A stretch of 64,000 nt of DNA, taken from positions 1 through 64,000 of the forward strand of contig CACNND010000003.1 of assembly GCA_902621725.1 (NCBI GenBank), read 5' to 3'. The notes beneath the pieces were generated by a model that was given only the letters and a program-made list of their open reading frames with translations, made no database searches and was not told where the DNA came from. Below, one piece after another: positions 1 through 64,000 of the stretch (position 1 is its first letter; each line of letters starts with the position of its first letter). The translations under genes were made by a program, and so were the position numbers. Origin of the DNA: an uncultured Alphaproteobacteria bacterium (GTDB lineage: Bacteria > Pseudomonadota > Alphaproteobacteria > HIMB59 > GCA-002718135).

Positions 1-6
1 TTCATA

Positions 7-450
7 TTAATGTTTGTGGTTATGTGTTCTGCCCATACCATAAGCACCACCCTCTGGTTTAAATTTTTCAAAAACTTTTTTTACATTCCCATGCAATTTT
101 AAAACCATATCAAAAATTACAGCATCATCTTGAATAAGAATTCTGTTTTCTTCAATTTGACATGGTAGATGTCTATTTCCTATGTGCCATATGATTTGCT
201 TTAAATTATCACCCGTTATTTCAATTAGATTTTCTTCTTTAGAAATAACTTTAATTAATTTTCCATTGTCTAATTCAAAATAATGATTTTCATCAACACT
301 GACGGTTTCTTCAAGATTAACTAAAAATTCAGTACCATTATTTGCTATAAGTTTTTTTCTACGAATAAATCTTTCTTCATAAGATAGTGAAATTTCATCA
401 AATGCTTCTTTATCATTATTGTGATGAATAATTTTGAATGAAGTATCCAT
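7..450 (-). CDS. ureE: Urease accessory protein UreE
   Basis: Nickel metallochaperone that hands Ni2+ to the UreDFG-urease complex in the cytoplasm. The 147-aa protein has the UreE core around residues 88-108 (WHIGNRHLPCQI) and a short histidine-rich C-terminus (HNHKH) suited to metal binding. It is the last complete gene of the minus-strand urease operon and starts 1 bp after ureC stops. Its stop is followed at once by an ATG (minus strand, bases 5-3), which is where ureF would be expected; only two bases of the next codon lie in the window. Family and context agree. Confidence 0.93.
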   Translation of the reverse strand: MDTSFKIIHHNNDKEAFDEISLSYEERFIRRKKLIANNGTEFLVNLEETVSVDENHYFELDNGKLIKVISKEENLIEITGDNLKQIIWHIGNRHLPCQIEENRILIQDDAVIFDMVLKLHGNVKKVFEKFKPEGGAYGMGRTHNHKH

Positions 451-451
451 T

Positions 452-2158
452 TTAGTACATAAAATAACGTTGAGCTAAAGGTAGTGTTTCAGCTGGCTCA
501 CAAGTAATTAATTCACCATCTGCTAAAACTTCATAAGTTTCTGGATTCACTTCGATTTTTGGACAGTAATCATTTAATATCATATCTTTTTTTGAAATTT
601 TTCTAATATTTTTAACTGGCAATAAAGATTTACTAATTCCAGAATTTTTGAATGAATTTTTATCAAGAGATGCTTTACTTACAAATGTTGTGGTAGATTT
701 TTCTAATGATTTTCCAAAGGAAGAAAACATTGGTCTTGAGTATACTGGTTGTGGTGTCGGTATAGATGCATTAGGATCACCCATTTGTGAGCAAGCAATA
801 CTTCCGCCTTGTAAAACCATTTCAGGTTTAACACCAAAAAAGGCAGTATCCCAAATAACAATATCAGCACGTTTATTTTTTTCAATACTTCCAATATGTT
901 CGGAAATACCATGGGCAATTGCAGGATTAATTGTATATTTAGCAATGTATCTTTTAACTCTTACATTGTCGTTATTACCCTGCTCTTCTTTTAATTGTCC
1001 CCGTTGAACTTTCATTTTATGTGCTGTTTGCCATGTTCTAATAATAACCTCGCCAACACGACCCATGGCTTGACTATCAGAAGCAATAATTGAAAATGCA
1101 CCCATATCATGCAGTATATCTTCAGCAGCAATTGTTTCTTTTCGAATACGACTTTCAGCAAAAGCAACATCTTCAGGTATTGATTTATCTAAGTGATGAC
1201 AAACCATTAACATATCTAAATGTTCTTCAACTGTATTAACTGTATAGGGTCTTGTTGGGTTAGTAGAAGAAGGAATAACATATTGTTCACCACAAACTTT
1301 TATAATATCAGGTGCATGACCACCACCAGCACCTTCAGTATGAAAAGCGTGAATTGTTCGTCCATTAATTGCTTTAATTGTACTTTCGACAAATCCACTT
1401 TCATTTAATGTATCTGTATGAATCATTACTTGAATGTCATGTTCATCAGCTACATTTAAACAATTATCTATTGCTGCTGGGGTTGTACCCCAATCTTCAT
1501 GTAATTTTAGTGAGCTTGCACCAGCAATTACTTGTTCTTCAAGTGCTTGAGGCAATGAACTATTTCCTTTACCAGCAAATGCCAAGTTCATAGAAAAAGC
1601 ATCTGCTGATTGTATCATTCTTTCTATATGCCATGGTCCAGGTGTAACTGTTGTAGCTAAAGTACCATGTGCAGGACCAGTTCCTCCTCCCAACATAGTT
1701 GTAATACCTGAATGAAGTGCATCATCTATTTGCTGTGGACAAATAAAATGTATATGACTGTCAAATCCACCAGCAGTTATAATTTTGCCTTCACCAGCAA
1801 TTATTTCTGTTCCAGGTCCAATAATAATATTTACATTGGGTTGTGTATCTGGATTACCTGCTTTTCCAATTTCATAAATTAATCCATCCTTAAGACCAAT
1901 ATCAGCTTTATAAATTCCATTTACATCTACTATTAAGGCATTTGTTATAACTGTATCAACTGCACCATCTTTACGAGATACTTGAGATTGTCCCATTCCA
2001 TCTCGAATAACTTTACCACCACCAAATTTTACTTCTTCTCCATACGTTGTTAAATCTTTTTCCACTTCAATAAATAATTCAGTGTCAGCAAGTCTAACCT
2101 TATCACCAGTTGTTGGCCCATACATATCGGCATAAGCTTCTCTTTTTATTTTTTTCAT
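452..2158 (-). CDS. ureC: Urease alpha subunit UreC
   Basis: Catalytic subunit of urease, hydrolysing urea to ammonia and carbamate. At 568 aa it is full length. All active-site residues can be read, offset by one from Klebsiella numbering: H135 and H137 (SHIHF), the carbamylated lysine K218 (SLKLHEDWG), H247 (MIHTDT), H273 ([10 protein letters not shown]), flap H321/H322 (MVCHHL) and D361 ([11 protein letters not shown]). These ligate the Ni-Ni centre, so the enzyme looks active. Its ATG shares one base with the ureB stop, typical of a coupled operon. The several plus-strand ORFs drawn across it are shadows. Confidence 0.98.
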
Positions 2159-2466
2159 TACAATTGACCCATAACTTTTTTATTAAAACCAAATATCTTT
2201 CTATTTCCTGAAATTTGAATTAATTCTACATCTTTTGATTGACCAGGTTCAAACCGAACAGCTGTGCCAGATGGTATATCTAAACGCATACCATTTGATT
2301 TTTCTCTATCAAATTTTAAATATTCATTTGTTTCTGCAAAATGATAATGACTACCAACTTGAATTGGTCGATCTCCACTATTTGAAACTTTTAAAGTTAT
2401 TGATTGTCTTTCATCGTTCAAATTAATATCACTATTTTGCTTTGTTATTATTTCTCCAGGTTTCAT
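2158..2466 (-). CDS. ureB: Urease beta subunit UreB
   Basis: Structural small subunit of the (UreABC)3 urease. The 102-aa protein shows the family signature [13 protein letters not shown] followed by [15 protein letters not shown]. It is a separate gene, as in most proteobacteria, not fused to UreA. One-base overlaps with both ureA (upstream) and ureC (downstream) indicate translational coupling, keeping subunit ratios balanced. Confidence 0.97.
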
Positions 2467-2768
2467 TATCTAATCGGTTTATGTACTGTTACTAATTTTG
2501 TTCCATCTGGAAATGTAGCTTCAACCTGTACTTCTGGAATCATATCTGGAATACCATCCATACAATCTTCTTTTTTTACTACGTGAGCTCCTGTTTCCAT
2601 TAATTCTGATACCATTTTTCCATCTCTTGCACCTTCTATAACAAAATCTGTTATCAAGGCTATAGCTTCTGGGTAGTTAAGTTTAACACCTCTTTCTAGA
2701 CGTTTTCTAGCAACGTTAGCTGCCATACTGACCATCAACTTATCTTTTTCTCTTGGCGTTAATTTCAT
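2466..2768 (-). CDS. ureA: Urease gamma subunit UreA
   Basis: Smallest structural urease subunit, 100 aa, the usual length. It has the characteristic N-terminus ([17 protein letters not shown]), the [14 protein letters not shown] helix, the DGKMVSELM segment and the C-terminal [18 protein letters not shown]. It starts immediately after the ureD stop and overlaps ureB by one base. No oddities. Confidence 0.97.
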
Positions 2769-3563
2769 TTATAGATCCCAACTTTTTGGTAGTTTATCAT
2801 TTATTACATTTTTCATAATAATATTTAGTGTTTTTTTTAGATCATAATTATCATCTGCTAAGCATCTAATGATAATTTTATCATCAAATTTTGTCATTTC
2901 ACAATAGTGATTTGCTAAGTTTTTTTTAACTTGTCTTAATACAGACTCTAATTGATGAACAATATCACCAAAAATTAAAATTGTTGATAAAGATGATTGA
3001 TTAGAAAAAGTGTAATTGTTGTTGAAATTATTAATCGTTGATCCTTTAATATTAATTGCTTCAAAATGCTTTATGGAAGAATTTGAATAAATTTTCCATT
3101 GATCAGAAAAAGAAATATTTTTAATTTTTTCAGACATAGCTTTTCTTCCAAAAATTGTTGTTTCACAAAAAATCAAATTAGAATTATCTGATAGATTAAT
3201 ATTGATATTTCTTCTTAATTTTGAATTATCAAATAAAATTAATTCTTTTGGTAACCAATACATAGTAGAATTATTTAAATTAATATTTATTTCTACTCTA
3301 GCTGGGTCTCCAATTCCTGCATAAATTTTTTCTGCAGCTTGAGTACAAACACTCAATTGAGAATTATTAATAAGAGCATTAATTTCAATATTATCATTAC
3401 AAGTAATGCCTCCAGAAGTATTAATTAAAACTAATTCTTTAAATTCATTATAATTTTTTGGATTTAAGATTTTACAACAACCACTTTGAAAAAATTTTGA
3501 AAAATCATTATCTAATAATTCTATATCTATTTTTCCATTTGATCTTTGGAGTAGTTTGTCCAT
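2769..3563 (-). CDS. ureD: Urease accessory protein UreD
   Basis: Scaffold protein that binds apo-urease and, with UreF and UreG, forms the tunnel delivering nickel to the active site. The 264-aa sequence has the UreD hallmarks NTSGGITCNDN near residues 48-58, CTQAAEKIY and the WLPKELILFDNS segment. It is the first gene of the operon; the roughly 90-bp spacer upstream, after the YczE-like gene, is almost pure A/T and could hold a promoter. A possible -10 (TATACT, minus strand) lies about 13 bp before the ATG, but I see no convincing -35. Divergence outside the motifs is normal for UreD. Confidence 0.93.
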   Translation of the reverse strand: MDKLLQRSNGKIDIELLDNDFSKFFQSGCCKILNPKNYNEFKELVLINTSGGITCNDNIEINALINNSQLSVCTQAAEKIYAGIGDPARVEININLNNSTMYWLPKELILFDNSKLRRNININLSDNSNLIFCETTIFGRKAMSEKIKNISFSDQWKIYSNSSIKHFEAINIKGSTINNFNNNYTFSNQSSLSTILIFGDIVHQLESVLRQVKKNLANHYCEMTKFDDKIIIRCLADDNYDLKKTLNIIMKNVINDKLPKSWDL

Positions 3564-3656
3564 TATTGTTTAATTAAGTATAATCGAAAGAAAATTTAAG
3601 AAAATAAAATACTTAATAGTTTAAGATTAAAAATTATTAATAAATAATAGTTAAAT

Positions 3657-4328
3657 TTAATTTTTCCTATAAATTTTAACAACGAAAAATAAACCTAAAG
3701 ATACTGAAAAACCTATTCCTATTGCATATATCAATGTCCCTATTCCAACTTTTCCACCTAAAAAAAATCCTATACCCACTGCAGATAGTTCAAGTAATGT
3801 TCTAATAAATGAAATTGAAAAATTAGTTTGTTTATTTAAGCCAGTCATCAATCCATCTCTTGGACCAGGTCCTAAATTTGCAGCTAAATAAAAACCACTT
3901 CCAATACCTATTATGAAAATACCAATTAATACTTGGAAAAATTGAAATAAGAATTCTTTTGGATAAGGAAGATAGATCAATGTAAGATCCAAAATAACAG
4001 AAATTAAAATAGCATTTAATATTGTTCCAATGCCTGGTTTTTGTTTTAGTGGCAACCAAAGTAACAATACCGCAACACTTACAAAAAATGTTGTAATACC
4101 TATTGTGTAACCAGTTTTAAATGCTAATCCCTGATGTAACACAAACCAAGGTGAAACTCCTAAATTTGCAGTAATTAATAATGCTTCACCAATGCCAAAC
4201 AGTATAAGTCCTAAAATTAAATAAAAAATTGTAATTTTTTTAGGCTTTAGATTGTATTCGAAATGAGAGCTCCAGGATAATTTGGGTATTTCTTTAAGTC
4301 TTAATATATGAATAAACGTTTTTACCAT
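3657..4328 (-). CDS. YczE/YitT-type integral membrane protein
   Basis: A 223-aa inner-membrane protein with about five or six hydrophobic helices beginning near residue 33. It carries two related motifs, ANLGVSPW and ANLGPGPRDG, that mark the YczE/YyaS/YitT family. The two half-motifs suggest an internal duplication. Biochemical function of the family is not established. It overlaps the end of the DDAH-like gene by 7 bp and so is probably co-translated with it; ureD follows after about 90 bp on the same strand. A role in export or uptake of a nitrogen compound is only a guess from context. Confidence 0.75.
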   Translation of the reverse strand: MVKTFIHILRLKEIPKLSWSSHFEYNLKPKKITIFYLILGLILFGIGEALLITANLGVSPWFVLHQGLAFKTGYTIGITTFFVSVAVLLLWLPLKQKPGIGTILNAILISVILDLTLIYLPYPKEFLFQFFQVLIGIFIIGIGSGFYLAANLGPGPRDGLMTGLNKQTNFSISFIRTLLELSAVGIGFFLGGKVGIGTLIYAIGIGFSVSLGLFFVVKIYRKN

Positions 4329-5092
4329 CTGAGACTCATACAGCTTAACCCTGCATCAACCTTTGATATCTCATCAACATTAATTTTTATGATATTAAAA
4401 TTTTTAGATAAAATTTCCTCAGTTTGATTGAAACCATCTGGAATTAATAATTTATTATTAATTCGAATACAGTTTGCTGCATTTTCTTCACCAAATGGTA
4501 ATTCGATTAAATTATAATTTTTTTTTAAATAATCTAATTTAGACATTTTATTACTTACTAAAATTAAATCATCATCTAATAAACTGCATTCAGACTTAAA
4601 ATGAAGAATATCTTTTGGTGTTTGACATACTTCTACAGTAGCACCAAGTGAGATTAGTATATTAGATAAATTTTCTGCCCCTAATTTATTAGTTCTATTT
4701 GATAAACCTATAATAAAATGATTATTAATATTTAATATATCCCCACCTTCTATTTTCCCTTTTTCAATAACAAATATGTTTTCAAAGTATTTACTTATTT
4801 CGTTTTTAATTATTTTTGCCTCACCTTTTCGTGTAACATCACTTGGATTTAATACAATAATATTATTTTTGAAGATGAGAGCAGGATCTTCAACAAAAAT
4901 ACTGTCGGGGTATTGTTCTAATCTTTCTAATAAAATTATATTTAGTCCTGCTTCTTCAATTGAATTGATATAGTTATCATGTATCTCTAATATTTTTTCA
5001 TAACTTGGATGTAAATACTGAGAACTCAATGCATTATTTATACTCTTATTTGGTTTTCTAACAATTGCATTTGTAAATTTATATGTCATCAT
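4322..5092 (-). CDS. Dimethylargininase-like (DDAH) amidinohydrolase
   Basis: Guanidino-group-modifying enzyme of the DDAH/arginine deiminase superfamily, predicted to release citrulline and an amine from an N-substituted arginine. Family motifs are in order: substrate-loop acid PDSIFVEDPA, EGGDILN, GLSNRTNKLG, catalytic histidine in ILHFKSECS and catalytic cysteine in AGLSCMSLRW at the C-terminus. The track starts at 5107, inside the tRNA; the real start must be one of two adjacent ATGs at 5092 or 5089, giving about 256 aa, normal for DDAH. The first ATG touches the tRNA CCA end, leaving no room for a ribosome-binding site. The exact substrate (dimethylarginine, arginine or another guanidine) is not determinable here. 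Confidence 0.85.
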   Translation of the reverse strand: MMTYKFTNAIVRKPNKSINNALSSQYLHPSYEKILEIHDNYINSIEEAGLNIILLERLEQYPDSIFVEDPALIFKNNIIVLNPSDVTRKGEAKIIKNEISKYFENIFVIEKGKIEGGDILNINNHFIIGLSNRTNKLGAENLSNILISLGATVEVCQTPKDILHFKSECSLLDDDLILVSNKMSKLDYLKKNYNLIELPFGEENAANCIRINNKLLIPDGFNQTEEILSKNFNIIKINVDEISKVDAGLSCMSLRW

Positions 5093-5169
5093 TGGCGTGC
5101 CCGGCATGATTCGAACATGCGGCCCCCAGATTAGGAATCTGGTGCTCTATCCTACTGAGCTACGGGCAC
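5093..5169 (-). tRNA. tRNA-Arg (anticodon CCT)
   Basis: The reverse complement folds as a complete tRNA: acceptor GTGCCCG pairs with CGGGCAC, D arm GCTC/GAGC, anticodon stem CCAGA/TCTGG with loop TTCCTAA (anticodon CCT, reads AGG), T arm GCATG-TTCGAAT-CATGC, discriminator G and an encoded CCA. It sits in a run of same-strand genes, 7 bp after the ABM-like ORF and 0 bp before the DDAH-like ATG, so it is probably processed out of a polycistronic transcript. Confidence 0.97.
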
Positions 5170-5176
5170 TCCTTTT

Positions 5177-5461
5177 TTAATTTTTATGATTTAATGTTAC
5201 TTCACCAGTCTTTGTGTCAACAACATCAAAAGTTTTTTCATTATTACTCATTCTTTTCGCTCTAGCTGCAGAAGCACGCTCCATTGCATCATTATCAGCA
5301 TATAAAGATACAGCCATTACAGTTGTATCACTTGCGCGTATTTGTAATAATTGTTTTGCTTCAGGAAATTCACTTGGTGCTTTTACTGAATAATCTTTAA
5401 TAGATTCATCAGCATCTTCTTTAGATTTAAAATTAATTGTTGTTATTCTTGCTACTGTCAT
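5177..5461 (-). CDS. Small ABM-like (dimeric alpha/beta barrel) protein
   Basis: A 94-aa soluble protein with no signal peptide. The pattern of beta strand, helix (SKEDADESIKDY), strand (QLLQIRASDTTVMAVSLYADN), then helix with AMERASAARAKRM resembles small antibiotic-biosynthesis-monooxygenase-like ferredoxin folds. No catalytic residues can be named. A strong GGAGG Shine-Dalgarno lies five bases before the ATG. It follows the sugar permease by 23 bp, so it looks like the last protein gene of the ABC operon. Function unknown; a role in sugar handling rests on position only. Confidence 0.75.
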   Translation of the reverse strand: MTVARITTINFKSKEDADESIKDYSVKAPSEFPEAKQLLQIRASDTTVMAVSLYADNDAMERASAARAKRMSNNEKTFDVVDTKTGEVTLNHKN

Positions 5462-5484
5462 TTTTCCTCCTTCATTTTATTCAA

Positions 5485-6315
5485 TTATTTAACTGCTCCT
5501 TCAGTTAAACCAGATACAAAATATTTTCCAATAAATACAAATAATAATATCACTGGTAAACTTGCAAGAACAGCTCCAGATAATAAAAAACCCCAATCAA
5601 TTTGATATTGACCAACAATTCCAGCTAAACCAACAGGTAAGGTTTTTAGATCATCGCCACTTATTAATATTGACGCAAAAAGATATTCTGTCCAAGAAAT
5701 AATAAAGCAAAAAATTGCTACACTCGCTATACCTGGGGCAGCTAGAGGAACAATAATTCTAGAAATTACGATATATCTAGATGCGCCATCAATATACGCC
5801 GCCTCCTCTATCTCATTAGGAATTAATTTAAAGAAAGCTTTTAACATCCAAACCGCAAATGGAGTAGCAAATAAAACATTAACAACAATCAAAGCTAAAT
5901 AACTGTTAAGTAGATTTACTTTTGCAAACAATAAATAAATAGGTACTAATAGAATTACTCCCGGAAAAGCATAAGTAACTAGAAGAGAGTATTCTACAAA
6001 TTTATTTCCATAAAATTTAAGTTTATGTAAGCCATAAGCTGCCGATACAGATAAAATGATGGAAATTATCATAGAAGAAAATGAAACTATTAAACTATTT
6101 TTTAAATATATAAAAAAATCTGAGTTAAATAATATTTTATTATAATGTTCTAAAGTAAAAGATCTTGGAATAATAGTTGTAGATGTAGCAATAATTTCTT
6201 CAGGGCTTTTAAAAGATGATGTGATTATCCAAAAAAAAGGAAAGAAAAAAATAAGTATTATTAATAATAAAGATAAGCTTAAAAATATAAGTTTGATATT
6301 ATTTTCTTTAATCAT
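5485..6315 (-). CDS. Carbohydrate ABC transporter permease, MalG-like
   Basis: Inner-membrane permease (276 aa, six predicted helices) of a CUT1-type sugar importer. The ATPase-docking EAA loop is clear near residue 180: EEAAYIDGASRYIVISRIIVP, with the conserved glycine and downstream proline. The C-terminus ends in a typical GLTEGAVK tail. It overlaps the MalF-like gene by 8 bp. The substrate cannot be read from the permease; a kinase of the FGGY family in the same operon argues for a sugar or polyol. Confidence 0.92.
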   Translation of the reverse strand: MIKENNIKLIFLSLSLLLIILIFFFPFFWIITSSFKSPEEIIATSTTIIPRSFTLEHYNKILFNSDFFIYLKNSLIVSFSSMIISIILSVSAAYGLHKLKFYGNKFVEYSLLVTYAFPGVILLVPIYLLFAKVNLLNSYLALIVVNVLFATPFAVWMLKAFFKLIPNEIEEAAYIDGASRYIVISRIIVPLAAPGIASVAIFCFIISWTEYLFASILISGDDLKTLPVGLAGIVGQYQIDWGFLLSGAVLASLPVILLFVFIGKYFVSGLTEGAVK

Positions 6316-7180
6316 CTTCTTTTGGCGCCATGGATTTGATAAATATTATTGAGAATAGTAATAACAAAAAGCTAGTAACTATTGATAAGGTCGCAGCTTG
6401 ACTAATTCTAAATTTAGTAAAAGCTGTTTCATAAATTAATAATGGTAAGGTAGTTGTAGCACTCGAGGGTCCACCCTTTGTAATTAACCATATAATGTCA
6501 AATATATTAAATGATAATAATGTACCAACTAGACCTAATACAAAAAGAACACTTTTAAGGTTTGGAAATGTAATGAAAAGAAATTGTTGAATAAAATTCG
6601 CTCCATCAACTTTAGATGCATCATACATTTCCCGATTTATGGAATTAAGTCCAGAAAGAATAATTAATGCTAAAAAAGGACTCCAACGCCATGAGTTTAT
6701 TAGAACTAAGCTTATAAATGCTTTATTAGGAGAACTAAAGAAACCTGTTGCCTCATCAAATAATCCAATATCAATTAAAACTGAATTTATCACTCCACTA
6801 CTACTACTCAGCATTAATTTCCAAATTACAACAACAACTACTGTTGGAATAATAAATGATAAAATAATCCAATTAGCCATAATCTTTTTACCAGGAAATT
6901 TATAATTAATGGTTAAAGCGATAGTAAAAGCAAAAAATGTCTGACAGATTGCATTGCCAATTATCCAGTAGAAACTATTTAATGAGGCATTTAAAAATTT
7001 TGATTTACCTAATAATTTAACATAATTATCAACACCGATAAATTTTCCTGATGTACCAATAATCTTTACATTAAATAAGCTTAATTCAAATGCTATATAA
7101 ATTGGAACTAAAATAATTAGGGATATCCAAATAACTAATGGAGATACAAATAACCAACCTTCAATATTATTTTTTTTCAC
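6308..7180 (-). CDS. Carbohydrate ABC transporter permease, MalF-like
   Basis: Partner permease of the sugar importer, 290 aa with about six transmembrane helices. The EAA loop is present in degenerate form, YDASKVDGANFIQQFLFITFP, around residues 185-205. It begins about 45 bp after the binding-protein stop and overlaps the next permease. Length and order (binding protein, MalF, MalG) are those of CUT1 systems. The plus-strand 88-aa ORF inside it is a shadow. Confidence 0.92.
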   Translation of the reverse strand: MKKNNIEGWLFVSPLVIWISLIILVPIYIAFELSLFNVKIIGTSGKFIGVDNYVKLLGKSKFLNASLNSFYWIIGNAICQTFFAFTIALTINYKFPGKKIMANWIILSFIIPTVVVVVIWKLMLSSSSGVINSVLIDIGLFDEATGFFSSPNKAFISLVLINSWRWSPFLALIILSGLNSINREMYDASKVDGANFIQQFLFITFPNLKSVLFVLGLVGTLLSFNIFDIIWLITKGGPSSATTTLPLLIYETAFTKFRISQAATLSIVTSFLLLLFSIIFIKSMAPKEDD

Positions 7181-7227
7181 AGAATTAACAGCACCTCTTA
7201 TATAGAGATGCTGAAAAGATTATTAAC

Positions 7228-8499
7228 TTATTCAATAGCTTCAGTCATTATTTCCATACCTTCACTAACTGCATCTTTAGCACTTTTACCATCGATTAAA
7301 GTTAGTTGAAGTGTTTGAGCTAATAAATTCTGAGCTGATATTGATGATATACTTGTAAAAGTATTACCATTCGTGAAACCAAATAAACTTCCTCTAGTTG
7401 AATTGTCTAACATAGTTTCTACTTGTGATTTATATTTTATAACAACTGGATCATCCCAATAAGTTGAATCTTGACTTCCAGCTTCAGTTATTGGTAAAAA
7501 TAATCCCGGTTCCATATTAATAAATCTGCCGTAGTTACCAGGTTCCATTAGGAAACTTAGAAACTTTTTAGATGCTTCCATCTTTGCTTCATCAGCAGTC
7601 ATTATCATTGCAGAGTTAACATATGAAACAGTACCTGCTCTGTGAGCTTTACCATTTGCATAAGGTATTTGAATAACACCTAAGTCACTCGCATCCCCAC
7701 CAGCTTGTGAGTCGTAAGTAGATATAACAGTAAACTGTAAAATCATTGCACAACCTTTACTTGCAAAACAAGCTTCTGCTTCTCCCCAAGTCCAGTTTGC
7801 AGCATCTGGAGCTGAATATTGATATAATTCTTTATAAACATCGTATGCTGCTACAGTTTGAGGATTATCAAATCTTAGAGTACCATCAGAATTATAAATT
7901 TCTTCTGCACCTGAGTTAACCATAAAACTATAGATAGTTTGGTCAGTATAAAGTTGCTTGTTACCTGGAAGACCTATTCCATAAACTCCATCTTTAGTTA
8001 GAGCTTTAGCAGCTTTCTTTAAATCAGACCAAGTTTTTGGAGGTTCAATTCCAGCCGCTTCAAAATCACTTTTTCTATACCAAAGTGATAAACCCATGTT
8101 CCATAAAGGAACAGCCCAGGTATGACCATTGTAAGTATATTGATCGAGTGCTTTTTGGTAAAAACCATATTTTGCATCTAGTTCAGCAACAAAATCCTCA
8201 ACGGGTTGTGCTGCACCCATATCAGCAAGAATAGGAGTAAAATCTGGAATACCAACTAATATTTCTGGTGCAGTGCCAGCCGCAACAGAGGCAGGAGCTT
8301 TTGCATAAATTTCTCCCCAGTTTTGAACTTCTTGTGTTACATTAATATCTGGATTTGCAGAATTAAATTCATCTATTAATGTTTGAATTCTATCTACTCT
8401 ATGTGGAACACCTTCCATATGCCAAAAAGTAACATTTGTTACAGCATAAGCGTTCAAAGAAAGTAGAATTGTAATAAAAAATAGTAATATTTTATTCAT
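7228..8499 (-). CDS. Extracellular sugar-binding protein of ABC importer
   Basis: Periplasmic solute-binding protein of family 1 (423 aa). It opens with a Sec signal peptide, MNKILLFFITILLSLNAYA, with likely cleavage after NAYA, followed by VTNVTFWHMEG and the IDEFNSANPDINV segment typical of maltose-type binding proteins. Aromatic residues (WNMGLSLWYRKSDF) probably line the sugar site. A GAGG ribosome site precedes the ATG. It leads the transport genes, following the FGGY kinase. Its codon usage seems less AT-extreme than that of neighbours, as expected for an abundant protein. Confidence 0.93.
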   Translation of the reverse strand: MNKILLFFITILLSLNAYAVTNVTFWHMEGVPHRVDRIQTLIDEFNSANPDINVTQEVQNWGEIYAKAPASVAAGTAPEILVGIPDFTPILADMGAAQPVEDFVAELDAKYGFYQKALDQYTYNGHTWAVPLWNMGLSLWYRKSDFEAAGIEPPKTWSDLKKAAKALTKDGVYGIGLPGNKQLYTDQTIYSFMVNSGAEEIYNSDGTLRFDNPQTVAAYDVYKELYQYSAPDAANWTWGEAEACFASKGCAMILQFTVISTYDSQAGGDASDLGVIQIPYANGKAHRAGTVSYVNSAMIMTADEAKMEASKKFLSFLMEPGNYGRFINMEPGLFLPITEAGSQDSTYWDDPVVIKYKSQVETMLDNSTRGSLFGFTNGNTFTSISSISAQNLLAQTLQLTLIDGKSAKDAVSEGMEIMTEAIE

Positions 8500-8570
8500 T
8501 TTTCCTCACTTAATTTATGATTAATATTTTAATATCAATATACTAATATTATCAACTAAATTTGAGACTT

Positions 8571-10058
8571 TCACCAAATATTATTCAATGACTCTCTTAA
8601 TTTTTTATATTTTTGATATTTATTGTTAAGATATTTAGATTGTTTTCTTTGGGGTGTGTAAATATGACCAATATTCTCGTAATCATTTATTAATTTTTTT
8701 AAATCTTTATTATGCAAGTAACTGTCAATTAAGAATGAAATACCTAGAGCACCTAGTTCTGAATTTGTTAAAATTTTAACTTTAATATTTAAAACATTTG
8801 AAATTAATTGAGGTAAAATTTTACTTTTTGATGCACCTCCTGCAAGATAAAGACTGTCTTTAGATTTAATTTTATTCATATAACAATCCTTTATTGATAA
8901 TGCTAATCCTTCATAACAAGCAATCATAATATCAAAATTGTTATGATGTGGTAAAATTCCAAAAATTTCAGCTTTAGAATTAAAATTTACAAATGGCGAT
9001 ATTGATCCTCCATAATTTATATAAGGAAGAAATATCAATGAATTTTCTGGATAATTAAAAGTTAAATATTTTTTTTCAAAATTATTAATTATTTTAATCT
9101 TATCTGAATATTTTTTTGAATTTTTGTAAAAATTATCAATGACCCAATCAATATTAGTTGTTCCTGCGACGTTTATTTTAGTCTCCAGCCATGTATTATT
9201 TAAAGAAGCAAAAAATAACCCTGAACCATCTTTAGAAATTTTTGAATTATTTTTAACTATTATATTATGACATGTAGTTCCGATTATACTTATTTTTTTG
9301 TTATGATTAATTCCTCCAGCACCCAATATAGAAGCTATTACGTCTCCACATCCTATAATAACAGGTGTGCCAACTTTTAAACTTGTTAATTTTGATGAAC
9401 TTTTAGTTACATATCCACCTAATTCATTTGATTTTTTTATATCTGGGAAAAGTTTAAAATATTTTGTGTTTAATTTAAATATTTTGAATATTTTTTTTGA
9501 CAATTTTCTATTTTTTATATCTCCTGGATATACGGAAACTTCTGTTTCATCATTATTTATATTGCCTGTTAATTTAAATCTTAACCAATCTTTACAAGTT
9601 AAAATGTATTTAATTTTTTTTAAATTTTCTTTTTCAAATATAGTCATCCACTTTAAAATAGGTATAGTACAGCCATATTGTGCAATAGAGCCTGTAATTT
9701 TATAAATTTGATCAAATACTTTTTTATCAGTGAAAATTTTTTTACTTCTTGTGTCATTCCACAAAATTGCATTTCTTACTGGTTTATTTTTATTATTAAT
9801 AGACCAAAACCCAACCATATTTCCAGTTATTCCTAAACCAACAATTGATTGTGTCTGAAGTTTAGATTTTTTTATTAAAAGTTTAATGCATTTAGCAGTA
9901 AGTAACCAAAATTTTTCCATTTCAATTTCAGACTTGCCAAATTTGTCAGTTAATACTGGATTTTTTACACTATAAGAATTTATTTGTTTGAAATTAGTAT
10001 TGAAAATAACAGTCTTTATTACTGAAGTTCCAGCATCAATTGCAATATAATATTTCAA
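8571..10058 (-). CDS. FGGY-family carbohydrate kinase
   Basis: ATP-dependent kinase of sugars or polyols (495 aa). The N-terminal FGGY fold opens with YIAIDAGTSVIKTVIF (phosphate-binding loop 1), then GLGITGNMVGFW and NAILWNDTRS, the xylulokinase-like substrate region. The C-terminal domain contains YLAGGASKSKILPQLISNV and ELGALGISFLI. It most resembles xylulokinase-type members but the exact substrate (xylulose, ribulose, erythritol and so on) cannot be settled. Immediately upstream of the binding protein, it likely phosphorylates the imported sugar. The sequence is lysine/asparagine-rich and more drifted than the transporter genes. Confidence 0.85.
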   Translation of the reverse strand: MKYYIAIDAGTSVIKTVIFNTNFKQINSYSVKNPVLTDKFGKSEIEMEKFWLLTAKCIKLLIKKSKLQTQSIVGLGITGNMVGFWSINNKNKPVRNAILWNDTRSKKIFTDKKVFDQIYKITGSIAQYGCTIPILKWMTIFEKENLKKIKYILTCKDWLRFKLTGNINNDETEVSVYPGDIKNRKLSKKIFKIFKLNTKYFKLFPDIKKSNELGGYVTKSSSKLTSLKVGTPVIIGCGDVIASILGAGGINHNKKISIIGTTCHNIIVKNNSKISKDGSGLFFASLNNTWLETKINVAGTTNIDWVIDNFYKNSKKYSDKIKIINNFEKKYLTFNYPENSLIFLPYINYGGSISPFVNFNSKAEIFGILPHHNNFDIMIACYEGLALSIKDCYMNKIKSKDSLYLAGGASKSKILPQLISNVLNIKVKILTNSELGALGISFLIDSYLHNKDLKKLINDYENIGHIYTPQRKQSKYLNNKYQKYKKLRESLNNIW

Positions 10059-10074
10059 AAGTTATCTCTTATAT

Positions 10075-10254
10075 TTACAACCACGAGTAACCAACACAAA
10101 CTAAAGCTATAATTAAAAAAAAATTCATAACTCTTTTTCTATTTCTAATCTGTTGATCATTTAGTTCTTTATTTCTAGAAAGATAATATACGTAACATCC
10201 AATTGCAAAAGCTACAAATCCTCCTAAATAAGCATACCATTGCAAGTCAGTCAT
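10075..10254 (-). CDS. 59-aa two-helix membrane protein (not in ORF track)
   Basis: The minus strand encodes 59 aa from ATG at 10254 to TAA at 10075, just under the ORF-track cutoff. It begins MTDLQWYAYLGGFVAFAIG, has a polar linker SRNKELNDQQIRNRKR, and a second hydrophobic helix NFFLIIALVCVGYSWL. Two helices joined by a charged loop, an ATG, and a 16-bp gap to the FGGY kinase support a real small gene at the head of this operon. I do not recognise the family. It could instead be conserved independently of the sugar operon. Confidence 0.65.
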   Translation of the reverse strand: MTDLQWYAYLGGFVAFAIGCYVYYLSRNKELNDQQIRNRKRVMNFFLIIALVCVGYSWL

Positions 10255-10303
10255 TTATTTATTTTATATATTATTATATAAAATTTTATAATTATTTTTA
10301 AGT

Positions 10304-11332
10304 ATGCCGTATAAAGCTAGCACAAAAAGATATGAAAAATTAACCTACAGAAGATGTGGAAATAGCGGATTGCTTTTACCCCCCATTACGCTTGGTCTTT
10401 GGCATAATTTTGGTGGAAAAAAATCTATGCCTAATGAATCTAAAAAAATGCTTTTTAGAGCATTTGATAGAGGTGTAACTCATTTTGATTTAGCTAATAA
10501 TTATGGCCCTCCTTATGGTTCGGCTGAAACTAATTTTGGTCAATTGATGAAGTCAGATTTAAATAAATATAGAGATGAATTAATTATATCAACTAAAGCT
10601 GGTTACGATATGTGGCCTGGCCCATATGGAGAATGGGGTTCAAAAAAATATTTAACTGCAAGTCTTGATCAAAGTTTGAAAAGGATGAATTTAGAATATG
10701 TTGATATATTTTATTCACATCGTTTTGACCCATTAACTCCTCTAGAAGAAACTGCTGATGCTTTAACTCAATCAATTAGAAGCGGTAAAGCTTTATATGT
10801 TGGTATTTCTTCTTATAGTTCAAAGCAAACAATTAAAATGAATAAACTATTAAAAGAAAGAGGAGTCAGGTGCCTTATTCATCAACCCTCTTATTCAATG
10901 ATCAATAGATGGGTAGAAAAAGATTTATTATCTACATTAAAAAAACTTGAAATAGGATGTATAGCCTTTTCCCCACTTGCTCAGGGTATGCTTTCAGGAA
11001 AATATTTAAAATCTATTCCCAAAATATCTAGAATATCAGATAATTCTTCATTAGATAAAAAAATGATTACAAAAAATTATCTATTGAAGATTAAAGAATT
11101 AACAAAAATTGCCAAAAAAAGAGGTCAGTCATTACCTCAAATGGCTTTATCATGGGTATTAAGACACCCAACGATGACTTCAGCTTTAATTGGTGCAAGA
11201 ACTGTAAAACAACTTGATGAATGTTTGGATAGTCAAAAAAATATGAATTTCTCATCAAAAGAATTAAGACAAATAAATAAGTACGCTAGGGAAGAAAATA
11301 TTAATCTTTGGGCAAAATCAAGTAGTAATTAA
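10304..11332 (+). CDS. yghZ: Aldo/keto reductase, YghZ (L-glyceraldehyde 3-phosphate reductase) type
   Basis: NADPH-dependent aldo/keto reductase of the AKR14/YghZ group (342 aa), whose E. coli member reduces L-glyceraldehyde 3-phosphate and methylglyoxal. The match runs along the whole chain: YRRCGNSGLLLPPITLGLWH, THFDLANNYGPPYGSAE (catalytic Asp and Tyr), IISTKAGYDMWPGPYG (Lys), DIFYSHRFD (His), LIHQPSYSMINRW, and the C-terminal INLWAKSS. It detoxifies reactive aldehydes in the cytoplasm. It is divergently oriented to the 59-aa gene with a 49-bp A/T-rich spacer that must hold both promoters; a TATAAT hexamer lies about 12 bp before its ATG, allowing only a very short leader. Confidence 0.92.
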   Translation: MPYKASTKRYEKLTYRRCGNSGLLLPPITLGLWHNFGGKKSMPNESKKMLFRAFDRGVTHFDLANNYGPPYGSAETNFGQLMKSDLNKYRDELIISTKAGYDMWPGPYGEWGSKKYLTASLDQSLKRMNLEYVDIFYSHRFDPLTPLEETADALTQSIRSGKALYVGISSYSSKQTIKMNKLLKERGVRCLIHQPSYSMINRWVEKDLLSTLKKLEIGCIAFSPLAQGMLSGKYLKSIPKISRISDNSSLDKKMITKNYLLKIKELTKIAKKRGQSLPQMALSWVLRHPTMTSALIGARTVKQLDECLDSQKNMNFSSKELRQINKYAREENINLWAKSSSN

Positions 11333-11428
11333 GTTAATTATATTAAAATTAAACAATATTAATTAAAAAAACTTTTAAGAAGAATCATTTATTATTTGAT
11401 ATGTTTTATTAAATAGGAGATTTTTTTT

Positions 11429-11854
11429 ATGTCACAACATATTCTTGAAGCAGGTGGAACATTACCTTTTATCTTTCATGTTTTATTTATGTTATTTAAT
11501 GTCTTTGTAATTTATCAATTCTTTTTTAATAATAAATTTTTTGATGAACTTGGTTTTTCAAATGAAGAACCGAAAACTATTTTCAGAGGTAATTTTGGAG
11601 TAATTTTTTTAGCTATACTTTTAATGTCTATTCTTTTAACCTTTGATGTTACAGAAAATACTTATGAAGAGAATGTTATTCAGTATGAATTCTGGTATTC
11701 ATTTTTAGCAATACTCTTTTTATTTGCTACAATAAATGGAGTTTTAAGATATTTCAATTTTGTGAATAATTATGGTTTTAAACCAAATATTAGAGGATTA
11801 ATGTTTCCGTTAATCGGTTTAATACTGGTAGCTTTAAAATTGATAACCACTTAA
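11429..11854 (+). CDS. Hypothetical four-helix membrane protein
   Basis: A 141-aa protein with about four hydrophobic segments (near residues 12-32, 53-70, 85-105, 120-140) and no recognised motif. A clear AGGAG lies upstream of the ATG. It stands alone on the plus strand between the aldo/keto reductase and a convergent membrane-protein gene. I do not recognise the family; short membrane proteins of this kind are common and usually unannotated. Confidence 0.7.
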   Translation: MSQHILEAGGTLPFIFHVLFMLFNVFVIYQFFFNNKFFDELGFSNEEPKTIFRGNFGVIFLAILLMSILLTFDVTENTYEENVIQYEFWYSFLAILFLFATINGVLRYFNFVNNYGFKPNIRGLMFPLIGLILVALKLITT

Positions 11855-11866
11855 CAGAAATTTTTT

Positions 11867-11891
11867 AAAGGCGGTTGTTTTGATCGCCTTT
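11867..11891. terminator. Hairpin between convergent genes
   Basis: AAAGGCG pairs perfectly with CGCCTTT across an 11-base loop, between the stops of two convergent genes; its right arm overlaps the TAA of the minus-strand gene. T-rich sequence follows weakly on both sides, so it could serve as a bidirectional terminator. It is one of the few GC-containing stems in the surrounding A/T-rich sequence. Confidence 0.5.
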
Positions 11892-12288
11892 AATTAAAAT
11901 AACTTCTTATTTTTTTTCTTGAAGCAAAATGTAAGATTAATGAAACTATAAATAAGAAAAAAACAAAATAGTATTCTCTTAATTCAACTTGAGTAGTATA
12001 AAAAACAAATAAACAACAAATTGTAAATGATTTAATATAAATTTCTAAAAACTGAATAGGATAAAGTTTATCTGATTGAAGGAAAATATATCTAAATCCA
12101 AAGTAAGCAAAAGTAAGAAAGACAGCTAATCTGACTGAAGTAATTCTATGATATGGTATTTCTTGTTTTTCAACTATAGTGAAAGGAAAATAGATAGTTA
12201 CACCCATAATCTCTGCAATTATAAATGCTACAGCCCATAAGCTTAATAAACCAATGATAATTTTAGCTAAAGTTTTTACCATAATCAA
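11890..12288 (-). CDS. Hypothetical membrane protein
   Basis: A 132-aa protein with an N-terminal membrane helix (KIIIGLLSLWAVAFIIAEIMG), further helices around residues 45-70 and 78-98, a helix near residues 103-122, and a basic tail (SRKKIRSYFN). No motif I recognise. Adjacent to, and on the same strand as, another small membrane protein about 110 bp away, with which it may share expression. Confidence 0.65.
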   Translation of the reverse strand: MIMVKTLAKIIIGLLSLWAVAFIIAEIMGVTIYFPFTIVEKQEIPYHRITSVRLAVFLTFAYFGFRYIFLQSDKLYPIQFLEIYIKSFTICCLFVFYTTQVELREYYFVFFLFIVSLILHFASRKKIRSYFN

Positions 12289-12399
12289 TTTATGGCCTTT
12301 TTTTTACTAGGGTTTTGACCAACCTATTTGTTTATTTTAACTAAATTTTAATAAAAAATACATAAATTTTGATTTGATTGCAGAAAACTAAGTTATTTC

Positions 12400-12795
12400 T
12401 TATCTAAAGTTATCTTTAATTGGAGAAAAATATAAAAGAATCAAAATTGCGCCACTTATTAATCCACCAATTTGATCAAGCATACCACTAAAAGCAGTAT
12501 AGATAACAGAACCACTAAAATAATTTAGAACTATACCGGCTACTACTAAAAATAAATACAATGGTTTGCCGTAAGAGATAAATCTATAAAGTAAATTTAA
12601 AGTAAATAGATATAAAAAGAATAAACTAATAGATACTATTCGAGAAAAATTTTCAAAATTAGATAATAATCCATCATTTAAATTTTCATAAAGATTAGAA
12701 ATTTCCGATGGTTGATACATAGATGATATAACCATTAAAATTATAACGATAAAATCTGCTAGAATTAAATTTTTAAAAATCTTTTCAATTTCCAT
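12400..12795 (-). CDS. Hypothetical four-helix membrane protein
   Basis: A 131-aa protein with four hydrophobic stretches (roughly residues 9-27, 52-72, 76-98 and 103-125). The loop between helices one and two is polar (SSMYQPSEISNLYENLNDG). No catalytic motif and no family I can name. The 110-bp spacer downstream and 110-bp spacer upstream hold only A/T-rich sequence. Confidence 0.65.
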   Translation of the reverse strand: MEIEKIFKNLILADFIVIILMVISSMYQPSEISNLYENLNDGLLSNFENFSRIVSISLFFLYLFTLNLLYRFISYGKPLYLFLVVAGIVLNYFSGSVIYTAFSGMLDQIGGLISGAILILLYFSPIKDNFR

Positions 12796-12906
12796 AATAG
12801 ATATAAATTCAAATAAATAGGGTATTTAACTTAGATATGTAGTTTAAATATTACAATAAGATTATTAAAATCTATTTAAAAATAAATTAGATATTAAAAA
12901 TTATAT

Positions 12907-13269
12907 TTACCACATTGAATGGATAATATCTGAACTATTAATTTTTACTAAATTTTCACATTTACTTTCAAAATCACTGAAATCATCTCTAAAAGTTGCA
13001 CCATTTTTTTGTGCTTGCTCAAAATGATCATCTATTCCAGCTTGATTTTCATAAACCTCTGTTAAGATTAGAGACATATTACCTGTTTTATTTCCATCCT
13101 TGAATTCGGGACCTATAGACCAATTCAGCATTAGAAGTGCTTTATCACCCTCCTTTGTATGTGTTTCATTCATCCATTTTGTATGATCTTCTGCAATTCT
13201 ATTTGCGATATCTATAAGTTCAGGTTTAAAAATCCATAAATACTGAAGTTGTTTTTTATTTTGAAACAT
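12907..13269 (-). CDS. ABM-like small protein
   Basis: A 120-aa soluble protein. The segment LTEVYENQAGIDDHFEQAQKN is typical of antibiotic-biosynthesis-monooxygenase-like barrels, where a strand ending in the YEN motif is followed by the helix carrying DxH. The LMLNWSIGPEF segment may be the preceding strand. GGAGG lies five bases before the ATG, as for the other ABM-like gene in this window. Enzymatic activity is not implied; many such proteins have no known substrate. Confidence 0.65.
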   Translation of the reverse strand: MFQNKKQLQYLWIFKPELIDIANRIAEDHTKWMNETHTKEGDKALLMLNWSIGPEFKDGNKTGNMSLILTEVYENQAGIDDHFEQAQKNGATFRDDFSDFESKCENLVKINSSDIIHSMW

Positions 13270-13323
13270 ATTTCCTCCTTTTTTGTAATAATACTAATTA
13301 GTTAACAAAATCTTTCAAATAAA

Positions 13324-14163
13324 TTATTGTTGAGAATTATTTTCTAATGTTTGTACATGAATATCTAAGTTTTCTATCACAGCATCATTATTAATATTTC
13401 CATAAAAAACACCTTTAATAGGTGATGCGTAACTTGCATCAAGTCCACAAGAAACACGTACGTATCTTTCATCTGGACTGCACTTATTTGTAGGATCAAA
13501 TCCCACCCAACCTAAGTCATTGATATAAAATTCTGCCCAGGCATGTGTGGATTGAAATTCTGAAGAATGGGAATTGTTATGCATATAACCATTTACGTAT
13601 CTAGCAGGTATTCCTAAAGTTTTTGCTGCGGCAATCATTATATGTGCTTGATCCTGACAGACTCCCTTTTTCTGATTAAATGCTTCAATGGCTGTTGTTT
13701 GATTATTTGTCGTTAAAGGTTTGTATTCAATTTTTTCAGCTACTAGATTCATCAGATTATGAGATGTTTCTAGATTTTCATTTTCATTAAAACCATTTTT
13801 AGCTTCGATAGCTAAATTTTTTATATCCGCATTTGCTTTTGTTAAATTTGATTCTCTTAAGTAAACTAATGGATCTATTTTATCAGAAGCACTCTGGTAA
13901 ATTCCTTTTGTATCAAATGTTTCGACTTTTCCAAGAACTGTAAATTGTATTTTTTTTACTTTATTTGTATTTGTAAAACTTTGAATATTATTAGCTTCAC
14001 CATCCTGATAAATTTTTGATTTTTTGGCTGAGTCGTTATGGACATTCCACTCTAGAATTTTAAGACCATTATACTCTGAAGGATGCAATTTAGTGGTTTG
14101 AATTAATCCCGCAACTGGATTTTTATATTCATATTTAGTTGTATGTTCAATTATTAGCTCCAT
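13324..14163 (-). CDS. Transglutaminase-like cysteine protease/amidase
   Basis: Member of the bacterial transglutaminase-like family that accompanies CP-ATP-grasp and alpha-E proteins. It has the N-terminal beta domain (HTTKYEYKNPVAGLIQTTKLHP) and the catalytic core: Cys in KGVCQDQAHIMIAAAKTLGIPARY, His in STHAWAEFYI, Asp in GWVGFDPTN. The track start at 14202 adds 13 residues overlapping the previous gene; ATG at 14163 (MELIIEH) gives 279 aa, begins 1 bp after the alpha-E stop and has AAGGAG upstream, so I prefer it. Cytoplasmic, no signal peptide. Probably hydrolyses or forms amide bonds in a peptide made by the neighbouring ATP-grasp; the substrate is unknown. Confidence 0.9.
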   Translation of the reverse strand: MELIIEHTTKYEYKNPVAGLIQTTKLHPSEYNGLKILEWNVHNDSAKKSKIYQDGEANNIQSFTNTNKVKKIQFTVLGKVETFDTKGIYQSASDKIDPLVYLRESNLTKANADIKNLAIEAKNGFNENENLETSHNLMNLVAEKIEYKPLTTNNQTTAIEAFNQKKGVCQDQAHIMIAAAKTLGIPARYVNGYMHNNSHSSEFQSTHAWAEFYINDLGWVGFDPTNKCSPDERYVRVSCGLDASYASPIKGVFYGNINNDAVIENLDIHVQTLENNSQQ

Positions 14164-14164
14164 A

Positions 14165-15100
14165 TTAATTAAAAAACTCCTTATGTATTTCGTTATCAAC
14201 ACTAGATATTTTTCTAATAAATTGTGTTACAAATTGATGAAGACCATATTCAACAATAGTTTCTATTTTTTCTTCTTGAATTTTAGTATTTAGATCTTTT
14301 AAATTATTATAAATTCTTCCAACTTTTTCTGGACTGCATGTTAGATTAGTTAAATGTTTGACAATATTTTGAATACAAAAACTTAAAGATCTAGGACAAT
14401 TATTATTTAAAACTAAAAAATCAGCAATTTTAGTTGCAGTAATATTGCCATCGTATGCCCATCTAAAAGCTCTAAAAGATGATAGAGAACGAAGCAATAT
14501 ACTCCATTGCATATTATCGATATTGCCTCCTACATATTGAGGTTTTGGTAATAAAACAAAATACTTTACATCTAATAATCTCGCAGAATTATCTGCTCTC
14601 TCAATAAATAAACCAAGAAAAAGAAAATTATAACCATCATTTCTAAGCAAAGAACTTAATGATCCTCTGAATAAGTTTACTTGTTCTATTGTCCACTCTG
14701 TCAGATCAGGTAAATCAGATTTTATAAATTTTTTTTCTTTTAAGTTTAGTATCTCTTGATAAGTTTTGTTAATTGCTAACCAAGACTCAGGAGTAAATGA
14801 AGTTCTAACTACTAATGCATTATTTCGTGCATTAAGAATACAATTGTAAACAGATGAAGGATTACTTTCATCAAAAAATAAATAATCTTCGACATTTTTC
14901 TGTTCAATTGTATCATATTTATTTTTATATCCCTCAATTGCTCCAGCAGCGGATAAAACTGATTCCCATTCATTATTATAACCACTTGGATTTGGAAAAA
15001 GAGACATTCTATAACCAACGTCCAAGAGCCTTGCTGTTGTTTCAGCTCTTTCCATATAACGACTGATCCAATATAGATATTCAGCAGTTCTACTTAACAT
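14165..15100 (-). CDS. Alpha-E domain protein
   Basis: A 311-aa all-helical protein of the alpha-E family: N-terminus LSRTAEYLYWISRYMERAETTARLLDV, and the repeated signature FLGLFIERADNSARLLDVKY about 170 residues later. The family nearly always occurs between a CP-ATP-grasp and a transglutaminase-like gene, as here. Its biochemical role is unresolved; it was proposed to assist an amide-ligase system. It starts 9 bp after the ATP-grasp stop. Confidence 0.92.
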   Translation of the reverse strand: MLSRTAEYLYWISRYMERAETTARLLDVGYRMSLFPNPSGYNNEWESVLSAAGAIEGYKNKYDTIEQKNVEDYLFFDESNPSSVYNCILNARNNALVVRTSFTPESWLAINKTYQEILNLKEKKFIKSDLPDLTEWTIEQVNLFRGSLSSLLRNDGYNFLFLGLFIERADNSARLLDVKYFVLLPKPQYVGGNIDNMQWSILLRSLSSFRAFRWAYDGNITATKIADFLVLNNNCPRSLSFCIQNIVKHLTNLTCSPEKVGRIYNNLKDLNTKIQEEKIETIVEYGLHQFVTQFIRKISSVDNEIHKEFFN

Positions 15101-15109
15101 TTTTATTCC

Positions 15110-16516
15110 TCATTCAGCTAATACCCATGTGTCTTTCACACCGCCTCCTTGGCTAGAATTTACAACAAACGAACCTTCATTCATTGCAACTCTAGTTAAA
15201 CCGCCAGAACTTAATTGAGCCTGCTCTCCAATTAAACAAAATGGTCGTAAATCTACCCTTCTTCCCTTAACTTCATTTTTGATAAGTGTTGGTGAAAATG
15301 AAAGATCAAGTAAAGGTTGAGCTATATATCCTTTTGGATTTGTTGAGAGTTTTGTTTTAAATTCATCTATAGAGGATTTAGAAGATTTTGGACCTATTAA
15401 CATCCCATAACCTCCGGATCCATCAACTTCTTTTACGACAAGTTCATTAATATTATCTAAAACATATTTTAATTCTTGTTCCTTTTCGCAATTCCATGTT
15501 TCAACGTTATCTAAGATTGGTTGTTCACCTAAATAAAATTTGATCATCTCAGGTACATAAATATAAATTGCTTTGTCATCAGCTATACCTGCCCCAGGTG
15601 CTGAACAGATATTGACACCACCTGTTCTATAAACATCCATAATTCCTGGAATACCAATCACAGATTGAGGGTTAAAACATAGAGGATCTAAAAAATCGTC
15701 ATCTATTCTTCTATAAACAACATCTACTCTTCTTGGACCATCAACTGTTTTCATATAAAGATATTTTCCTTCAACAAATAAATCTGTTGATTCAACCATT
15801 TCAATACCCATTTGATCTGATAAAAAACTATGTTCGTAATAAGCGCTATTTAAAGGACCAGGTGTAAGTAACACACATACTGGTTCTGGATTTTCACATT
15901 TAATAGGAGCTAAACTCATCAATGTTTGCAAAAGTCTTGTTGGGTAGTCATCTATTGGTGTTACTCTGTTGTTATGAAATAAATCAGGAAACATTCGCAT
16001 CATTATTTCTCTATTTTCTAGCATGTAAGAAACACCACTTGGCGTTCGACAATTATCTTCTAAAACAAAATAATCATTGGGACCTGTTCTTACTAAATCA
16101 ATACCAATTATAGGACTATAGATATCTCTAGGAGGTGAAAAACCAAACATTGATGGTTCAAATGATTTTTTTTTGTAAATAATTTCTTTAGGAATTATAT
16201 TGGCTTTTATTATTTCACCTTGATTATAAATATCAGCAAGAAAAGCATTAAGTGCTTTAGCTCTTTGAATTACTCCTCTTTCTAATCTTAACCATTCAGT
16301 ATATGTAAATATCCTTGGAATTAAATCAAACGGAATAATTCTTTCTCTTGCAGTTTCATTATTTGTAGAAAATGTAATTCCAATATTTCTAAAATGAGTT
16401 TCAGCTTCAGCATTCTTTTCAAAAATGACTTTTGAAGTCATTTGATCTAACCAATCATTAATATTATTATAATGATTTCTTATAACTGACTCAGATTGAT
16501 ACATTTCATTAAACAT
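15110..16516 (-). CDS. Circularly permuted type 2 ATP-grasp ligase
   Basis: A 468-aa amide/peptide-ligase-like protein of the circularly permuted ATP-grasp family. Landmarks are WLRLERGVIQRAKALNAFLADIY near residue 65, DLVRTGPNDYFVLEDNCRTPSGVSYMLENR, VLLTPGPLNSAYYEHSFL, VDVVYRRIDDDFLDPL, VNICSAPGAGIADDKAIYIYV, and the ATP-site segment VVKEVDGSGGYGMLIG. Predicted to couple ATP hydrolysis to amide-bond formation, possibly with a glutamine or glutamate derivative. It is the first gene of the three-gene operon. The ATG at 16516 overlaps the stop of a 20-codon upstream ORF and lies downstream of two probable glutamine aptamers, so its expression is likely glutamine-responsive. Confidence 0.93.
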   Translation of the reverse strand: MFNEMYQSESVIRNHYNNINDWLDQMTSKVIFEKNAEAETHFRNIGITFSTNNETARERIIPFDLIPRIFTYTEWLRLERGVIQRAKALNAFLADIYNQGEIIKANIIPKEIIYKKKSFEPSMFGFSPPRDIYSPIIGIDLVRTGPNDYFVLEDNCRTPSGVSYMLENREIMMRMFPDLFHNNRVTPIDDYPTRLLQTLMSLAPIKCENPEPVCVLLTPGPLNSAYYEHSFLSDQMGIEMVESTDLFVEGKYLYMKTVDGPRRVDVVYRRIDDDFLDPLCFNPQSVIGIPGIMDVYRTGGVNICSAPGAGIADDKAIYIYVPEMIKFYLGEQPILDNVETWNCEKEQELKYVLDNINELVVKEVDGSGGYGMLIGPKSSKSSIDEFKTKLSTNPKGYIAQPLLDLSFSPTLIKNEVKGRRVDLRPFCLIGEQAQLSSGGLTRVAMNEGSFVVNSSQGGGVKDTWVLAE

Positions 16517-16578
16517 TAAGGGGCAAACCTCTTGAGATTTGAATAGAATATCTTTTTATTATCTAACTTTTTGACCAT
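16516..16578 (-). CDS. Putative 20-aa leader peptide ORF
   Basis: ATG at 16578 to TAA at 16516-16518, reading MVKKLDNKKIFYSNLKRFAP. Its stop overlaps the ATP-grasp start as TAATG, an arrangement typical of translational coupling. Its own ATG lies within the 3' strand of a long hairpin (CTATGG pairs with CCATAG) and an AAAGG ribosome site lies in that hairpin's loop. The peptide is basic with no glutamine run, so it is not a classic attenuator peptide. Inference from arrangement only. Confidence 0.45.
   Translation of the reverse strand: MVKKLDNKKIFYSNLKRFAP
16517..16536 (-). promoter_or_regulatory. Hairpin over the ATP-grasp ribosome site
   Basis: Minus-strand AAGAGG-TTTG-CCCCTT folds into a six-pair stem with one A.C mismatch, placing the only plausible Shine-Dalgarno (AGAGG) for the ATP-grasp ATG inside the stem. 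Ribosomes translating the leader ORF would open it. This is a structural reading by eye, not a computed fold. Confidence 0.4.
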
Positions 16579-16626
16579 AGTTATAACAAACCTTTCTTAT
16601 CCGTTATAATTCATGCTTAGCTATGG
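16575..16626 (-). promoter_or_regulatory. Candidate riboswitch expression-platform hairpin
   Basis: On the plus strand, CCATAGTTATAAC (16575-16587) is complementary to GTTATAA (16603-16609) plus CTATGG (16621-16626), with an 11-base bulge. In the mRNA this gives a 13-bp stem whose 3' strand contains the leader-ORF ATG and whose loop holds its AAAGG. It starts about 20 bases after the second aptamer, where an expression platform is expected. No long U-run follows, so translational control is more likely than termination. Confidence 0.5.
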
Positions 16627-16644
16627 AAATTAATAATAAGATCC

Positions 16645-16696
16645 GCGTTCCTTCAGCTTTAGCCTACTTCCGATCTGTTATCACAGATTGAACGGT
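16645..16696 (-). ncRNA. Glutamine riboswitch aptamer 2 (glnA RNA motif)
   Basis: Read on the minus strand: CGTTCA, hairpin ATCTG...CAGAT, the E-loop-like CGGAAGTA, short hairpin GGC-TAAA-GCT, then GAAGGAACGC. The first CGTTC pairs with the terminal GAACG to close a three-way junction. This is the conserved skeleton of the glnA/glutamine aptamer described from cyanobacteria and marine metagenomes. It is the ligand-proximal copy of a tandem, ending about 65 bases before the leader-ORF ATG and about 130 bases before the ATP-grasp start. Confidence 0.87.
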
Positions 16697-16710
16697 TTAA
16701 TAACTTGCAT

Positions 16711-16763
16711 GCGTTCCTTCAACTTTCGTTTACTTCCGTTTTGAATTATTCAAAATGAACGAT
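16711..16763 (-). ncRNA. Glutamine riboswitch aptamer 1 (glnA RNA motif)
   Basis: Second, 5'-proximal copy: ATCGTTCA, hairpin TTTTGAA...TTCAAAA, CGGAAGTA, hairpin AAC-GAAA-GTT, GAAGGAACGC. Compared with aptamer 2 the single-stranded conserved blocks are identical while the two hairpin stems have changed on both strands, so pairing is kept by compensatory differences. The linker between the copies is about 15 bases. Tandem glnA aptamers are known and are thought to sharpen the ligand response. Confidence 0.87.
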
Positions 16764-16865
16764 GAAATTTTAATAATAAAATTTATTTATTTTTAAAAAT
16801 GAATTTCATACTTATTTGATATGCATTTTTTGCATATACAAAATAATATTGAATTACTTACACTT
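16764..16865. other. Intergenic A/T-rich stretch upstream of the riboswitch, with inverted repeat
   Basis: The 350-bp gene-free interval 16517-16865 is mostly explained by the aptamers, leader ORF and hairpins listed above. The remainder is A/T-rich, with a perfect inverted repeat ATATGCA-TTTTT-TGCATAT at 16819-16837 just beyond the pcs stop. It could be a weak terminator or an operator. A possible -10 (TATTAT, minus strand, 16778-16773) would start transcription a few bases before aptamer 1. Confidence 0.4.
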
Positions 16866-17573
16866 TTAATAGTCTTTTATTGATCTAAGAAAACAAATAT
16901 AAATAAAATAACCCGTACAAATTAACCAAATTAAAAGAACAATAGTATCATTTATGATTAAGTTTATTTCTGTTTTTGTTACTAGTCGTAGTGTTGTTGC
17001 GGCCCAAACAACAGTAAAAAAAATTGTTAAATTTCTAAATGATTTCACTCTTAATGGATGAACAAACTTCCATGGAACAAATGTTAATATTGATAAAATT
17101 ATTATAACAACAAGATTTATCCATTCATTTGTATTTAATATAAAAAAATATAAAACCACAATATTCCAGACTGCAGGAAAACCCTGGAAATAATAATCAT
17201 CCGTTTTCATATTAACATTAATAAATGTATACAATGAAACTCCAAAAATAAGAGCCGGCATAATCATTTCAAAGCTAGATGGCACCATCTGAAACCAGTA
17301 AATCATTAAAGCTGGGTTGATAACATAATTTAGATAATCAATAATAGAATCTAAAATGATTCCATCTAGATTTGGTGCTTTTTCTTCAACTCCAACCTTC
17401 CGAGCTAATGTTCCATCTACACCATCAACAAGTAAGGCCATGCCAAGCCATAAAAAACTACCAGCTTGATCATTATTTAATATTGATATTAATGCAAGAA
17501 ATCCAAGTATGGCTCCTGATCCGGTAAAAGCATGAACACTCCATGCAGATATTTGATCTTTATCAACTTTCAT
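16866..17573 (-). CDS. pcs: Phosphatidylcholine synthase
   Basis: Inner-membrane CDP-alcohol phosphotransferase that condenses choline with CDP-diacylglycerol to make phosphatidylcholine. The 235-aa protein has about eight helices and the Pcs form of the CDP-OH-P motif, DGVDGTLARKVGVEE...DGIILDSIIDY, plus Pcs-specific AWSVHAFTGSGA at the N-terminus and DDYYFQGFPAVWN mid-chain. Pcs is characteristic of alphaproteobacteria. It requires external choline. It lies upstream of the riboswitch on the same strand, with an inverted repeat in between. Confidence 0.93.
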   Translation of the reverse strand: MKVDKDQISAWSVHAFTGSGAILGFLALISILNNDQAGSFLWLGMALLVDGVDGTLARKVGVEEKAPNLDGIILDSIIDYLNYVINPALMIYWFQMVPSSFEMIMPALIFGVSLYTFINVNMKTDDYYFQGFPAVWNIVVLYFFILNTNEWINLVVIIILSILTFVPWKFVHPLRVKSFRNLTIFFTVVWAATTLRLVTKTEINLIINDTIVLLIWLICTGYFIYICFLRSIKDY

Positions 17574-17668
17574 AAATAATTTTGGTCTTTATCACTAAAA
17601 TTAAATAAAATAAAATTTTACAAAAAAAGATTAAAAAATTAGGGTTTTTAGGGATTATAAAATTGGAC

Positions 17669-18046
17669 TTATAATAATTTTATAATATCACTGTCACCTT
17701 CAGCAAAATTGTAATTTTTAAATTCATTTTTTGTAACCCAAGCTGAGTCCTCGTGTTCATTTAAATAAATTTCACCACTAGCATGAGAACATATAAAATA
17801 ATGTAGATTAACATTTATTTTGTCATCTTGATAATTTTCTTCACCTAATTTTTTTTTAATATTTATTTCGATATTAAGCTCTTCTTTTATTTCTCTTTTT
17901 AATGCTTTTTCAAAACTTTCATCTTGCTCTACTTTACCTCCAGGAAATTCCCAGCTTAATCCCATGTGTTTATTTCTATTTCTTTGCGCAATAAAAAATC
18001 TATTATCTTTTATAATTATTGCTGCAACAACATTGAATTTATCCAT
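17669..18046 (-). CDS. mutT: NUDIX hydrolase, MutT-like
   Basis: A 125-aa cytoplasmic NUDIX pyrophosphohydrolase, the size of MutT (8-oxo-dGTP diphosphatase). The Nudix box GGKVEQDESFEKALKREIKEEL is intact except that the usual Gly after REUxEE-L is Asn. N-terminal DKFNVVAAIIIKDNRFFIAQRN and the LSWEFPGGKVE segment match MutT. Its ATG shares one base with the photolyase stop, so the two DNA-repair genes are probably co-expressed. Other NUDIX substrates are possible. Confidence 0.85.
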   Translation of the reverse strand: MDKFNVVAAIIIKDNRFFIAQRNRNKHMGLSWEFPGGKVEQDESFEKALKREIKEELNIEINIKKKLGEENYQDDKINVNLHYFICSHASGEIYLNEHEDSAWVTKNEFKNYNFAEGDSDIIKLL

Positions 18047-19524
18047 TAACTAGTATTATCACGAATAAACTGATTTGCTTTTTTTATTATATTATTTTTC
18101 CTCTCTATATTCATTTTATCATAGATATTAACCATCATATTTAAACGTGGATTAGATTGAAAAAATTTTCTATTTTTATTAATAAAACGCCAATACAATC
18201 CATCCATAATATCATTCCAATTTCCTTTTTTAAAATTCATCATTTTCATAAAATAACTTGAACCACAAATATACGGTTTAGTGCTAAATATTCCTCCATC
18301 ACTAAACAATCCCATTCCATAAACATTAGGTGACATTACCCAATCAGAACTATCAACAAACATTTCCATAAACCAGTTATAAACCTCATTAGGTTTAATT
18401 TCACACAAGTTCATAATGTTGCATAAAATCATTAACCTCTCAATATGATGCGTGTATCCATATTTTTGCGCATTTCTAATTGAGTGATCTAAAGGATCTA
18501 ATCCGGTTGTACCATCATACCATTTTTTAGTAAGAGAATTTTTATGCTTAAAGAAATTATTTTTTTCTAATTGTTGATCATAATTTTGATATATCCCCCT
18601 AATGAATTCTCTCCATCCAATAATTTGCCTTATATAACCTTCATAAGAATTAATATTAATTTTATTTTCAACTTTTCTTACTCTATCAATAATTAGTTCT
18701 GGTGTTAATAAACCTAAATTAATCATGGGGCTTAGAACACTGTGAAATAAAAAGTTATTATTGGTATCAACTGCATCTTCGTAATCACCAAATAAATTAA
18801 ATTTTTTAATAATAAAATAATCTAACCATTTAACAGCATCATCATAAGTTGTAGGTAACCAAAAATTATCAACTTGGCCTGGGTGATTTTTAAAAATTGT
18901 GTTTATTTGTTGTTTTAAAACTTTTGTATGCTTTGTTTCTTTTGCAGTAATCATTTCTGGTATTTTAATATCTTTAGGGAGTTTTTTTCTGTTATCTTCA
19001 TCAAAGCTCCATTTACCACCTTTTGGCTTATTATTTTCCATCAAAATATCTATTTTAGCACGGACAATTTTATAAAAATTTGCCATAAAAGGTTTTTTTG
19101 TTTTACTTAAGTAATTTTTAAATTCATCTCTTGAATTTAAAAACATGGGTGATTGTATAAAAGTTAATTTAATCTTATTTTTTTTGCATAAGGTGCTTAT
19201 TTTTTTTTCAAAAAATTTATCTTCAATCTCAAATGAAATCATTTCTTCGAATTTATTTTCTTTTATAAAATTTTCTAATTTTTTTTCATATGATATTTTA
19301 AAATCTTTTTTTAAATCAACATAATTTACTTTAAATTTATTTTTTTTTAATTCATCAGCATAAGATCTCATTGAGGATAGAAAAAGAATGAGTTTTAATT
19401 TATGATGTTTTTGAAAAGTACAAAGATCAAAACTTTCACACATAAAAATAGTTGAGTCTTTATGTTTACTTAGGTATTTTTGAGGGAATAATTGATTTCC
19501 TAGAATTAAAAATAGACTTTTCAC
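18046..19524 (-). CDS. Photolyase-related protein (PhrB/FeS-BCP family) lacking the FeS cysteines
   Basis: A 492-aa cryptochrome/photolyase-related protein of the type repairing (6-4) photoproducts with FAD. Family features: SLFLILGNQLFPQ start, GGKWSFDEDNRKK, GWREFIRGIY, HHIERLMILCNIMNL, then SDWVMSPNVYGMGLFSDGGIFSTKPYICGSSYFMKMMN. In FeS-bearing members the next segment contains three closely spaced cysteines; here it reads NFKKGNWNDIMDGLYWRF with none, so a 4Fe-4S cluster is unlikely. The protein is otherwise full length. Pairs with the NUDIX gene, suggesting a light/oxidative DNA-damage unit. Confidence 0.87.
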   Translation of the reverse strand: MKSLFLILGNQLFPQKYLSKHKDSTIFMCESFDLCTFQKHHKLKLILFLSSMRSYADELKKNKFKVNYVDLKKDFKISYEKKLENFIKENKFEEMISFEIEDKFFEKKISTLCKKNKIKLTFIQSPMFLNSRDEFKNYLSKTKKPFMANFYKIVRAKIDILMENNKPKGGKWSFDEDNRKKLPKDIKIPEMITAKETKHTKVLKQQINTIFKNHPGQVDNFWLPTTYDDAVKWLDYFIIKKFNLFGDYEDAVDTNNNFLFHSVLSPMINLGLLTPELIIDRVRKVENKININSYEGYIRQIIGWREFIRGIYQNYDQQLEKNNFFKHKNSLTKKWYDGTTGLDPLDHSIRNAQKYGYTHHIERLMILCNIMNLCEIKPNEVYNWFMEMFVDSSDWVMSPNVYGMGLFSDGGIFSTKPYICGSSYFMKMMNFKKGNWNDIMDGLYWRFINKNRKFFQSNPRLNMMVNIYDKMNIERKNNIIKKANQFIRDNTS

Positions 19525-19619
19525 GATATATAAATAGTAAGTTATTAGAAAATTTATATAATTTATTAAATTTAATTGCTTATTTTAGACAATTTTTTAA
19601 TTATAATAATTGATAATTA

Positions 19620-20129
19620 ATGGTTAAATTAATAAAATTTTTTTTGTTTCCATCAATAATTAGTTTTGTACTAATTTCCTGCAATACTACATCTCCAAAC
19701 AAAGTTAAAAAGTCTGATGCTCAAAAGGTAACTAATATAGAATATGGAACAATCAAGACCTCTCTTCCAGTAAAAATAGAAGGTGAAAGTGATTGGATTG
19801 GCGCAACTGCAGGAGCGATGATAGGTGGTCTTTTAGCATCTCAAATATGTGGAGAAGAAGAAATATTGGGAACTAAGTGTCAAGATATTGCAATAGTATA
19901 TGGAACTATTGGAGGAGCTGCTATGGGCTCGGTAATACAAGCTAAAATTGGTAATCACGATGGTTTCCAATACATAGTGAATATTGATAAATGTGGTAAT
20001 GACATTTCTAATTGTCAAAATGATCAAGAAAAAGCTTTTGTGCAAGGAGATGATAATGCTCTTCCGAATGGTCAAAGAGTTGTAATTATTTACGGAGATG
20101 TAATAAGAGTAATGCCCTATGAAGAATAA
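19620..20129 (+). CDS. Glycine-zipper outer-membrane lipoprotein
   Basis: A 169-aa lipoprotein. Signal peptide MVKLIKFFLFPSIISFVLISC ends in a lipobox (LISC), so the mature protein starts at a lipidated Cys near residue 21. Residues about 60-110 form a glycine zipper (GATAGAMIGGLLAS ... GTIGGAAMGSVIQAKIG) like that of 17-kDa surface antigen/SlyB proteins, likely inserted in the outer membrane. C-terminal domain DNALPNGQRVVIIYGDVIRVMP is also typical. Overlaps the next gene by 11 bp. Confidence 0.82.
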   Translation: MVKLIKFFLFPSIISFVLISCNTTSPNKVKKSDAQKVTNIEYGTIKTSLPVKIEGESDWIGATAGAMIGGLLASQICGEEEILGTKCQDIAIVYGTIGGAAMGSVIQAKIGNHDGFQYIVNIDKCGNDISNCQNDQEKAFVQGDDNALPNGQRVVIIYGDVIRVMPYEE

Positions 20130-20976
20130 TTTAGTAAAGTTCATTTTTAGTATACTTTTATTTTCCTCTTTCCACCTTTCTGCAGAATTAATATTTGAAG
20201 ATAATTTTCCAAAAGATATGCATGGTATTTGGAGTGATGATTGTGATGCAGAATATCAAGTATTCATAATTTCAAATAATACAAGTATGTGGATTGACGA
20301 GACATATGTTGGATTTAATGTATCAAAAACATCAAAGGTAGAAGATTGGTCAGCTTACAAATGGGGTGAACTAGATGGAAGTTATTATTATTTTTTAAAA
20401 AAAGATGGCGATAATTTACTTGAGGTTACTGCTCCTGATGATTGGGATGGTATAGATTATTCTTTTTTAAATTCATCAGATTATTCCCTTTATGAAAAAT
20501 GTGAATCAATCCCTAGTGTCTTTCAAATTATTTATGGTGAAATTATTAACTTAATGAATTCTCAATTAATTGAAACATGCAATAATGATAGTAATCCTGC
20601 AAATTGTATTAATGAAACTTTTGCATTTTTAGATGTATCACAAGATGACGAATTATCCGTTGCAGAATTAACACGTGCAGCAAGAATAGCTATTTATTTT
20701 ACTTTTATTGACAAAAGACAAGACGAAGACAGAGACATAGGATTTGCAACTTATACAACTACATCACTAATATTTCCTGCTTTATCAAAAATATTAATTG
20801 GAAATTATGATTATGATAATTCAAATACAATTTCTTTGAAAGAAATATATACTGATCGTATTGATACATTAGACTATCAAAATTTATTTAAAGAAAATTT
20901 AAAAGGATTAGATCCAGAAGAATTAAGACAATTAATTGAAAACTTAGATTTCTTAAAATCATTAATGTTAAATTAA
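20119..20976 (+). CDS. Secreted EF-hand protein of unknown function
   Basis: A 285-aa exported protein with a signal peptide (LVKFIFSILLFSSFHLSAE). The N-terminal part (about residues 30-135) is a small cysteine-containing domain with GIWSDDCDAEYQ. The C-terminal part has two EF-hand-like calcium loops: DVSQDDELSVAE and DYDNSNTISLKE, each preceded and followed by helix. Calcium binding in the periplasm is therefore likely. It is coupled to the lipoprotein by an 11-bp overlap. No enzymatic motif seen. Confidence 0.75.
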   Translation: MKNNLVKFIFSILLFSSFHLSAELIFEDNFPKDMHGIWSDDCDAEYQVFIISNNTSMWIDETYVGFNVSKTSKVEDWSAYKWGELDGSYYYFLKKDGDNLLEVTAPDDWDGIDYSFLNSSDYSLYEKCESIPSVFQIIYGEIINLMNSQLIETCNNDSNPANCINETFAFLDVSQDDELSVAELTRAARIAIYFTFIDKRQDEDRDIGFATYTTTSLIFPALSKILIGNYDYDNSNTISLKEIYTDRIDTLDYQNLFKENLKGLDPEELRQLIENLDFLKSLMLN

Positions 20977-21020
20977 ATTAGCATCTTGACTTTTAAGTAT
21001 AATTTTATCTATAAATAGCT

Positions 21021-21104
21021 ATGAACAAAAGAAATTTATATGCAGCTATTGCGATAGTATTTATCTTTGCTGCTTTAAATTTAACTATATATTTTTTCTA
21101 TTAA
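21021..21104 (+). CDS. Putative 27-aa single-helix membrane peptide
   Basis: ATG at 21021 to TAA at 21104: MNKRNLYAAIAIVFIFAALN then LTIYFFY. A positively charged N-terminus followed by one hydrophobic helix is typical of bacterial small membrane proteins. A TTGACT/TATAAA pair lies just upstream with 18-bp spacing, but its start point would fall almost on the ATG. It is 3 bp upstream of the 67-aa ORF. Low confidence because short A/T-rich ORFs arise easily. Confidence 0.4.
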   Translation: MNKRNLYAAIAIVFIFAALNLTIYFFY

Positions 21105-21107
21105 ATT

Positions 21108-21311
21108 ATGGTTATCAGAAGAAAATCTAGTATTTATAAAAAATTGTATGAAATAAATGGTCAGAAAATGATGTTTGGCCACGATAATATACATTTTAAA
21201 ACAATTAACTTACCTGCAAAGCAGAGATACAAAAATCTATGCAGTAAATTTGGTTTAAAAAAAATTAAATCTTCAGGTAAAAAAAATTTTCAAATAATTA
21301 ACATTAATTAA
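21108..21311 (+). CDS. 67-aa basic protein of unknown function
   Basis: A lysine-rich 67-aa ORF (MVIRRKSSIYKKLYEINGQK, later AKQRYKNLCSKFGLKKIKSS). No hydrophobic segment. It lies exactly between the 27-aa ORF and the flavoprotein gene, whose GTG follows its TAA with no gap, suggesting coupled translation. I do not recognise it. Possibly a nucleic-acid-binding or ribosome-associated peptide judging by charge, but that is only an inference. Confidence 0.5.
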   Translation: MVIRRKSSIYKKLYEINGQKMMFGHDNIHFKTINLPAKQRYKNLCSKFGLKKIKSSGKKNFQIININ

Positions 21312-22283
21312 GTGAAAAATATTGCAATAATTGGAGCTGGGATGACCGGCTTGTCTCTTGCTTATAATCTTCAAGAACATAATATTACTATTTTTGATAA
21401 ATCATGGAGACCAGGCGGAAGAGTTTCTACTAGAAAGCATGATAATTATCTTTTTGATCATGGTGCACATTATCTATCAACAAATCATTCTGTAAATCAA
21501 TTAAATGAAGTAATAAGTAAATATAACTCAGGTCAAATAATAGAAATAGATTTTGCAACAGATTATTTAAAAAATAAAAAAACTAGAAAAAAAATTATTA
21601 TTGGTCAAAGTGGAATAAATTCTATTCCAAAGTCTATTTTTGATAATATTAAAATAAATAGTTATTTAAATTCAAAGATAGTTAAAATTTCAAAAAATAG
21701 TAATGATCTCTTCTCACTATTTTCTGAAAAGGAAGAATTTAAAGATTTTGATTATGTGTTAATTTGTATACCTTATTTACAATCGAAAGAACTTTCAAAA
21801 GATTTGATTGATTTTAGTCAGATTATTAGCGAGCCATCTTATGATCCAATACATACTGTAATGTTAAGCTATAAAGATAATAACAATATTGATATTAAAG
21901 CTGGATTAAATCTTCATAAAGATATTAGTTTCTTTATGAATCAAAATATTAAATTTAATGAACTATCTCATGATTGTTGGGTATTAAATATGAGCTCTGA
22001 ATATACAAATAATAATATTGATATAGATAAGACTGAATTAGAAAAATATGCTCAATCAATATTTGAAGAAACATTTGATATAAAGAATGAAATAAGTTTT
22101 ATTAAATCACACAGGTGGTTATATGCGCAAACAAAATTGAGTTATAATACTATCTCAAAAAAAAATTGGATTAATTCAAAAGATAAAAAAATATTTTTAA
22201 GTGGAGACTGGGTTATAGGAAAAAGTCTAAGTGATGCCTGGGATGCAGGCGAAAAATTATCTCATTATATTAAGATTTTATGA
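21312..22283 (+). CDS. FAD-dependent amine-oxidase-like (renalase-like) flavoprotein
   Basis: A 323-aa flavoprotein. The Rossmann fingerprint IAIIGAGMTGLSLAYNL opens the chain, followed by IFDKSWRPGGRVSTRKH and YLFDHGAHYL, which are the NAD(P)/FAD amine-oxidase/renalase-type signature. The C-terminus contains IFLSGDWVIGKSLSDAWDAGE, the second FAD-contact region. It starts with GTG. Likely a cytoplasmic oxidase or dehydrogenase of unknown substrate; it is not long enough for a carotenoid desaturase. Confidence 0.82.
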   Translation: MKNIAIIGAGMTGLSLAYNLQEHNITIFDKSWRPGGRVSTRKHDNYLFDHGAHYLSTNHSVNQLNEVISKYNSGQIIEIDFATDYLKNKKTRKKIIIGQSGINSIPKSIFDNIKINSYLNSKIVKISKNSNDLFSLFSEKEEFKDFDYVLICIPYLQSKELSKDLIDFSQIISEPSYDPIHTVMLSYKDNNNIDIKAGLNLHKDISFFMNQNIKFNELSHDCWVLNMSSEYTNNNIDIDKTELEKYAQSIFEETFDIKNEISFIKSHRWLYAQTKLSYNTISKKNWINSKDKKIFLSGDWVIGKSLSDAWDAGEKLSHYIKIL

Positions 22284-22338
22284 TTTTGTGATTTTAAATA
22301 TAATTGATTTTTACTAATATTATTCCTATTTTTATAGT

Positions 22339-23043
22339 GTGATTAAATTATTTTACTATTTTTTACCTTTTATTGCACTTTTCCTGCCTAGTTTATGGGT
22401 AAATTATGTTTTAAAAAAATATAATAAGATATTATCTGATATGCCCTTCACTGGTAGAGAACTAGGAAAAAAAATACTTGAAGAAGAAGGAATTAATAAT
22501 GTTTCAATAAATCCTATCAAACAAATAGATCATTATAATCCCAAAGAAAAAAAAATACATATCGCCACTGACAAACTTGATAAGAAAAGTATTACAAGTA
22601 TTGCAGTTGTTGCTCATGAAATTGGACATGCAATTCAAGATAAAGAGAAATATAAACCACTACTCCTCAGACAATCATTAATTGAAAGAACAATGATTTT
22701 CCAAAGAATTGGGTCATTTCTATTAATTATAGGATTACCATCAATTTTTGCTTTTACAAAAAGTCCTTTTATAACATTTATTGCTGCAATAATAATAATG
22801 GGATGTTTATCTACAAATGTATTGATCCATTTAATTACGCTTCCCGTAGAATTTGATGCAAGTTTTAAAAGAGCTTTACCTATACTTAAAAGATATGTTC
22901 CTAAAGAGAATATGTACCAGTGTAAATCTGTTTTAAAAGCTGCTGCATTGACATATTTAGCTCAATCCATTGTAAGTATATTTAGATTAAAAATAATACT
23001 GTTATCTTTTATTAATATTTTCAAATCAATTATAAGAAGATAA
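22339..23043 (+). CDS. Membrane zinc metallopeptidase, YugP-like
   Basis: A 234-aa integral membrane peptidase of the neutral zinc metallopeptidase (Zn_peptidase_2) family. N-terminal helix, then DHYNPKEKKIHIA, the zinc-binding VAHEIGHAIQDKE (HExxH), two helices around residues 125-170, and PVEFDASFKRALPIL, where a third ligand is expected. It starts with GTG. Substrates of the family are not defined. It is followed after about 50 bp by the multi-domain fusion gene. Confidence 0.87.
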   Translation: MIKLFYYFLPFIALFLPSLWVNYVLKKYNKILSDMPFTGRELGKKILEEEGINNVSINPIKQIDHYNPKEKKIHIATDKLDKKSITSIAVVAHEIGHAIQDKEKYKPLLLRQSLIERTMIFQRIGSFLLIIGLPSIFAFTKSPFITFIAAIIIMGCLSTNVLIHLITLPVEFDASFKRALPILKRYVPKENMYQCKSVLKAAALTYLAQSIVSIFRLKIILLSFINIFKSIIRR

Positions 23044-23091
23044 TATTTTTCTCTTTAAATAAAAAGGGAAATTTATTAAGCTATATAATTA

Positions 23092-25704
23092 ATGAATTTA
23101 AGTGAAAAAATATCTTTAATACTAGTAGATAAAGGTTTTTCTTTATCTCCAAAAAAAAATACTGAAGAATTAATCAATTCTGGTGCAGAATTACATAAAA
23201 ATAATGAAGATATCAAAATTGCTGAACAGCATGGTATTGCAGATCAAATTTTTATTCTTTTGAAAGGTGAAGCAGAATTCGTAAAGTATCATAATAATGT
23301 TTTTTATAATCTAGCAACACTAAAAAATTCTGGATCACCTCTTGGCATTTCAGGCTTAAATGCACCAGGTAGATATATGTCAGATATATTTATTAAAGGT
23401 AATTCAGAGTATATCTCTTTTAAAGTAGAAAAATTAAAAGAATTAGAAGAAATAGATCCTGACTATGCAAGTTTTTTTTATTCTTATTTATTATTTGAAT
23501 CTATTAATTTAATTTGGTCATCACGCAATTTGGAAAAACCCATTCAACAAAAAAATATTAATTTAGCAGATGGTGTTGAAACTGGTGGAGATATTGTAAA
23601 TACAAAAAGAATTAAAAATTCTGCATTTTTAGCTTTTCTTGATGATAACGATTTAGATGAATTAATAAACTATGCAAATGTTAGGCTATTTTCTGCGGGT
23701 GAATATATAACGCTAGAAGGCACAAAATCAGATGGAATAAATATTTTGTTAAAAGGTAAAGTTGAAGCTTCTTTTACAAATTTAAAAGATGATCAGATAG
23801 AAAATAACTCAAGATCAATAGCTAGACCAGGAGTAGCGTTATCCTTATCTGCAGGTTTGCATGATATTGAGTCGCCTTATTCATTGAAATCAACAAGAGA
23901 TACAACAATTTTAAAATTTTCAAATGAGTTTATTGATAATTTAATCAAAACTAATTCAGAATTAGCAATCAAATTTTTTAAAAGACAATTATGGCAATTA
24001 GGTCGCTATATTCAAAGCTCAACAGGTTTAACAACGTATCCAGCTAAAAATGAAAAAGAGTTTTTTCAATATTTATTAGATGATAATTCTGCAACAATAC
24101 CTAGTAATTCAAAACTTTATACAATACCTCATTTATTAGAAAATCATTTAACTCATTCTTTGGCATTCGATACAATTTATGATTTAATAATTACAGGTAA
24201 CGATGATGAAAAATCTATAGCTAGTTTAATGATTGATACATTGAGTGGTATAGAGAGAAAAAATAGATTTTTTAAACAGCTTAATAAAATATATAACAGA
24301 GTAGCAACTTCGTATGATTCAATAAATAAACAAGCTTTACAAAAATTAACAAATTCAGATTTTATAAAAGCATTTGATCAAGTACCTTATGTTATTAAAG
24401 GTATGGAGAATTTACCTGACGAGCCTACAAACATATTTTTTTATAATCATTTGGCAAGTATTGAAGAAAATGGTTTAGCTAATGGACATCAATTTAGTAT
24501 AGATAGTCATTTTATTAGTGCAAAAATTTTATTTCCAAAATATGGTGATGGTGGTCAAAGAATAGCTCGATATTCTAGAAATGCAGAATTTTGGAGATAT
24601 AATTATTATGAGAATTTAGATTATATTTTCGTTCATACACCAGAATCAGACTATTTAAATGAAACTAAAGAACAAAAAAAGAAGAGAAAAAATAAATTAT
24701 TTATCGAAACTCAAAATATTTTTGACCAAAACAGACCTTTAGTTATTGCGCCAGAGGGGACATCTGAAACTGAAGATAATTTAACTCCAAATTCTCCAGG
24801 TCCATTAAAACCAGGAGCATTTTTATTAGCAGACCAATTAAAACCCGAACCACTTCTTGTTCCAATAGCGTTAGCAAATTTTGATTATTCAATTTCTGAT
24901 ACTATTTATTCTGCAGTTATTAAAGAACCAATCAAAATAAAAGATTTTGTAAATGATATGAAAAATAAAAAAGAGTTAGAAATTTTCCTATCTAAATATA
25001 GAAAAACATTTAGATCTTATGTTGAAGAAGCAATTGAATTAGCTAAATCAGCATCAAAAAATAAAATTAATAATGAAGATGTAGTAAGTAACTTAAATTT
25101 AGTTAGCCCTATTGAAGAAGAATTTGAAGCAGACGTGAGAGAATTAGAAAATAAATTACATTCAGATCAATATATAAATAACAAAATAGTCTTATTTGGA
25201 AGCTCAACTTTTAAAGATTGGGAAAATGCAAAAACTGATTTGTCATTTGATAGTTTATTAAATTTAGGATTTGGGGGCTCCACATTAGTATCATGCCGTA
25301 CATATTTTAACAGAATAGTAGTCCCTAATAACCCTGATAAGATGATTTTCTATGCTGGAGATAATGATATAGGTAGCGGAATGAGTGCTGAAGATTTAGA
25401 AAATGAATTTTTATTATTTGCTTCTGAGGTTAATGAAAAATTACCGCATACATTATGTTTTTTTGTATCCATTAAACCAAGTGTATTCAGGAATAATTAT
25501 TTAAATACAATTCTTGATGCAAATGAACGGATTAAAAACAAAATTGAAAATTTTAGTCAATGGCGTTATATTGATCTTTGTTCTCCTATGCTTGATGCTG
25601 GGTTTGAAAAATTTTATTCAGAAGATCCTCTACACATGAATGTACTTGGTTACAGTCTCTTAAGTAAGTTAATAAGAGATGAAATATCAAAATTTATAAT
25701 TTAA
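23092..25704 (+). CDS. Four-domain fusion: two cNMP-binding-like domains, PlsC-like acyltransferase, SGNH hydrolase
   Basis: An 870-aa soluble protein. Residues about 20-120 and 175-300 each resemble a cyclic-nucleotide-binding (CAP-like) beta-roll; the second reads LFSAGEYITLEGTKSDGINILLKGKVEASF. Residues about 445-620 resemble a PlsC/LPLAT acyltransferase: FYNHLASIEEN (H453-x4-E458, Glu in place of the usual Asp) and VIAPEGTSET (PEGT at 554-557). Residues about 695-870 form an SGNH hydrolase: VLFGSSTF (Ser 705), NLGFGGSTL, YAGDNDIG (GxND) and DPLHMNVLGY (D845, H848). No helix DNA-binding domain is seen. Probably a ligand-gated lipid acyltransferase/esterase; no signal peptide. Each domain is recognised by motif; the combination is unusual. 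Confidence 0.8.
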   Translation: MNLSEKISLILVDKGFSLSPKKNTEELINSGAELHKNNEDIKIAEQHGIADQIFILLKGEAEFVKYHNNVFYNLATLKNSGSPLGISGLNAPGRYMSDIFIKGNSEYISFKVEKLKELEEIDPDYASFFYSYLLFESINLIWSSRNLEKPIQQKNINLADGVETGGDIVNTKRIKNSAFLAFLDDNDLDELINYANVRLFSAGEYITLEGTKSDGINILLKGKVEASFTNLKDDQIENNSRSIARPGVALSLSAGLHDIESPYSLKSTRDTTILKFSNEFIDNLIKTNSELAIKFFKRQLWQLGRYIQSSTGLTTYPAKNEKEFFQYLLDDNSATIPSNSKLYTIPHLLENHLTHSLAFDTIYDLIITGNDDEKSIASLMIDTLSGIERKNRFFKQLNKIYNRVATSYDSINKQALQKLTNSDFIKAFDQVPYVIKGMENLPDEPTNIFFYNHLASIEENGLANGHQFSIDSHFISAKILFPKYGDGGQRIARYSRNAEFWRYNYYENLDYIFVHTPESDYLNETKEQKKKRKNKLFIETQNIFDQNRPLVIAPEGTSETEDNLTPNSPGPLKPGAFLLADQLKPEPLLVPIALANFDYSISDTIYSAVIKEPIKIKDFVNDMKNKKELEIFLSKYRKTFRSYVEEAIELAKSASKNKINNEDVVSNLNLVSPIEEEFEADVRELENKLHSDQYINNKIVLFGSSTFKDWENAKTDLSFDSLLNLGFGGSTLVSCRTYFNRIVVPNNPDKMIFYAGDNDIGSGMSAEDLENEFLLFASEVNEKLPHTLCFFVSIKPSVFRNNYLNTILDANERIKNKIENFSQWRYIDLCSPMLDAGFEKFYSEDPLHMNVLGYSLLSKLIRDEISKFII

Positions 25705-25716
25705 ACTTTAAATAAA

Positions 25717-26739
25717 TTAAATTTTAATTTCTTTTCTTAGCTTATCAGATTTATAGGAATTGAAGACTAATGATAAACTCTTTATATTATCATCGCCACT
25801 GGTGTCGTGTTCAATCTTTTTTATTAGTGAATCAATAAAATGTTTATGTGTATTGATTACACTTTCTTGAATTTGATCCCAAGGCTTTGAAATCCACTTA
25901 TATTTATTTGGTTTTCCATAATAAATCTTCTTTTTATTATTTTTATATAAAGTAATTTTGTAATTATAATCCAAATCTATTGAGCCATTAGAGAATTCTA
26001 AATTAACAAGTGTTTGAGCAAATCTATCAGGTTTTTTTATTGAAGAAATAGATGCATCAACGATTGTAATACTATTATTTTTATTTCTTATAAGTGATAT
26101 AAAATCTGTTTCACCTTTAAATTTTTTATTTGTATTTTGATTTACAGTATAAATACTTTTAGCTTCTCCCATAAAAAATCTACTTAAATCAAATAAATGA
26201 ATCCCTACGTCTAAAGTTAAATACTCTTTTAAATCGTATAAATATTTTTGATTTGTATATCCAACAGGATTTGCATGTCTAAAAGATATCTTAGCATAAT
26301 GTGGTTTAGTTAAATTCTCTTTATTTATAATTTGTTTTAATTTTAATAAAGGGCTTTGCCATCTAAAATTCTCATGAACCATAAGTGGTGTTTTGCTTTT
26401 TTTATATAAAGAAACAATTTTTTTTGCATTTGATAAATTTTCAGCAAATGGCTTTTGTATAGAAGTTGGAATTTTATACTTAGATAAAATTTTACCAATA
26501 TTTAAATGTGTTTCCATTGTTGTTACAACATCAACAAAGTCAATTTTATGATTTTTTAACATTAATTCTATTGATGAATAAGAATGCATAATTTTAAATT
26601 TAGATTTAAATTTATTAGCTTTTTTTATATTCAAATCGCAAACACATATTATTTGAATATTTTTTAATTCTTTCCAAGCTAAAATATGATTTTCAGCAAA
26701 AAAACCGCAACCGATTAATGCGCCTTTTAATTTTTTCAT
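25717..26739 (-). CDS. Gfo/Idh/MocA oxidoreductase, D-apiose dehydrogenase (ApsD)-like
   Basis: A 340-aa NAD(P)-dependent sugar dehydrogenase. N-terminal Rossmann KGALIGCGFFAENHILAW, the family catalytic lysine in SIQKPFAENL, then PLMVHENFRWQSP and TLDVGIHLFDLSRFF with the catalytic histidine, and KPWDQIQESVINTHKHFIDSL near the end. These phrases recall D-apiose dehydrogenases, which oxidise D-apiose to its lactone. The next gene upstream on the same strand is an ApnL-like lactonase, which would open that lactone, strengthening the call; the two overlap by 4 bp. Related sugar dehydrogenases cannot be excluded. Confidence 0.72.
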   Translation of the reverse strand: MKKLKGALIGCGFFAENHILAWKELKNIQIICVCDLNIKKANKFKSKFKIMHSYSSIELMLKNHKIDFVDVVTTMETHLNIGKILSKYKIPTSIQKPFAENLSNAKKIVSLYKKSKTPLMVHENFRWQSPLLKLKQIINKENLTKPHYAKISFRHANPVGYTNQKYLYDLKEYLTLDVGIHLFDLSRFFMGEAKSIYTVNQNTNKKFKGETDFISLIRNKNNSITIVDASISSIKKPDRFAQTLVNLEFSNGSIDLDYNYKITLYKNNKKKIYYGKPNKYKWISKPWDQIQESVINTHKHFIDSLIKKIEHDTSGDDNIKSLSLVFNSYKSDKLRKEIKI

Positions 26740-28551
26740 TTATCTTCTATAAATTTTATTTCTAATTGTTCAAACGTATATGGATTTATATCTTTTTTAA
26801 AATTAAAAAAAGAAAAATCATTCTTAAAAATATCAGTAAAATTTTTTAAATTAAGCTTATATTGATAGCTAAAATTTAATTCAGAAATATTAATTTCTTT
26901 CTTTTGTTTTGAAGAATTTACAAATAAATAATACTTTTTATTTTTTAATATAACTTTTAAACCATATACTTCATTAATTGGATTAAATTTATAAATTTCT
27001 GAATTTGATAATGAAATAAGAAAATTATTTAAATGATACAATGGTCTTTTGGTATTATCTTTATTTAATATTCCGTGATGCCCATAAATGGAATTAAAAG
27101 TAAAAAATTTTGACTCTTTATTTATTGATTGAATAAAAATTGCCAGTGTCCAAGTTAGTGAAAATAATTGATCATGTCTTGGATCGCTATCAGCCATTTC
27201 TAATCTTATCTTCTTTTTATTCTTTACAAGACTTTCACCATAAGGATTGAAATACATTCCAATAGAAATTGGGCCAATATGGACATCCGAACTATTAGAA
27301 AAATTTTTTAGAGTTTTTAGGATATAAGGTATAGTTTCGGGTGTATTTAACACACCATAATCACTAGAATCATGAATAATTGGAGTGAAGGAAAAACTAA
27401 CTAAATCATAAAACATTTTTGGCCTCTTTCTATTTAATTCTGTAAAATTAGTGACCATTCCTGAAACAATTTGACTATTAGAAAACATCTTTTTCGCAAT
27501 TTTATAGTATTCATTTAATTCTGGAACTTTAGGCCATTCACCAGCTGGTTGAAAACTATTCAAATATATTTTTGGACAAATTAAAATTTTATCTAAATTA
27601 ATATTATTTTCAGTTATAAAATTATAAATTTTAGTTAATTCTTTTTCAGGATCATTAATATGATCAACCAATGCTACAAGAAACACCTTGTTTTGATATC
27701 TTGTAGTTACACTTTTATAATCTTTAGTAAAATCAATAAGATAGTAATAATAATCAAAGTTACTTATTAAATTATCATCAGGAAGAATTAAAGAATCAAT
27801 TTTTATGCCAATTTTAGGAAATTTATAAGAAGTAGTATGATCAATTTTTACAATATTCTTAGAGGGAAATGATCTTTGTTTTTTATTTACTATATCTATT
27901 TTTACAGCTTGAGAAAAATTAGACCCTTCTTTTTCTAAGTATGGAAAAGGATCTAATAAAGAGCCGCTATATATTTTGAAAGAAGCATCTCCCCAGTTTC
28001 TTTGATCCTCCATTTCAAATATAATACCTTTAAAATTTATATTAACTAGCAAGCTATCGTCTAAGGTGTAAGCTAACTTTTTAAATTTAAAAAATGGTTG
28101 ATCAGGCGTTAAAAATTCAGGAAATTTTTTTTCCTCTTTTGCCCCCGTCTTCTTTTGTTGCAATAATATTTGAACCAACATGACTTTGTAATGGAATTAA
28201 TAAATTAAAACCTATTCTATTGGTCCAAAAATCAGTTAAGAATTTTCCTTTAGAAGATAGAGTTATAGAATTTTCAGAAAATAATATAGTATTTTTTGTT
28301 TTAAGAATTTCAGTATTTCCATATTCTAAATCAAATATATATTCTAGAGATGAATCAAAGTTTTCTTCATAATTTAGAATTTTAGGATCATAATTATTCC
28401 AATTTTTGTCTCTTACCAAGAATGATATCATTTTTAAAATTTGTAGATTTTGAAAAGTTATATTTCGAAAAAAAAGATTATCTTTAAATATAGTAAAATT
28501 ATTATTTGATTTTTTAATAAACTTTTCTTCCAATAATTTAGAGTTATACAT
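26736..28551 (-). pseudogene. Frameshifted D-apionate lactonase (ApnL)-like gene
   Basis: Two ORFs, 28117-28551 (144 aa) and 26736-28181 (481 aa), together make one protein of about 600 aa. The first supplies the N-terminus up to LIPLQSHVGSNIIATKEDGG; the second continues KKFPEFLTPDQPFFKFKK, then FEMEDQRNWGDASFKIYSG, a hallmark of ApnL-type lactonases with a TIM-barrel domain (LDKILICPKIYLNSFQPAGEWP). Losing one base restores the frame; the shift lies at GGGGG or the nearby A8 run around 28128-28146. It may be a true pseudogene, a sequencing/assembly slip, or rescued by slippage. The rest of the frame is intact with no other stop, favouring a recent or artefactual event. Confidence 0.75.
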
Positions 28552-29797
28552 ATAATTTTGATACTGATTTATAATTATTATATTCTGATATTAAATTTGA
28601 TTTATTTTTTTCATATTTTGTATTTTGAATTAAACTCAAAAAAATAAGTTCTCGTTGTGCAAAACTACCCCCAAGGTATTTAAATTTCGATTTAATTATA
28701 TTTTCATTTAATAATTCATGAGTTTTCATATTTTTAATAATTGGCTTTAAAAAATTTATATAATTTTCTTTAAAAGAATTTTTTAAATAATTATCTTCCA
28801 TTTTCTTTTCAAGTTGCTCAAAATAACCTTGATCATCATAGTATGAGTAATAAAAAATAAGATGAAAATCGATGAAAGGAAGTATGTGTTGATTTTTAAA
28901 ATATTCAGCATAATCTTTTAATTTATCCATTCTATCCCTAACATCTACTCCCTTGTAATTAAGTCTTAATAAGAAAGAACAAGCATTACAAAAATCTAAA
29001 TAAAAAATTTGTGAAGAAGAGAAATATTCATCAAATAGTTTTAAGCTTTTTTCATATTCTTGATTATAGAATAATATTAATGATTGATGCCACCATATAT
29101 GTCTTTTTATTGGTCCATATATTGACCAATTGATTTTATTAAAATTATTATTTTTGTTAATCGAGTCATTATTTTCATTATCGTGTACATGCAAAAGAGC
29201 ATGCCAACTCCATAAATCATTGGATGATTGTTTTAGTGAATTTACGGCTAGAAACTTAGCTTTATCAATTAAATTATTTTCTTCATAAGCATAGCTAGTC
29301 ATACCTAATAGTAAATTGTAATGTTGATCATTTTCTGACCACTTACTCAGTATTTCTTCATGTTTATCTAAAAATTTACCATCAATACCTAAGAAAATAT
29401 TATTAAAATGAAATAATCTGATAGCAAAAATATCTTTGGGATTTTCTTTTATAATTAATTCTAATTTATTTAATAAATTTTTTAAATCATTATTAATCCA
29501 AAGTTTTGCTATTTCTAAATATTTATGAAAGTGATTATTGATATTATCAACTGAAATAGATTTTATGGTGTCTTTAGCTAATGTTAATTTATTTATATCT
29601 CTTGAAAAAAGTAATAAAAAAGTTTTCAGCAATTTTGGAGCCTGAAAATTTCTATTCTCTCGTATTAATTGATTAGTTATGAGCAATGAATCTTTCTTAA
29701 AATAAATATATGAATCAATACATTCTTGAAATTTCTCAATTTCTTCATCCTTCTTGCTATCAACCCAATAATGAAAATAATTATTACTCAAAAACAT
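28544..29797 (-). CDS. TTC38-like tetratricopeptide repeat protein
   Basis: A 417-aa helical-repeat protein without signal peptide. The stretch HYNLLLGMTSYAYEENNLIDKAKFLAVNSL, then SSNDLWSWHALLHVHDNE and IKRHIWWHQSLILFYNQEYEKSLKLFDEY matches the architecture of tetratricopeptide repeat protein 38, including its WH-AL-H and WWH motifs. Function of the family is unknown. It overlaps the ApnL-like gene by 8 bp and so likely belongs with the sugar-lactone genes. Confidence 0.75.
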   Translation of the reverse strand: MFLSNNYFHYWVDSKKDEEIEKFQECIDSYIYFKKDSLLITNQLIRENRNFQAPKLLKTFLLLFSRDINKLTLAKDTIKSISVDNINNHFHKYLEIAKLWINNDLKNLLNKLELIIKENPKDIFAIRLFHFNNIFLGIDGKFLDKHEEILSKWSENDQHYNLLLGMTSYAYEENNLIDKAKFLAVNSLKQSSNDLWSWHALLHVHDNENNDSINKNNNFNKINWSIYGPIKRHIWWHQSLILFYNQEYEKSLKLFDEYFSSSQIFYLDFCNACSFLLRLNYKGVDVRDRMDKLKDYAEYFKNQHILPFIDFHLIFYYSYYDDQGYFEQLEKKMEDNYLKNSFKENYINFLKPIIKNMKTHELLNENIIKSKFKYLGGSFAQRELIFLSLIQNTKYEKNKSNLISEYNNYKSVSKLYV

Positions 29798-29883
29798 CCT
29801 AAATATTTATTTAAAATAATGTATCATAGTTTTTCCTTATTTGTATCTCTATTAAAACATATTTTAACAGTATTTAAAAAGAC

Positions 29884-29970
29884 GTGGCACTTATCTATAG
29901 AATAGTTCTTTTTTTCATAACATTAATTTTTATTATAATTCTCCTTGTAGGTGCCACAACTTCATTTTAA
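29884..29970 (+). CDS. Putative 28-aa membrane peptide
   Basis: GTG at 29884 to TAA at 29970: MALIYRIVLFFITLIFIIIL then LVGATTSF. One hydrophobic helix, 9 bp upstream of yjbQ. The ORF is bounded by the inverted motif GTGGCAC (29884) and GTGCCAC (29951), so the reading frame may be incidental to a DNA or RNA structure. No convincing ribosome site. Confidence 0.25.
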   Translation: MALIYRIVLFFITLIFIIILLVGATTSF

Positions 29971-29979
29971 TATTAGAAA

Positions 29980-30399
29980 ATGTTAAACTTACAAGATGAA
30001 TTGATAATTTCTAATAATGGACAAGGAATGCATGAAATTACAAATAATGTTCATGATTGGATAGTAAAAAATAATATTATTAAAGGTCAGCTAAATTTAT
30101 TTATACAACACACCTCCGCTTCATTAACAATTATGGAAAATGCTAGCTCCGATGTTTTGGAAGATATTAATTCTTTTTTTCAAAAAATTGTTCCTGAAGA
30201 TTCTTCATTATATAAACACGGTTATGAAGGAGATGATGATATGCCTGCTCATATAAAATCTATGCTTACACAAACTTCTTTAACAATCCCTATACACAAT
30301 AAAGAATTACAATTAGGTGTGTGGCAAGGAATATATTTAATTGAACACAGGTATAGTAAATACAAAAGAAAAATAATTCTTAGTTATTTAGGTGAGTAA
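29980..30399 (+). CDS. yjbQ: YjbQ family protein (UPF0047)
   Basis: A 139-aa protein of the YjbQ/UPF0047 family, some members of which have thiamin-phosphate synthase side activity. It shows the family motifs QHTSASLTIMENASSDVLEDI, DDDMPAHIKSMLTQTSLTIPI, GVWQGIYLIEHR. The conserved histidines and glutamate around these motifs form a probable metal site. Physiological role unsettled. It is alone on the plus strand; the MFS gene converges on it 1 bp after its stop. Confidence 0.93.
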   Translation: MLNLQDELIISNNGQGMHEITNNVHDWIVKNNIIKGQLNLFIQHTSASLTIMENASSDVLEDINSFFQKIVPEDSSLYKHGYEGDDDMPAHIKSMLTQTSLTIPIHNKELQLGVWQGIYLIEHRYSKYKRKIILSYLGE

Positions 30400-30400
30400 A

Positions 30401-31588
30401 TTATAATCTTACTTTTTTTAAATTACTTTCATCTAAAATAATCTTTGATAAATTATTAGGTAAAAAAAATGAAGCGATTAAAGATAGTAGAGCAAACAAA
30501 GAACCAATTAAAAAAACTATTGAATGAGAATTAATCCAAACAAATCCTAAAATTACTGGGATACATACTGCAGCTATATGATTGATAGTAAATGAAATAC
30601 CTGCAGTACTTGCAATATCTTTTGGATCAGCAATTTTTTGAAAATATGTATTAATTGCAATAGCTAATGCAAAAAACATATGATCAATAATATATAAACC
30701 TGCTGCAACATAAGCATTAGTCACAAATGCATAAGATGTAAAAACAATTACGAGTCCAATATATTCAAATATAAGACATTTTTTCTCACCAAATATATTT
30801 ATTAACTTTCCAATACGTTCTGCAAAAAACCAATTAAAAATATAATTAACCAAAAATAGTAAAGTAACTTGCGATGCTGAATACTCAAATTTTTCTACCA
30901 TTAAAAAAGCTGCAAAAACTACAAAAATTTGTCTTCTAGCACCTGATAAAAAAATTAAGATATAGTAAAGAGAATATTCTTTTTTGAGAATTATTTTTTT
31001 ATGTTGCTTATTTTTGATTTCAAAAAAAGGAAAGGAGATAAAAAGTTGTATAGAAATAAGAATACAAATTAATCCTGCAATTAAAAATATAAACTTATAA
31101 TCTAAATTAAAGATTTCTAATAAACTCCAAATAATACAATACAAAAATAAGGACGTAATTGAGCTAACAGCTATTAATTTTCCTAAAACTGGTGGAGCTT
31201 CCTCTTTTGAAAGCCATTGTAAACTCAAAGAATTTTTTGCTGTTTCACAATAATGAAAACCAGTACTCATAATAATTGTTGTAAAATACAAACCATAAAC
31301 AGTTGGTAAGAAACCTGTAATTGCAACTCCAAAACCAGTTAAGGCTAAAGAAAAAATTGCAAAATATTGTTCTTTAAAATAGAACAGTAAAAAAATAATA
31401 GTAAACGCTAAAAAGCCAGGTATCTCTCTGATACTTTGAAGTATTCCAATTTCGACTCCAGTAAAACTTGCTTTTTCGACTGAGAAATTATTTAATAAAA
31501 CCATCCAAGTACTAAAAGCGATAGGCATGGCTATTGATGATAAAATTAGTAAAGTTATTGGATTTTTATTATTTAATAAATTTTTCAT
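30401..31588 (-). CDS. MFS transporter
   Basis: A 395-aa inner-membrane protein with about twelve hydrophobic helices in two halves separated by a charged loop (FEIKNKQHKKIILKKEYS). The helix pattern and glycine-rich periplasmic turns indicate a major facilitator superfamily carrier; no subfamily motif identifies the substrate. Part of a minus-strand run with an EamA transporter and a PhyH-type oxygenase, so small-metabolite export or uptake is likely. Confidence 0.83.
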   Translation of the reverse strand: MKNLLNNKNPITLLILSSIAMPIAFSTWMVLLNNFSVEKASFTGVEIGILQSIREIPGFLAFTIIFLLFYFKEQYFAIFSLALTGFGVAITGFLPTVYGLYFTTIIMSTGFHYCETAKNSLSLQWLSKEEAPPVLGKLIAVSSITSLFLYCIIWSLLEIFNLDYKFIFLIAGLICILISIQLFISFPFFEIKNKQHKKIILKKEYSLYYILIFLSGARRQIFVVFAAFLMVEKFEYSASQVTLLFLVNYIFNWFFAERIGKLINIFGEKKCLIFEYIGLVIVFTSYAFVTNAYVAAGLYIIDHMFFALAIAINTYFQKIADPKDIASTAGISFTINHIAAVCIPVILGFVWINSHSIVFLIGSLFALLSLIASFFLPNNLSKIILDESNLKKVRL

Positions 31589-31643
31589 AATAATTTTATG
31601 TTCTTAAAATATTATCACAAAGTTTTGATTTATAATTATTAAT

Positions 31644-32555
31644 TTAGTGACCTCTATTAAATTGATCACGAAATCTTGAACCTTCTTTAATATATGGTCT
31701 AACACCTATTTTTGTTTCTCTAATTATTATATAAATTCCACTACTAACAATTATTAATGATCCTATAATTTCATAAATATCTGGAATATCAGCAAAAAAT
31801 AAATAACCTAAAATTGCTCCAGATATTAATTGTGTATATTGAATAGGAGCAAAAACACTAGACTCTAAAAATTTTGAAGCGATTGTTAAACAATTACCCC
31901 CTATTCCACAAATAATACCACAAAAAACAAGAATCATTAAATCATTATAAGATAATGCGATGTGATTATTAAAACTAAGCATACCATTTAAAATAGTTGC
32001 AGATAAAAAAGCATAAAAAGTAAATGCTATTGATGATTGATTATTTGAATACTTTCTTACTAAAGTAATATTTATCGCCATCAGTAATGCAGAAAAAAAC
32101 AAACCAAATAGACTTAATGAAAAATGAATAGTACCAGGTCTACTAACTATTAATACACCTATAAATCCAATTGTTACCGCTGACCATCTTCTGATACCAA
32201 CTTTTTCATCTAAAAAAAAATGAGATAACATTGTTATCATTAATGGAGCACTAAATAATATTGGGTAAATTTCACTAAATGCATGTTCTCTAAATGAATA
32301 AACCACTAAAGCTCCAGAAATTAAACCAAATAATCCTCTAAGAAGTTGAATATGAATAATATCATTTTTTAGTGAACTCCATTTGTTTAAAAAATAAAGA
32401 GTTAATAATGTTGGTATAAAACTAAAAAGACAAATATAAAAATTTATTTGAAAAACAGAATATTCATTAACTAGGTATTTTTTAATTATTGTATCTAAAA
32501 TTACAAATATCGTGTAACCAATAAATCCGATACTAATTCCAGATAAAACATTCAT
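31644..32555 (-). CDS. EamA (DMT superfamily) transporter
   Basis: A 303-aa protein with ten helices in two EamA repeats; the characteristic end-of-repeat helix phrase ILFSAPLMITMLSHFFLDEKVGIRRWSAVTIGFIGVLIVSRPG is shown in the first half. A metabolite or amino-acid exporter of unknown specificity. Similar in layout to the three EamA genes at 35.0-38.0 kb but a different sequence. Confidence 0.87.
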   Translation of the reverse strand: MNVLSGISIGFIGYTIFVILDTIIKKYLVNEYSVFQINFYICLFSFIPTLLTLYFLNKWSSLKNDIIHIQLLRGLFGLISGALVVYSFREHAFSEIYPILFSAPLMITMLSHFFLDEKVGIRRWSAVTIGFIGVLIVSRPGTIHFSLSLFGLFFSALLMAINITLVRKYSNNQSSIAFTFYAFLSATILNGMLSFNNHIALSYNDLMILVFCGIICGIGGNCLTIASKFLESSVFAPIQYTQLISGAILGYLFFADIPDIYEIIGSLIIVSSGIYIIIRETKIGVRPYIKEGSRFRDQFNRGH

Positions 32556-32616
32556 ATGATTTAATTAAATAGAAATTAATTTTAGATCTCTTATTTCAGA
32601 TTCTAATAAATAAATA

Positions 32617-33396
32617 TTAATTTTTTCTTATTGTTTCGTTATAATGATTATTCAATTCAATAAGATATTGATAAGCTTCATGGTCAAAGTCATCTTTTGC
32701 TACTTTATCTTTTTTAAAATTATTGTACATATCTATTCCCCTTACACAAATAGCACTATCATTTTTGCTTTTTAATTGTTTCATATCAGTGGAAATAAAT
32801 TGAAAATTTAAACCTATTCTTCTATCATTACTAAAATTAGGTTGAGATGCGTGTAATGTTAAACCATGATGAAAAGAAACTTCACCGGGTTCTAACGGAC
32901 ATGATACTGCATTATCTATATCAATATCTTTTACAGTTTGACCTCTGAGTAAAACATTATTTTTATCTTCAGTTGAATGATGTTCAAAAAAACCATTTTT
33001 ATGAGAACCTGGTATCATTTTCATACACCCACTTTGATCATTAGCATTTGATAAAGCAAGCCATGCACTAACTTGTTTTTCATTATTATCAAAACCCCAA
33101 TAGGTAAGATCTTGATGCCAACTTACATGTGTTTTTGTATTTGGTTCTTTTATTATAAAAGTTGCATTATATAATAATATATTTTTACCAATTATTTCTT
33201 CAACAAAATCAAGCAAAATTTTATTAGTAGCTATTTCATACACCCATTTCATTATTGTATAAGTTTTTACAATATAATGAAGTTTACCTAGTTTTTTTTC
33301 TGTGTCTTCTAATTTACTTCTAAAAAAATTTACTTCTTTTGCATTGTAAATTTTCAATGGTGAGAAATAACCATTCCGTTCATAAAAATCTTTCAT
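32617..33396 (-). CDS. Phytanoyl-CoA dioxygenase (PhyH) family Fe(II)/2OG oxygenase
   Basis: A 259-aa non-heme iron oxygenase. The facial triad can be read: HVSWHQDLTYWG (HxD), and GEVSFHHGLTLHASQPN with the distal histidine, followed by RRIGLNFQFI whose arginine would bind 2-oxoglutarate. The internal GCMKMIPGSHKNGFF is the usual PhyH turn. Substrate unknown; free-living marine bacteria have many such genes for hydroxylating small organics. Next to the transporter genes, it may handle an imported compound. Confidence 0.87.
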   Translation of the reverse strand: MKDFYERNGYFSPLKIYNAKEVNFFRSKLEDTEKKLGKLHYIVKTYTIMKWVYEIATNKILLDFVEEIIGKNILLYNATFIIKEPNTKTHVSWHQDLTYWGFDNNEKQVSAWLALSNANDQSGCMKMIPGSHKNGFFEHHSTEDKNNVLLRGQTVKDIDIDNAVSCPLEPGEVSFHHGLTLHASQPNFSNDRRIGLNFQFISTDMKQLKSKNDSAICVRGIDMYNNFKKDKVAKDDFDHEAYQYLIELNNHYNETIRKN

Positions 33397-33427
33397 TATT
33401 TAAATATTATTAAAATTGGTTATTTAT

Positions 33428-33499
33428 TCAATAAAAATAAACAATAAAGAAACCAACTAAACAAATAATTAATAAATCAAATATCAAAACAAATTCCAT
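33428..33499 (-). CDS. Putative 23-aa membrane peptide
   Basis: ATG at 33499 to TGA at 33428, reading MEFVLIFDLLIICLVGFFIV then YFY. Single hydrophobic helix, no charged N-terminus, no clear ribosome site. Lies upstream of the PhyH gene in the 230-bp divergent spacer, next to the GTGACAC motif. Reported because its shape resembles other small membrane peptides in the window, but it may be chance. Confidence 0.25.
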   Translation of the reverse strand: MEFVLIFDLLIICLVGFFIVYFY

Positions 33500-33628
33500 A
33501 TTGGTTGTGACACTAAATCTTTATGGATAGAATACATTTACTCACTAAATATATATTGGTAGATTAGTGCCACATAATCTATGTACAAATTAATTTAGGC
33601 ATAAATTGAGTTAAAAAAAGGCAAATTT

Positions 33629-34537
33629 ATGAAAAAAATCAGTTGGGTAACACATAAAGATTATGACATTCCTTTGCCTGAAAATCATAAATTTACTGCC
33701 AGTAAGTTTTCAGATTTATATAATGAATTAAAAATTTCAGATTATTATCATCGTGCAAACATTCTAAGTCCTCAAAAGGCAAGTGTTGACGAGGTTTCTA
33801 TATGCCATGATTTAGATTATGTATTAAAAATAAAAAATGGTAGTTTATCCGATAAAGAAATAAGAAGATTGGGCTTTAAATGGTCAGAAACACTTTCTAA
33901 TCGTTCATTTTTAGCAGTTAATGGAACTCTATTAACATGCAAAGAAGCAATTAAGAATGGAATAGCAAATCATTTAGCTGGTGGCACACATCATAGTCAT
34001 AGGGATTTTGGTTCTGGATATTGTGTTTTTAACGATATGGCTTATGCATCATTACACTTGATAAGAGAGAGAATAGTAAAAAAAATATTAATTTTTGATA
34101 CTGACGTACATCAAGGAGATGGAACAGCTTCAATCCTTAAAGGTAATAATGAAATTTTTACATGCTCTATTCATTGTAAAAATAATTTTCCGTTTAGAAA
34201 ATCAATAAGTGACATGGATGTTGAATTAGATGATAATTTAGAAGATGACGAGTATTTAGAAATATTAAATCAAACACTTAATAGTTGTTTAAAAAAATTT
34301 AATCCTGAATTAGTAATTTTTGATACAGGAGTTGATATTCACAAAAATGATAAATTAGGAAATTTAAAAATAACAACTAAAGGATTGTTAAAAAGAGACA
34401 TTAAAGTGTTAGAATTTTTTAAAAATAAATCAATTCCTATTGCAACAGTTATTGGTGGTGGGTATTCAAATGATAAATTAGAGTTAGCTAAAAGACATAG
34501 TTTAATTTTTAAAGCTACATCAATGGTTTTTAATTAA
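33629..34537 (+). CDS. Histone-deacetylase-like (acetylpolyamine/acuC type) hydrolase
   Basis: A 302-aa zinc deacetylase. Motifs are VSICHDLDYV, LAGGTHHSHRDFGSGYCVFND (catalytic His pair), IFDTDVHQGDGTA (Asp and His zinc ligands), IFDTGVDIHKND (third ligand) and the VIGGGY turn. Bacterial members deacetylate acetylpolyamines or acetylated small molecules and proteins. A GGC-rich AAAAAGGC leader precedes the ATG. Divergent from the PhyH gene. The C-terminus overlaps a convergent secreted protein by 4 bp. Confidence 0.9.
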   Translation: MKKISWVTHKDYDIPLPENHKFTASKFSDLYNELKISDYYHRANILSPQKASVDEVSICHDLDYVLKIKNGSLSDKEIRRLGFKWSETLSNRSFLAVNGTLLTCKEAIKNGIANHLAGGTHHSHRDFGSGYCVFNDMAYASLHLIRERIVKKILIFDTDVHQGDGTASILKGNNEIFTCSIHCKNNFPFRKSISDMDVELDDNLEDDEYLEILNQTLNSCLKKFNPELVIFDTGVDIHKNDKLGNLKITTKGLLKRDIKVLEFFKNKSIPIATVIGGGYSNDKLELAKRHSLIFKATSMVFN

Positions 34538-34938
34538 TTACATTTAGATACATCTACCTCTATAGACCTATCATTTTGGAAATATTCAATACAAAAATTT
34601 TTAAATGAATTAAAATGACCCTCTATAATTTTTAAATTATATTCTTTATTATTAAAAATGTATTCAAATTTGATTTTTTCTACAATGTTATTAAAAAATA
34701 TCGGCATTGTAATTATTTCACCATCATTAAATATTGATTTTAAATAAAATGTATCTGAACGATTATCTACTTTAGAAAATGAATTCTTTTTTATCAGGAA
34801 AAGAACAGTTTCATTCCATTCATTTTTTTTAAAATCAAAAAGAATATTTAAATCGTTAAGATTTATTAATTTATTAGTATCTATGGCATTAGTATTTATA
34901 GATGTAAAAATTAAACATAAAAAAAGTAATTTTTTCAT
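34534..34938 (-). CDS. Hypothetical exported protein
   Basis: A 134-aa protein with a short signal peptide (MKKLLFLCLIFTSINTNA, likely cleaved after NA). Mature part is lysine/asparagine-rich with two cysteines near the C-terminus (NFCIEYFQND, VSKCN) that could form a disulphide in the periplasm. No family recognised. Converges on the HDAC gene. Confidence 0.65.
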   Translation of the reverse strand: MKKLLFLCLIFTSINTNAIDTNKLINLNDLNILFDFKKNEWNETVLFLIKKNSFSKVDNRSDTFYLKSIFNDGEIITMPIFFNNIVEKIKFEYIFNNKEYNLKIIEGHFNSFKNFCIEYFQNDRSIEVDVSKCN

Positions 34939-35006
34939 AAAAATAAGTGTAATTTAAAGTATGATACTGATAGATATATTAATTATCTATTTATTTTCAA
35001 ATATTT

Positions 35007-35861
35007 ATGCAGACAAGAAATAAGGGGCTTATTCTATCATTTATTGGAGTTTTAATACTTAGTCCTGATAGTTTATTAATTAGACTAGTAAATTTAGATG
35101 ATTTTAGTTTAATATTTTATAGAAGTGCTTTACCGGCTGTTTCTATATTAATATTTCTCATTTATGCTTACCAAAAATCTTTTCTTAAATCATTTTATCT
35201 AATTGGTTTACCAGGTATCATCTATGCTATTCTTTATGCTATAACTCATATTTGTTTTGTATACTCAATTCAAAATACTGCCGTAGCAAATACATTAGTT
35301 CTCATTGCATCAGCACCCATTTTTGCTGCTTTATTTTCAGTTTTCATACTTAAAGAAATTCCAAGTTTTTTTACGTGGATAGTAATTTTAATTGCAATGT
35401 TTGCTATGATCATCATTGGTATAGGTAGTTTTACAACTTCAGGATTATATGGAGATCTAATGGCTTTAATTGTAGCTGTTGGTATGGGATTTAGTATGGT
35501 ACTTGTTCGATTATTCAAAAATAAAGATTTTGTTCCTGCTTGTTTAATTGGTTGTTTATTATCAGCTCTATATGTACTTCCTTTTGGAATTAATTTTCAA
35601 TTAAACATCAATCAGATATATTTACTTTTATTGATGTGTTTTATAATATTACCAATACCATTTATTATTTTAGCAATTTCTCCAAAATTTACTCCTGCTC
35701 ATGAAGTTGCATTAATTTTTTTATTAGAAAGTGTTTTAGGTACCGCTTGGGTTTGGTTTGTTATAAATGAAATTCCACCTATAAACACAATCATTGGCGG
35801 AGCCCTCTTACTTGGATCAGTGACAATATTTACATATCAAACAACTAAAAAAACTAATTAG
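35007..35861 (+). CDS. EamA (DMT superfamily) transporter
   Basis: A 284-aa ten-helix carrier with two EamA repeats: VANTLVLIASAPIFAALFSVFILKEIP ends the first and EVALIFLLESVLGTAWVWFVINEIP ends the second. The N-terminus reads NKGLILSFIGVLILSPD. Substrate unknown. It and the next EamA gene converge with an 8-bp overlap, so they are separately transcribed. Confidence 0.9.
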   Translation: MQTRNKGLILSFIGVLILSPDSLLIRLVNLDDFSLIFYRSALPAVSILIFLIYAYQKSFLKSFYLIGLPGIIYAILYAITHICFVYSIQNTAVANTLVLIASAPIFAALFSVFILKEIPSFFTWIVILIAMFAMIIIGIGSFTTSGLYGDLMALIVAVGMGFSMVLVRLFKNKDFVPACLIGCLLSALYVLPFGINFQLNINQIYLLLLMCFIILPIPFIILAISPKFTPAHEVALIFLLESVLGTAWVWFVINEIPPINTIIGGALLLGSVTIFTYQTTKKTN

Positions 35862-36708
35862 TGTTATTAACTGATTTACTTTCTCTAACGAAAATATAAA
35901 TCCCACTAACAACAATCAAAGTTAGTCCTAAATAAATCCAAATATCAGGTAAATCACCAAAGAAAGCATAACCAACAAGTATATTTGTAGAGATCTCAAA
36001 ATAACCTAACGGAGCTAGTTTTGAAGCTTCACCAAGTCTTAAAGAAAGAATTATTAAAAAATGCCCTAAAGTTCCAATTGAAGCTAATGAGATGAGTAAT
36101 AATAATTGTCTTAAATCTAAATTTATCCAGTAAAAAGGAACAATAAGAGATATAAAAATACAACCTACGATACCTGTAAAAAGTAAAGTTACAACAGCAC
36201 TATCTGTAAAAGATAATTTTCGAGTATAAATTATATAAAAAGCATATGAAATTCCTGCAGCAATAGCTGAAAAAGATGCAAAATTAATTTCTACAAAACC
36301 TGGTCTTATAATTATCATAACTCCAAAAAAACCGATCAAAACTGCAATCCATCGATGAATTCCAACTTTTTCTTTTAAATAAAAAATAGATAATATTGTC
36401 ACTATTATTGGAGATATAAAGGCAAGGGTTAAAGCTTCAGCTAATGATATAATTGAAATTGCATAAAAGAAAAAAACGGTAGATAAAAATAAAAAAAAAC
36501 TTCTAAATAGTTGTATTGAAATAGTTTTTGGAAAACTAATTTCTTTTCTAAAAAATATAAATACAAATGGGAAACTAACTAAAAGCATAAAAAAATATCT
36601 TCCCCAAATTACTTGTATGAAATGTATTTCTGAAGATAAATATTTTGCAATCCCATCCATAAAGGGTAGTAATAACCAACCTGATATATTTAAAATATAT
36701 GCTAACAT
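35854..36708 (-). CDS. EamA (DMT superfamily) transporter
   Basis: A 284-aa ten-helix carrier. First EamA repeat: ALTLAFISPIIVTILSIFYLKEKVGIHRWIAVLIGFFGVMIIIRPG. Second repeat ends ASKLAPLGYFEISTNILVGYAFFGDLPD. The pattern LKEKVGIHRW is shared with the 31.6-kb EamA gene (LDEKVGIRRW), so the two are probably close paralogues. It shares one base with the zinc-ribbon gene upstream. Confidence 0.9.
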   Translation of the reverse strand: MLAYILNISGWLLLPFMDGIAKYLSSEIHFIQVIWGRYFFMLLVSFPFVFIFFRKEISFPKTISIQLFRSFFLFLSTVFFFYAISIISLAEALTLAFISPIIVTILSIFYLKEKVGIHRWIAVLIGFFGVMIIIRPGFVEINFASFSAIAAGISYAFYIIYTRKLSFTDSAVVTLLFTGIVGCIFISLIVPFYWINLDLRQLLLLISLASIGTLGHFLIILSLRLGEASKLAPLGYFEISTNILVGYAFFGDLPDIWIYLGLTLIVVSGIYIFVRESKSVNNTN

Positions 36709-37115
36709 TAATTTGTCATAAAAGATGATGGATCACAAATCTTACAAATTAAATCTCCAATAGATTTTTTAGGATTGTAAGTTTGATAGAAAATATCTTT
36801 TATAGAAATATTATTTTCAGATAAATATTTTTCTATTTCCCAATAATACCTAAAACATTTTGAACATTGTGCAGCATTTTCTTTATGAGATGGTTTATAT
36901 AATTCATTCCAAAGTTTGGACATTTCATTTTGCTTATCAGGGGAAATATTTTCTGAAATAATTGATGGAATATCCATAAAACACTTAGCACATTGTATTT
37001 CAGATGTTACATTTTTATATGGTTCATCTTTATAGTTTTTTCCTATCGTAGTTTTACCAATATATTTATCTGAATTACAATTTGGACAAAAAAAATTGAT
37101 TTTATTGCTAAGCAT
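36708..37115 (-). CDS. Zinc-ribbon protein of unknown function
   Basis: A 135-aa soluble protein with four CxxC knuckles: FCPNCNSD, IQCAKCFM, AQCSKCFRYYWE and LICKICDPS, enough to hold two zinc ions. Between them are lysine-rich linkers. No DNA-binding helix can be named. Overlap of one base with the EamA gene suggests co-translation. Possibly a rubredoxin-like or RNA/DNA-associated zinc protein; function not known. Confidence 0.7.
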   Translation of the reverse strand: MLSNKINFFCPNCNSDKYIGKTTIGKNYKDEPYKNVTSEIQCAKCFMDIPSIISENISPDKQNEMSKLWNELYKPSHKENAAQCSKCFRYYWEIEKYLSENNISIKDIFYQTYNPKKSIGDLICKICDPSSFMTN

Positions 37116-37175
37116 TTTATTCTATGAATAAATTTTCATAACATTTATAAATTAAGAATAAAATTATTATTTATA

Positions 37176-38036
37176 ATGAACCTTTATCTTTCATATCTAT
37201 TTATCTTTTTTTGGAGTAGTGCTTTTATAAGTGGTCAATTTATTGTGCAATCAGCAAGCCCTTTTGCAGCACTATGTTTTAGGTTTTGTATTGTAAGTGC
37301 ATTTTTTTTAATTTTTTCTATTATTTTTAGGGAAAGAATAAGAATAAATCAAAATTTAATATTTCAAGCTATGATTACTGGAATTCTTTTTCATGGATTT
37401 TATTTAGGTGGGGTATTTTTTTCTTATTCAATGGGACTAACTGCAACATTATCTGCATTAATTGTATGCCTTCAACCAATTTTAACAAATATTCTAAGTG
37501 GACCAATTTTAAAAGAAAAAGTTACTGTTACCCAATGGGTAGGAATATTTTTTGGTTTTTTAGGTACTATATTAGTTATAGGTTATGATATTGGAACAGA
37601 AATCCCAACAATAGGTGTTATTGCTTCTATAGTCGCACTTTTAGGAGCAACTTCAGCTACTATTTGGCAAAAAAAATTTACCCATGAGATAAGTCTTTCA
37701 GTTAATAATTTTTATCAAGCATTAAGTGCTGGAATATTTTTATTTATAATTTCATTATTTTTTGAAATATCATTTATTAATTTTGATACACGTTTTATTT
37801 TATCAATATCGTGGCAAATCATTATGGTGTCTTTTGGAGCGTACGCAATACTTATGTATCTAATAAAAAATGGAACAGCTTCTAAAACTAGCAGTCTTTT
37901 TTTCCTTGTTCCTCCAACTACTGCTTTAATGGCTTGGTTTGTTTTAGATGAAAAATTATTTATAATTGATATTATTGGACTATTAATTTGTACATTTGGT
38001 GTCTATATAGCTACAAGAACAAATGTGAATAAATAA
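37176..38036 (+). CDS. EamA (DMT superfamily) transporter
   Basis: A 286-aa ten-helix carrier, with an N-terminus of the RhaT/YedA-like type (YLFIFFWSSAFISGQF) and GLTATLSALIVCLQPILTNILSG marking the end of repeat one, VLDEKLFIIDIIGLLICTFGVYIATR the end of repeat two. Its stop overlaps the DUF3147 start by one base. It is the fourth EamA gene within 6.5 kb. Confidence 0.9.
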   Translation: MNLYLSYLFIFFWSSAFISGQFIVQSASPFAALCFRFCIVSAFFLIFSIIFRERIRINQNLIFQAMITGILFHGFYLGGVFFSYSMGLTATLSALIVCLQPILTNILSGPILKEKVTVTQWVGIFFGFLGTILVIGYDIGTEIPTIGVIASIVALLGATSATIWQKKFTHEISLSVNNFYQALSAGIFLFIISLFFEISFINFDTRFILSISWQIIMVSFGAYAILMYLIKNGTASKTSSLFFLVPPTTALMAWFVLDEKLFIIDIIGLLICTFGVYIATRTNVNK

Positions 38037-38383
38037 TGTATTTTTTTATTAAAGCTATAATAAGTGCTATTATAATTGTTGCAGTATCTGAAATAGCAAA
38101 AAAATATACTTGGACTGCTGCAATAATTGTTTCCTTACCACTTACATCTTTATTAGCTTTTATATGGTTATATTGGGACACAAAAGATTATCAAAAAGTA
38201 ATTGAGTTATCTTATAGTACACTTGTTATGAGTATTCCTTCTTTTGTTTTTTTTATTGTTTTACCTATTCTTCTGAAATTTAAACAAAATTTTGTTTTTT
38301 CACTAATTGTTTCAATAATCAGTACTGCAATAGCTTATGCAATTTTTATGTTTATAATTAAAAAATTTAACTTTAATTTTTAA
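38036..38383 (+). CDS. DUF3147 family membrane protein
   Basis: A 115-aa membrane protein with four helices and the family pattern AVSEIAKKYTWTAAIIVSLPLTSLLAFIWLYWDT and SIPSFVFFIVLPILL. It is coupled to the EamA gene by a one-base overlap. Function of DUF3147 proteins is unknown; the pairing suggests an accessory of the transporter, but that is inference only. Confidence 0.82.
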   Translation: MYFFIKAIISAIIIVAVSEIAKKYTWTAAIIVSLPLTSLLAFIWLYWDTKDYQKVIELSYSTLVMSIPSFVFFIVLPILLKFKQNFVFSLIVSIISTAIAYAIFMFIIKKFNFNF

Positions 38384-38558
38384 TAATATTCTCTTTATTC
38401 ATTAAAATCGGCCTTCCATCATGTGCAGTATTTAATGGGTAATAATCACCTTTATATTTAACGCATAATGTTAAGCCATTTCTTTTTTCTTTACCTAGAT
38501 TTACCTCTAAATCGACTATAACTAATTCAGTTTTTTCTAAAACTTTAATAATTTTCAT
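38373..38558 (-). CDS. 61-aa hypothetical protein
   Basis: A 61-aa soluble ORF (MKIIKVLEKTELVIVDLEVNL...GDYYPLNTAHDGRPILMNK). GAAAGGA lies about six bases before its ATG, a good ribosome site for this genome. Predicted small all-beta fold. It converges with the DUF3147 gene, overlapping by 11 bp. Looks real because the ribosome site, the amino-acid mix and the lack of low-complexity all fit. Family unknown. Confidence 0.6.
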   Translation of the reverse strand: MKIIKVLEKTELVIVDLEVNLGKEKRNGLTLCVKYKGDYYPLNTAHDGRPILMNKENIIKN

Positions 38559-38618
38559 AACTATCCTTTCAAAATATATAAATATATTTAGTAAGTACTA
38601 TAAGATGTATCAAGTTTT

Positions 38619-39410
38619 ATGATTAGAGTTTTTCTAATATTCATTTTAATATTTTTGATTAAGAATGCATTTGCTAATAAATATATAACCATAGCTAGCA
38701 CAACTTCTACTCATGATACGGGTTTATTAGAATATATTAACAAAAAATTTGAAAATAAATATCAGACAAAAGTTAGAGCATTATCTCTTGGAACAGGGCA
38801 GGCAATTAAAGTTGCAATGGATGGAAATGTTGAAATTTTATTAGTTCATCATAAAAAATCAGAACTAGAATTTATGAATAATGGGTATGGAATTCTTAGA
38901 CATGATTTGATGTATAATGATTTTGTCTTGATAGGACCGAAAAAAGATAAAAAAACATGCTCTTCAATTGAAAATAAAATGATTGAAATTAAAAAATCAA
39001 AATTGTTATTTGTATCTAGAGGTGATGAGAGTGGCACGCATAAAAAAGAAAAAGAACTTTGGGAATTATCAAATATAAGAGAACCATTTGAAGAAAATTG
39101 GTATCTCAGTGTTGGTCAGGGAATGGGATCAACATTATTAATAGCTAACCAAAAAAATGCCTACACTCTTAGTGATCGTAGCACTTGGATAGCTTTTAAT
39201 AAAAAAGAAAATTTACAAATTGTTTGTGAAAATTTACCGCCATTATTTAATCAATATGGAATAATTTTAGTAAGCAATAAGATAAATAATAATTTAAATA
39301 TTGAAGAGGCTAAAAAATATATTGATTGGATTACATCAGATGAAGCAAAAAAATTGATTAATAATTATCGAGTAAATGGAAAACAATTATTTTTCTTTAA
39401 TTATAATTAG
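38619..39410 (+). CDS. TupA-like tungstate/molybdate ABC binding protein
   Basis: A 263-aa periplasmic binding protein with a signal peptide (MIRVFLIFILIFLIKNAFA). The mature start ITIASTTSTHDTGLLEYINKKF, then TGQAIKVAMDGNVEILLVHHKKSE, GYGILRHDLMYNDFVLIGP and SRGDESGTHKKE match tungstate-binding TupA proteins. The downstream TupB permease and TupC ATPase are absent here; the next gene is on the other strand. So it is an orphan binding protein unless the permease is elsewhere. The ligand may also be molybdate or another oxyanion. Confidence 0.85.
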   Translation: MIRVFLIFILIFLIKNAFANKYITIASTTSTHDTGLLEYINKKFENKYQTKVRALSLGTGQAIKVAMDGNVEILLVHHKKSELEFMNNGYGILRHDLMYNDFVLIGPKKDKKTCSSIENKMIEIKKSKLLFVSRGDESGTHKKEKELWELSNIREPFEENWYLSVGQGMGSTLLIANQKNAYTLSDRSTWIAFNKKENLQIVCENLPPLFNQYGIILVSNKINNNLNIEEAKKYIDWITSDEAKKLINNYRVNGKQLFFFNYN

Positions 39411-40189
39411 TTAATTCTTCCAAAAAAGGTTAATCTTGCATTTTCTGAGAGCATTGTACCTTCCTCTTCATTATAATTTAGTGTTACCAATATTCTTGGT
39501 TTTTCTGACTCTACTGGTGTAACACGATGCAAATAATTTCTACCATAAAATAATATCAGAGTACCGGCATCAACATCTGCTTTTTGTGGTAAAATTTTTC
39601 TATCTAAAATATCTTTAATATATGATTTATCGATATAGTTTTCTGAAAAATTTCTACCTTTACTAACATATTCAAATTGACCACCTTTATCTGATGATTG
39701 TATCATTAAAGTGATAGCAAATGATGCATTATCAAAATGCCATCCTAGCTGTTGTGATTTTTGATAATAATTATAATTTATGGAAGATAAAGCATCACTG
39801 TATGGATAAATATTTTTTAAATTTAAGACACCTTTTAAAAAATTTTTAAAAATCTTTGATTGATATAAAATATTTAATTTTGATTGCTCATTTAACAAAT
39901 CATGAGGAACACAACCTTTATCACTAACGACCTCTCTATTTAAAGGATCATTCAAGTCACTTAATTTATCTTGTTTATTAAGTAAGATAGTATGATTTTG
40001 AGAACAATAGAATGCTTGATCTTGTAATTCATGTGCTTCAAAAATTAATTCACTTAAGCAGTCATTGGTTAAAAAATCATTTAATATTAGTATAGAATTT
40101 TTTTTAATTTCATCGTTGCAATATTGAATATATTCATTGCTATCTATTGGATGTTTTGACTGATTAACTATATCAATTATGGTATTCAT
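39407..40189 (-). CDS. 2OG-Fe(II) oxygenase of the HalD/BesD-like family
   Basis: A 260-aa non-heme iron oxygenase. The metal motif HFDNASFAITLMIQSS keeps the acidic residue (HxD), GGQFEYVSKGRN follows, then GTLILFYGRNYLHRVTPVESEKPRILVTLNYNEEEGTMLSENARLTFFG supplies the distal histidine and the 2OG-binding arginine. In true BesD-type halogenases the Asp is replaced, so this looks like a hydroxylase, perhaps on an amino acid. It converges with the TupA gene by 4 bp. Confidence 0.82.
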   Translation of the reverse strand: MNTIIDIVNQSKHPIDSNEYIQYCNDEIKKNSILILNDFLTNDCLSELIFEAHELQDQAFYCSQNHTILLNKQDKLSDLNDPLNREVVSDKGCVPHDLLNEQSKLNILYQSKIFKNFLKGVLNLKNIYPYSDALSSINYNYYQKSQQLGWHFDNASFAITLMIQSSDKGGQFEYVSKGRNFSENYIDKSYIKDILDRKILPQKADVDAGTLILFYGRNYLHRVTPVESEKPRILVTLNYNEEEGTMLSENARLTFFGRIN

Positions 40190-40259
40190 TGTTGACTTAA
40201 TACTTATATACTAAAGTTGTAGATGTTAAATTTAAAAAATTTATATATATTTATTCAAA

Positions 40260-41651
40260 ATGGTTTGGAATTTTCAAGATAGTTATACGAAATTACCTAG
40301 TATTTTTTATAGTAAAGTTAATCCTGAAAATTTTAGTAATAAAAAATTAGTTTTATTTAACAGTGATCTTGCGAAGAGCTTAAATTTAGATTTTAGTAAA
40401 TATGATGATGATGAAAAGTGTAATATTCTTTTGGGAAAAAATAAATTAGATAAAAATTACTTTTCTCAAGCTTATGCTGGACATCAATTTGGAAATTTTA
40501 CAATTTTAGGTGATGGTAGAGCTGTAATTATTGGTGAACATATTACTAATAATAAACAAAGGCTAGATATACAGTTAAAAGGTTCAGGTCAAACACCCTA
40601 CTCTAGAAATGGAGATGGAAAAGCTGCATTAGGTCCAATGATAAGGGAATATATATTGAGTGAAGCTATGCATAATCTTGGTATATCATCAACCAGAGCA
40701 CTTGCAGTTATTACTACAGGTGAAAATGTATTTCGTGATAGATTAGAGCCTGGTGCAATTTTAATTAGAGTTGCAAAATCGCATATTAGAGTAGGAACCT
40801 TTCAATTTGGAAGTCTTTTAAAAAATAGAGAAGAATTTCAAAACTTTATATCTTATACAATTTCAAGGCTGTATCCTGATATAGATAATAATAATGATAA
40901 ATATTTAAAATTTTTTGAGACAATCTGTGATTTGCAAATTAAGTTAGTCGTAAATTGGATGAGAGTTGGTTTTATTCATGGTGTTATGAATACCGATAAT
41001 ATGTCTTTATCTGGTGAAACTATAGATTATGGTCCGGCAGCATATTTGGATGAGTATAATCCAAAAAAAGTTTTTAGCTCAATTGATAAAATGGGAAGAT
41101 ATTCTTTTGAAAATCAATCAAAAATAACGTTGTGGAATTTAGCAAGATTTGCTGAAACTTTTCTTCATTTAATTGATTCAAATGAAAAAACAGCAATTAA
41201 AAAAATCGAAAATATATTAAATAAATATAAAAAATTGTTTGATCAATCTTGGTTAAGAATGATGTCTATGAAATTAAATTTAGATAATAATAATAATAAT
41301 AACGAAGAAATTGTTAAAGATTTTTTAGATTTGATGCATATTTATAAACTTGATTATACAAATACATTTTTAGATTTAGAAAATAATACTCTTGATAAGA
41401 GTATATTTAAAAATTGGGAAGAAAAATATAAAAAAAACAAATTAAAAAAATTTAAAAATATTAATCCTAAAATTATACCTAGAAATCATATTATTGAGCA
41501 AATAATTAATGAGGTATATAGTAATGATTATGCTCAATTATATGAATTCGAAAAATTACTAAAAAATCCTTATGAGAATATAGAAAATAAAAAATATATT
41601 ACCCCACCTCTTGAAAGTGAAAAAGTTTTTGAAACTTTTTGTGGTACTTAA
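40260..41651 (+). CDS. selO: SelO/YdiU protein adenylyltransferase
   Basis: A 463-aa pseudokinase that transfers AMP to protein hydroxyls and is part of the redox stress response. Clear family block YAGHQFGNFTILGDGRAVIIGE, RLDIQLKGSGQTPYSRNGDGKAALGPMIREY, LGISSTRALAVITTGENVFRD, WMRVGFIHGVMNTDNMSLSGETIDYGP. It ends ...FETFCGT with a Cys three residues from the end, in place of the selenocysteine/cysteine of longer homologues. Full length for the bacterial form. Alone on its strand. Confidence 0.96.
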   Translation: MVWNFQDSYTKLPSIFYSKVNPENFSNKKLVLFNSDLAKSLNLDFSKYDDDEKCNILLGKNKLDKNYFSQAYAGHQFGNFTILGDGRAVIIGEHITNNKQRLDIQLKGSGQTPYSRNGDGKAALGPMIREYILSEAMHNLGISSTRALAVITTGENVFRDRLEPGAILIRVAKSHIRVGTFQFGSLLKNREEFQNFISYTISRLYPDIDNNNDKYLKFFETICDLQIKLVVNWMRVGFIHGVMNTDNMSLSGETIDYGPAAYLDEYNPKKVFSSIDKMGRYSFENQSKITLWNLARFAETFLHLIDSNEKTAIKKIENILNKYKKLFDQSWLRMMSMKLNLDNNNNNNEEIVKDFLDLMHIYKLDYTNTFLDLENNTLDKSIFKNWEEKYKKNKLKKFKNINPKIIPRNHIIEQIINEVYSNDYAQLYEFEKLLKNPYENIENKKYITPPLESEKVFETFCGT

Positions 41652-43028
41652 TTAAATAGCTATATTATAGCTAAAATTTTTTTGGAAAGGATAAATTGGT
41701 TTTTCCCTAAATAAATTTTTAATTCTTTTAAAATCTTGGGTAACAAATCCATCTGTTAAAATCATAAAATTATCTGCTTTAAGTTTTTTAAGTTCCGGTG
41801 AAAGATATCCTGATTTTACAACTAATATTTTATATTTTTTTAAATTTATATTTAATTCCTTAAAATCACTCAGATAATGAAAAGGTTTTCTGTACTTAGT
41901 AAAAATTATCGTATTATTATTTGAGGTTACAATCACATTATCATTTTTTAGATAAAATTTATCAATCGAAATAAAAATTTTCTTTTTTGAAATACTATCT
42001 TTTATGATAATTTTGTTTTTTTTATTTTTTAGTTCTCTAAAAATTTCTTCATTATAAATTCCTGCAAATAGTGTGTTTTCTATCTTGTTTTTAAATACGT
42101 GCTCTAATACATCAATTCTATTACCTACTCCCCCAGCTGTTGGATTGTCTCCACTATCGGCTAAAATTGTAAATTTTTTTTTATTAACTATATGAAAAAT
42201 CTTATTTAACTTATAAGATTTCATATCATAAACTAATTTAAATCTATTATTCCAATAACTTAGTGCTATTTTCTTACAAATTTTTTTACCAATATTAACA
42301 TCTGTACAATTTACAATTGCAGAAGCTGTTGCCCTCTTAGTATCAGCCCAAACATATCCTATAAGTAAATTACAATCATTAATGCCATTTAATTTATTAA
42401 AAATATTAATATTTTTATAAATTTTTTTACATGGCTCAACCGTTGTAGATGACATTTCACCTGAAACTAAAACTGGTATTTTTTCCCAAATAATATGATT
42501 TTTTTTATTTTTTAATATTCCATCAATTAACATTTTCAATGACCTTGAATAAGTTTGCTTAACGTCGATATGTGGGGCAGTTTTATAAGCTGCAAAATAA
42601 TCTATATTTTTTATAATTGAATCAGTCATCTGCCCATGAAGATCATAAGATAATGATATTTTACAGTTTTTAGATACTTTAGAGCGAATTTTTTTAATAA
42701 AAAAACCTTCGGGATCACTAATACCTTTGACATACATCGCACCATGCATGATTAGCAAAATACCATCAATAGGTTTTGATTTTATTAAATCATTTGTGAT
42801 ATTGTTAATTGTTTTTATAAAAAATTTTTTATCTACAGGCCCGCCAGGTAAACTTTTATAAAATTTATTTGGTATAAATTTTACATTATTATGTTTTGAA
42901 TATGAAAAATTTATATATTTTAAAAGTTTTTTTCCACTTAAAACTTCAAAATCTTTTTTATTTTGTATTAATGTTGAATAAGAGCAGCATTCAGTACTAA
43001 TACCGCAAATAAAAATTTTTTTTTTCAT
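41652..43028 (-). CDS. M81 family metallopeptidase (MlrC-like)
   Basis: A 458-aa protein of the M81/MlrC family, named from microcystinase C, present in many bacteria that do not degrade microcystin. Landmarks are FICGISTECCSYSTL, ILLIMHGAMYVKGISDPEGFF, ISLSYDLHGQMTDSI, AAYKTAPHIDVKQTY and ADSGDNPTAGGVGNRIDVLEH. Histidines and acidic residues in HGAM, DLHGQM and DSGDNP fit zinc ligands. No signal peptide. Probably cleaves a small peptide or cyclic amide. Its lysine- and asparagine-heavy composition marks rapid drift. It is the last gene of the long minus-strand run. Confidence 0.85.
   Translation of the reverse strand: MKKKIFICGISTECCSYSTLIQNKKDFEVLSGKKLLKYINFSYSKHNNVKFIPNKFYKSLPGGPVDKKFFIKTINNITNDLIKSKPIDGILLIMHGAMYVKGISDPEGFFIKKIRSKVSKNCKISLSYDLHGQMTDSIIKNIDYFAAYKTAPHIDVKQTYSRSLKMLIDGILKNKKNHIIWEKIPVLVSGEMSSTTVEPCKKIYKNINIFNKLNGINDCNLLIGYVWADTKRATASAIVNCTDVNIGKKICKKIALSYWNNRFKLVYDMKSYKLNKIFHIVNKKKFTILADSGDNPTAGGVGNRIDVLEHVFKNKIENTLFAGIYNEEIFRELKNKKNKIIIKDSISKKKIFISIDKFYLKNDNVIVTSNNNTIIFTKYRKPFHYLSDFKELNINLKKYKILVVKSGYLSPELKKLKADNFMILTDGFVTQDFKRIKNLFREKPIYPFQKNFSYNIAI
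41657..41684 (+). terminator. Candidate terminator after selO
   Basis: TAGCTAT-ATT-ATAGCTA is a perfect 7-bp stem with a 3-base loop, starting 6 bp after the selO stop and followed after AAA by a T-run. The stem is A/T-rich and it overlaps the last codons of the convergent M81 gene, so it is only a moderate candidate. Confidence 0.35.
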
Positions 43029-43032
43029 TAAT

Positions 43033-43380
43033 TTAACTTTTAATTAAATCAATTTTGGAAGCTAATATAAAATCATTAACTGATAATCCCTCTATTGCGT
43101 GAGTATGGACCATAACTAAACAATAACCCCATCCTATTGATATATCGGGATGATGACCTTCTTTTTCTGCTACTTCTCCTACTTCATTTGCAAATGATAT
43201 AGCTTTTTTAAAATTGCTAAATTTAAATTTTTTGAAAATCATTTCTTGATTGTCATTGACTGACCATTCATTAAGTTCAGATAAAAATTTACTAATTTCT
43301 TGATAATCTAATTTAGGAGTGTTCCCAGTGCATGGTTCGCACTTTCCTGAAGATAAAGGTTTATTCATAAAATCTGGCAC
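43033..43380 (-). CDS. phhB: Pterin-4a-carbinolamine dehydratase
   Basis: A 115-aa PCD/DCoH enzyme that regenerates tetrahydropterin cofactor. The motif EKEGHHPDISIGWGYCLVMVHTHAIEGLSVNDFILASKID contains the conserved HHP. The first 20 residues overlap the SMP-30 C-terminus by 20 bp; an internal start is possible, though the MPDFMNKPL start is compatible with the cysteine-bearing N-terminus (KCEPCTGNTP) of many PCDs. No phenylalanine hydroxylase is in the window, so it may serve another pterin enzyme. Confidence 0.9.
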   Translation of the reverse strand: MPDFMNKPLSSGKCEPCTGNTPKLDYQEISKFLSELNEWSVNDNQEMIFKKFKFSNFKKAISFANEVGEVAEKEGHHPDISIGWGYCLVMVHTHAIEGLSVNDFILASKIDLIKS

Positions 43381-44314
43381 CTTGTTGATTTAATTCAATT
43401 GAATATAAAGTAGTTGTAGCTGTTATGTACAAGATATTTCCTTCCAGTCCTCCAAATTCTAAATTTGATACTAATTCAGGGATTATAAGTTGCCCAATTA
43501 ATTCGTTTTGAGGATTAAAGCATTTAATTGCTTTTCCTGCACTTGTCCAAACATTACCATCTTTATCACATCTAAAACCATCGGAGAAAAAAGGTTTAAA
43601 ATCATAAATTAATTTTCTGTTAATGGGTAATCCGTCAATCATATCATAAACATACAAATGTTTGATATTTTCTCCAGTATCTGCAACATATAATTTTTTT
43701 TCGTCTGGAGAAATGGCAATTCCATTTGGTCTATCAAGATCGTCAATCATAACCTTTAAAGTATTAAGTTTGGGATTAAAAGAAAACACATTACAACCAC
43801 CATATTCTTGCTCGCCAGGATATCCCTCATAATCTGATAGAATACCATAAGGTGGATCTGTAAACCAAATTGTATTATCGGATTTAACAAATAAGTCATT
43901 TGGAGAGTTAAGTTTCTTACCATTATAACTATCAACTAAGACTTCCACTTCTAAATTATCATTAGTTTTATAGATACATCTTCCTCCATGTGAACAAGAA
44001 ATTACATTCTCTTCTTTATCAATAGTATTTCCATTACAATAATTGGAGGGATTTTTATATTCAGATACTAAATCATTTGATAACTTTAACATCCTATTAT
44101 TCGGAATATCGCTCCAGACTAATGTATCTAAATGAGGAATATAAGCTGGCCCTTCTCCCCATAACATTCCAGAAAAAACTTTTTTAACTTCATTAGACTT
44201 TACATAGTTATTGAATTGATCAGTATTTTCTACATGTTCATTATATTTATTTTTATAAGCATAACTTGGATTTCTCGGATCTAAATCTGCAGGTAATAAT
44301 TTTTTATCTGACAT
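43361..44314 (-). CDS. SMP-30/gluconolactonase-like hydrolase
   Basis: A 317-aa six-bladed beta-propeller of the SMP-30/gluconolactonase family, hydrolysing aldonolactones. Motifs are VFSGMLWGEGPAYIP (metal Glu), LNSPNDLFVKSDNTIWFTDPPYG (Asn and Asp), DDLDRPNGIAISPDEKKLYVADTG and FFSDGFRCDKDGNVWTSA. The metal-binding residues appear intact. It sits between a beta-hydroxyacid dehydrogenase and PCD, on the same strand, so sugar-acid degradation is likely. Substrate undefined. Confidence 0.9.
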   Translation of the reverse strand: MSDKKLLPADLDPRNPSYAYKNKYNEHVENTDQFNNYVKSNEVKKVFSGMLWGEGPAYIPHLDTLVWSDIPNNRMLKLSNDLVSEYKNPSNYCNGNTIDKEENVISCSHGGRCIYKTNDNLEVEVLVDSYNGKKLNSPNDLFVKSDNTIWFTDPPYGILSDYEGYPGEQEYGGCNVFSFNPKLNTLKVMIDDLDRPNGIAISPDEKKLYVADTGENIKHLYVYDMIDGLPINRKLIYDFKPFFSDGFRCDKDGNVWTSAGKAIKCFNPQNELIGQLIIPELVSNLEFGGLEGNILYITATTTLYSIELNQQGARFYE

Positions 44315-44315
44315 A

Positions 44316-45251
44316 TTATACTTCTATACCTGTTTGTTTTTTTTGTTTATCAATTAATTGTTTTGGGAAATTTTTTGCTCTTAATTTAATTTTTGCATCT
44401 TTTTCAATTAATTTAATAATACTAGTACTAAATGATCTTTCACCTAAATTTTTAATACCAAGTTTAAATTTTTTACTTAGATAGTTTCCCAGTTCTAATT
44501 TTATATTTTTTCCAAGTTTATTAAAAAGATTTATATCTTTATTGACTAGATCCATTGTAAATCCAACATCATAACTACCCCCAAGTATAACCTTAGTTTC
44601 AGTTTCATTAACAAAACTATTTCCAGAACTTATTTTTATAGCTTTATACGTTAAACCTAAATCAATTTTATTTTTTTTTGCAACACTCAGTGCTTCACCT
44701 ATACCTACTAAATGTAATGATGCTAAATAATTTGTAATTACTTTTAATATTGAGGCATTTCCAATTTTTCCACAGTATAAAATTTCATGACCAAGTAATG
44801 ATAAAATTGGGAAACATTTTTTGAAAGTTGATTTTTTGCCAGCAGCTAAAATAGATATATTGCCTGATTTAGCTCTATGCTCCCCCCCAGTAATTGGGCA
44901 TTCTAATACGTTAGCACCTTTAGAATTTACCTTTTTTGACAATCTAATCATTTCATCTTTATCTGTTGTACTCATTTCAATCCAAATATTTTTTTTTGTT
45001 AAATATTTTAATAAAGTTTCAATGACATTATTAACTGATTTGGGAGAAGGTAGGCAAGTTATTATAATATTACTTTTTTCTACTAATTCATCTAAAGTCT
45101 TACAAGGTTTGTTTTTTAATTTTTTTAATCTTGAATAAGATTTTTTATTCTTATCAAAAACAAATACATTGTTATTAGATTTTAATAAATTATTTGCAAG
45201 GTTTGAACCAACGTTTCCTATACCTATGAAACCAATAGATTCTGATTTCAT
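44316..45251 (-). CDS. Beta-hydroxyacid dehydrogenase (3-hydroxyisobutyrate dehydrogenase-like)
   Basis: A 311-aa NAD(P)-dependent dehydrogenase. N-terminal Rossmann GFIGIGNVGSNLANNLL; substrate motif LECPITGGEHRAKSGNISILAAG; catalytic lysine in KVITNYLASLHLVGIGEAL. These are the three signatures of the 3-HIBADH/tartronate-semialdehyde reductase family. It overlaps the MBL gene by 4 bp and precedes the SMP-30 gene by 1 bp. Substrate could be 3-hydroxyisobutyrate, tartronate semialdehyde or a sugar acid. Confidence 0.88.
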   Translation of the reverse strand: MKSESIGFIGIGNVGSNLANNLLKSNNNVFVFDKNKKSYSRLKKLKNKPCKTLDELVEKSNIIITCLPSPKSVNNVIETLLKYLTKKNIWIEMSTTDKDEMIRLSKKVNSKGANVLECPITGGEHRAKSGNISILAAGKKSTFKKCFPILSLLGHEILYCGKIGNASILKVITNYLASLHLVGIGEALSVAKKNKIDLGLTYKAIKISSGNSFVNETETKVILGGSYDVGFTMDLVNKDINLFNKLGKNIKLELGNYLSKKFKLGIKNLGERSFSTSIIKLIEKDAKIKLRAKNFPKQLIDKQKKQTGIEV

Positions 45252-46000
45252 AATTCAATAGACATACCATCATATCCAGGTCTAACATTAGGTGGACATT
45301 TTGAAATTAATTTTTTTTCATCTAATAAAGCTGTCATATGAGTAAAAATAGTTTGTTTAGGTTTAATATAAGAAATAAAATCCATTATTTGATCAAATCC
45401 AGCGTGTGAAGGATGTGAATCATCTCTTAACAAACCAACTATCCATAGATCTAGATTTTTTAATTTATCAATATCTTTATTATAAAATTTTTTTAAATCT
45501 GTAGAATAAGCAAATTTTCCAATCTTGTATGTTTGCACATCTATAGAACCATGATTATGTTTAAATGTTTCAATATTTAAATTCTGAAAATTGATACTGG
45601 AATCTAATTCTTTAATTTCCATAAATGGTAAGTAATCTTTTTCTCCTTTAAAAATATATTTATAATTTGTCTCCATCTCAGGAATCATTTCTTTTGGCAT
45701 ATATGCAGGAATAATTTTTTTATTTATCAAAGACATTGCTCTCATATCTGGCACTCCTGATGTATGATCAGAATGAATATGAGTATAAAGTACCGCATCA
45801 ATATTTGTACATTTAGCATCATAAAGTTGCTGTCTAAGATCTGGACTAGTATCAATTAAAATATTTGTATTTTTATATTCAATAAGTACAGATGATCTTG
45901 TTCGAAAATTTCTTTTATTTTCAAGATCAATATCTCCATGTCTATTCCAAGCTAAAGGTGATCCAAAAGATCCTCCACAGCCTAAAATTGTTATTTTCAT
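45248..46000 (-). CDS. MBL-fold metallohydrolase (PhnP-like)
   Basis: A 250-aa metallo-beta-lactamase-fold hydrolase. ITILGCGGSFGSPLAWNRHGD opens the chain, the zinc motif THIHSDHTSGVPDMRA (HxHxDH) is intact, NHGSIDVQTY provides a later ligand and SHAGFDQIMDF another. Alphaproteobacterial homologues sit downstream of tatD, as here, and are PhnP-like phosphodiesterases. One-base overlap with tatD. Substrate not known. Confidence 0.9.
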   Translation of the reverse strand: MKITILGCGGSFGSPLAWNRHGDIDLENKRNFRTRSSVLIEYKNTNILIDTSPDLRQQLYDAKCTNIDAVLYTHIHSDHTSGVPDMRAMSLINKKIIPAYMPKEMIPEMETNYKYIFKGEKDYLPFMEIKELDSSINFQNLNIETFKHNHGSIDVQTYKIGKFAYSTDLKKFYNKDIDKLKNLDLWIVGLLRDDSHPSHAGFDQIMDFISYIKPKQTIFTHMTALLDEKKLISKCPPNVRPGYDGMSIEL

Positions 46001-46782
46001 TATAGATAATTATCTCTTTTAGCTTTTGTAAACAAATTAAAAAAATTATTATCAGTGATTTTTTCAAATTCTTCAAAGGATAATTTAAAAAATTTTGCCA
46101 AATATTCAGCTGTATATTTTACAAAAGATGGCTCATTAACTTTACCTCTCATTGGCTCGGGTGCCAGAAAAGGACTATCAGTTTCTATAAGTATAGAATC
46201 TAAAGGAGCATCTTTAATTATATCTCTTAAATTTGATGCATTTTTAAATGTTATTATTCCAGAAATAGAAATGTAGTAATTATTCTCTAAACAAAAATTT
46301 AGTAGTTGATTTGAACCTGTAAAACAGTGGAAAATTAATTTTAAATTATTTGATTCATAATTTTTTAAAATATCTACTATTTCTTTTTCAGAATTTCTTT
46401 GATGAATAATAATTGGTAGTGAATGCTTTATGGAAGCCTCAATATGGGTTTCAAATACTTGTGTTTGTTCTTTTAGAAATTGATCATTATGATACAGGTC
46501 AATGCCTGTTTCACCTATCCCTATTACTTTTTCATTATTACAGTATTGTTCAAAGTTTTGTAATTCAATTTGGTTCATTGATTTAACATCACTGGGGTGA
46601 AGTCCATATGAGAGATAAATAGAATTATAATTTTTTATTAGATTTAAATGATCTTGGAAATCTTCAGGTTTGGTATTGATTGATAATATTGAGCTTATAT
46701 TATTTTTTTTGGAATTATTAATGATATTCTCAAAATTTTCTGATAATTTTTTAAAATTTAAATGACAATGTGAGTCAATCAT
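46000..46782 (-). CDS. tatD: TatD family deoxyribonuclease
   Basis: A 260-aa metal-dependent DNase. It starts MIDSHCHLNFKKL (HxH), followed by GIGETGIDLYHND (metal-binding Glu), LPIIIHQRNSEKEI, IFHCFTGSNQLL and LIETDSPFLAPEPMRGKVNEP (Asp). All TatD signatures are present. It overlaps metG by 8 bp. The plus-strand 73-aa ORF within it is a shadow. Confidence 0.95.
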   Translation of the reverse strand: MIDSHCHLNFKKLSENFENIINNSKKNNISSILSINTKPEDFQDHLNLIKNYNSIYLSYGLHPSDVKSMNQIELQNFEQYCNNEKVIGIGETGIDLYHNDQFLKEQTQVFETHIEASIKHSLPIIIHQRNSEKEIVDILKNYESNNLKLIFHCFTGSNQLLNFCLENNYYISISGIITFKNASNLRDIIKDAPLDSILIETDSPFLAPEPMRGKVNEPSFVKYTAEYLAKFFKLSFEEFEKITDNNFFNLFTKAKRDNYL

Positions 46783-48295
46783 TCAATATTCTTGGAAATA
46801 TTGGTTCTGGATTATTTATTTTTATATTTTGATTGATTAGTTTAGTAAAATTCTCAAATTTATTATTGTCCACATTATAATTAAAAATATTAAGAATTCT
46901 TTTTGAACTAGTTGGTATTATTGGATAGAGCATAATAGCTGACTTAATAATTATATTTGTAACAATATATAAAACTTCTTCCATTCTAATTTTATTTGTT
47001 TTTTTCAGTGTCCATGGTGCTTGAATGTCAACATATGCGTTACCAGCAGATATTAGTTCTAAGACAGACTTAATTGCTCTATCAATTTGTTGATTATTCA
47101 TAAATTTACAATACTCATCAAATTTATTTTGAAGAATATTAATTAAATCCTGATCTTCATTAGTTAAATTTTCGACTGGTTTTAGTAAGGAATCATTATT
47201 TTTTACAGCAAATGATGAAATCCTTTGTACTAAATTACCAAAATTATTGGATAAATCTGCGTTAATTCTATTTGCGATTGCTTTTTTTGAAAAATCTCCA
47301 TCATTCCCAAATGGTACTTCTCTAAATAAAAAAAACCTAATTTGATCTAACCCATATTCATTAATAATTTCGTAAGGATCAATGACATTACCAAGTGATT
47401 TAGAAATTTTTTGCCCTTCATTAGTCCACCAACCATGCGCAAATATTCTTTTAGGAGGCTCGATACCCGCAGCCATTAAAAAAGCTGGCCAATATACTGC
47501 ATGAAATCTTAATATATCTTTTCCTACAATGTGTGTTGCGGGCCAAAATTTCTTATAATTTTTATTATTTGTATCTGGATAACCAATTGCAGTTAAGTAG
47601 TTACATAATGCATCAATCCAAACATACATAACATGCCTAGAATTATTTGGAACTGGTACTCCCCAGTTAAAAGTTGTTCTTGAAATAGACAGATCTTTTA
47701 ATCCACCTTTTATAAAACTTAATACTTCATTGTATCTTGTTTTTGGTAATATTGTTTCTGGATTTTTTTCATAATAATTGATCAACTTATCTTGCCATTG
47801 TGAAAGTTTAAAAAAATAACTTTCCTCCTTTACCCATTCTACAGGTGATCCATTATCGGTAACATATTTACCATCAACCTTTTTCAATTCATTTTCTAAA
47901 TAAAATGCTTCATCTCTAACTGAGTACCAACCTTCATAATTTGAAAGATATATTTGATTATTTTTTTCTAATTGTTTCCAAAGTTCTTGTGATGCTTTAA
48001 TATGTCTTTCTTCAGTAGTTCTTATAAAATCATCTATTTCACATCCTAAAAAAGGTATTAAGTTAATAAAATTGACTGAAAGTTTATCGACAAATTCTTT
48101 AGGTTTTAAGTTTGAATTAATAGCAGCTTTTTCTACTTTTTGCCCATGTTCGTCTGTTCCTGTTAAAAAGAATACATTGTTTCCTAATAATTTATTATAT
48201 CTCGCAATAATATCACAAGCTATACTAGTATAAGCATGACCTATATGAGGAATATCATTAGTGTAGTAAATTGGTGTAGTTATATAAAAATTCAT
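46775..48295 (-). CDS. metG: Methionyl-tRNA synthetase
   Basis: Charges tRNA-Met. The 506-aa class I enzyme has the HIGH motif as PHIGHAYTSIACD, the KMSKS motif as QKISKSLGNVIDPYE, and the TPIYYTNDIPHIGH start. There is no CxxC zinc knuckle pair and no C-terminal tRNA-binding extension, so it is the short, zinc-less type common in alphaproteobacteria. It lies between holB and tatD, the usual order. Confidence 0.97.
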   Translation of the reverse strand: MNFYITTPIYYTNDIPHIGHAYTSIACDIIARYNKLLGNNVFFLTGTDEHGQKVEKAAINSNLKPKEFVDKLSVNFINLIPFLGCEIDDFIRTTEERHIKASQELWKQLEKNNQIYLSNYEGWYSVRDEAFYLENELKKVDGKYVTDNGSPVEWVKEESYFFKLSQWQDKLINYYEKNPETILPKTRYNEVLSFIKGGLKDLSISRTTFNWGVPVPNNSRHVMYVWIDALCNYLTAIGYPDTNNKNYKKFWPATHIVGKDILRFHAVYWPAFLMAAGIEPPKRIFAHGWWTNEGQKISKSLGNVIDPYEIINEYGLDQIRFFLFREVPFGNDGDFSKKAIANRINADLSNNFGNLVQRISSFAVKNNDSLLKPVENLTNEDQDLINILQNKFDEYCKFMNNQQIDRAIKSVLELISAGNAYVDIQAPWTLKKTNKIRMEEVLYIVTNIIIKSAIMLYPIIPTSSKRILNIFNYNVDNNKFENFTKLINQNIKINNPEPIFPRILND

Positions 48296-48370
48296 TTTAT
48301 TGAGTTAAAAAATTTAATATAAATATTTTCTTATCAAGATTTAAACTAAATAATTCTTTTTGGTTATTAG

Positions 48371-49282
48371 TTAAATAATCAAATCTATCAATAAGATTTT
48401 TTTTTGGGTAAGATTTTCAGATAAAGACTCTAACTCTAGATAATTAGGCATATTAACAAAGATTTTATCATCTCTGTTTACTTTTAGCTTATTAACAACA
48501 ATTAGGATAAATTTAAGCATTGATAAATAATTATTAAATTCATCATTGGTAAGTTTTGATAACATATTTGATAAATTTATTTTATCATCATCTAGGTCAT
48601 TGGATAAAAGACATTTAATTGATAATTGGAAAATATCCAAGAAATCATTATTATAATAAAGAATAGTTGTTCCTGGTGATCCGTACGTTAATTCAAAGTA
48701 GAAGTTTATTTCTTCATTAGATATTTCATCTATTTGATCTTTAATAATATTAGTAAAATTAGTCAAATTATGAGTATTAAATTTAATTTTTAAACATCTT
48801 GATCTGATTGTTGGCAAAAGTAATGAAATCTGATTTGATATTAAAAAGATATATGTGTTTTCTTTTGGTTCTTCTAATATCTTGAGCATACTATTTGCAG
48901 AATTAATGTTTAAATAATCTGCAGTATCAACAATAACTATTTTAGAAGAATGTTGAAATACTGATGTTGAATTTAAAAATGTTTTTAGTATTCTAATTTG
49001 ATCAATAGCTATGTTGGATTTAATTTTCCCTGTTTTACTATCAATTTCTTTCTCAATTATTTTTATATTTGGATGTGTATTATTATTAAATAAATTTAAA
49101 TGATGATTAAAATTATCATCTTTGAATTCAATATTCAGAATATCTATGACAAATTTATTAAGAAAAGTTCTTTTACCTATTCCATTTAATCCATGAATTA
49201 AAATTGAATTTGGAAGATTATTAGATTTATATCTATTAAGAAGATCGCTATATTCTTTATCAAAACCAATTAGTTTAGTCAT
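48371..49282 (-). CDS. holB: DNA polymerase III delta' subunit
   Basis: Clamp-loader subunit HolB, 303 aa. The N-terminus has LIHGLNGIGKRTFLNKF (Walker A-like); the middle reads IVDTADYLNINSANSMLKILEEP, the family sensor region, then LISNQISLLLPTIRSRCLKI. The DnaX-type zinc module is not evident. It follows tmk by 3 bp. C-terminal part is divergent, as usual for HolB. Confidence 0.9.
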   Translation of the reverse strand: MTKLIGFDKEYSDLLNRYKSNNLPNSILIHGLNGIGKRTFLNKFVIDILNIEFKDDNFNHHLNLFNNNTHPNIKIIEKEIDSKTGKIKSNIAIDQIRILKTFLNSTSVFQHSSKIVIVDTADYLNINSANSMLKILEEPKENTYIFLISNQISLLLPTIRSRCLKIKFNTHNLTNFTNIIKDQIDEISNEEINFYFELTYGSPGTTILYYNNDFLDIFQLSIKCLLSNDLDDDKINLSNMLSKLTNDEFNNYLSMLKFILIVVNKLKVNRDDKIFVNMPNYLELESLSENLTQKKILLIDLII

Positions 49283-49285
49283 TTG

Positions 49286-49897
49286 TTATAAATTTAATTT
49301 TTTAATAATATTTTTATGAATAATCTCTTTAGATAAACTAGCATTTACTGTTATATATCTTTTGGAATTCGATATTTTTTTATATCCTTGAATTACTTTT
49401 TGATGAAATAATAAGTTAAATTTATCATATTTATTTTTAACTTTTCTCTGTTTTAATCTTTTGATTATTTCTTTTGGATTGACTTTGAAAATAAAAGTGT
49501 AATCAGGAAAGAAATTTTTTAGAAGTTCTTTATGAAGTTTTTGTGCTCTTTTTATACCAAATTTATTTACATATCCTTGGTAGACAAATGAGGAGTCTGC
49601 ATATCGATCTGAAATCACAATCTTACCTTTTTTAAGATTAGGAATTATTATTTCATTGATATGGTTAGACCTAGCTGCCATAAGAAGAAGCAATTCTTCC
49701 AAATTACTAATTGTAGATTTATTATCTAAAATTAATTTTCTTAATTTTTCTGCAAAACCAGTTCCTCCCGGTTCTCTTGATATGATAAAAGGAATTTTCT
49801 TTTTTTTTAAGTATTTTGATAAAAGTAATATTTGAGATGATTTTCCACTTGCCTCAGGTCCTTCAAAACTTATGAATAAACCTTTATTTAATTTCAT
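49286..49897 (-). CDS. tmk: Thymidylate kinase
   Basis: Phosphorylates dTMP to dTDP. The 203-aa protein has the P-loop FISFEGPEASGKSSQ, FIISREPGGTGFAEKLR, and VISDRYADSSFVYQGYVN (DRY motif), plus the basic LID region near KQRKVKNKYDKF. It overlaps dacA by 14 bp. Full length for bacteria. Confidence 0.96.
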   Translation of the reverse strand: MKLNKGLFISFEGPEASGKSSQILLLSKYLKKKKIPFIISREPGGTGFAEKLRKLILDNKSTISNLEELLLLMAARSNHINEIIIPNLKKGKIVISDRYADSSFVYQGYVNKFGIKRAQKLHKELLKNFFPDYTFIFKVNPKEIIKRLKQRKVKNKYDKFNLLFHQKVIQGYKKISNSKRYITVNASLSKEIIHKNIIKKLNL

Positions 49898-51017
49898 CTA
49901 AGCTTCTTCCAAAAATTAAATATTTTGCTGCAGCGAAAATTTTAAATAAAGGATTTACTTCAGTTACATCTTTTTCGGCAACAAGAGGTATTTGTATAGT
50001 TGGCTTTCCATCTATATTTATTATTAACTTTCCTAATACATCGCCTTTTTTAATTGGAGCGGATATCGGTTTTGTATATGTAATAGAAGAATTCATTAAC
50101 TGAATTTGATCAAATGATAATGTTGAAACTAATTTTTGAGCACTAATTAAATTTACAGTACTCTCTCTACCTTGCCAAACATCTACTTCTTTAATAAATT
50201 GATCTTTTTCAACTAATGTCTGTTGTGAGGTTTGGTTAAATGCCCAATTTATTAAATTAGAAGATTCATTTAATCTTGATCTAGAGCTATTTGTACCATT
50301 TATAACAACTGTAATCCTTCTGTTATTTCTTAATGCTGTTGCAGCTATTCCCCACCCAGATTCTTTTGTAAAACCTGTTTTTAATCCATCAGCTCCTTGG
50401 ACTTGATATAAAAGTTTATTTCTATTTGGCTGAGTAATATCATTATAAGTAAATTCTTCCATTTTGAAATACATATAAAGTTCAGGGAAATCTCTAATTA
50501 TCGCATTTGAAAGAATGCCGAGATCATAGACAGTGGAATAATGATTATCATCAGGCCAGCCAGATGAATTAACAAAGTTTGTGTTTGTCATTCCTAGGCG
50601 TTCTGCATAAACATTCATAAGTTTAGCAAAGTCTTCTTCGGTTCCACCTAAACATTCTGCTAGAGCTATAGAAGCATCATTGCCAGATTGAACAATTATA
50701 CCTTTTAATAAATCATCAACTGATACATTATCATCTATTTCTAAAAATGTTCTGGAACCTCCCTTTTTATATGCTTTAGGAGAAACTCTACATTCATTAG
50801 AAATCGCAAAATTTGTATTCTTTATTCTATCAAAAGCAACGTAAACAGTCATGATTTTGGTCATTGAGGCCGGTACAACTTTTGCATTAGAATTTTTTTC
50901 AAAAAGAACTTCATTTGTATCAAAATCAATAACAACTGCTTGCTCTGCCTTTGTATCGATGGCGTAAAGTTTTAAAGAAATTATAAAAAATAAAAAAAAG
51001 CTAAAAATTTTTACCAT
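49884..51017 (-). CDS. dacA: D-alanyl-D-alanine carboxypeptidase (PBP5/6-like)
   Basis: Periplasmic peptidoglycan carboxypeptidase, 377 aa. Signal peptide ends near LYAID. The serine-peptidase triad motifs are visible: SMTKIMTVY (SxxK), VQSGNDASIALAE (SGN) and GLKTGFTKESG (KTG). The C-terminal domain is followed by a membrane-anchoring amphipathic end (IFAAAKYLIFGRSLDEIK). It starts 35 bp after the RlpA-like stop and overlaps tmk by 14 bp. Confidence 0.95.
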   Translation of the reverse strand: MVKIFSFFLFFIISLKLYAIDTKAEQAVVIDFDTNEVLFEKNSNAKVVPASMTKIMTVYVAFDRIKNTNFAISNECRVSPKAYKKGGSRTFLEIDDNVSVDDLLKGIIVQSGNDASIALAECLGGTEEDFAKLMNVYAERLGMTNTNFVNSSGWPDDNHYSTVYDLGILSNAIIRDFPELYMYFKMEEFTYNDITQPNRNKLLYQVQGADGLKTGFTKESGWGIAATALRNNRRITVVINGTNSSRSRLNESSNLINWAFNQTSQQTLVEKDQFIKEVDVWQGRESTVNLISAQKLVSTLSFDQIQLMNSSITYTKPISAPIKKGDVLGKLIINIDGKPTIQIPLVAEKDVTEVNPLFKIFAAAKYLIFGRSLDEIK

Positions 51018-51052
51018 AAATATTAATAATTCTTAATTATGACCTTTATTTG

Positions 51053-51988
51053 TTATTCAATAAGAATTTCAGTTTCCTTATAACCTTTTGAGATAAAGTA
51101 TGAAACCAAATTATTTGCTTCTGTATTTTCTAAAGGACCAATAATTACGTCATATTTAGAATTATTTTTTTCAGAAGTATATTTTAGATCATTTTGATAA
51201 TTATCTAATACTGATCGAATACTGTCATAATTTTCAAATCCTATTACTCTTAAATATAATTTGAAATCAGTTATTTTTTCTGATTTTAGCTCAATTGGTT
51301 CCTCTGAAATTGTATTTGTATCATCATTAGATTCTAAAATATCATCAATTTCTTCAATAGATACAATATCTGTTGGTGCTGAAGAGATAGTTTCATCAAA
51401 ATTTTCTTCATTTAATGAATTTGCTACACTCTTCCATTGCTTACTAGCATCAGAAAGTATTTCTACTCTTACAGTAGCTATTTTAGATTTATAAAATCCA
51501 AGAAGTTGAGCAACTTTTCTTGAAACCTGAATAATAACTGCATTATCATCATGTCTATCTATAATTTTAACATTTATTGAAAGACCACTATTTAAATTGG
51601 TAACCTTGACCATACTTGGAATAGGCAGTGTTTTATGCCTACCAAGTAATTCTGTAACTTTATTTGTATCATTATTTACAGTTTTAATATTATGTAATTC
51701 CTTACCATAGAAAGAAGAAAGACCAATTTCAGAATAATTATAATCCTCCTCTGGAATATAACTAACTCCTTCAATAAAATAAGGCTCACCGATATAATAA
51801 AAAATACTATCATTTGTTTGTTTATTTATTGATTGATTTTTTTTCTTTTTATCTTCTTTTTTATTTTCAATTATTTCTTCTATTTTGTTTGTACTATTTT
51901 CTACAACATCAGAAACATTATCAAGATTTAATTCATTACAAGAGAATAAAAAGAAAAGAAAAATTATACTAGTTAGATATTTTATCAC
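51053..51988 (-). CDS. RlpA-like lipoprotein with SPOR domain
   Basis: A 311-aa lipoprotein with a lipobox (FLFSC at about residues 13-17). Residues about 90-190 form a double-psi beta-barrel like RlpA: IGLSSFYGKELHNIKTVNND, RHKTLPIPSMVKVTNLNSGL (conserved His), KIIDRHDDNAVIIQVSRKVAQLLG (conserved Asp). The usual DRGPF is DRHDD and the usual NGExYD is altered, so enzymatic activity is less certain than binding. C-terminal residues about 240-311 look like a SPOR domain (FKLYLRVIGFENYDSIRSVL) that binds denuded glycan at the septum. Overlaps mltB by 20 bp. Confidence 0.85.
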   Translation of the reverse strand: MIKYLTSIIFLFFLFSCNELNLDNVSDVVENSTNKIEEIIENKKEDKKKKNQSINKQTNDSIFYYIGEPYFIEGVSYIPEEDYNYSEIGLSSFYGKELHNIKTVNNDTNKVTELLGRHKTLPIPSMVKVTNLNSGLSINVKIIDRHDDNAVIIQVSRKVAQLLGFYKSKIATVRVEILSDASKQWKSVANSLNEENFDETISSAPTDIVSIEEIDDILESNDDTNTISEEPIELKSEKITDFKLYLRVIGFENYDSIRSVLDNYQNDLKYTSEKNNSKYDVIIGPLENTEANNLVSYFISKGYKETEILIE

Positions 51989-53006
51989 TTAAAAGACCTA
52001 CTGAAACTGCATAATAAGATGAACAGTTATAATAAAGAATATTTTTATAATTTGGATAAACTATGAACATCCTTCCATCTATCCCATCTGGCATTATTAA
52101 TCTAGCTTCTAAATCATCTCTTATTGGTAAAGGATCTCCATTAATTTTGGTAAAACCTAAATTTGACCATTCTGATAGAGTTTTTGGAATTGATCTACGT
52201 TTTACTGCTCCACAACCTTTGGGGTTAATTTGCTTTATAGAATCAAAAAATGATGAAGAAATATTTTTTGGAGGGAGTATTTCTCTTCCCCATGTACTAT
52301 CATAAGACCATGGATTTTTATCTAATGATGTTAGATAATTTGCAGTACTAGCAAAAGCATCTGCATAACTATTCCATATATCTATTCCATCGCCATCCCA
52401 GTCGTATGCTGTTTCTAAAAAAGTTGTTGGTATCATCTGAGTCATACCAACAGCTCCACCCCAACTTCCTTTAAGTTCACCATTAGGTACAAGATTTTTA
52501 TCTAATATTTCAAGAGCAGCAAATAGTTGTTTTTTATAAAAATCACTTCTTCTTCTATCAAAAGCTAAAGTAGTTATTGCAATTATGGAATTTATTTTTC
52601 CTTGATTTCTTCCATAATAACTTTCCATACCTAATACAGCCACTATAAATCTGGGTTGTATTTTAAAATAATCTCCAATTTCTTTTAATATATCTTTATG
52701 TTTTTTTAAAAAATTTTTCCCAGCAAATATTTTATCTTTTGTAATAGTATAAAATAAATATTCATCTAAAGTCATTGTAGATGCCGGCTGACATCGATCA
52801 CGCATAATAATTTTACTTTGTGGCTTAACATTATTTAAATGTTTTGAGATAGTATTTTGACTTATACCTAAATCTAGAGCTTCTTTTTTAATAGTTAAAA
52901 GCCAGTTACCCCACTCATCATCAGTTGGCATTTTTGGTTTTTCACATTCAGTTGAGTAAGCATGAAATGATATAAATAAAAATATTAATACAATCCTAAA
53001 AATCAT
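51969..53006 (-). CDS. mltB: Lytic murein transglycosylase B
   Basis: Periplasmic peptidoglycan-cleaving enzyme of family 3 (MltB), 345 aa. Signal peptide MIFRIVLIFLFISFHAYSTE. Catalytic Glu in VLGMESYYGRNQGKINSI, then LAFDRRRSDFYKKQLFAALEIL, SWGGAVGMTQMIPTTFL and WNSYADAFASTANYL, the full family series. No lipobox, so secreted and soluble. It overlaps the RlpA-like gene by 20 bp; the pair likely acts at the septum. Confidence 0.95.
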   Translation of the reverse strand: MIFRIVLIFLFISFHAYSTECEKPKMPTDDEWGNWLLTIKKEALDLGISQNTISKHLNNVKPQSKIIMRDRCQPASTMTLDEYLFYTITKDKIFAGKNFLKKHKDILKEIGDYFKIQPRFIVAVLGMESYYGRNQGKINSIIAITTLAFDRRRSDFYKKQLFAALEILDKNLVPNGELKGSWGGAVGMTQMIPTTFLETAYDWDGDGIDIWNSYADAFASTANYLTSLDKNPWSYDSTWGREILPPKNISSSFFDSIKQINPKGCGAVKRRSIPKTLSEWSNLGFTKINGDPLPIRDDLEARLIMPDGIDGRMFIVYPNYKNILYYNCSSYYAVSVGLLSDKISN

Positions 53007-53060
53007 TATATAAAATTACCAAAACTATCGTTAATTAGGAAACGTTATATACTTAATATT

Positions 53061-53087
53061 TTGACTTTTTTATGTTGAAACTATAGT
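53061..53087 (+). promoter_or_regulatory. Promoter candidate of tRNA-Ser
   Basis: TTGACT (53061) and TATAGT (53082) are a good -35/-10 pair, though spaced by 15 rather than 17 bp. The predicted start would be about 5-6 bases before the tRNA, a sensible leader. No gene of the same strand lies upstream, so the tRNA needs its own promoter. Confidence 0.5.
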
Positions 53088-53099
53088 AAGCATTTAAAC

Positions 53100-53189
53100 G
53101 GAGAGATGGCTGAGCGGTTGAAAGCACCGGTCTTGAAAACCGGCAACGGGGCAACTCGTTCGTGAGTTCGAATCTCACTCTCTCCGCCA
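53100..53189 (+). tRNA. tRNA-Ser (anticodon TGA)
   Basis: A complete class II tRNA: acceptor GGAGAGA pairs with TCTCTCC, anticodon stem CCGGT/ACCGG with loop CTTGAAA (anticodon TGA), a long variable arm CAACGGGGCAACTCGTTC, T arm GTGAG-TTCGAAT-CTCAC, discriminator G and encoded CCA. Reads UCA and, with wobble, other UCN codons. Confidence 0.98.
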
Positions 53190-53222
53190 AAATTCCTTTA
53201 AAACATTAAAACTAATAAAAAG

Positions 53223-53339
53223 TTAATTTTTATCTTCTAGCTTATCAACTCTTTTTTTTAAATCTTGAACTAAAAAATAAATATATACTATCGGTCCCAT
53301 TATCATAACACCGACTAAAAAAGCTAAAAATTCAAACAT
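53223..53339 (-). CDS. 38-aa membrane protein with charged tail (not in ORF track)
   Basis: ATG at 53339 to TAA at 53223: MFEFLAFLVGVMIMGPIVYI then YFLVQDLKKRVDKLEDKN. One membrane helix followed by a heptad-like amphipathic, highly charged tail (VQDLKKRVDKLEDK), the form of small membrane-anchored coiled coils. About 45 bp upstream of the sugar dehydrogenase gene's stop, on the same strand but after it. Real small proteins commonly have this shape; family not recognised. Confidence 0.5.
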   Translation of the reverse strand: MFEFLAFLVGVMIMGPIVYIYFLVQDLKKRVDKLEDKN

Positions 53340-53386
53340 ATACTTACTATAAATCAAAAAGAATATTTCTCAAACATATGAAGATG

Positions 53387-54484
53387 TTATTTTTTTTCAA
53401 ATTTCCATAATTTATCTTGAGCTAAAAAGAATAGTTTACCGTTTTCTGGATGGATTTTAATATCTCTTATTCTTCCTATTTTGTTCTTAAAAATAATATC
53501 TTCTTCTACATTATCTAAGTTAGAAAAATCTAATGAGCGTAAAGATTGATCTTTTAAAGATGTTACAAGTGCTAGTCCTTCAAATTCTGGAAATTCTTCT
53601 CCATCATATATAGTGATTGCACTTACAGCTATTGAAGGTATCCAGTAATGAATTGCTCTTGTATAACCAGGTAACCATTTAGGTCCTATTTTTGTATTAT
53701 TATAATTTGTTCCACCCCAACCTAGTATTTTCCATCCATAGTTTTCACCTTTCTTTACTTCACCAATCCAATCACCACCTTTAGCACCGTGATTACTAAT
53801 GTATAATTTATTATCAAAAGAAGATATTGCCATTCCTTGAGGATTTCTGACGCCAATTTGAAAAATTTCAGGAAGCCATAAAGGTTGGTCTTTAAAATGT
53901 GGGTTATCTTTTGGTACTGAACCATCTAAATTAATTCTAATAATACTACCTGGATGTTTATCTACTTCTTGAGCAATCATTCCTTTTCCTCTTTCACCTA
54001 AAGAAGCAAACAAATAATTATCTTTAATTACTATTCTAGAACCAAAATGATAAGGTGATCTTATTGGGGGCTCAGATCTAAATATATTATTAAAATTTAG
54101 TTTTTCTTTATTGAATTTAGCTTTTGCAATTGACGTAGATGATGGTCCATATAATTTAAATTCACCTCTTTTCTCAGAGTAGGTAATATAAACATGATCA
54201 TCATGATATAAAATTTCTAGCAAACCACCTTGAGAGTTTATATCTTCAATAAAATTTAAATTATGTTTTATCTCAAAAATACTTCCATTGGTTTGATTAA
54301 ATAATTTTATTTTACCTGTTTTCTCACTAATCAATATTTCATTTTTATTAATAAATGAAATGCTCCAAGGCTGATCTAGATCTTTTTTTAATATTGATAA
54401 TTTATAATCATTACTTAAAGAATAAACATTCTTGTTGAATATTAAGAAAATAGTTACAATAGATAAATTTACAAAAAATCTCAT
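53387..54484 (-). CDS. PQQ-dependent soluble aldose dehydrogenase (YliI/Asd-like)
   Basis: A 365-aa exported six-bladed propeller with signal peptide (FVNLSIVTIFLIFNKNVYS). Family features: LDQPWSISFINKNEILISEKTGKI, PYHFGSRIVI (catalytic His), LFASLGERGKG, IFQIGVRNPQGMAI, KGENYGWKILGWGG, HYWIPSIAVSAI. These match soluble glucose/aldose dehydrogenases that use PQQ and calcium in the periplasm. PQQ synthesis genes are not in the window. It overlaps mfd by 4 bp, unusual partners. Confidence 0.9.
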   Translation of the reverse strand: MRFFVNLSIVTIFLIFNKNVYSLSNDYKLSILKKDLDQPWSISFINKNEILISEKTGKIKLFNQTNGSIFEIKHNLNFIEDINSQGGLLEILYHDDHVYITYSEKRGEFKLYGPSSTSIAKAKFNKEKLNFNNIFRSEPPIRSPYHFGSRIVIKDNYLFASLGERGKGMIAQEVDKHPGSIIRINLDGSVPKDNPHFKDQPLWLPEIFQIGVRNPQGMAISSFDNKLYISNHGAKGGDWIGEVKKGENYGWKILGWGGTNYNNTKIGPKWLPGYTRAIHYWIPSIAVSAITIYDGEEFPEFEGLALVTSLKDQSLRSLDFSNLDNVEEDIIFKNKIGRIRDIKIHPENGKLFFLAQDKLWKFEKK

Positions 54485-57400
54485 TTTAATAAATTAATAA
54501 TTTTTTTTGATAATTCAAATCTATCACCAATTAAATTACCACCAAAATCATAAAATATTTTTTGATCCGGTCTTAAAATTAGAGAATTTTTATTAGATAA
54601 TGAAAGTTGTAATAATTTTTCTGGATTTTTTGGTTTATTTTGAAAAAAACTGATTAATATACCTTTTCTACTAAACTCAAATTTTTCAATTTTATTATTT
54701 AAACAAATAATTTTTATTTCTACTAATTTTAATAAATTAATTAATTGAATAGGCAATTTGCCAAATCTGTCTATTAATTCTATTTTTATATCTTCAATTT
54801 CTTTATTATTATTTATATTTGAGATTCTTTTATAAATGGACAATCTTAGATCAACATCATTTATAAAATCTTCAGGTATATAAATTTCAACAGGGATTTT
54901 TATAATTGGTTGAAAATTATCTTTTTTTACAAAGTCAGAATTAATTTTACTTTTTTGTAAATTTATCTCTTCTTCAAGCATCTGATGATAAAGCTCGGTT
55001 CCTATTTCTTTTATGAAACCACTCTGTTCTTCTCCAATAATAGAACCACCACCTCTAAGATCAAGATCTTGAGAGGCTATATTAAAACCTGCTCCGAGAT
55101 GATCGGAAGAGTTTATTATTGATAATCTTTTTCTACCATTATCTATTAGTTCGCTCTCTTTATATGTAATGTATGCGTATCCACGTTTGGAAGATCTACC
55201 TACCCTTCCCTTCAATTGATACAAAGCCGCTAAAGAAAATATATTTGATCGGTAAACAATAATTGTATTTACATGAGGCAAATCTAAACCATTTTCAATA
55301 ATATTTGTGCTTAACATTAAAGGTACTTCTTGGTTATAAAACTTTGATATTCTACTTTCTAATAATTTAGGACTAAGTTGACCGTGAGTAATTACATATT
55401 TAATTTCTGGTAAATTAACATTTAAAAATTGCTCAACAAAAGTTAAGTCTTTTTTTCTTGGAACAACAAAATAAACCCCATTTTTTCTGCCATATATTTC
55501 TCTTTTTATAGCTTCTGTGATAGTCAAAGAATCAAAAGGTGAAACGTAAGTCCTAACTGCCATTCTTTCAAATGGTGCTGTAAGAATTAGACTTAGATCT
55601 CTTATTCCTGAAAGAGACATGCTTAAAGTTCTTGGAATAGGTGTTGCACTAAGTGAGATACAATGCGCTTTTGGTGCAATTTCTTTAAATTTTTCTTTTT
55701 GAATTGTGCCTAGTTTTTGCTCTTCATCGTAAACTATTAGACCAAGCCTGTTAAATTTTAATTTATCATTTAATAATGCATGAGTTCCAACTAATACATC
55801 GATTTTACCAGAATTACATTTTTCAAAAATTTCTTTTTTATCTTTTAATGATACTAATCTAGAAATTTCTGCAATATTAATACCAAAAATAGATAATCTT
55901 TTTTTGAAATTAATAAAATGCTGTCTAGATAAAATGGTAGTTGGAACTAAAACTACAGATTGTAAATTTGATTTTGCTGCTAGAAAAATAGCTCTCAAAA
56001 TTACTTCTGTTTTACCAAATGCTACATCGCCTACAATTAATCTATCAGATGGTATCATTTTAGAAAAATCATTAATCACATCTTGAATTGCATTCAATTG
56101 ATCATCAGTTTCAACATATGGGAAAGTACTAACAAATTTATCGTATTCAGGTATATTTGTATTAATTTCATAAGATTGAGATTGAAGTCTCTTAGAAGCT
56201 ATTGAAATAAGTTTTTTTGCAGCGTCTCTAATTTTCTTTTTTGCATCTGCTTTCCTTTTTTGCCAATGTGAAGCACCGAGTTTATCTAAAATAATGTTTC
56301 CATCAGTATCATCACTGTATTTTGATACATAACTTAAATTTTCAACTGGTAAAAAAAGTTTTTGATTTTCAAAAAATTCTAATTCTAAACACTCATGAAT
56401 TGAATCATTTAATTCAATTTTTCTAATATTATTAAACTTACAAAGACCGTACTCAGAATGAACCAGAATAGAATCAATAGATAATTTATTTAATTCTTCA
56501 AAAAATATAGTTTGTTTACGTGATTTAGATATTTGCGTGTTAAAAAAATAACCAAATAAGGATTTTTCATTAATAAAAATATATTTATTTAGTTTAAATG
56601 ACTCCTCAATATCTAGTATAGTTAAAAGTATATTATCTGTGAATGAATGATTAAAACTTGTTACATCATTTAATTTTAAGCTTAAATTATTTTCTAATAT
56701 CTTAGATACCCTTTCTAAACTTCCTTTACTACGACAACATATATAAATTATATTATCTTTAGAATTAGCTGTAAAAAATTGATTTATAAAACTAAAATCT
56801 ATTTCCTTTTTAATAGATGATAAATTATGAATAATATTTACATCAATATTTATATGATTATTTTTATCGAATGTATTGAAGTAAAAGTGCTCATTATTTT
56901 CTAAACATTTTTTAAATATTTCTTTATTCAAATAAAAATATTCAGGAGGTAGAAAAAAACTTTCTTTATTATTTTTTCTTGCTAAATAAAAATCATTTAT
57001 GTTTTCTAATCTATTTTCAAAAATGTTATTAAATTCATCGTTTAGTAATATTGTATATTCTGCAATATAATCAAACAATGTTTCAAGATTATCGTAAAAT
57101 AAAGGGATAAATTGTTCGCCGCCAGATGGAATAATTTTTTCAGAAAAAAGATTATAAACTTGACTATTCCTATAATCGGGAAATATTTCCCTAAAATTTT
57201 TTCTAAATAAGTTCAGATTATCTTCATTAAGAATTAATTCATTAACAATATTAAACTCTAAATCACTATTTATTTCTTTTAATCTTTTTTGAGTAATTGG
57301 ATCAAATTCAAAAATTGTCTCTATTTCTTCATCAAAAAAATCTATTCTTATTGGCTTTGATCTATCATTTGGAAAAATATCTAAAATTGATCCTCTAACT

Positions 57401-57858
57401 GAAAATTCAGATTTATCACGAACTAAAGAAGTTCTTTGGAAGCCTAAAAGTACAAGGTTATTTATAATATCCTCTAGTTTAAATTTTTGTTTTTTTGAAA
57501 TTTTAAAAAGTTGTGAATTTATAATTGATTTAGGAATTATTTTTTGTGTTATTGAATTAATTGTTGTAAGTATTATTCTTTTTGCATTAGAATTTGATAA
57601 AATTTTAAGAGTTTTTAATCTTTCGATTTGAATTTCTTTTGAGGGTGATACATTATCGTAGGGTATTTGATCCCAAGATTTAAATAATAAAATCTCAACA
57701 TCTGGTAATAACCATTTAATTTTTTCTTCCATAGATGATATTTCTCTTTCATCTTTTCCGATGTATAAAATTGATTTATTGGAATTTTGATAAAACTGCG
57801 AAATGAAAAAGGGTTCAACATTATGAATTGATGGACCGATAGTATTTTTATTTATCAT
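54481..57858 (-). CDS. mfd: Transcription-repair coupling factor Mfd
   Basis: A 1125-aa translocase that removes stalled RNA polymerase at DNA lesions and recruits UvrA. N-terminal UvrB-like module (EKIKWLLPDVEILLFKSWDQIPYD), RNA-polymerase-interaction domain around SILVHSEYGLCKFN and LELEFFENQKLFLPVENLSYVSKY, then helicase motifs: GDVAFGKTEVILRA (Walker A), VYDEEQKLGTIQKEK (DEEQ), SATPIPRTLSMSLSG, YQLKGRVGRSSKRGYAY, and the TRG/relay region GEEQSGFIKEIGTELYHQMLEEEI. Full length for the family. It overlaps the sdhE gene by 11 bp. Confidence 0.96.
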   Translation of the reverse strand: MINKNTIGPSIHNVEPFFISQFYQNSNKSILYIGKDEREISSMEEKIKWLLPDVEILLFKSWDQIPYDNVSPSKEIQIERLKTLKILSNSNAKRIILTTINSITQKIIPKSIINSQLFKISKKQKFKLEDIINNLVLLGFQRTSLVRDKSEFSVRGSILDIFPNDRSKPIRIDFFDEEIETIFEFDPITQKRLKEINSDLEFNIVNELILNEDNLNLFRKNFREIFPDYRNSQVYNLFSEKIIPSGGEQFIPLFYDNLETLFDYIAEYTILLNDEFNNIFENRLENINDFYLARKNNKESFFLPPEYFYLNKEIFKKCLENNEHFYFNTFDKNNHINIDVNIIHNLSSIKKEIDFSFINQFFTANSKDNIIYICCRSKGSLERVSKILENNLSLKLNDVTSFNHSFTDNILLTILDIEESFKLNKYIFINEKSLFGYFFNTQISKSRKQTIFFEELNKLSIDSILVHSEYGLCKFNNIRKIELNDSIHECLELEFFENQKLFLPVENLSYVSKYSDDTDGNIILDKLGASHWQKRKADAKKKIRDAAKKLISIASKRLQSQSYEINTNIPEYDKFVSTFPYVETDDQLNAIQDVINDFSKMIPSDRLIVGDVAFGKTEVILRAIFLAAKSNLQSVVLVPTTILSRQHFINFKKRLSIFGINIAEISRLVSLKDKKEIFEKCNSGKIDVLVGTHALLNDKLKFNRLGLIVYDEEQKLGTIQKEKFKEIAPKAHCISLSATPIPRTLSMSLSGIRDLSLILTAPFERMAVRTYVSPFDSLTITEAIKREIYGRKNGVYFVVPRKKDLTFVEQFLNVNLPEIKYVITHGQLSPKLLESRISKFYNQEVPLMLSTNIIENGLDLPHVNTIIVYRSNIFSLAALYQLKGRVGRSSKRGYAYITYKESELIDNGRKRLSIINSSDHLGAGFNIASQDLDLRGGGSIIGEEQSGFIKEIGTELYHQMLEEEINLQKSKINSDFVKKDNFQPIIKIPVEIYIPEDFINDVDLRLSIYKRISNINNNKEIEDIKIELIDRFGKLPIQLINLLKLVEIKIICLNNKIEKFEFSRKGILISFFQNKPKNPEKLLQLSLSNKNSLILRPDQKIFYDFGGNLIGDRFELSKKIINLLK

Positions 57859-58096
57859 TAAGTATTTTTTTAAATATTTCCTTAAATCCCAATGGAATAG
57901 TTACCTTAGAAGTAAGAAAATCATAAATCTCGTTATCAGAGAATTGATTAAATAATAATTTGATTTGCTCAAGATCTTTTTCACTAAATTTATCTAACTG
58001 ATTTATAAAATATCTTTTGTATAAAATATCAGTCTCTTTTGTTCCAGAGTAAGAAACCCTATATTTTATAGTTTTTTTTAGTGAATTGAATGACAT
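57848..58096 (-). CDS. sdhE: SdhE-like FAD assembly factor
   Basis: An 82-aa all-helical protein of the SdhE/CptB/SDH5 family, which assists covalent flavinylation of succinate dehydrogenase. The characteristic region is RVSYSGTKETDILYKRYF; the canonical RGxxE motif reads SGTKE, so Gly and Glu are kept but the Arg is replaced. The next helix LEQIKLLFNQFSDNEIYDFLTS is typical. Located between mfd and recG, as in many alphaproteobacteria, which supports the call. Confidence 0.82.
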   Translation of the reverse strand: MSFNSLKKTIKYRVSYSGTKETDILYKRYFINQLDKFSEKDLEQIKLLFNQFSDNEIYDFLTSKVTIPLGFKEIFKKILNDK

Positions 58097-58139
58097 AAAA
58101 ATTGAATATAGAATATAGTTTATAATTTTATAAAAATCT

Positions 58140-60221
58140 ATGAGACCAGAAAAATTAAATTATATATTATCCTCTATATCTTCTCTCAGAGGAGTTGGTC
58201 CAAAGTTAGAACTGATTATTAATAAATTAGGTATTTATAAGAATATTCATTTTGTTTGGAACATACCAAATAATATTCTGGAAAGAAAATTCTATGAAAA
58301 TATTCATGATGCAGAAATTAATTCTTTAGTAACATTAAATTTAAAAATTATTAAACATGAGCCTTCGAGGTTTAAAAGACAGCCTTACAAAATTAAATGT
58401 ATCTGCGGAGATACAAATATTGATTTAGTATATTTTAATGCAAGACATCCTATGTTGAGACAAATGCTTCCAACAAATGAAAATAGATTAATATCTGGCA
58501 AATTAGAATATTTTAGAAACACTTTTCAAATAACACACCCTAGTCATGTAAGTGCTTTAAACAATAATAAAATCATCAAAAGTAAAGAGGCAGTTTACAG
58601 TTTAACTAGTGGGCTCAATCAAAAAATAATGAATAAATTAACAGATCAAATATTAAATAATTTACCAAATTTTAATGAATGGATAGAAACTTCAATAATA
58701 AATAAATATAAATTTAAAAGATGGAATGAAGTAGTTAAAAATCTTCATAATCCAAGTGATGATAATATAAAAAATAAAAATTTACTCAGAAGAAGACTAG
58801 CATTTGATGAATTATTATCTCATCAATTAGCTATAGGCATTATGCGAAATTTTAATCAAAAGAAAAAAGGTCTAAAAATTACTAGTGAAAATAAAACATT
58901 AAATAAATTTTATAGTAATTTAGATTTTCAACTTACAAATTCACAAAATAATGTAATCAAAGAAATACTTCAGGACTTAGCAAGTTCCAATCAAATGATC
59001 AGATTGTTGCAAGGAGATGTTGGATCTGGAAAAACTATTGTAGCTTTAATATCAATGATAAAGGTATTTGAAAGCAATTTTCAATCTGCTTTAATGGTAC
59101 CCACTACAATTCTGGCATTTCAGCATTATGAAAATATATTAAATTTATTAAAAGATTCAAAAATAAAGGTTCTTGTTCTTACTGGAAAGGATAAAGGTAA
59201 GGAAAGAAATGAAAAATTAGATAAAATTAAAAATGGGGATGCAGATATTATAATTGGGACTCATGCTTTAATACAAGATACTGTAAAATTTAACAATTTA
59301 GGTTTAGCAGTTATTGATGAACAGCATAGATTTGGTGTTTATCAAAGGATGGTATTTAACCATAAAAATCATAAACCAAATATTTTGGTAATGAGTGCGA
59401 CTCCCATTCCAAGAACATTAACTTTAGCAGCATATGGAGATATGAAAGAAAGTAAATTAATTGAAAAACCTTTAGGTCGTAAACCAATTATAACTAGTTC
59501 TTTGTCATTAAAAAAAGAAATTCAACTTGTTGATAGAATAAAAGAAAAAATAAAAAATTCATCATCAAAATTTTACTGGGTATGCCCTTTAATAGAAGAA
59601 TCTGAAGAATTAGATCTAAAAGCTGCAGAAGAAAGATACAAAATTTTAAAAAAATATTTCAAAAATAAAGTTCTTTTAATGCATGGACGTTTAAGTGAAA
59701 TAGAAAAAGAAGAAATAATGACAAAGTTTAAAAATGAGGATTATAAAATTTTGGTTTCAACAACTGTTATTGAAGTTGGTGTAGATATTCCTTCTGCAAC
59801 AACAATTGTAATTGAACATGCAGAAAGATTTGGTTTAGCTCAACTTCATCAATTAAGAGGTCGTGTTGGTAGAAATGATATTCAATCATATTGTATACTT
59901 TTACATAAAGACAATATTGGAGAAATTTCTAAAAAAAGAATTGATATAATGAAACAAACAAATGATGGTTTTAAAATTGCTGAAGAAGATTTAAAAATAA
60001 GAGGTCCAGGAGAAATTTTAGGGAAAAAACAATCTGGTAGCCCATCTTTTTATGTAGCTGATCTTAGTTTTGATTATGATCTATTAGAAGATGCTAAAAT
60101 TATGGTAGAAGATATATTATCCAAAAATCCAAAATTGGAAAATATTGAAGGAGAAAATCTTCGAAATTTATTATATCTTCAAGAAAGGGATGCAGCAATT
60201 TTAACACTGACTGCCGGGTAA
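58140..60221 (+). CDS. recG: ATP-dependent DNA helicase RecG
   Basis: A 693-aa helicase that regresses stalled forks and processes branched DNA. N-terminal wedge domain region to about residue 230, Walker A LLQGDVGSGKTIVALIS, motif II VIDEQHRFGVYQR, MSATPIPRTLTLAAYGDM, STTVIEVGVDIPSATTIVIEHAERFGLAQLHQLRGRVGR, and the C-terminal TRG motif with KIRGPGEILGKKQSG. Full length. Divergent from sdhE, only 43 bp between the two ATGs, so the promoters overlap. Confidence 0.97.
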   Translation: MRPEKLNYILSSISSLRGVGPKLELIINKLGIYKNIHFVWNIPNNILERKFYENIHDAEINSLVTLNLKIIKHEPSRFKRQPYKIKCICGDTNIDLVYFNARHPMLRQMLPTNENRLISGKLEYFRNTFQITHPSHVSALNNNKIIKSKEAVYSLTSGLNQKIMNKLTDQILNNLPNFNEWIETSIINKYKFKRWNEVVKNLHNPSDDNIKNKNLLRRRLAFDELLSHQLAIGIMRNFNQKKKGLKITSENKTLNKFYSNLDFQLTNSQNNVIKEILQDLASSNQMIRLLQGDVGSGKTIVALISMIKVFESNFQSALMVPTTILAFQHYENILNLLKDSKIKVLVLTGKDKGKERNEKLDKIKNGDADIIIGTHALIQDTVKFNNLGLAVIDEQHRFGVYQRMVFNHKNHKPNILVMSATPIPRTLTLAAYGDMKESKLIEKPLGRKPIITSSLSLKKEIQLVDRIKEKIKNSSSKFYWVCPLIEESEELDLKAAEERYKILKKYFKNKVLLMHGRLSEIEKEEIMTKFKNEDYKILVSTTVIEVGVDIPSATTIVIEHAERFGLAQLHQLRGRVGRNDIQSYCILLHKDNIGEISKKRIDIMKQTNDGFKIAEEDLKIRGPGEILGKKQSGSPSFYVADLSFDYDLLEDAKIMVEDILSKNPKLENIEGENLRNLLYLQERDAAILTLTAG

Positions 60222-60226
60222 TAGCT

Positions 60227-60664
60227 ATGGATATAGAAAAGGGTATAAGATTTGAATGTCAGGGTTCAGGAAATTGTTGTGTTTCAAGAGGTAATTATGG
60301 TTTTGTTTATTTAAGTAAGAAAGATATTAAAAAATTGTCAATTGGATTTAAAACAACAGAACAAAACTTTGTAAAAAACTATTGTCAAAAAACTAATGGT
60401 TTCATTCACTTAAAGGAACTAAAAAAAAATAATGGAAATTGCATATTTTTGAAAGATAACAAATGCACTGTTTATAAGTCGAGACCTACACAATGTAGAA
60501 CCTGGCCTTTTTGGCCTGAAAATATGAATACAAAAACTTGGAATAATGATATTGCTAAAAATTGCCCTGGCATAGGTAAAGGTAAAATAAAAACAAAGAA
60601 AGAAATTTTAAAACAAGTAGAAATTGATTATGAAAACGAATTAAATATTAGGAATAAAGATTAA
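60227..60664 (+). CDS. YkgJ family cysteine-cluster protein
   Basis: A 145-aa Fe-S/zinc-chelating protein with the spaced cysteine cluster FECQGSGNCCVSRGNYGFV then NCIFLKDNKCTVYKSRPTQCRTWPFWPE, and a further Cys in IAKNCPGIGKG. Up to six Cys are available for a metal cluster. Starts 5 bp after recG, so probably cotranscribed. Metal type and function of YkgJ proteins are not settled. Confidence 0.9.
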   Translation: MDIEKGIRFECQGSGNCCVSRGNYGFVYLSKKDIKKLSIGFKTTEQNFVKNYCQKTNGFIHLKELKKNNGNCIFLKDNKCTVYKSRPTQCRTWPFWPENMNTKTWNNDIAKNCPGIGKGKIKTKKEILKQVEIDYENELNIRNKD

Positions 60665-60843
60665 CCATCAGACTCAAATTCCATTTCTTTAAAATATCCA
60701 ATATATTTATTAGTCTTTTTTTTTAGTAATATCTTTATTGTTGTTCCTTCAAGAACTACTTCAAGAATGTTATCATTTTTTCTTAAAATATCGCAATTTT
60801 TTTCAATGCCAGAAGTGATATTTTTAATTTTTGCTTTTTTCAT
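60661..60843 (-). CDS. 60-aa hypothetical protein downstream of tRNA-Lys
   Basis: A 60-aa soluble ORF (MKKAKIKNITSGIEKNCDIL... GTTIKILLKKKTNKYIGYFKEMEFESDG), predicted mostly beta. The ATG lies just 6 bases after the CCA end of tRNA-Lys on the same strand, with no Shine-Dalgarno between, so it may be translated from the processed tRNA transcript. It overlaps the YkgJ gene end by 4 bp. Family unknown. Confidence 0.5.
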   Translation of the reverse strand: MKKAKIKNITSGIEKNCDILRKNDNILEVVLEGTTIKILLKKKTNKYIGYFKEMEFESDG

Positions 60844-60849
60844 TTTGGA

Positions 60850-60925
<76 letters not shown>

Positions 60926-60975
60926 ATCGAATTTGTATTCTATATAGTTCAAATATTGTAAGCGCAAGGGATTAA

Positions 60976-61467
60976 CTAAGAGTTTTTTTTATTAAGTTGT
61001 TCTAAAGTATCTTTAGAAACAAAATTTGAAACATCTCCACCTAGTTTATGAACTTCTTTGACAAAATTAGATGAAATGAATGAGTTTTTTTCAGAAGTCA
61101 TAAGAAATATTGTCTCAATATCAGGGTTAAGTTGATAATTCATCCCTGTCATTTGAAATTCATACTCGAAATCAGATACTGCTCTTAAACCACGTATTAT
61201 ACATGTGGCATTTTGATCTTTAGCAAATGTTGTAAGCAATCCAGATAATTCCATAACATTAATTTTCGAATTTAATTCATTTACAGAACTAATATTATTT
61301 TTGATTATATTAATTCTTTCTTGAACACTAAATAATGAATCTTTATTAATATTATTAGCGACCGCTATTACTAAATTATCTACTATTCTTAATGATCTTT
61401 TAATAATGTCCATATGACCAGCAGTCATAGGATCAAATGTGCCTGGATATATTCCAATTTTATTCAT
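60976..61467 (-). CDS. coaD: Phosphopantetheine adenylyltransferase
   Basis: CoA biosynthesis enzyme joining ATP and 4'-phosphopantetheine. The track start adds 15 residues; [25 protein letters not shown] at 61467 gives 163 aa, the usual length, and starts inside the gyrA end with an 8-bp overlap. The nucleotidyltransferase motif is [21 protein letters not shown] and [15 protein letters not shown] follow. Coupling to gyrA stop suggests co-translation. Confidence 0.96.
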
Positions 61468-64000
61468 TGTCTTCATATTCTTGTATTCTAGAAACTGAAA
61501 CAATTCTATCACTTTCTGGTATCTTAAAAATACTTACACCTTTTGTTGACCTTCCAGCTATTCTTATTTGATTTACATTTACTCTAATTATTTGACCTTT
61601 ATCACTTACAAGAATGATCTCGTCATTATTTTTAACGACAAAACAATCAACAACCTCACCATTTTTTTCAGATGTTAATATTCCTGTAATTCCTTTCCCT
61701 CCTCTATTTGAAATTCTATACTCATAAGCAGATGATCGTTTACCAAAACCTTTTGATGTTATAGCCAGAAGAAATTCTTCGTTTTTGTTTAATTCCTCGA
61801 AACCATTTTTAAGAGAAGATGTTTCTTTTCTGCTTTCGGAAGCTGCTTTTAAGTATTCTTGTCGTATACTCATATCAATCAATGAATGTTTTAAAATTGC
61901 TAGAGAAATAATTGCATTACCCTTGTCTAATTTTATACCTCTCACTCCAGATGAGTTTAAACCAGAAAATAGTCTAAGTTTTTCAACTGGAAAACGTAAA
62001 CATTTACCATTTGATGAAGAAAGTAGAATATCATCATTTACAGTGCAAAGTTTAACACCAATTAATTCATCTTTTTCATCAAGTTTAATTGATAACTTAC
62101 CTGAGTCACGTAATTCTCTTTTCCCACTTTTAGCAACATCAATTAATTTATTTTTTCTTACCATCCCATTTTTTGTTGCAAAAATAACAAAGAACTTATC
62201 CCATTGATTTTCATCCTGAGGTAATGGAAGGAAAGTAGAGATTTTTTCAGATGATTTGAACGGTAGTAAATTTACTATTGGCTTTCCCCTAGCCTTTAAG
62301 CTGGCTTCAGGAACATCGTGGGATTTGAGTGAATAGACTTTGCCTAATGATGAAAAGACTAAAAGTTTAGTATGAGTATCTGCAAAATGAATTTCTTTTA
62401 CAAAATCTTCTTCTCTTGTTGACATACCAGTTTTACCTTTACCTCCTCTATTTTGAGAACGATAATTAGATAATAATGATCTTTTTATGTATCCATTATT
62501 AGAAATAGTTAAAACTATATCTTCTTGTTGAATATACCTTAAATCATCTACTTGCTCATATTCTTGATCAATAATTTCACTGCGTCTTTCAGTTGCAAAT
62601 TCTTTTTTTATTTCAGTTAATTCATTTTCTATTTCTTTTAATAGAATATCCCTTGAATTAAGTATAGATAAGTAATTTTTAATCTCTAAAATTAAACTTT
62701 CTAAATCTTTTTGTATATCTTCTCTTTCTAAAGCGGTCAATTTTTGTAGTCTTAATTCTAAAATAGCTTTAGCCTGTGCATCAGAAAAATTGAAAATGTT
62801 GTTTTTTAACTCTACAGTATTATCCTCAACTAATTTAATAAAATTAAGATTTTGTTTAGATACTTTCCAATTTTTTTTAATTAATTTTTCCTTTGCTTCT
62901 TTTGTGTCTTTTGAACTTTTTATTAATTCTATAATTTCATCAATATGCTCATTTGTAACAACCAATCCTACTAAAATATGAGCTTTATCTCTAGCTCTGT
63001 TCAAGTCGTATATAGTTCTTTTAGTAATTACTTCTTCTCTAAATTCTAAAAATGAAGATAAAATTTCTTTCAAATTCATTTGCTCAGGCTTACCCTTGTT
63101 TAAAGCAAGCATATTAGAATTAAATGTTGTTTGGATAAGTGTATGTTTATATAATTGGTTTAGTATAATATTAGAATCTACATCTTTTTTTAACTCAATT
63201 ACTACTCGAACTCCATTTCTATCTGACTCATCTCTTAAATCTGATATACCTTCTACAATTCCATTTTTTACAATTTCTGCAATTCTTTCTAGTAATTTTG
63301 ATTTATTAACTTGGTAAGGTATTTCATGAAGAATTATTGCCTCTCTATCTTTCTTAAAATTTTCAATACTAGTCTTTGATCTTACTACAGAGCCACCTTT
63401 ACCAGTTTCAAAAGTCTCAGAAATACCTTTTTTACCAATTATCTGACCACCTGTTGGAAAATCTGGACCAAAAATATATTTTTGAAGATCTGATACAGTG
63501 CAATTAGGATTTTTAATAAGATACAATGATGCATCAATAACTTCTCCTAAATTATGTGGAGCAATATTAGTTGCCATCCCAACAGCGATACCTGATGCTC
63601 CATTTACTAGAAGGTTAGGAAATTGTGATGGTAAAACTGAGGGTTCTTTAGTTGTGTCATCATAATTAGACTGAAAAGTAACAGTATTTTTATCAATATC
63701 TTCAACAAGCTTTTCAGATACCTTAGCGAGTCGTGCCTCGGTGTATCTCATTGCTGCAGGAGGATCTCCATCTAAAGATCCAAAATTACCTTGACCGTCA
63801 ACTAACTCTAATCTCATAGAAAAATCTTGTGCCATTCTAACCATAGAATTGTAAATAGCTGAATCTCCGTGAGGATGATATTTACCCATTACATCCCCAA
63901 CTATTCTTGCAGATTTTTTATATGGTTTGTTAAAATTGTACCCTGACTCACTCATAGAGTACAATATTCTTCTATGAACTGGCTTTAATCCATCTCTACA
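61460..64000 (-). CDS. gyrA: DNA gyrase subunit A (N-terminus beyond window)
   Basis: ATP-dependent negative supercoiling enzyme, A subunit. The reading frame stays open to the right edge, where the sequence continues upstream as [18 protein letters not shown], so the gene is cut by the window and the ATG is not seen. Present: [22 protein letters not shown], the catalytic tyrosine in [49 protein letters not shown], the GyrA box NRGGKGKTG with several C-terminal blades. About 846 residues are visible. It overlaps coaD. Confidence 0.97.

Follow-up and report, generated by a model that had tools for sequence, protein, structure and literature searches.

The question raised by this locus is what a single protein might do that joins two cyclic-nucleotide-binding (CNB)-like domains to one module that adds acyl groups and another that removes them. 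The gene lies in a window of 64,000 nucleotides, the whole stretch of DNA analysed here, from an uncultured alphaproteobacterium. A sequence-only reading had named four domains and their order, and both were borne out by Pfam matches of homologues, a CNB1 profile, AlphaFold2 (AF2) and hhalign. The 870-aa protein comprises, in this order, CNB1, CNB2, a helical domain, a PlsC-like (LPLAT) acyltransferase and an SGNH hydrolase:

23092..25704, + strand: whole fusion gene, 870 aa, ATG at 23092, stop at 25702-25704
23155..23526, + strand: CNB domain 1 (beta-roll sensor), residues ~22-145; 12-domain profile, AF2, Pfam matches of homologues
23602..24024, + strand: CNB domain 2, residues ~171-311; Pfam cNMP_binding at 198-288, E 1.5e-7
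24025..24375, + strand: all-helical domain between CNB2 and acyltransferase, residues ~312-428; AF2 secondary structure
24379..25065, + strand: PlsC-like LPLAT acyltransferase domain, residues ~430-658; sub-threshold Pfam match, homologues, hhalign
25105..25698, + strand: SGNH hydrolase domain, residues ~672-869; Pfam, homologues, AF2, structure matches

Each part comes from a known family, and the architecture is real, conserved and uncharacterised. In the window protein, the cNMP_binding match in CNB2 exceeded the Pfam cut-off, Lipase_GDSL_2 (719-855, E 2.4e-7) stayed just below it with 31.9 versus 32.9 bits, Acyltransferase (507-593, E 0.0024) reached 18.1 versus a cut-off of 23, and CNB1 was not detected by Pfam. 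Among the homologues, two cNMP stretches were recognised by Pfam at loci L077, L129, L130, L132, L133 and L134, the GDSL cut-off was passed by L129-L132, and the cut-off for PlsC-type acyltransferases by L077, L102, L133 and L134; several other relatives fell below the latter, as did the window protein. A CNB1 profile built from 12 homologous domains matched the PDB entry 3mdp (1.4e-12) and EPAC2 (6.6e-13). The AF2 model, calculated from a 25-sequence alignment, had a mean pLDDT of 82 and a pTM of 0.64, and its secondary structure ran from two beta-rolls through the helical domain to an alpha/beta acyltransferase-like and an alpha/beta SGNH-like part. When the full model was submitted to Foldseek, the best matches were tandem-CNB proteins, e.g. 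PKA-R and PKG. By fold and profile both N-terminal domains belong to the CNB/cNMP-binding superfamily (PF00027), and the earlier assignment of these domains to cNMP folds thus withstood structure prediction. Since the top 50 Foldseek matches were CNB matches only, the assignment of the acyltransferase and SGNH folds relies on sequence profiles together with secondary structure; an AF2 model of the acyltransferase module alone from a single sequence was uninformative (pLDDT 35). The helical domain carries no Pfam name, but S340, F359, G369 and E373 are invariant and its dN/dS is 0.03-0.05.

The acyltransferase module was compared by hhalign with PlsC-type proteins of the same genome set (96.1% probability, E 3.2e-9). 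Motifs I, III and IV aligned, with H453 on the catalytic His of PlsC, E458 on its Asp and PEG on PEG:

24445..24468, + strand: acyltransferase motif I, N452-H453-LASI-E458-E459, from the alignment to PlsC
24751..24765, + strand: acyltransferase motif III, P554-E555-G556-T557-S558, PEG invariant

Homology over the domain places the module among the PlsC-like LPLAT proteins (PF01553). In an alignment of 100 rows, dominated by two close clades so that all counts overstate conservation, N452, L454 and PEG are invariant (PEG 100/100), T follows PEG in 86, and the His of motif I is present in 96. The remaining four rows have Ser and represent genus g118, in which PEG and the SGNH domain remain intact. 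Across the family motif III reads PEG[TQEKNM][SDT] instead of PEGTR. The acid of H-x4-[DE] is E or D in 88 rows and otherwise P, A, G, M or T; with so variable a position and a His that is Ser in g118, H-x4-E does not qualify as a conserved variant of the H-x4-D motif. In lineages lacking the SGNH domain, the acyltransferase scored 34.4-39.1 bits against the cut-off of 23 and is the sole catalytic module of the chain. Ordinary PlsC-type acyltransferases were also found in each genome tested, to which the acyltransferase of the fusion is an addition.

The catalytic blocks of the C-terminal module were found in all SGNH-bearing rows of the alignment (96/96 for each block below), and the Gly of block II is present in most:

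25198..25206, + strand: SGNH block I, G703-S704-S705, nucleophile S705
25357..25368, + strand: SGNH block III, G756-D757-N758-D759
25624..25635, + strand: SGNH block V, D845-x-x-H848 (DPLH)

With blocks I, II, III and V in place, the module is a predicted SGNH/GDSL esterase or lipase. Stand-alone SGNH homologues occur in other proteobacteria (E 1e-34 to 1e-47), and the closest structures include a protein labelled as sialate O-acetylesterase and a putative PAF hydrolase. All motifs that the sequence-only reading had pointed out were recovered, namely H-x4-E (NH452-453, LASI, E458), PEGT (PEGTS 554-558), GSS (703-705), GxND (GDND 756-759) and DxxH (D845PLH848). Neither catalytic domain is degenerate throughout the homologues, and degeneracy of the acyltransferase is real in one genus (g118).

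The search of related genomes that had been proposed for this architecture revealed a conserved family and not a one-off. Full-length homologues at 25-98% identity are spread across many genomes, and the closest named relatives are uncultured marine Alphaproteobacteria and Pelagibacteraceae AG-337-I02. The fused form is present in five clades: the window's genus, which holds all 56 of the genomes with a match among 162 of its order; two divergent Pelagibacteraceae (SAR11) clades, with full-length copies in 12 of the 197 genomes sampled from the family of genome G902; the alphaproteobacterial genus g118, with full-length copies in three genomes; and genus g385 of another proteobacterial class, the source of all eight matches there, likewise full-length. 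Other lineages hold the modules in different forms. Genomes G449 and G452 encode CNB-CNB-acyltransferase without SGNH, genome G243 encodes CNB and CNB-acyltransferase as two adjoining genes, again without SGNH, and on a megaplasmid of Persicobacter a CNB-CNB-acyltransferase gene (655 aa) is followed after a 1-nt gap by an SGNH gene (209 aa). As Persicobacter belongs to the Bacteroidota, the architecture, there as two genes, spans at least two phyla.

Purifying selection acts on all five modules, with dN/dS of 0.02-0.11 wherever computable and about 0.04-0.11 in pairs from the window's genus; together with the many full-length homologues this rules out a chance open reading frame. Between the window and L013 the acyltransferase is 82% identical versus 60-75% for the other modules, and its dN/dS of about 0.05 led us to reject decay of this domain in the window's lineage. 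A unique fusion or assembly artefact was also rejected, the gene being intact in many independent single-cell genomes, as was a viral origin, for which a profile scan of IMG/VR returned no relative. Spread by plasmids was likewise rejected: among the plasmid matches listed only that of Persicobacter covers most of the protein, the others being confined to the SGNH region. In a FastTree phylogeny the copies of SAR11 clade 1 cluster with the window's genus and not with clade 2, a grouping that hints at lateral transfer.

The sequence-only reading had further held that the acyl-adding and acyl-removing modules belong together, a view strengthened by the two-gene form of Persicobacter and by the neighbours of the SGNH-less relatives. 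Each of the three lineages without SGNH (G243, G449 and G452; loci L102, L133 and L134) has a gene of the AXE1 family, i.e. the acetyl-xylan/cephalosporin-C deacetylase family, within two genes of the acyltransferase; as G449 and G452 belong to one family, this linkage amounts to two independent cases. Acyltransferase and esterase are hence coupled in three forms: fused, as adjoining genes in Persicobacter, and with AXE1 nearby. Cooperation of the two activities is best supported by this pairing, in which an acyl-adding module goes with acyl-removing enzymes that differ in fold. In Persicobacter a gene of the PAP2 phosphatase family is located upstream. At L134 (G449), an FHA-GGDEF protein (9987-11012, - strand) is encoded directly upstream of the SGNH-less gene.

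The gene neighbourhood suggests a link between the marine members of the family and light stress. In the window, the genes upstream of the fusion include:

22339..23043, + strand: Zn_peptidase_2 membrane metallopeptidase, 48 bp before the fusion
21312..22283, + strand: FAD amine-oxidase-like flavoprotein, a conserved neighbour in the window's genus
18046..19524, - strand: photolyase-related protein (DPRP + FAD_binding_7), 3.6 kb upstream of the fusion, divergent

The Zn_peptidase_2 gene is directly upstream of the fusion in those loci of the window's genus that have enough flank. The nearest photolyase-family gene (DPRP) of this genus lies 3.6-4.8 kb upstream, and no photolyase was present within the 6 kb flank of L058 and L082. 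In SAR11 clade 1, a co-directional class-I photolyase gene is found 250-262 bp upstream in 29 of 31 loci (L068-L099; L082 is left out as a locus of the window's genus, and L076 and L077 lack the photolyase). In clade 2, a photolyase-family gene is only 14-22 bp away in all three loci examined (L199-L201), within an island that encodes FolE, an SDR, a DPRP photolyase, a DCC protein, the fusion, a FAD_binding_7 protein, MsrA, TspO, an Fe-SOD, DUF3833 and a CFA-synthase-like protein. The full photo-oxidative-stress gene set is restricted to clade 2, whereas clade 1 and the window's genus have the photolyase only. The DCC1-like thiol-disulfide protein of the island is located at 6713-7057 of L199, where a small uncharacterised protein, a candidate DUF2237-like one, was also seen at 3546-3920. 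Because their fusion proteins are closely related (55-56% identity), the three marine arrangements may represent fewer than three independent cases. No photolyase was found near the fusion in the examined loci of lineages other than the window's genus and the two SAR11 clades, so light stress is a lineage-level association which cannot define the core role of the family. Elsewhere, the RpoE2-ChrR regulon of Shewanella has phrB, cfa and a DPRP photolyase with an SDR among its candidate members (PMC4336711), and in Vibrio cholerae photolyase operons as well as cfa are blue-light-inducible (PMC5241685).

The flanks also showed features of their own. In SAR11 clade 1 (L068-L099), variable tandem arrays of zero to five prepilin-like genes (GFTLIELLVVVAIIGILAAVG) come after the fusion and a DUF4174 gene, and L082, L058 and L057 of the window's genus (72-73% identity) have a different downstream neighbourhood. 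On the - strand of the window, the overlapping open reading frames 26736-28181 and 28117-28551 correspond to a single frame of ~604 aa in L024 (9650-11461), which suggests that the split at 26736-28551 is a frameshift, either an assembly error or a pseudogene.

The reading we tentatively prefer, as possible rather than probable, is that of a ligand-gated enzyme for phospholipid deacylation and reacylation. The protein would be a soluble or peripheral acyl-turnover enzyme on the cytoplasmic side, whose SGNH domain would cleave an acyl ester, most likely that of a (lyso)phospholipid, and whose PlsC-like domain would re-acylate the product with acyl-CoA or acyl-ACP. Deacylation and reacylation in one chain would constitute a Lands-type cycle. 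We infer that the two CNB folds, joined by the conserved helical domain, may act as an allosteric gate, responding to a phosphate-bearing or acidic small molecule that is probably not cAMP or cGMP. The marine alphaproteobacterial versions would probably serve membrane-lipid repair or remodelling under photo-oxidative stress.

The strongest rival, which we regard as somewhat unlikely, leaves the SGNH domain as sole catalytic module under regulation by the CNB domains, with the PlsC-like domain as an acyl- or membrane-binding lipid positioner or sensor. Catalysis by the acyltransferase may indeed be dispensable, because the acid of motif I is variable and His is replaced by Ser in g118 while PEG and SGNH are retained; the altered motif III, the sub-threshold Pfam scores of the window protein and several relatives, and the ordinary PlsC that the genome has anyway fit the same explanation. 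However, the acyltransferase is the most conserved module, His and PEG are kept at the frequencies given above, and a mere lipid anchor would not predict an above-threshold acyltransferase as the only catalytic module of the SGNH-less lineages. A substrate other than a glycerophospholipid seems rather improbable. The enzyme would then transfer and remove acetyl or short acyl groups on a small metabolite, pigment or glycan precursor, again under CNB control. The acetylesterase- and PAF-acetylhydrolase-like structures nearest to the SGNH domain and the deacetylase family of the alternative neighbour AXE1 indicate that the enzyme may remove acetyl or short-chain groups and not long-chain ones, but the clade-2 neighbours include the CFA-synthase-like lipid enzyme, Persicobacter has the PAP2 phosphatase-family gene upstream, and PlsC-like LPLAT domains usually acylate (lyso)phospholipids.

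Two further explanations turn on the sensor domains, and the first of them, an acyl-transfer and acyl-removal enzyme regulated by cAMP or cGMP, we consider very unlikely. The tandem folds resemble those of PKA-R and PKG, and class III cyclases are present in the window's genus. The canonical cassette, FGE[LIV]AL..[PV]R, depends on Glu and Arg (PMC2246266), and judged by it neither cassette is complete:

23338..23376, + strand: non-canonical phosphate-binding cassette of CNB1 (PLGISGLNAPGRY), G85, S87, P92 and R94 invariant, Glu absent

The CNB1 pattern GxSxLxxPxR[YF] retains the Arg but has Ser for the ribose-binding Glu. Among the SGNH-bearing proteins that were inspected, none has the cassette Arg in CNB2. 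The beta2-beta3 Gly is not conserved. The check proposed at the outset, whether the phosphate-binding cassette is kept, thus found the Arg of CNB1 retained but the Glu of CNB1 and the Arg of CNB2 missing. Neither a class III cyclase nor any other CNB protein was matched in the SAR11 genomes G902 and G903, where the fusion is the only detectable CNB-domain protein. In addition, CNB2 weakly matches family-2B encapsulins; according to one report, cyclic nucleotides are not bound by the CNB-like domain of these proteins (PMC12407261). By its cassettes the protein would fall outside the cAMP/cGMP-binding CNB class, and control by a bound cyclic nucleotide, envisaged at the outset as one option beside other small ligands, is unlikely given the missing Glu and Arg and with no class III cyclase or second CNB protein detected in G902 and G903. 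In the window's genus, G220 (contig C3, 174444-175575), G826 and G858 have a separate divergent gene pair, a class III cyclase paired with the CNB protein whose cNMP score was the highest; the window genome, 82% complete, did not show this pair. The last explanation, extremely unlikely in our view, is a Pycsar-like defence effector in which the CNB domains unleash a membrane-attacking phospholipase. A CNB sensor with a lipid hydrolase would fit, and PycTIR (8jsk, 4e-7) is among the proteins whose CNB domain the CNB1 profile recovers, but with a weaker match than eukaryotic CNB domains; no cyclase family is annotated among the adjoining genes, the fusion gene has conserved neighbours like a housekeeping gene, and an acyl-adding domain would be odd in a killer protein.

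The preferred deacylation-reacylation enzyme can be extended to a widespread and hitherto undescribed class of one-chain membrane-lipid repair switches, a doubtful but specific proposal: a non-cyclic-nucleotide ligand on CNB1, e.g. a head-group phosphate or an oxidation product, would gate the removal of damaged acyl chains by the esterase as well as their replacement by the acyltransferase, protecting ocean-surface alphaproteobacteria against photo-oxidation. SAR11-type bacteria count among the commonest cells of the sunlit ocean and have very few regulatory genes. A ligand-gated enzyme that removes and adds acyl chains, if confirmed, would offer a testable handle on how such streamlined cells maintain their membranes under light, and the fused, unfused and esterase-swapped versions are a good case for testing the functional coupling of acyltransferase and esterase.

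In accordance with the sequence-only reading, literature searches for the architecture CNB-CNB-acyltransferase-SGNH found no characterised protein; known systems share parts of it. Aas of E. coli combines an acyltransferase with an acyl-ACP synthetase and functions in lysophospholipid reacylation. The fusion resembles it in the predicted joining of this reaction with a second enzyme in one chain, whereas the second module of Aas activates acyl groups instead of hydrolysing esters and is not accompanied by a CNB sensor. With PlsC and other LPLAT proteins (PF01553) the fusion shares the predicted fold and the aligned motifs I, III and IV, and relatives pass the Pfam cut-off; it differs in the variable acid of motif I, PEGTS for PEGTR, the additional helical and CNB domains and the fused esterase. 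All catalytic blocks of the SGNH enzymes TesA, PAF-acetylhydrolase and acetylesterase (PF13472) are present, here in the C-terminal module of a cytoplasmic-looking fusion and not in a stand-alone protein. NTE and its relatives (PNPLA6-7) likewise place CNB-fold domains ahead of a lipid esterase, but they have a patatin hydrolase and a transmembrane segment and lack an acyltransferase domain; direct binding of cAMP to NTE is unproven (PMC6995513). PKA-R and PKG share the two CNB beta-rolls in tandem, while the cassettes of the fusion are non-canonical and the module they would regulate is a predicted acyl-turnover enzyme instead of a kinase.
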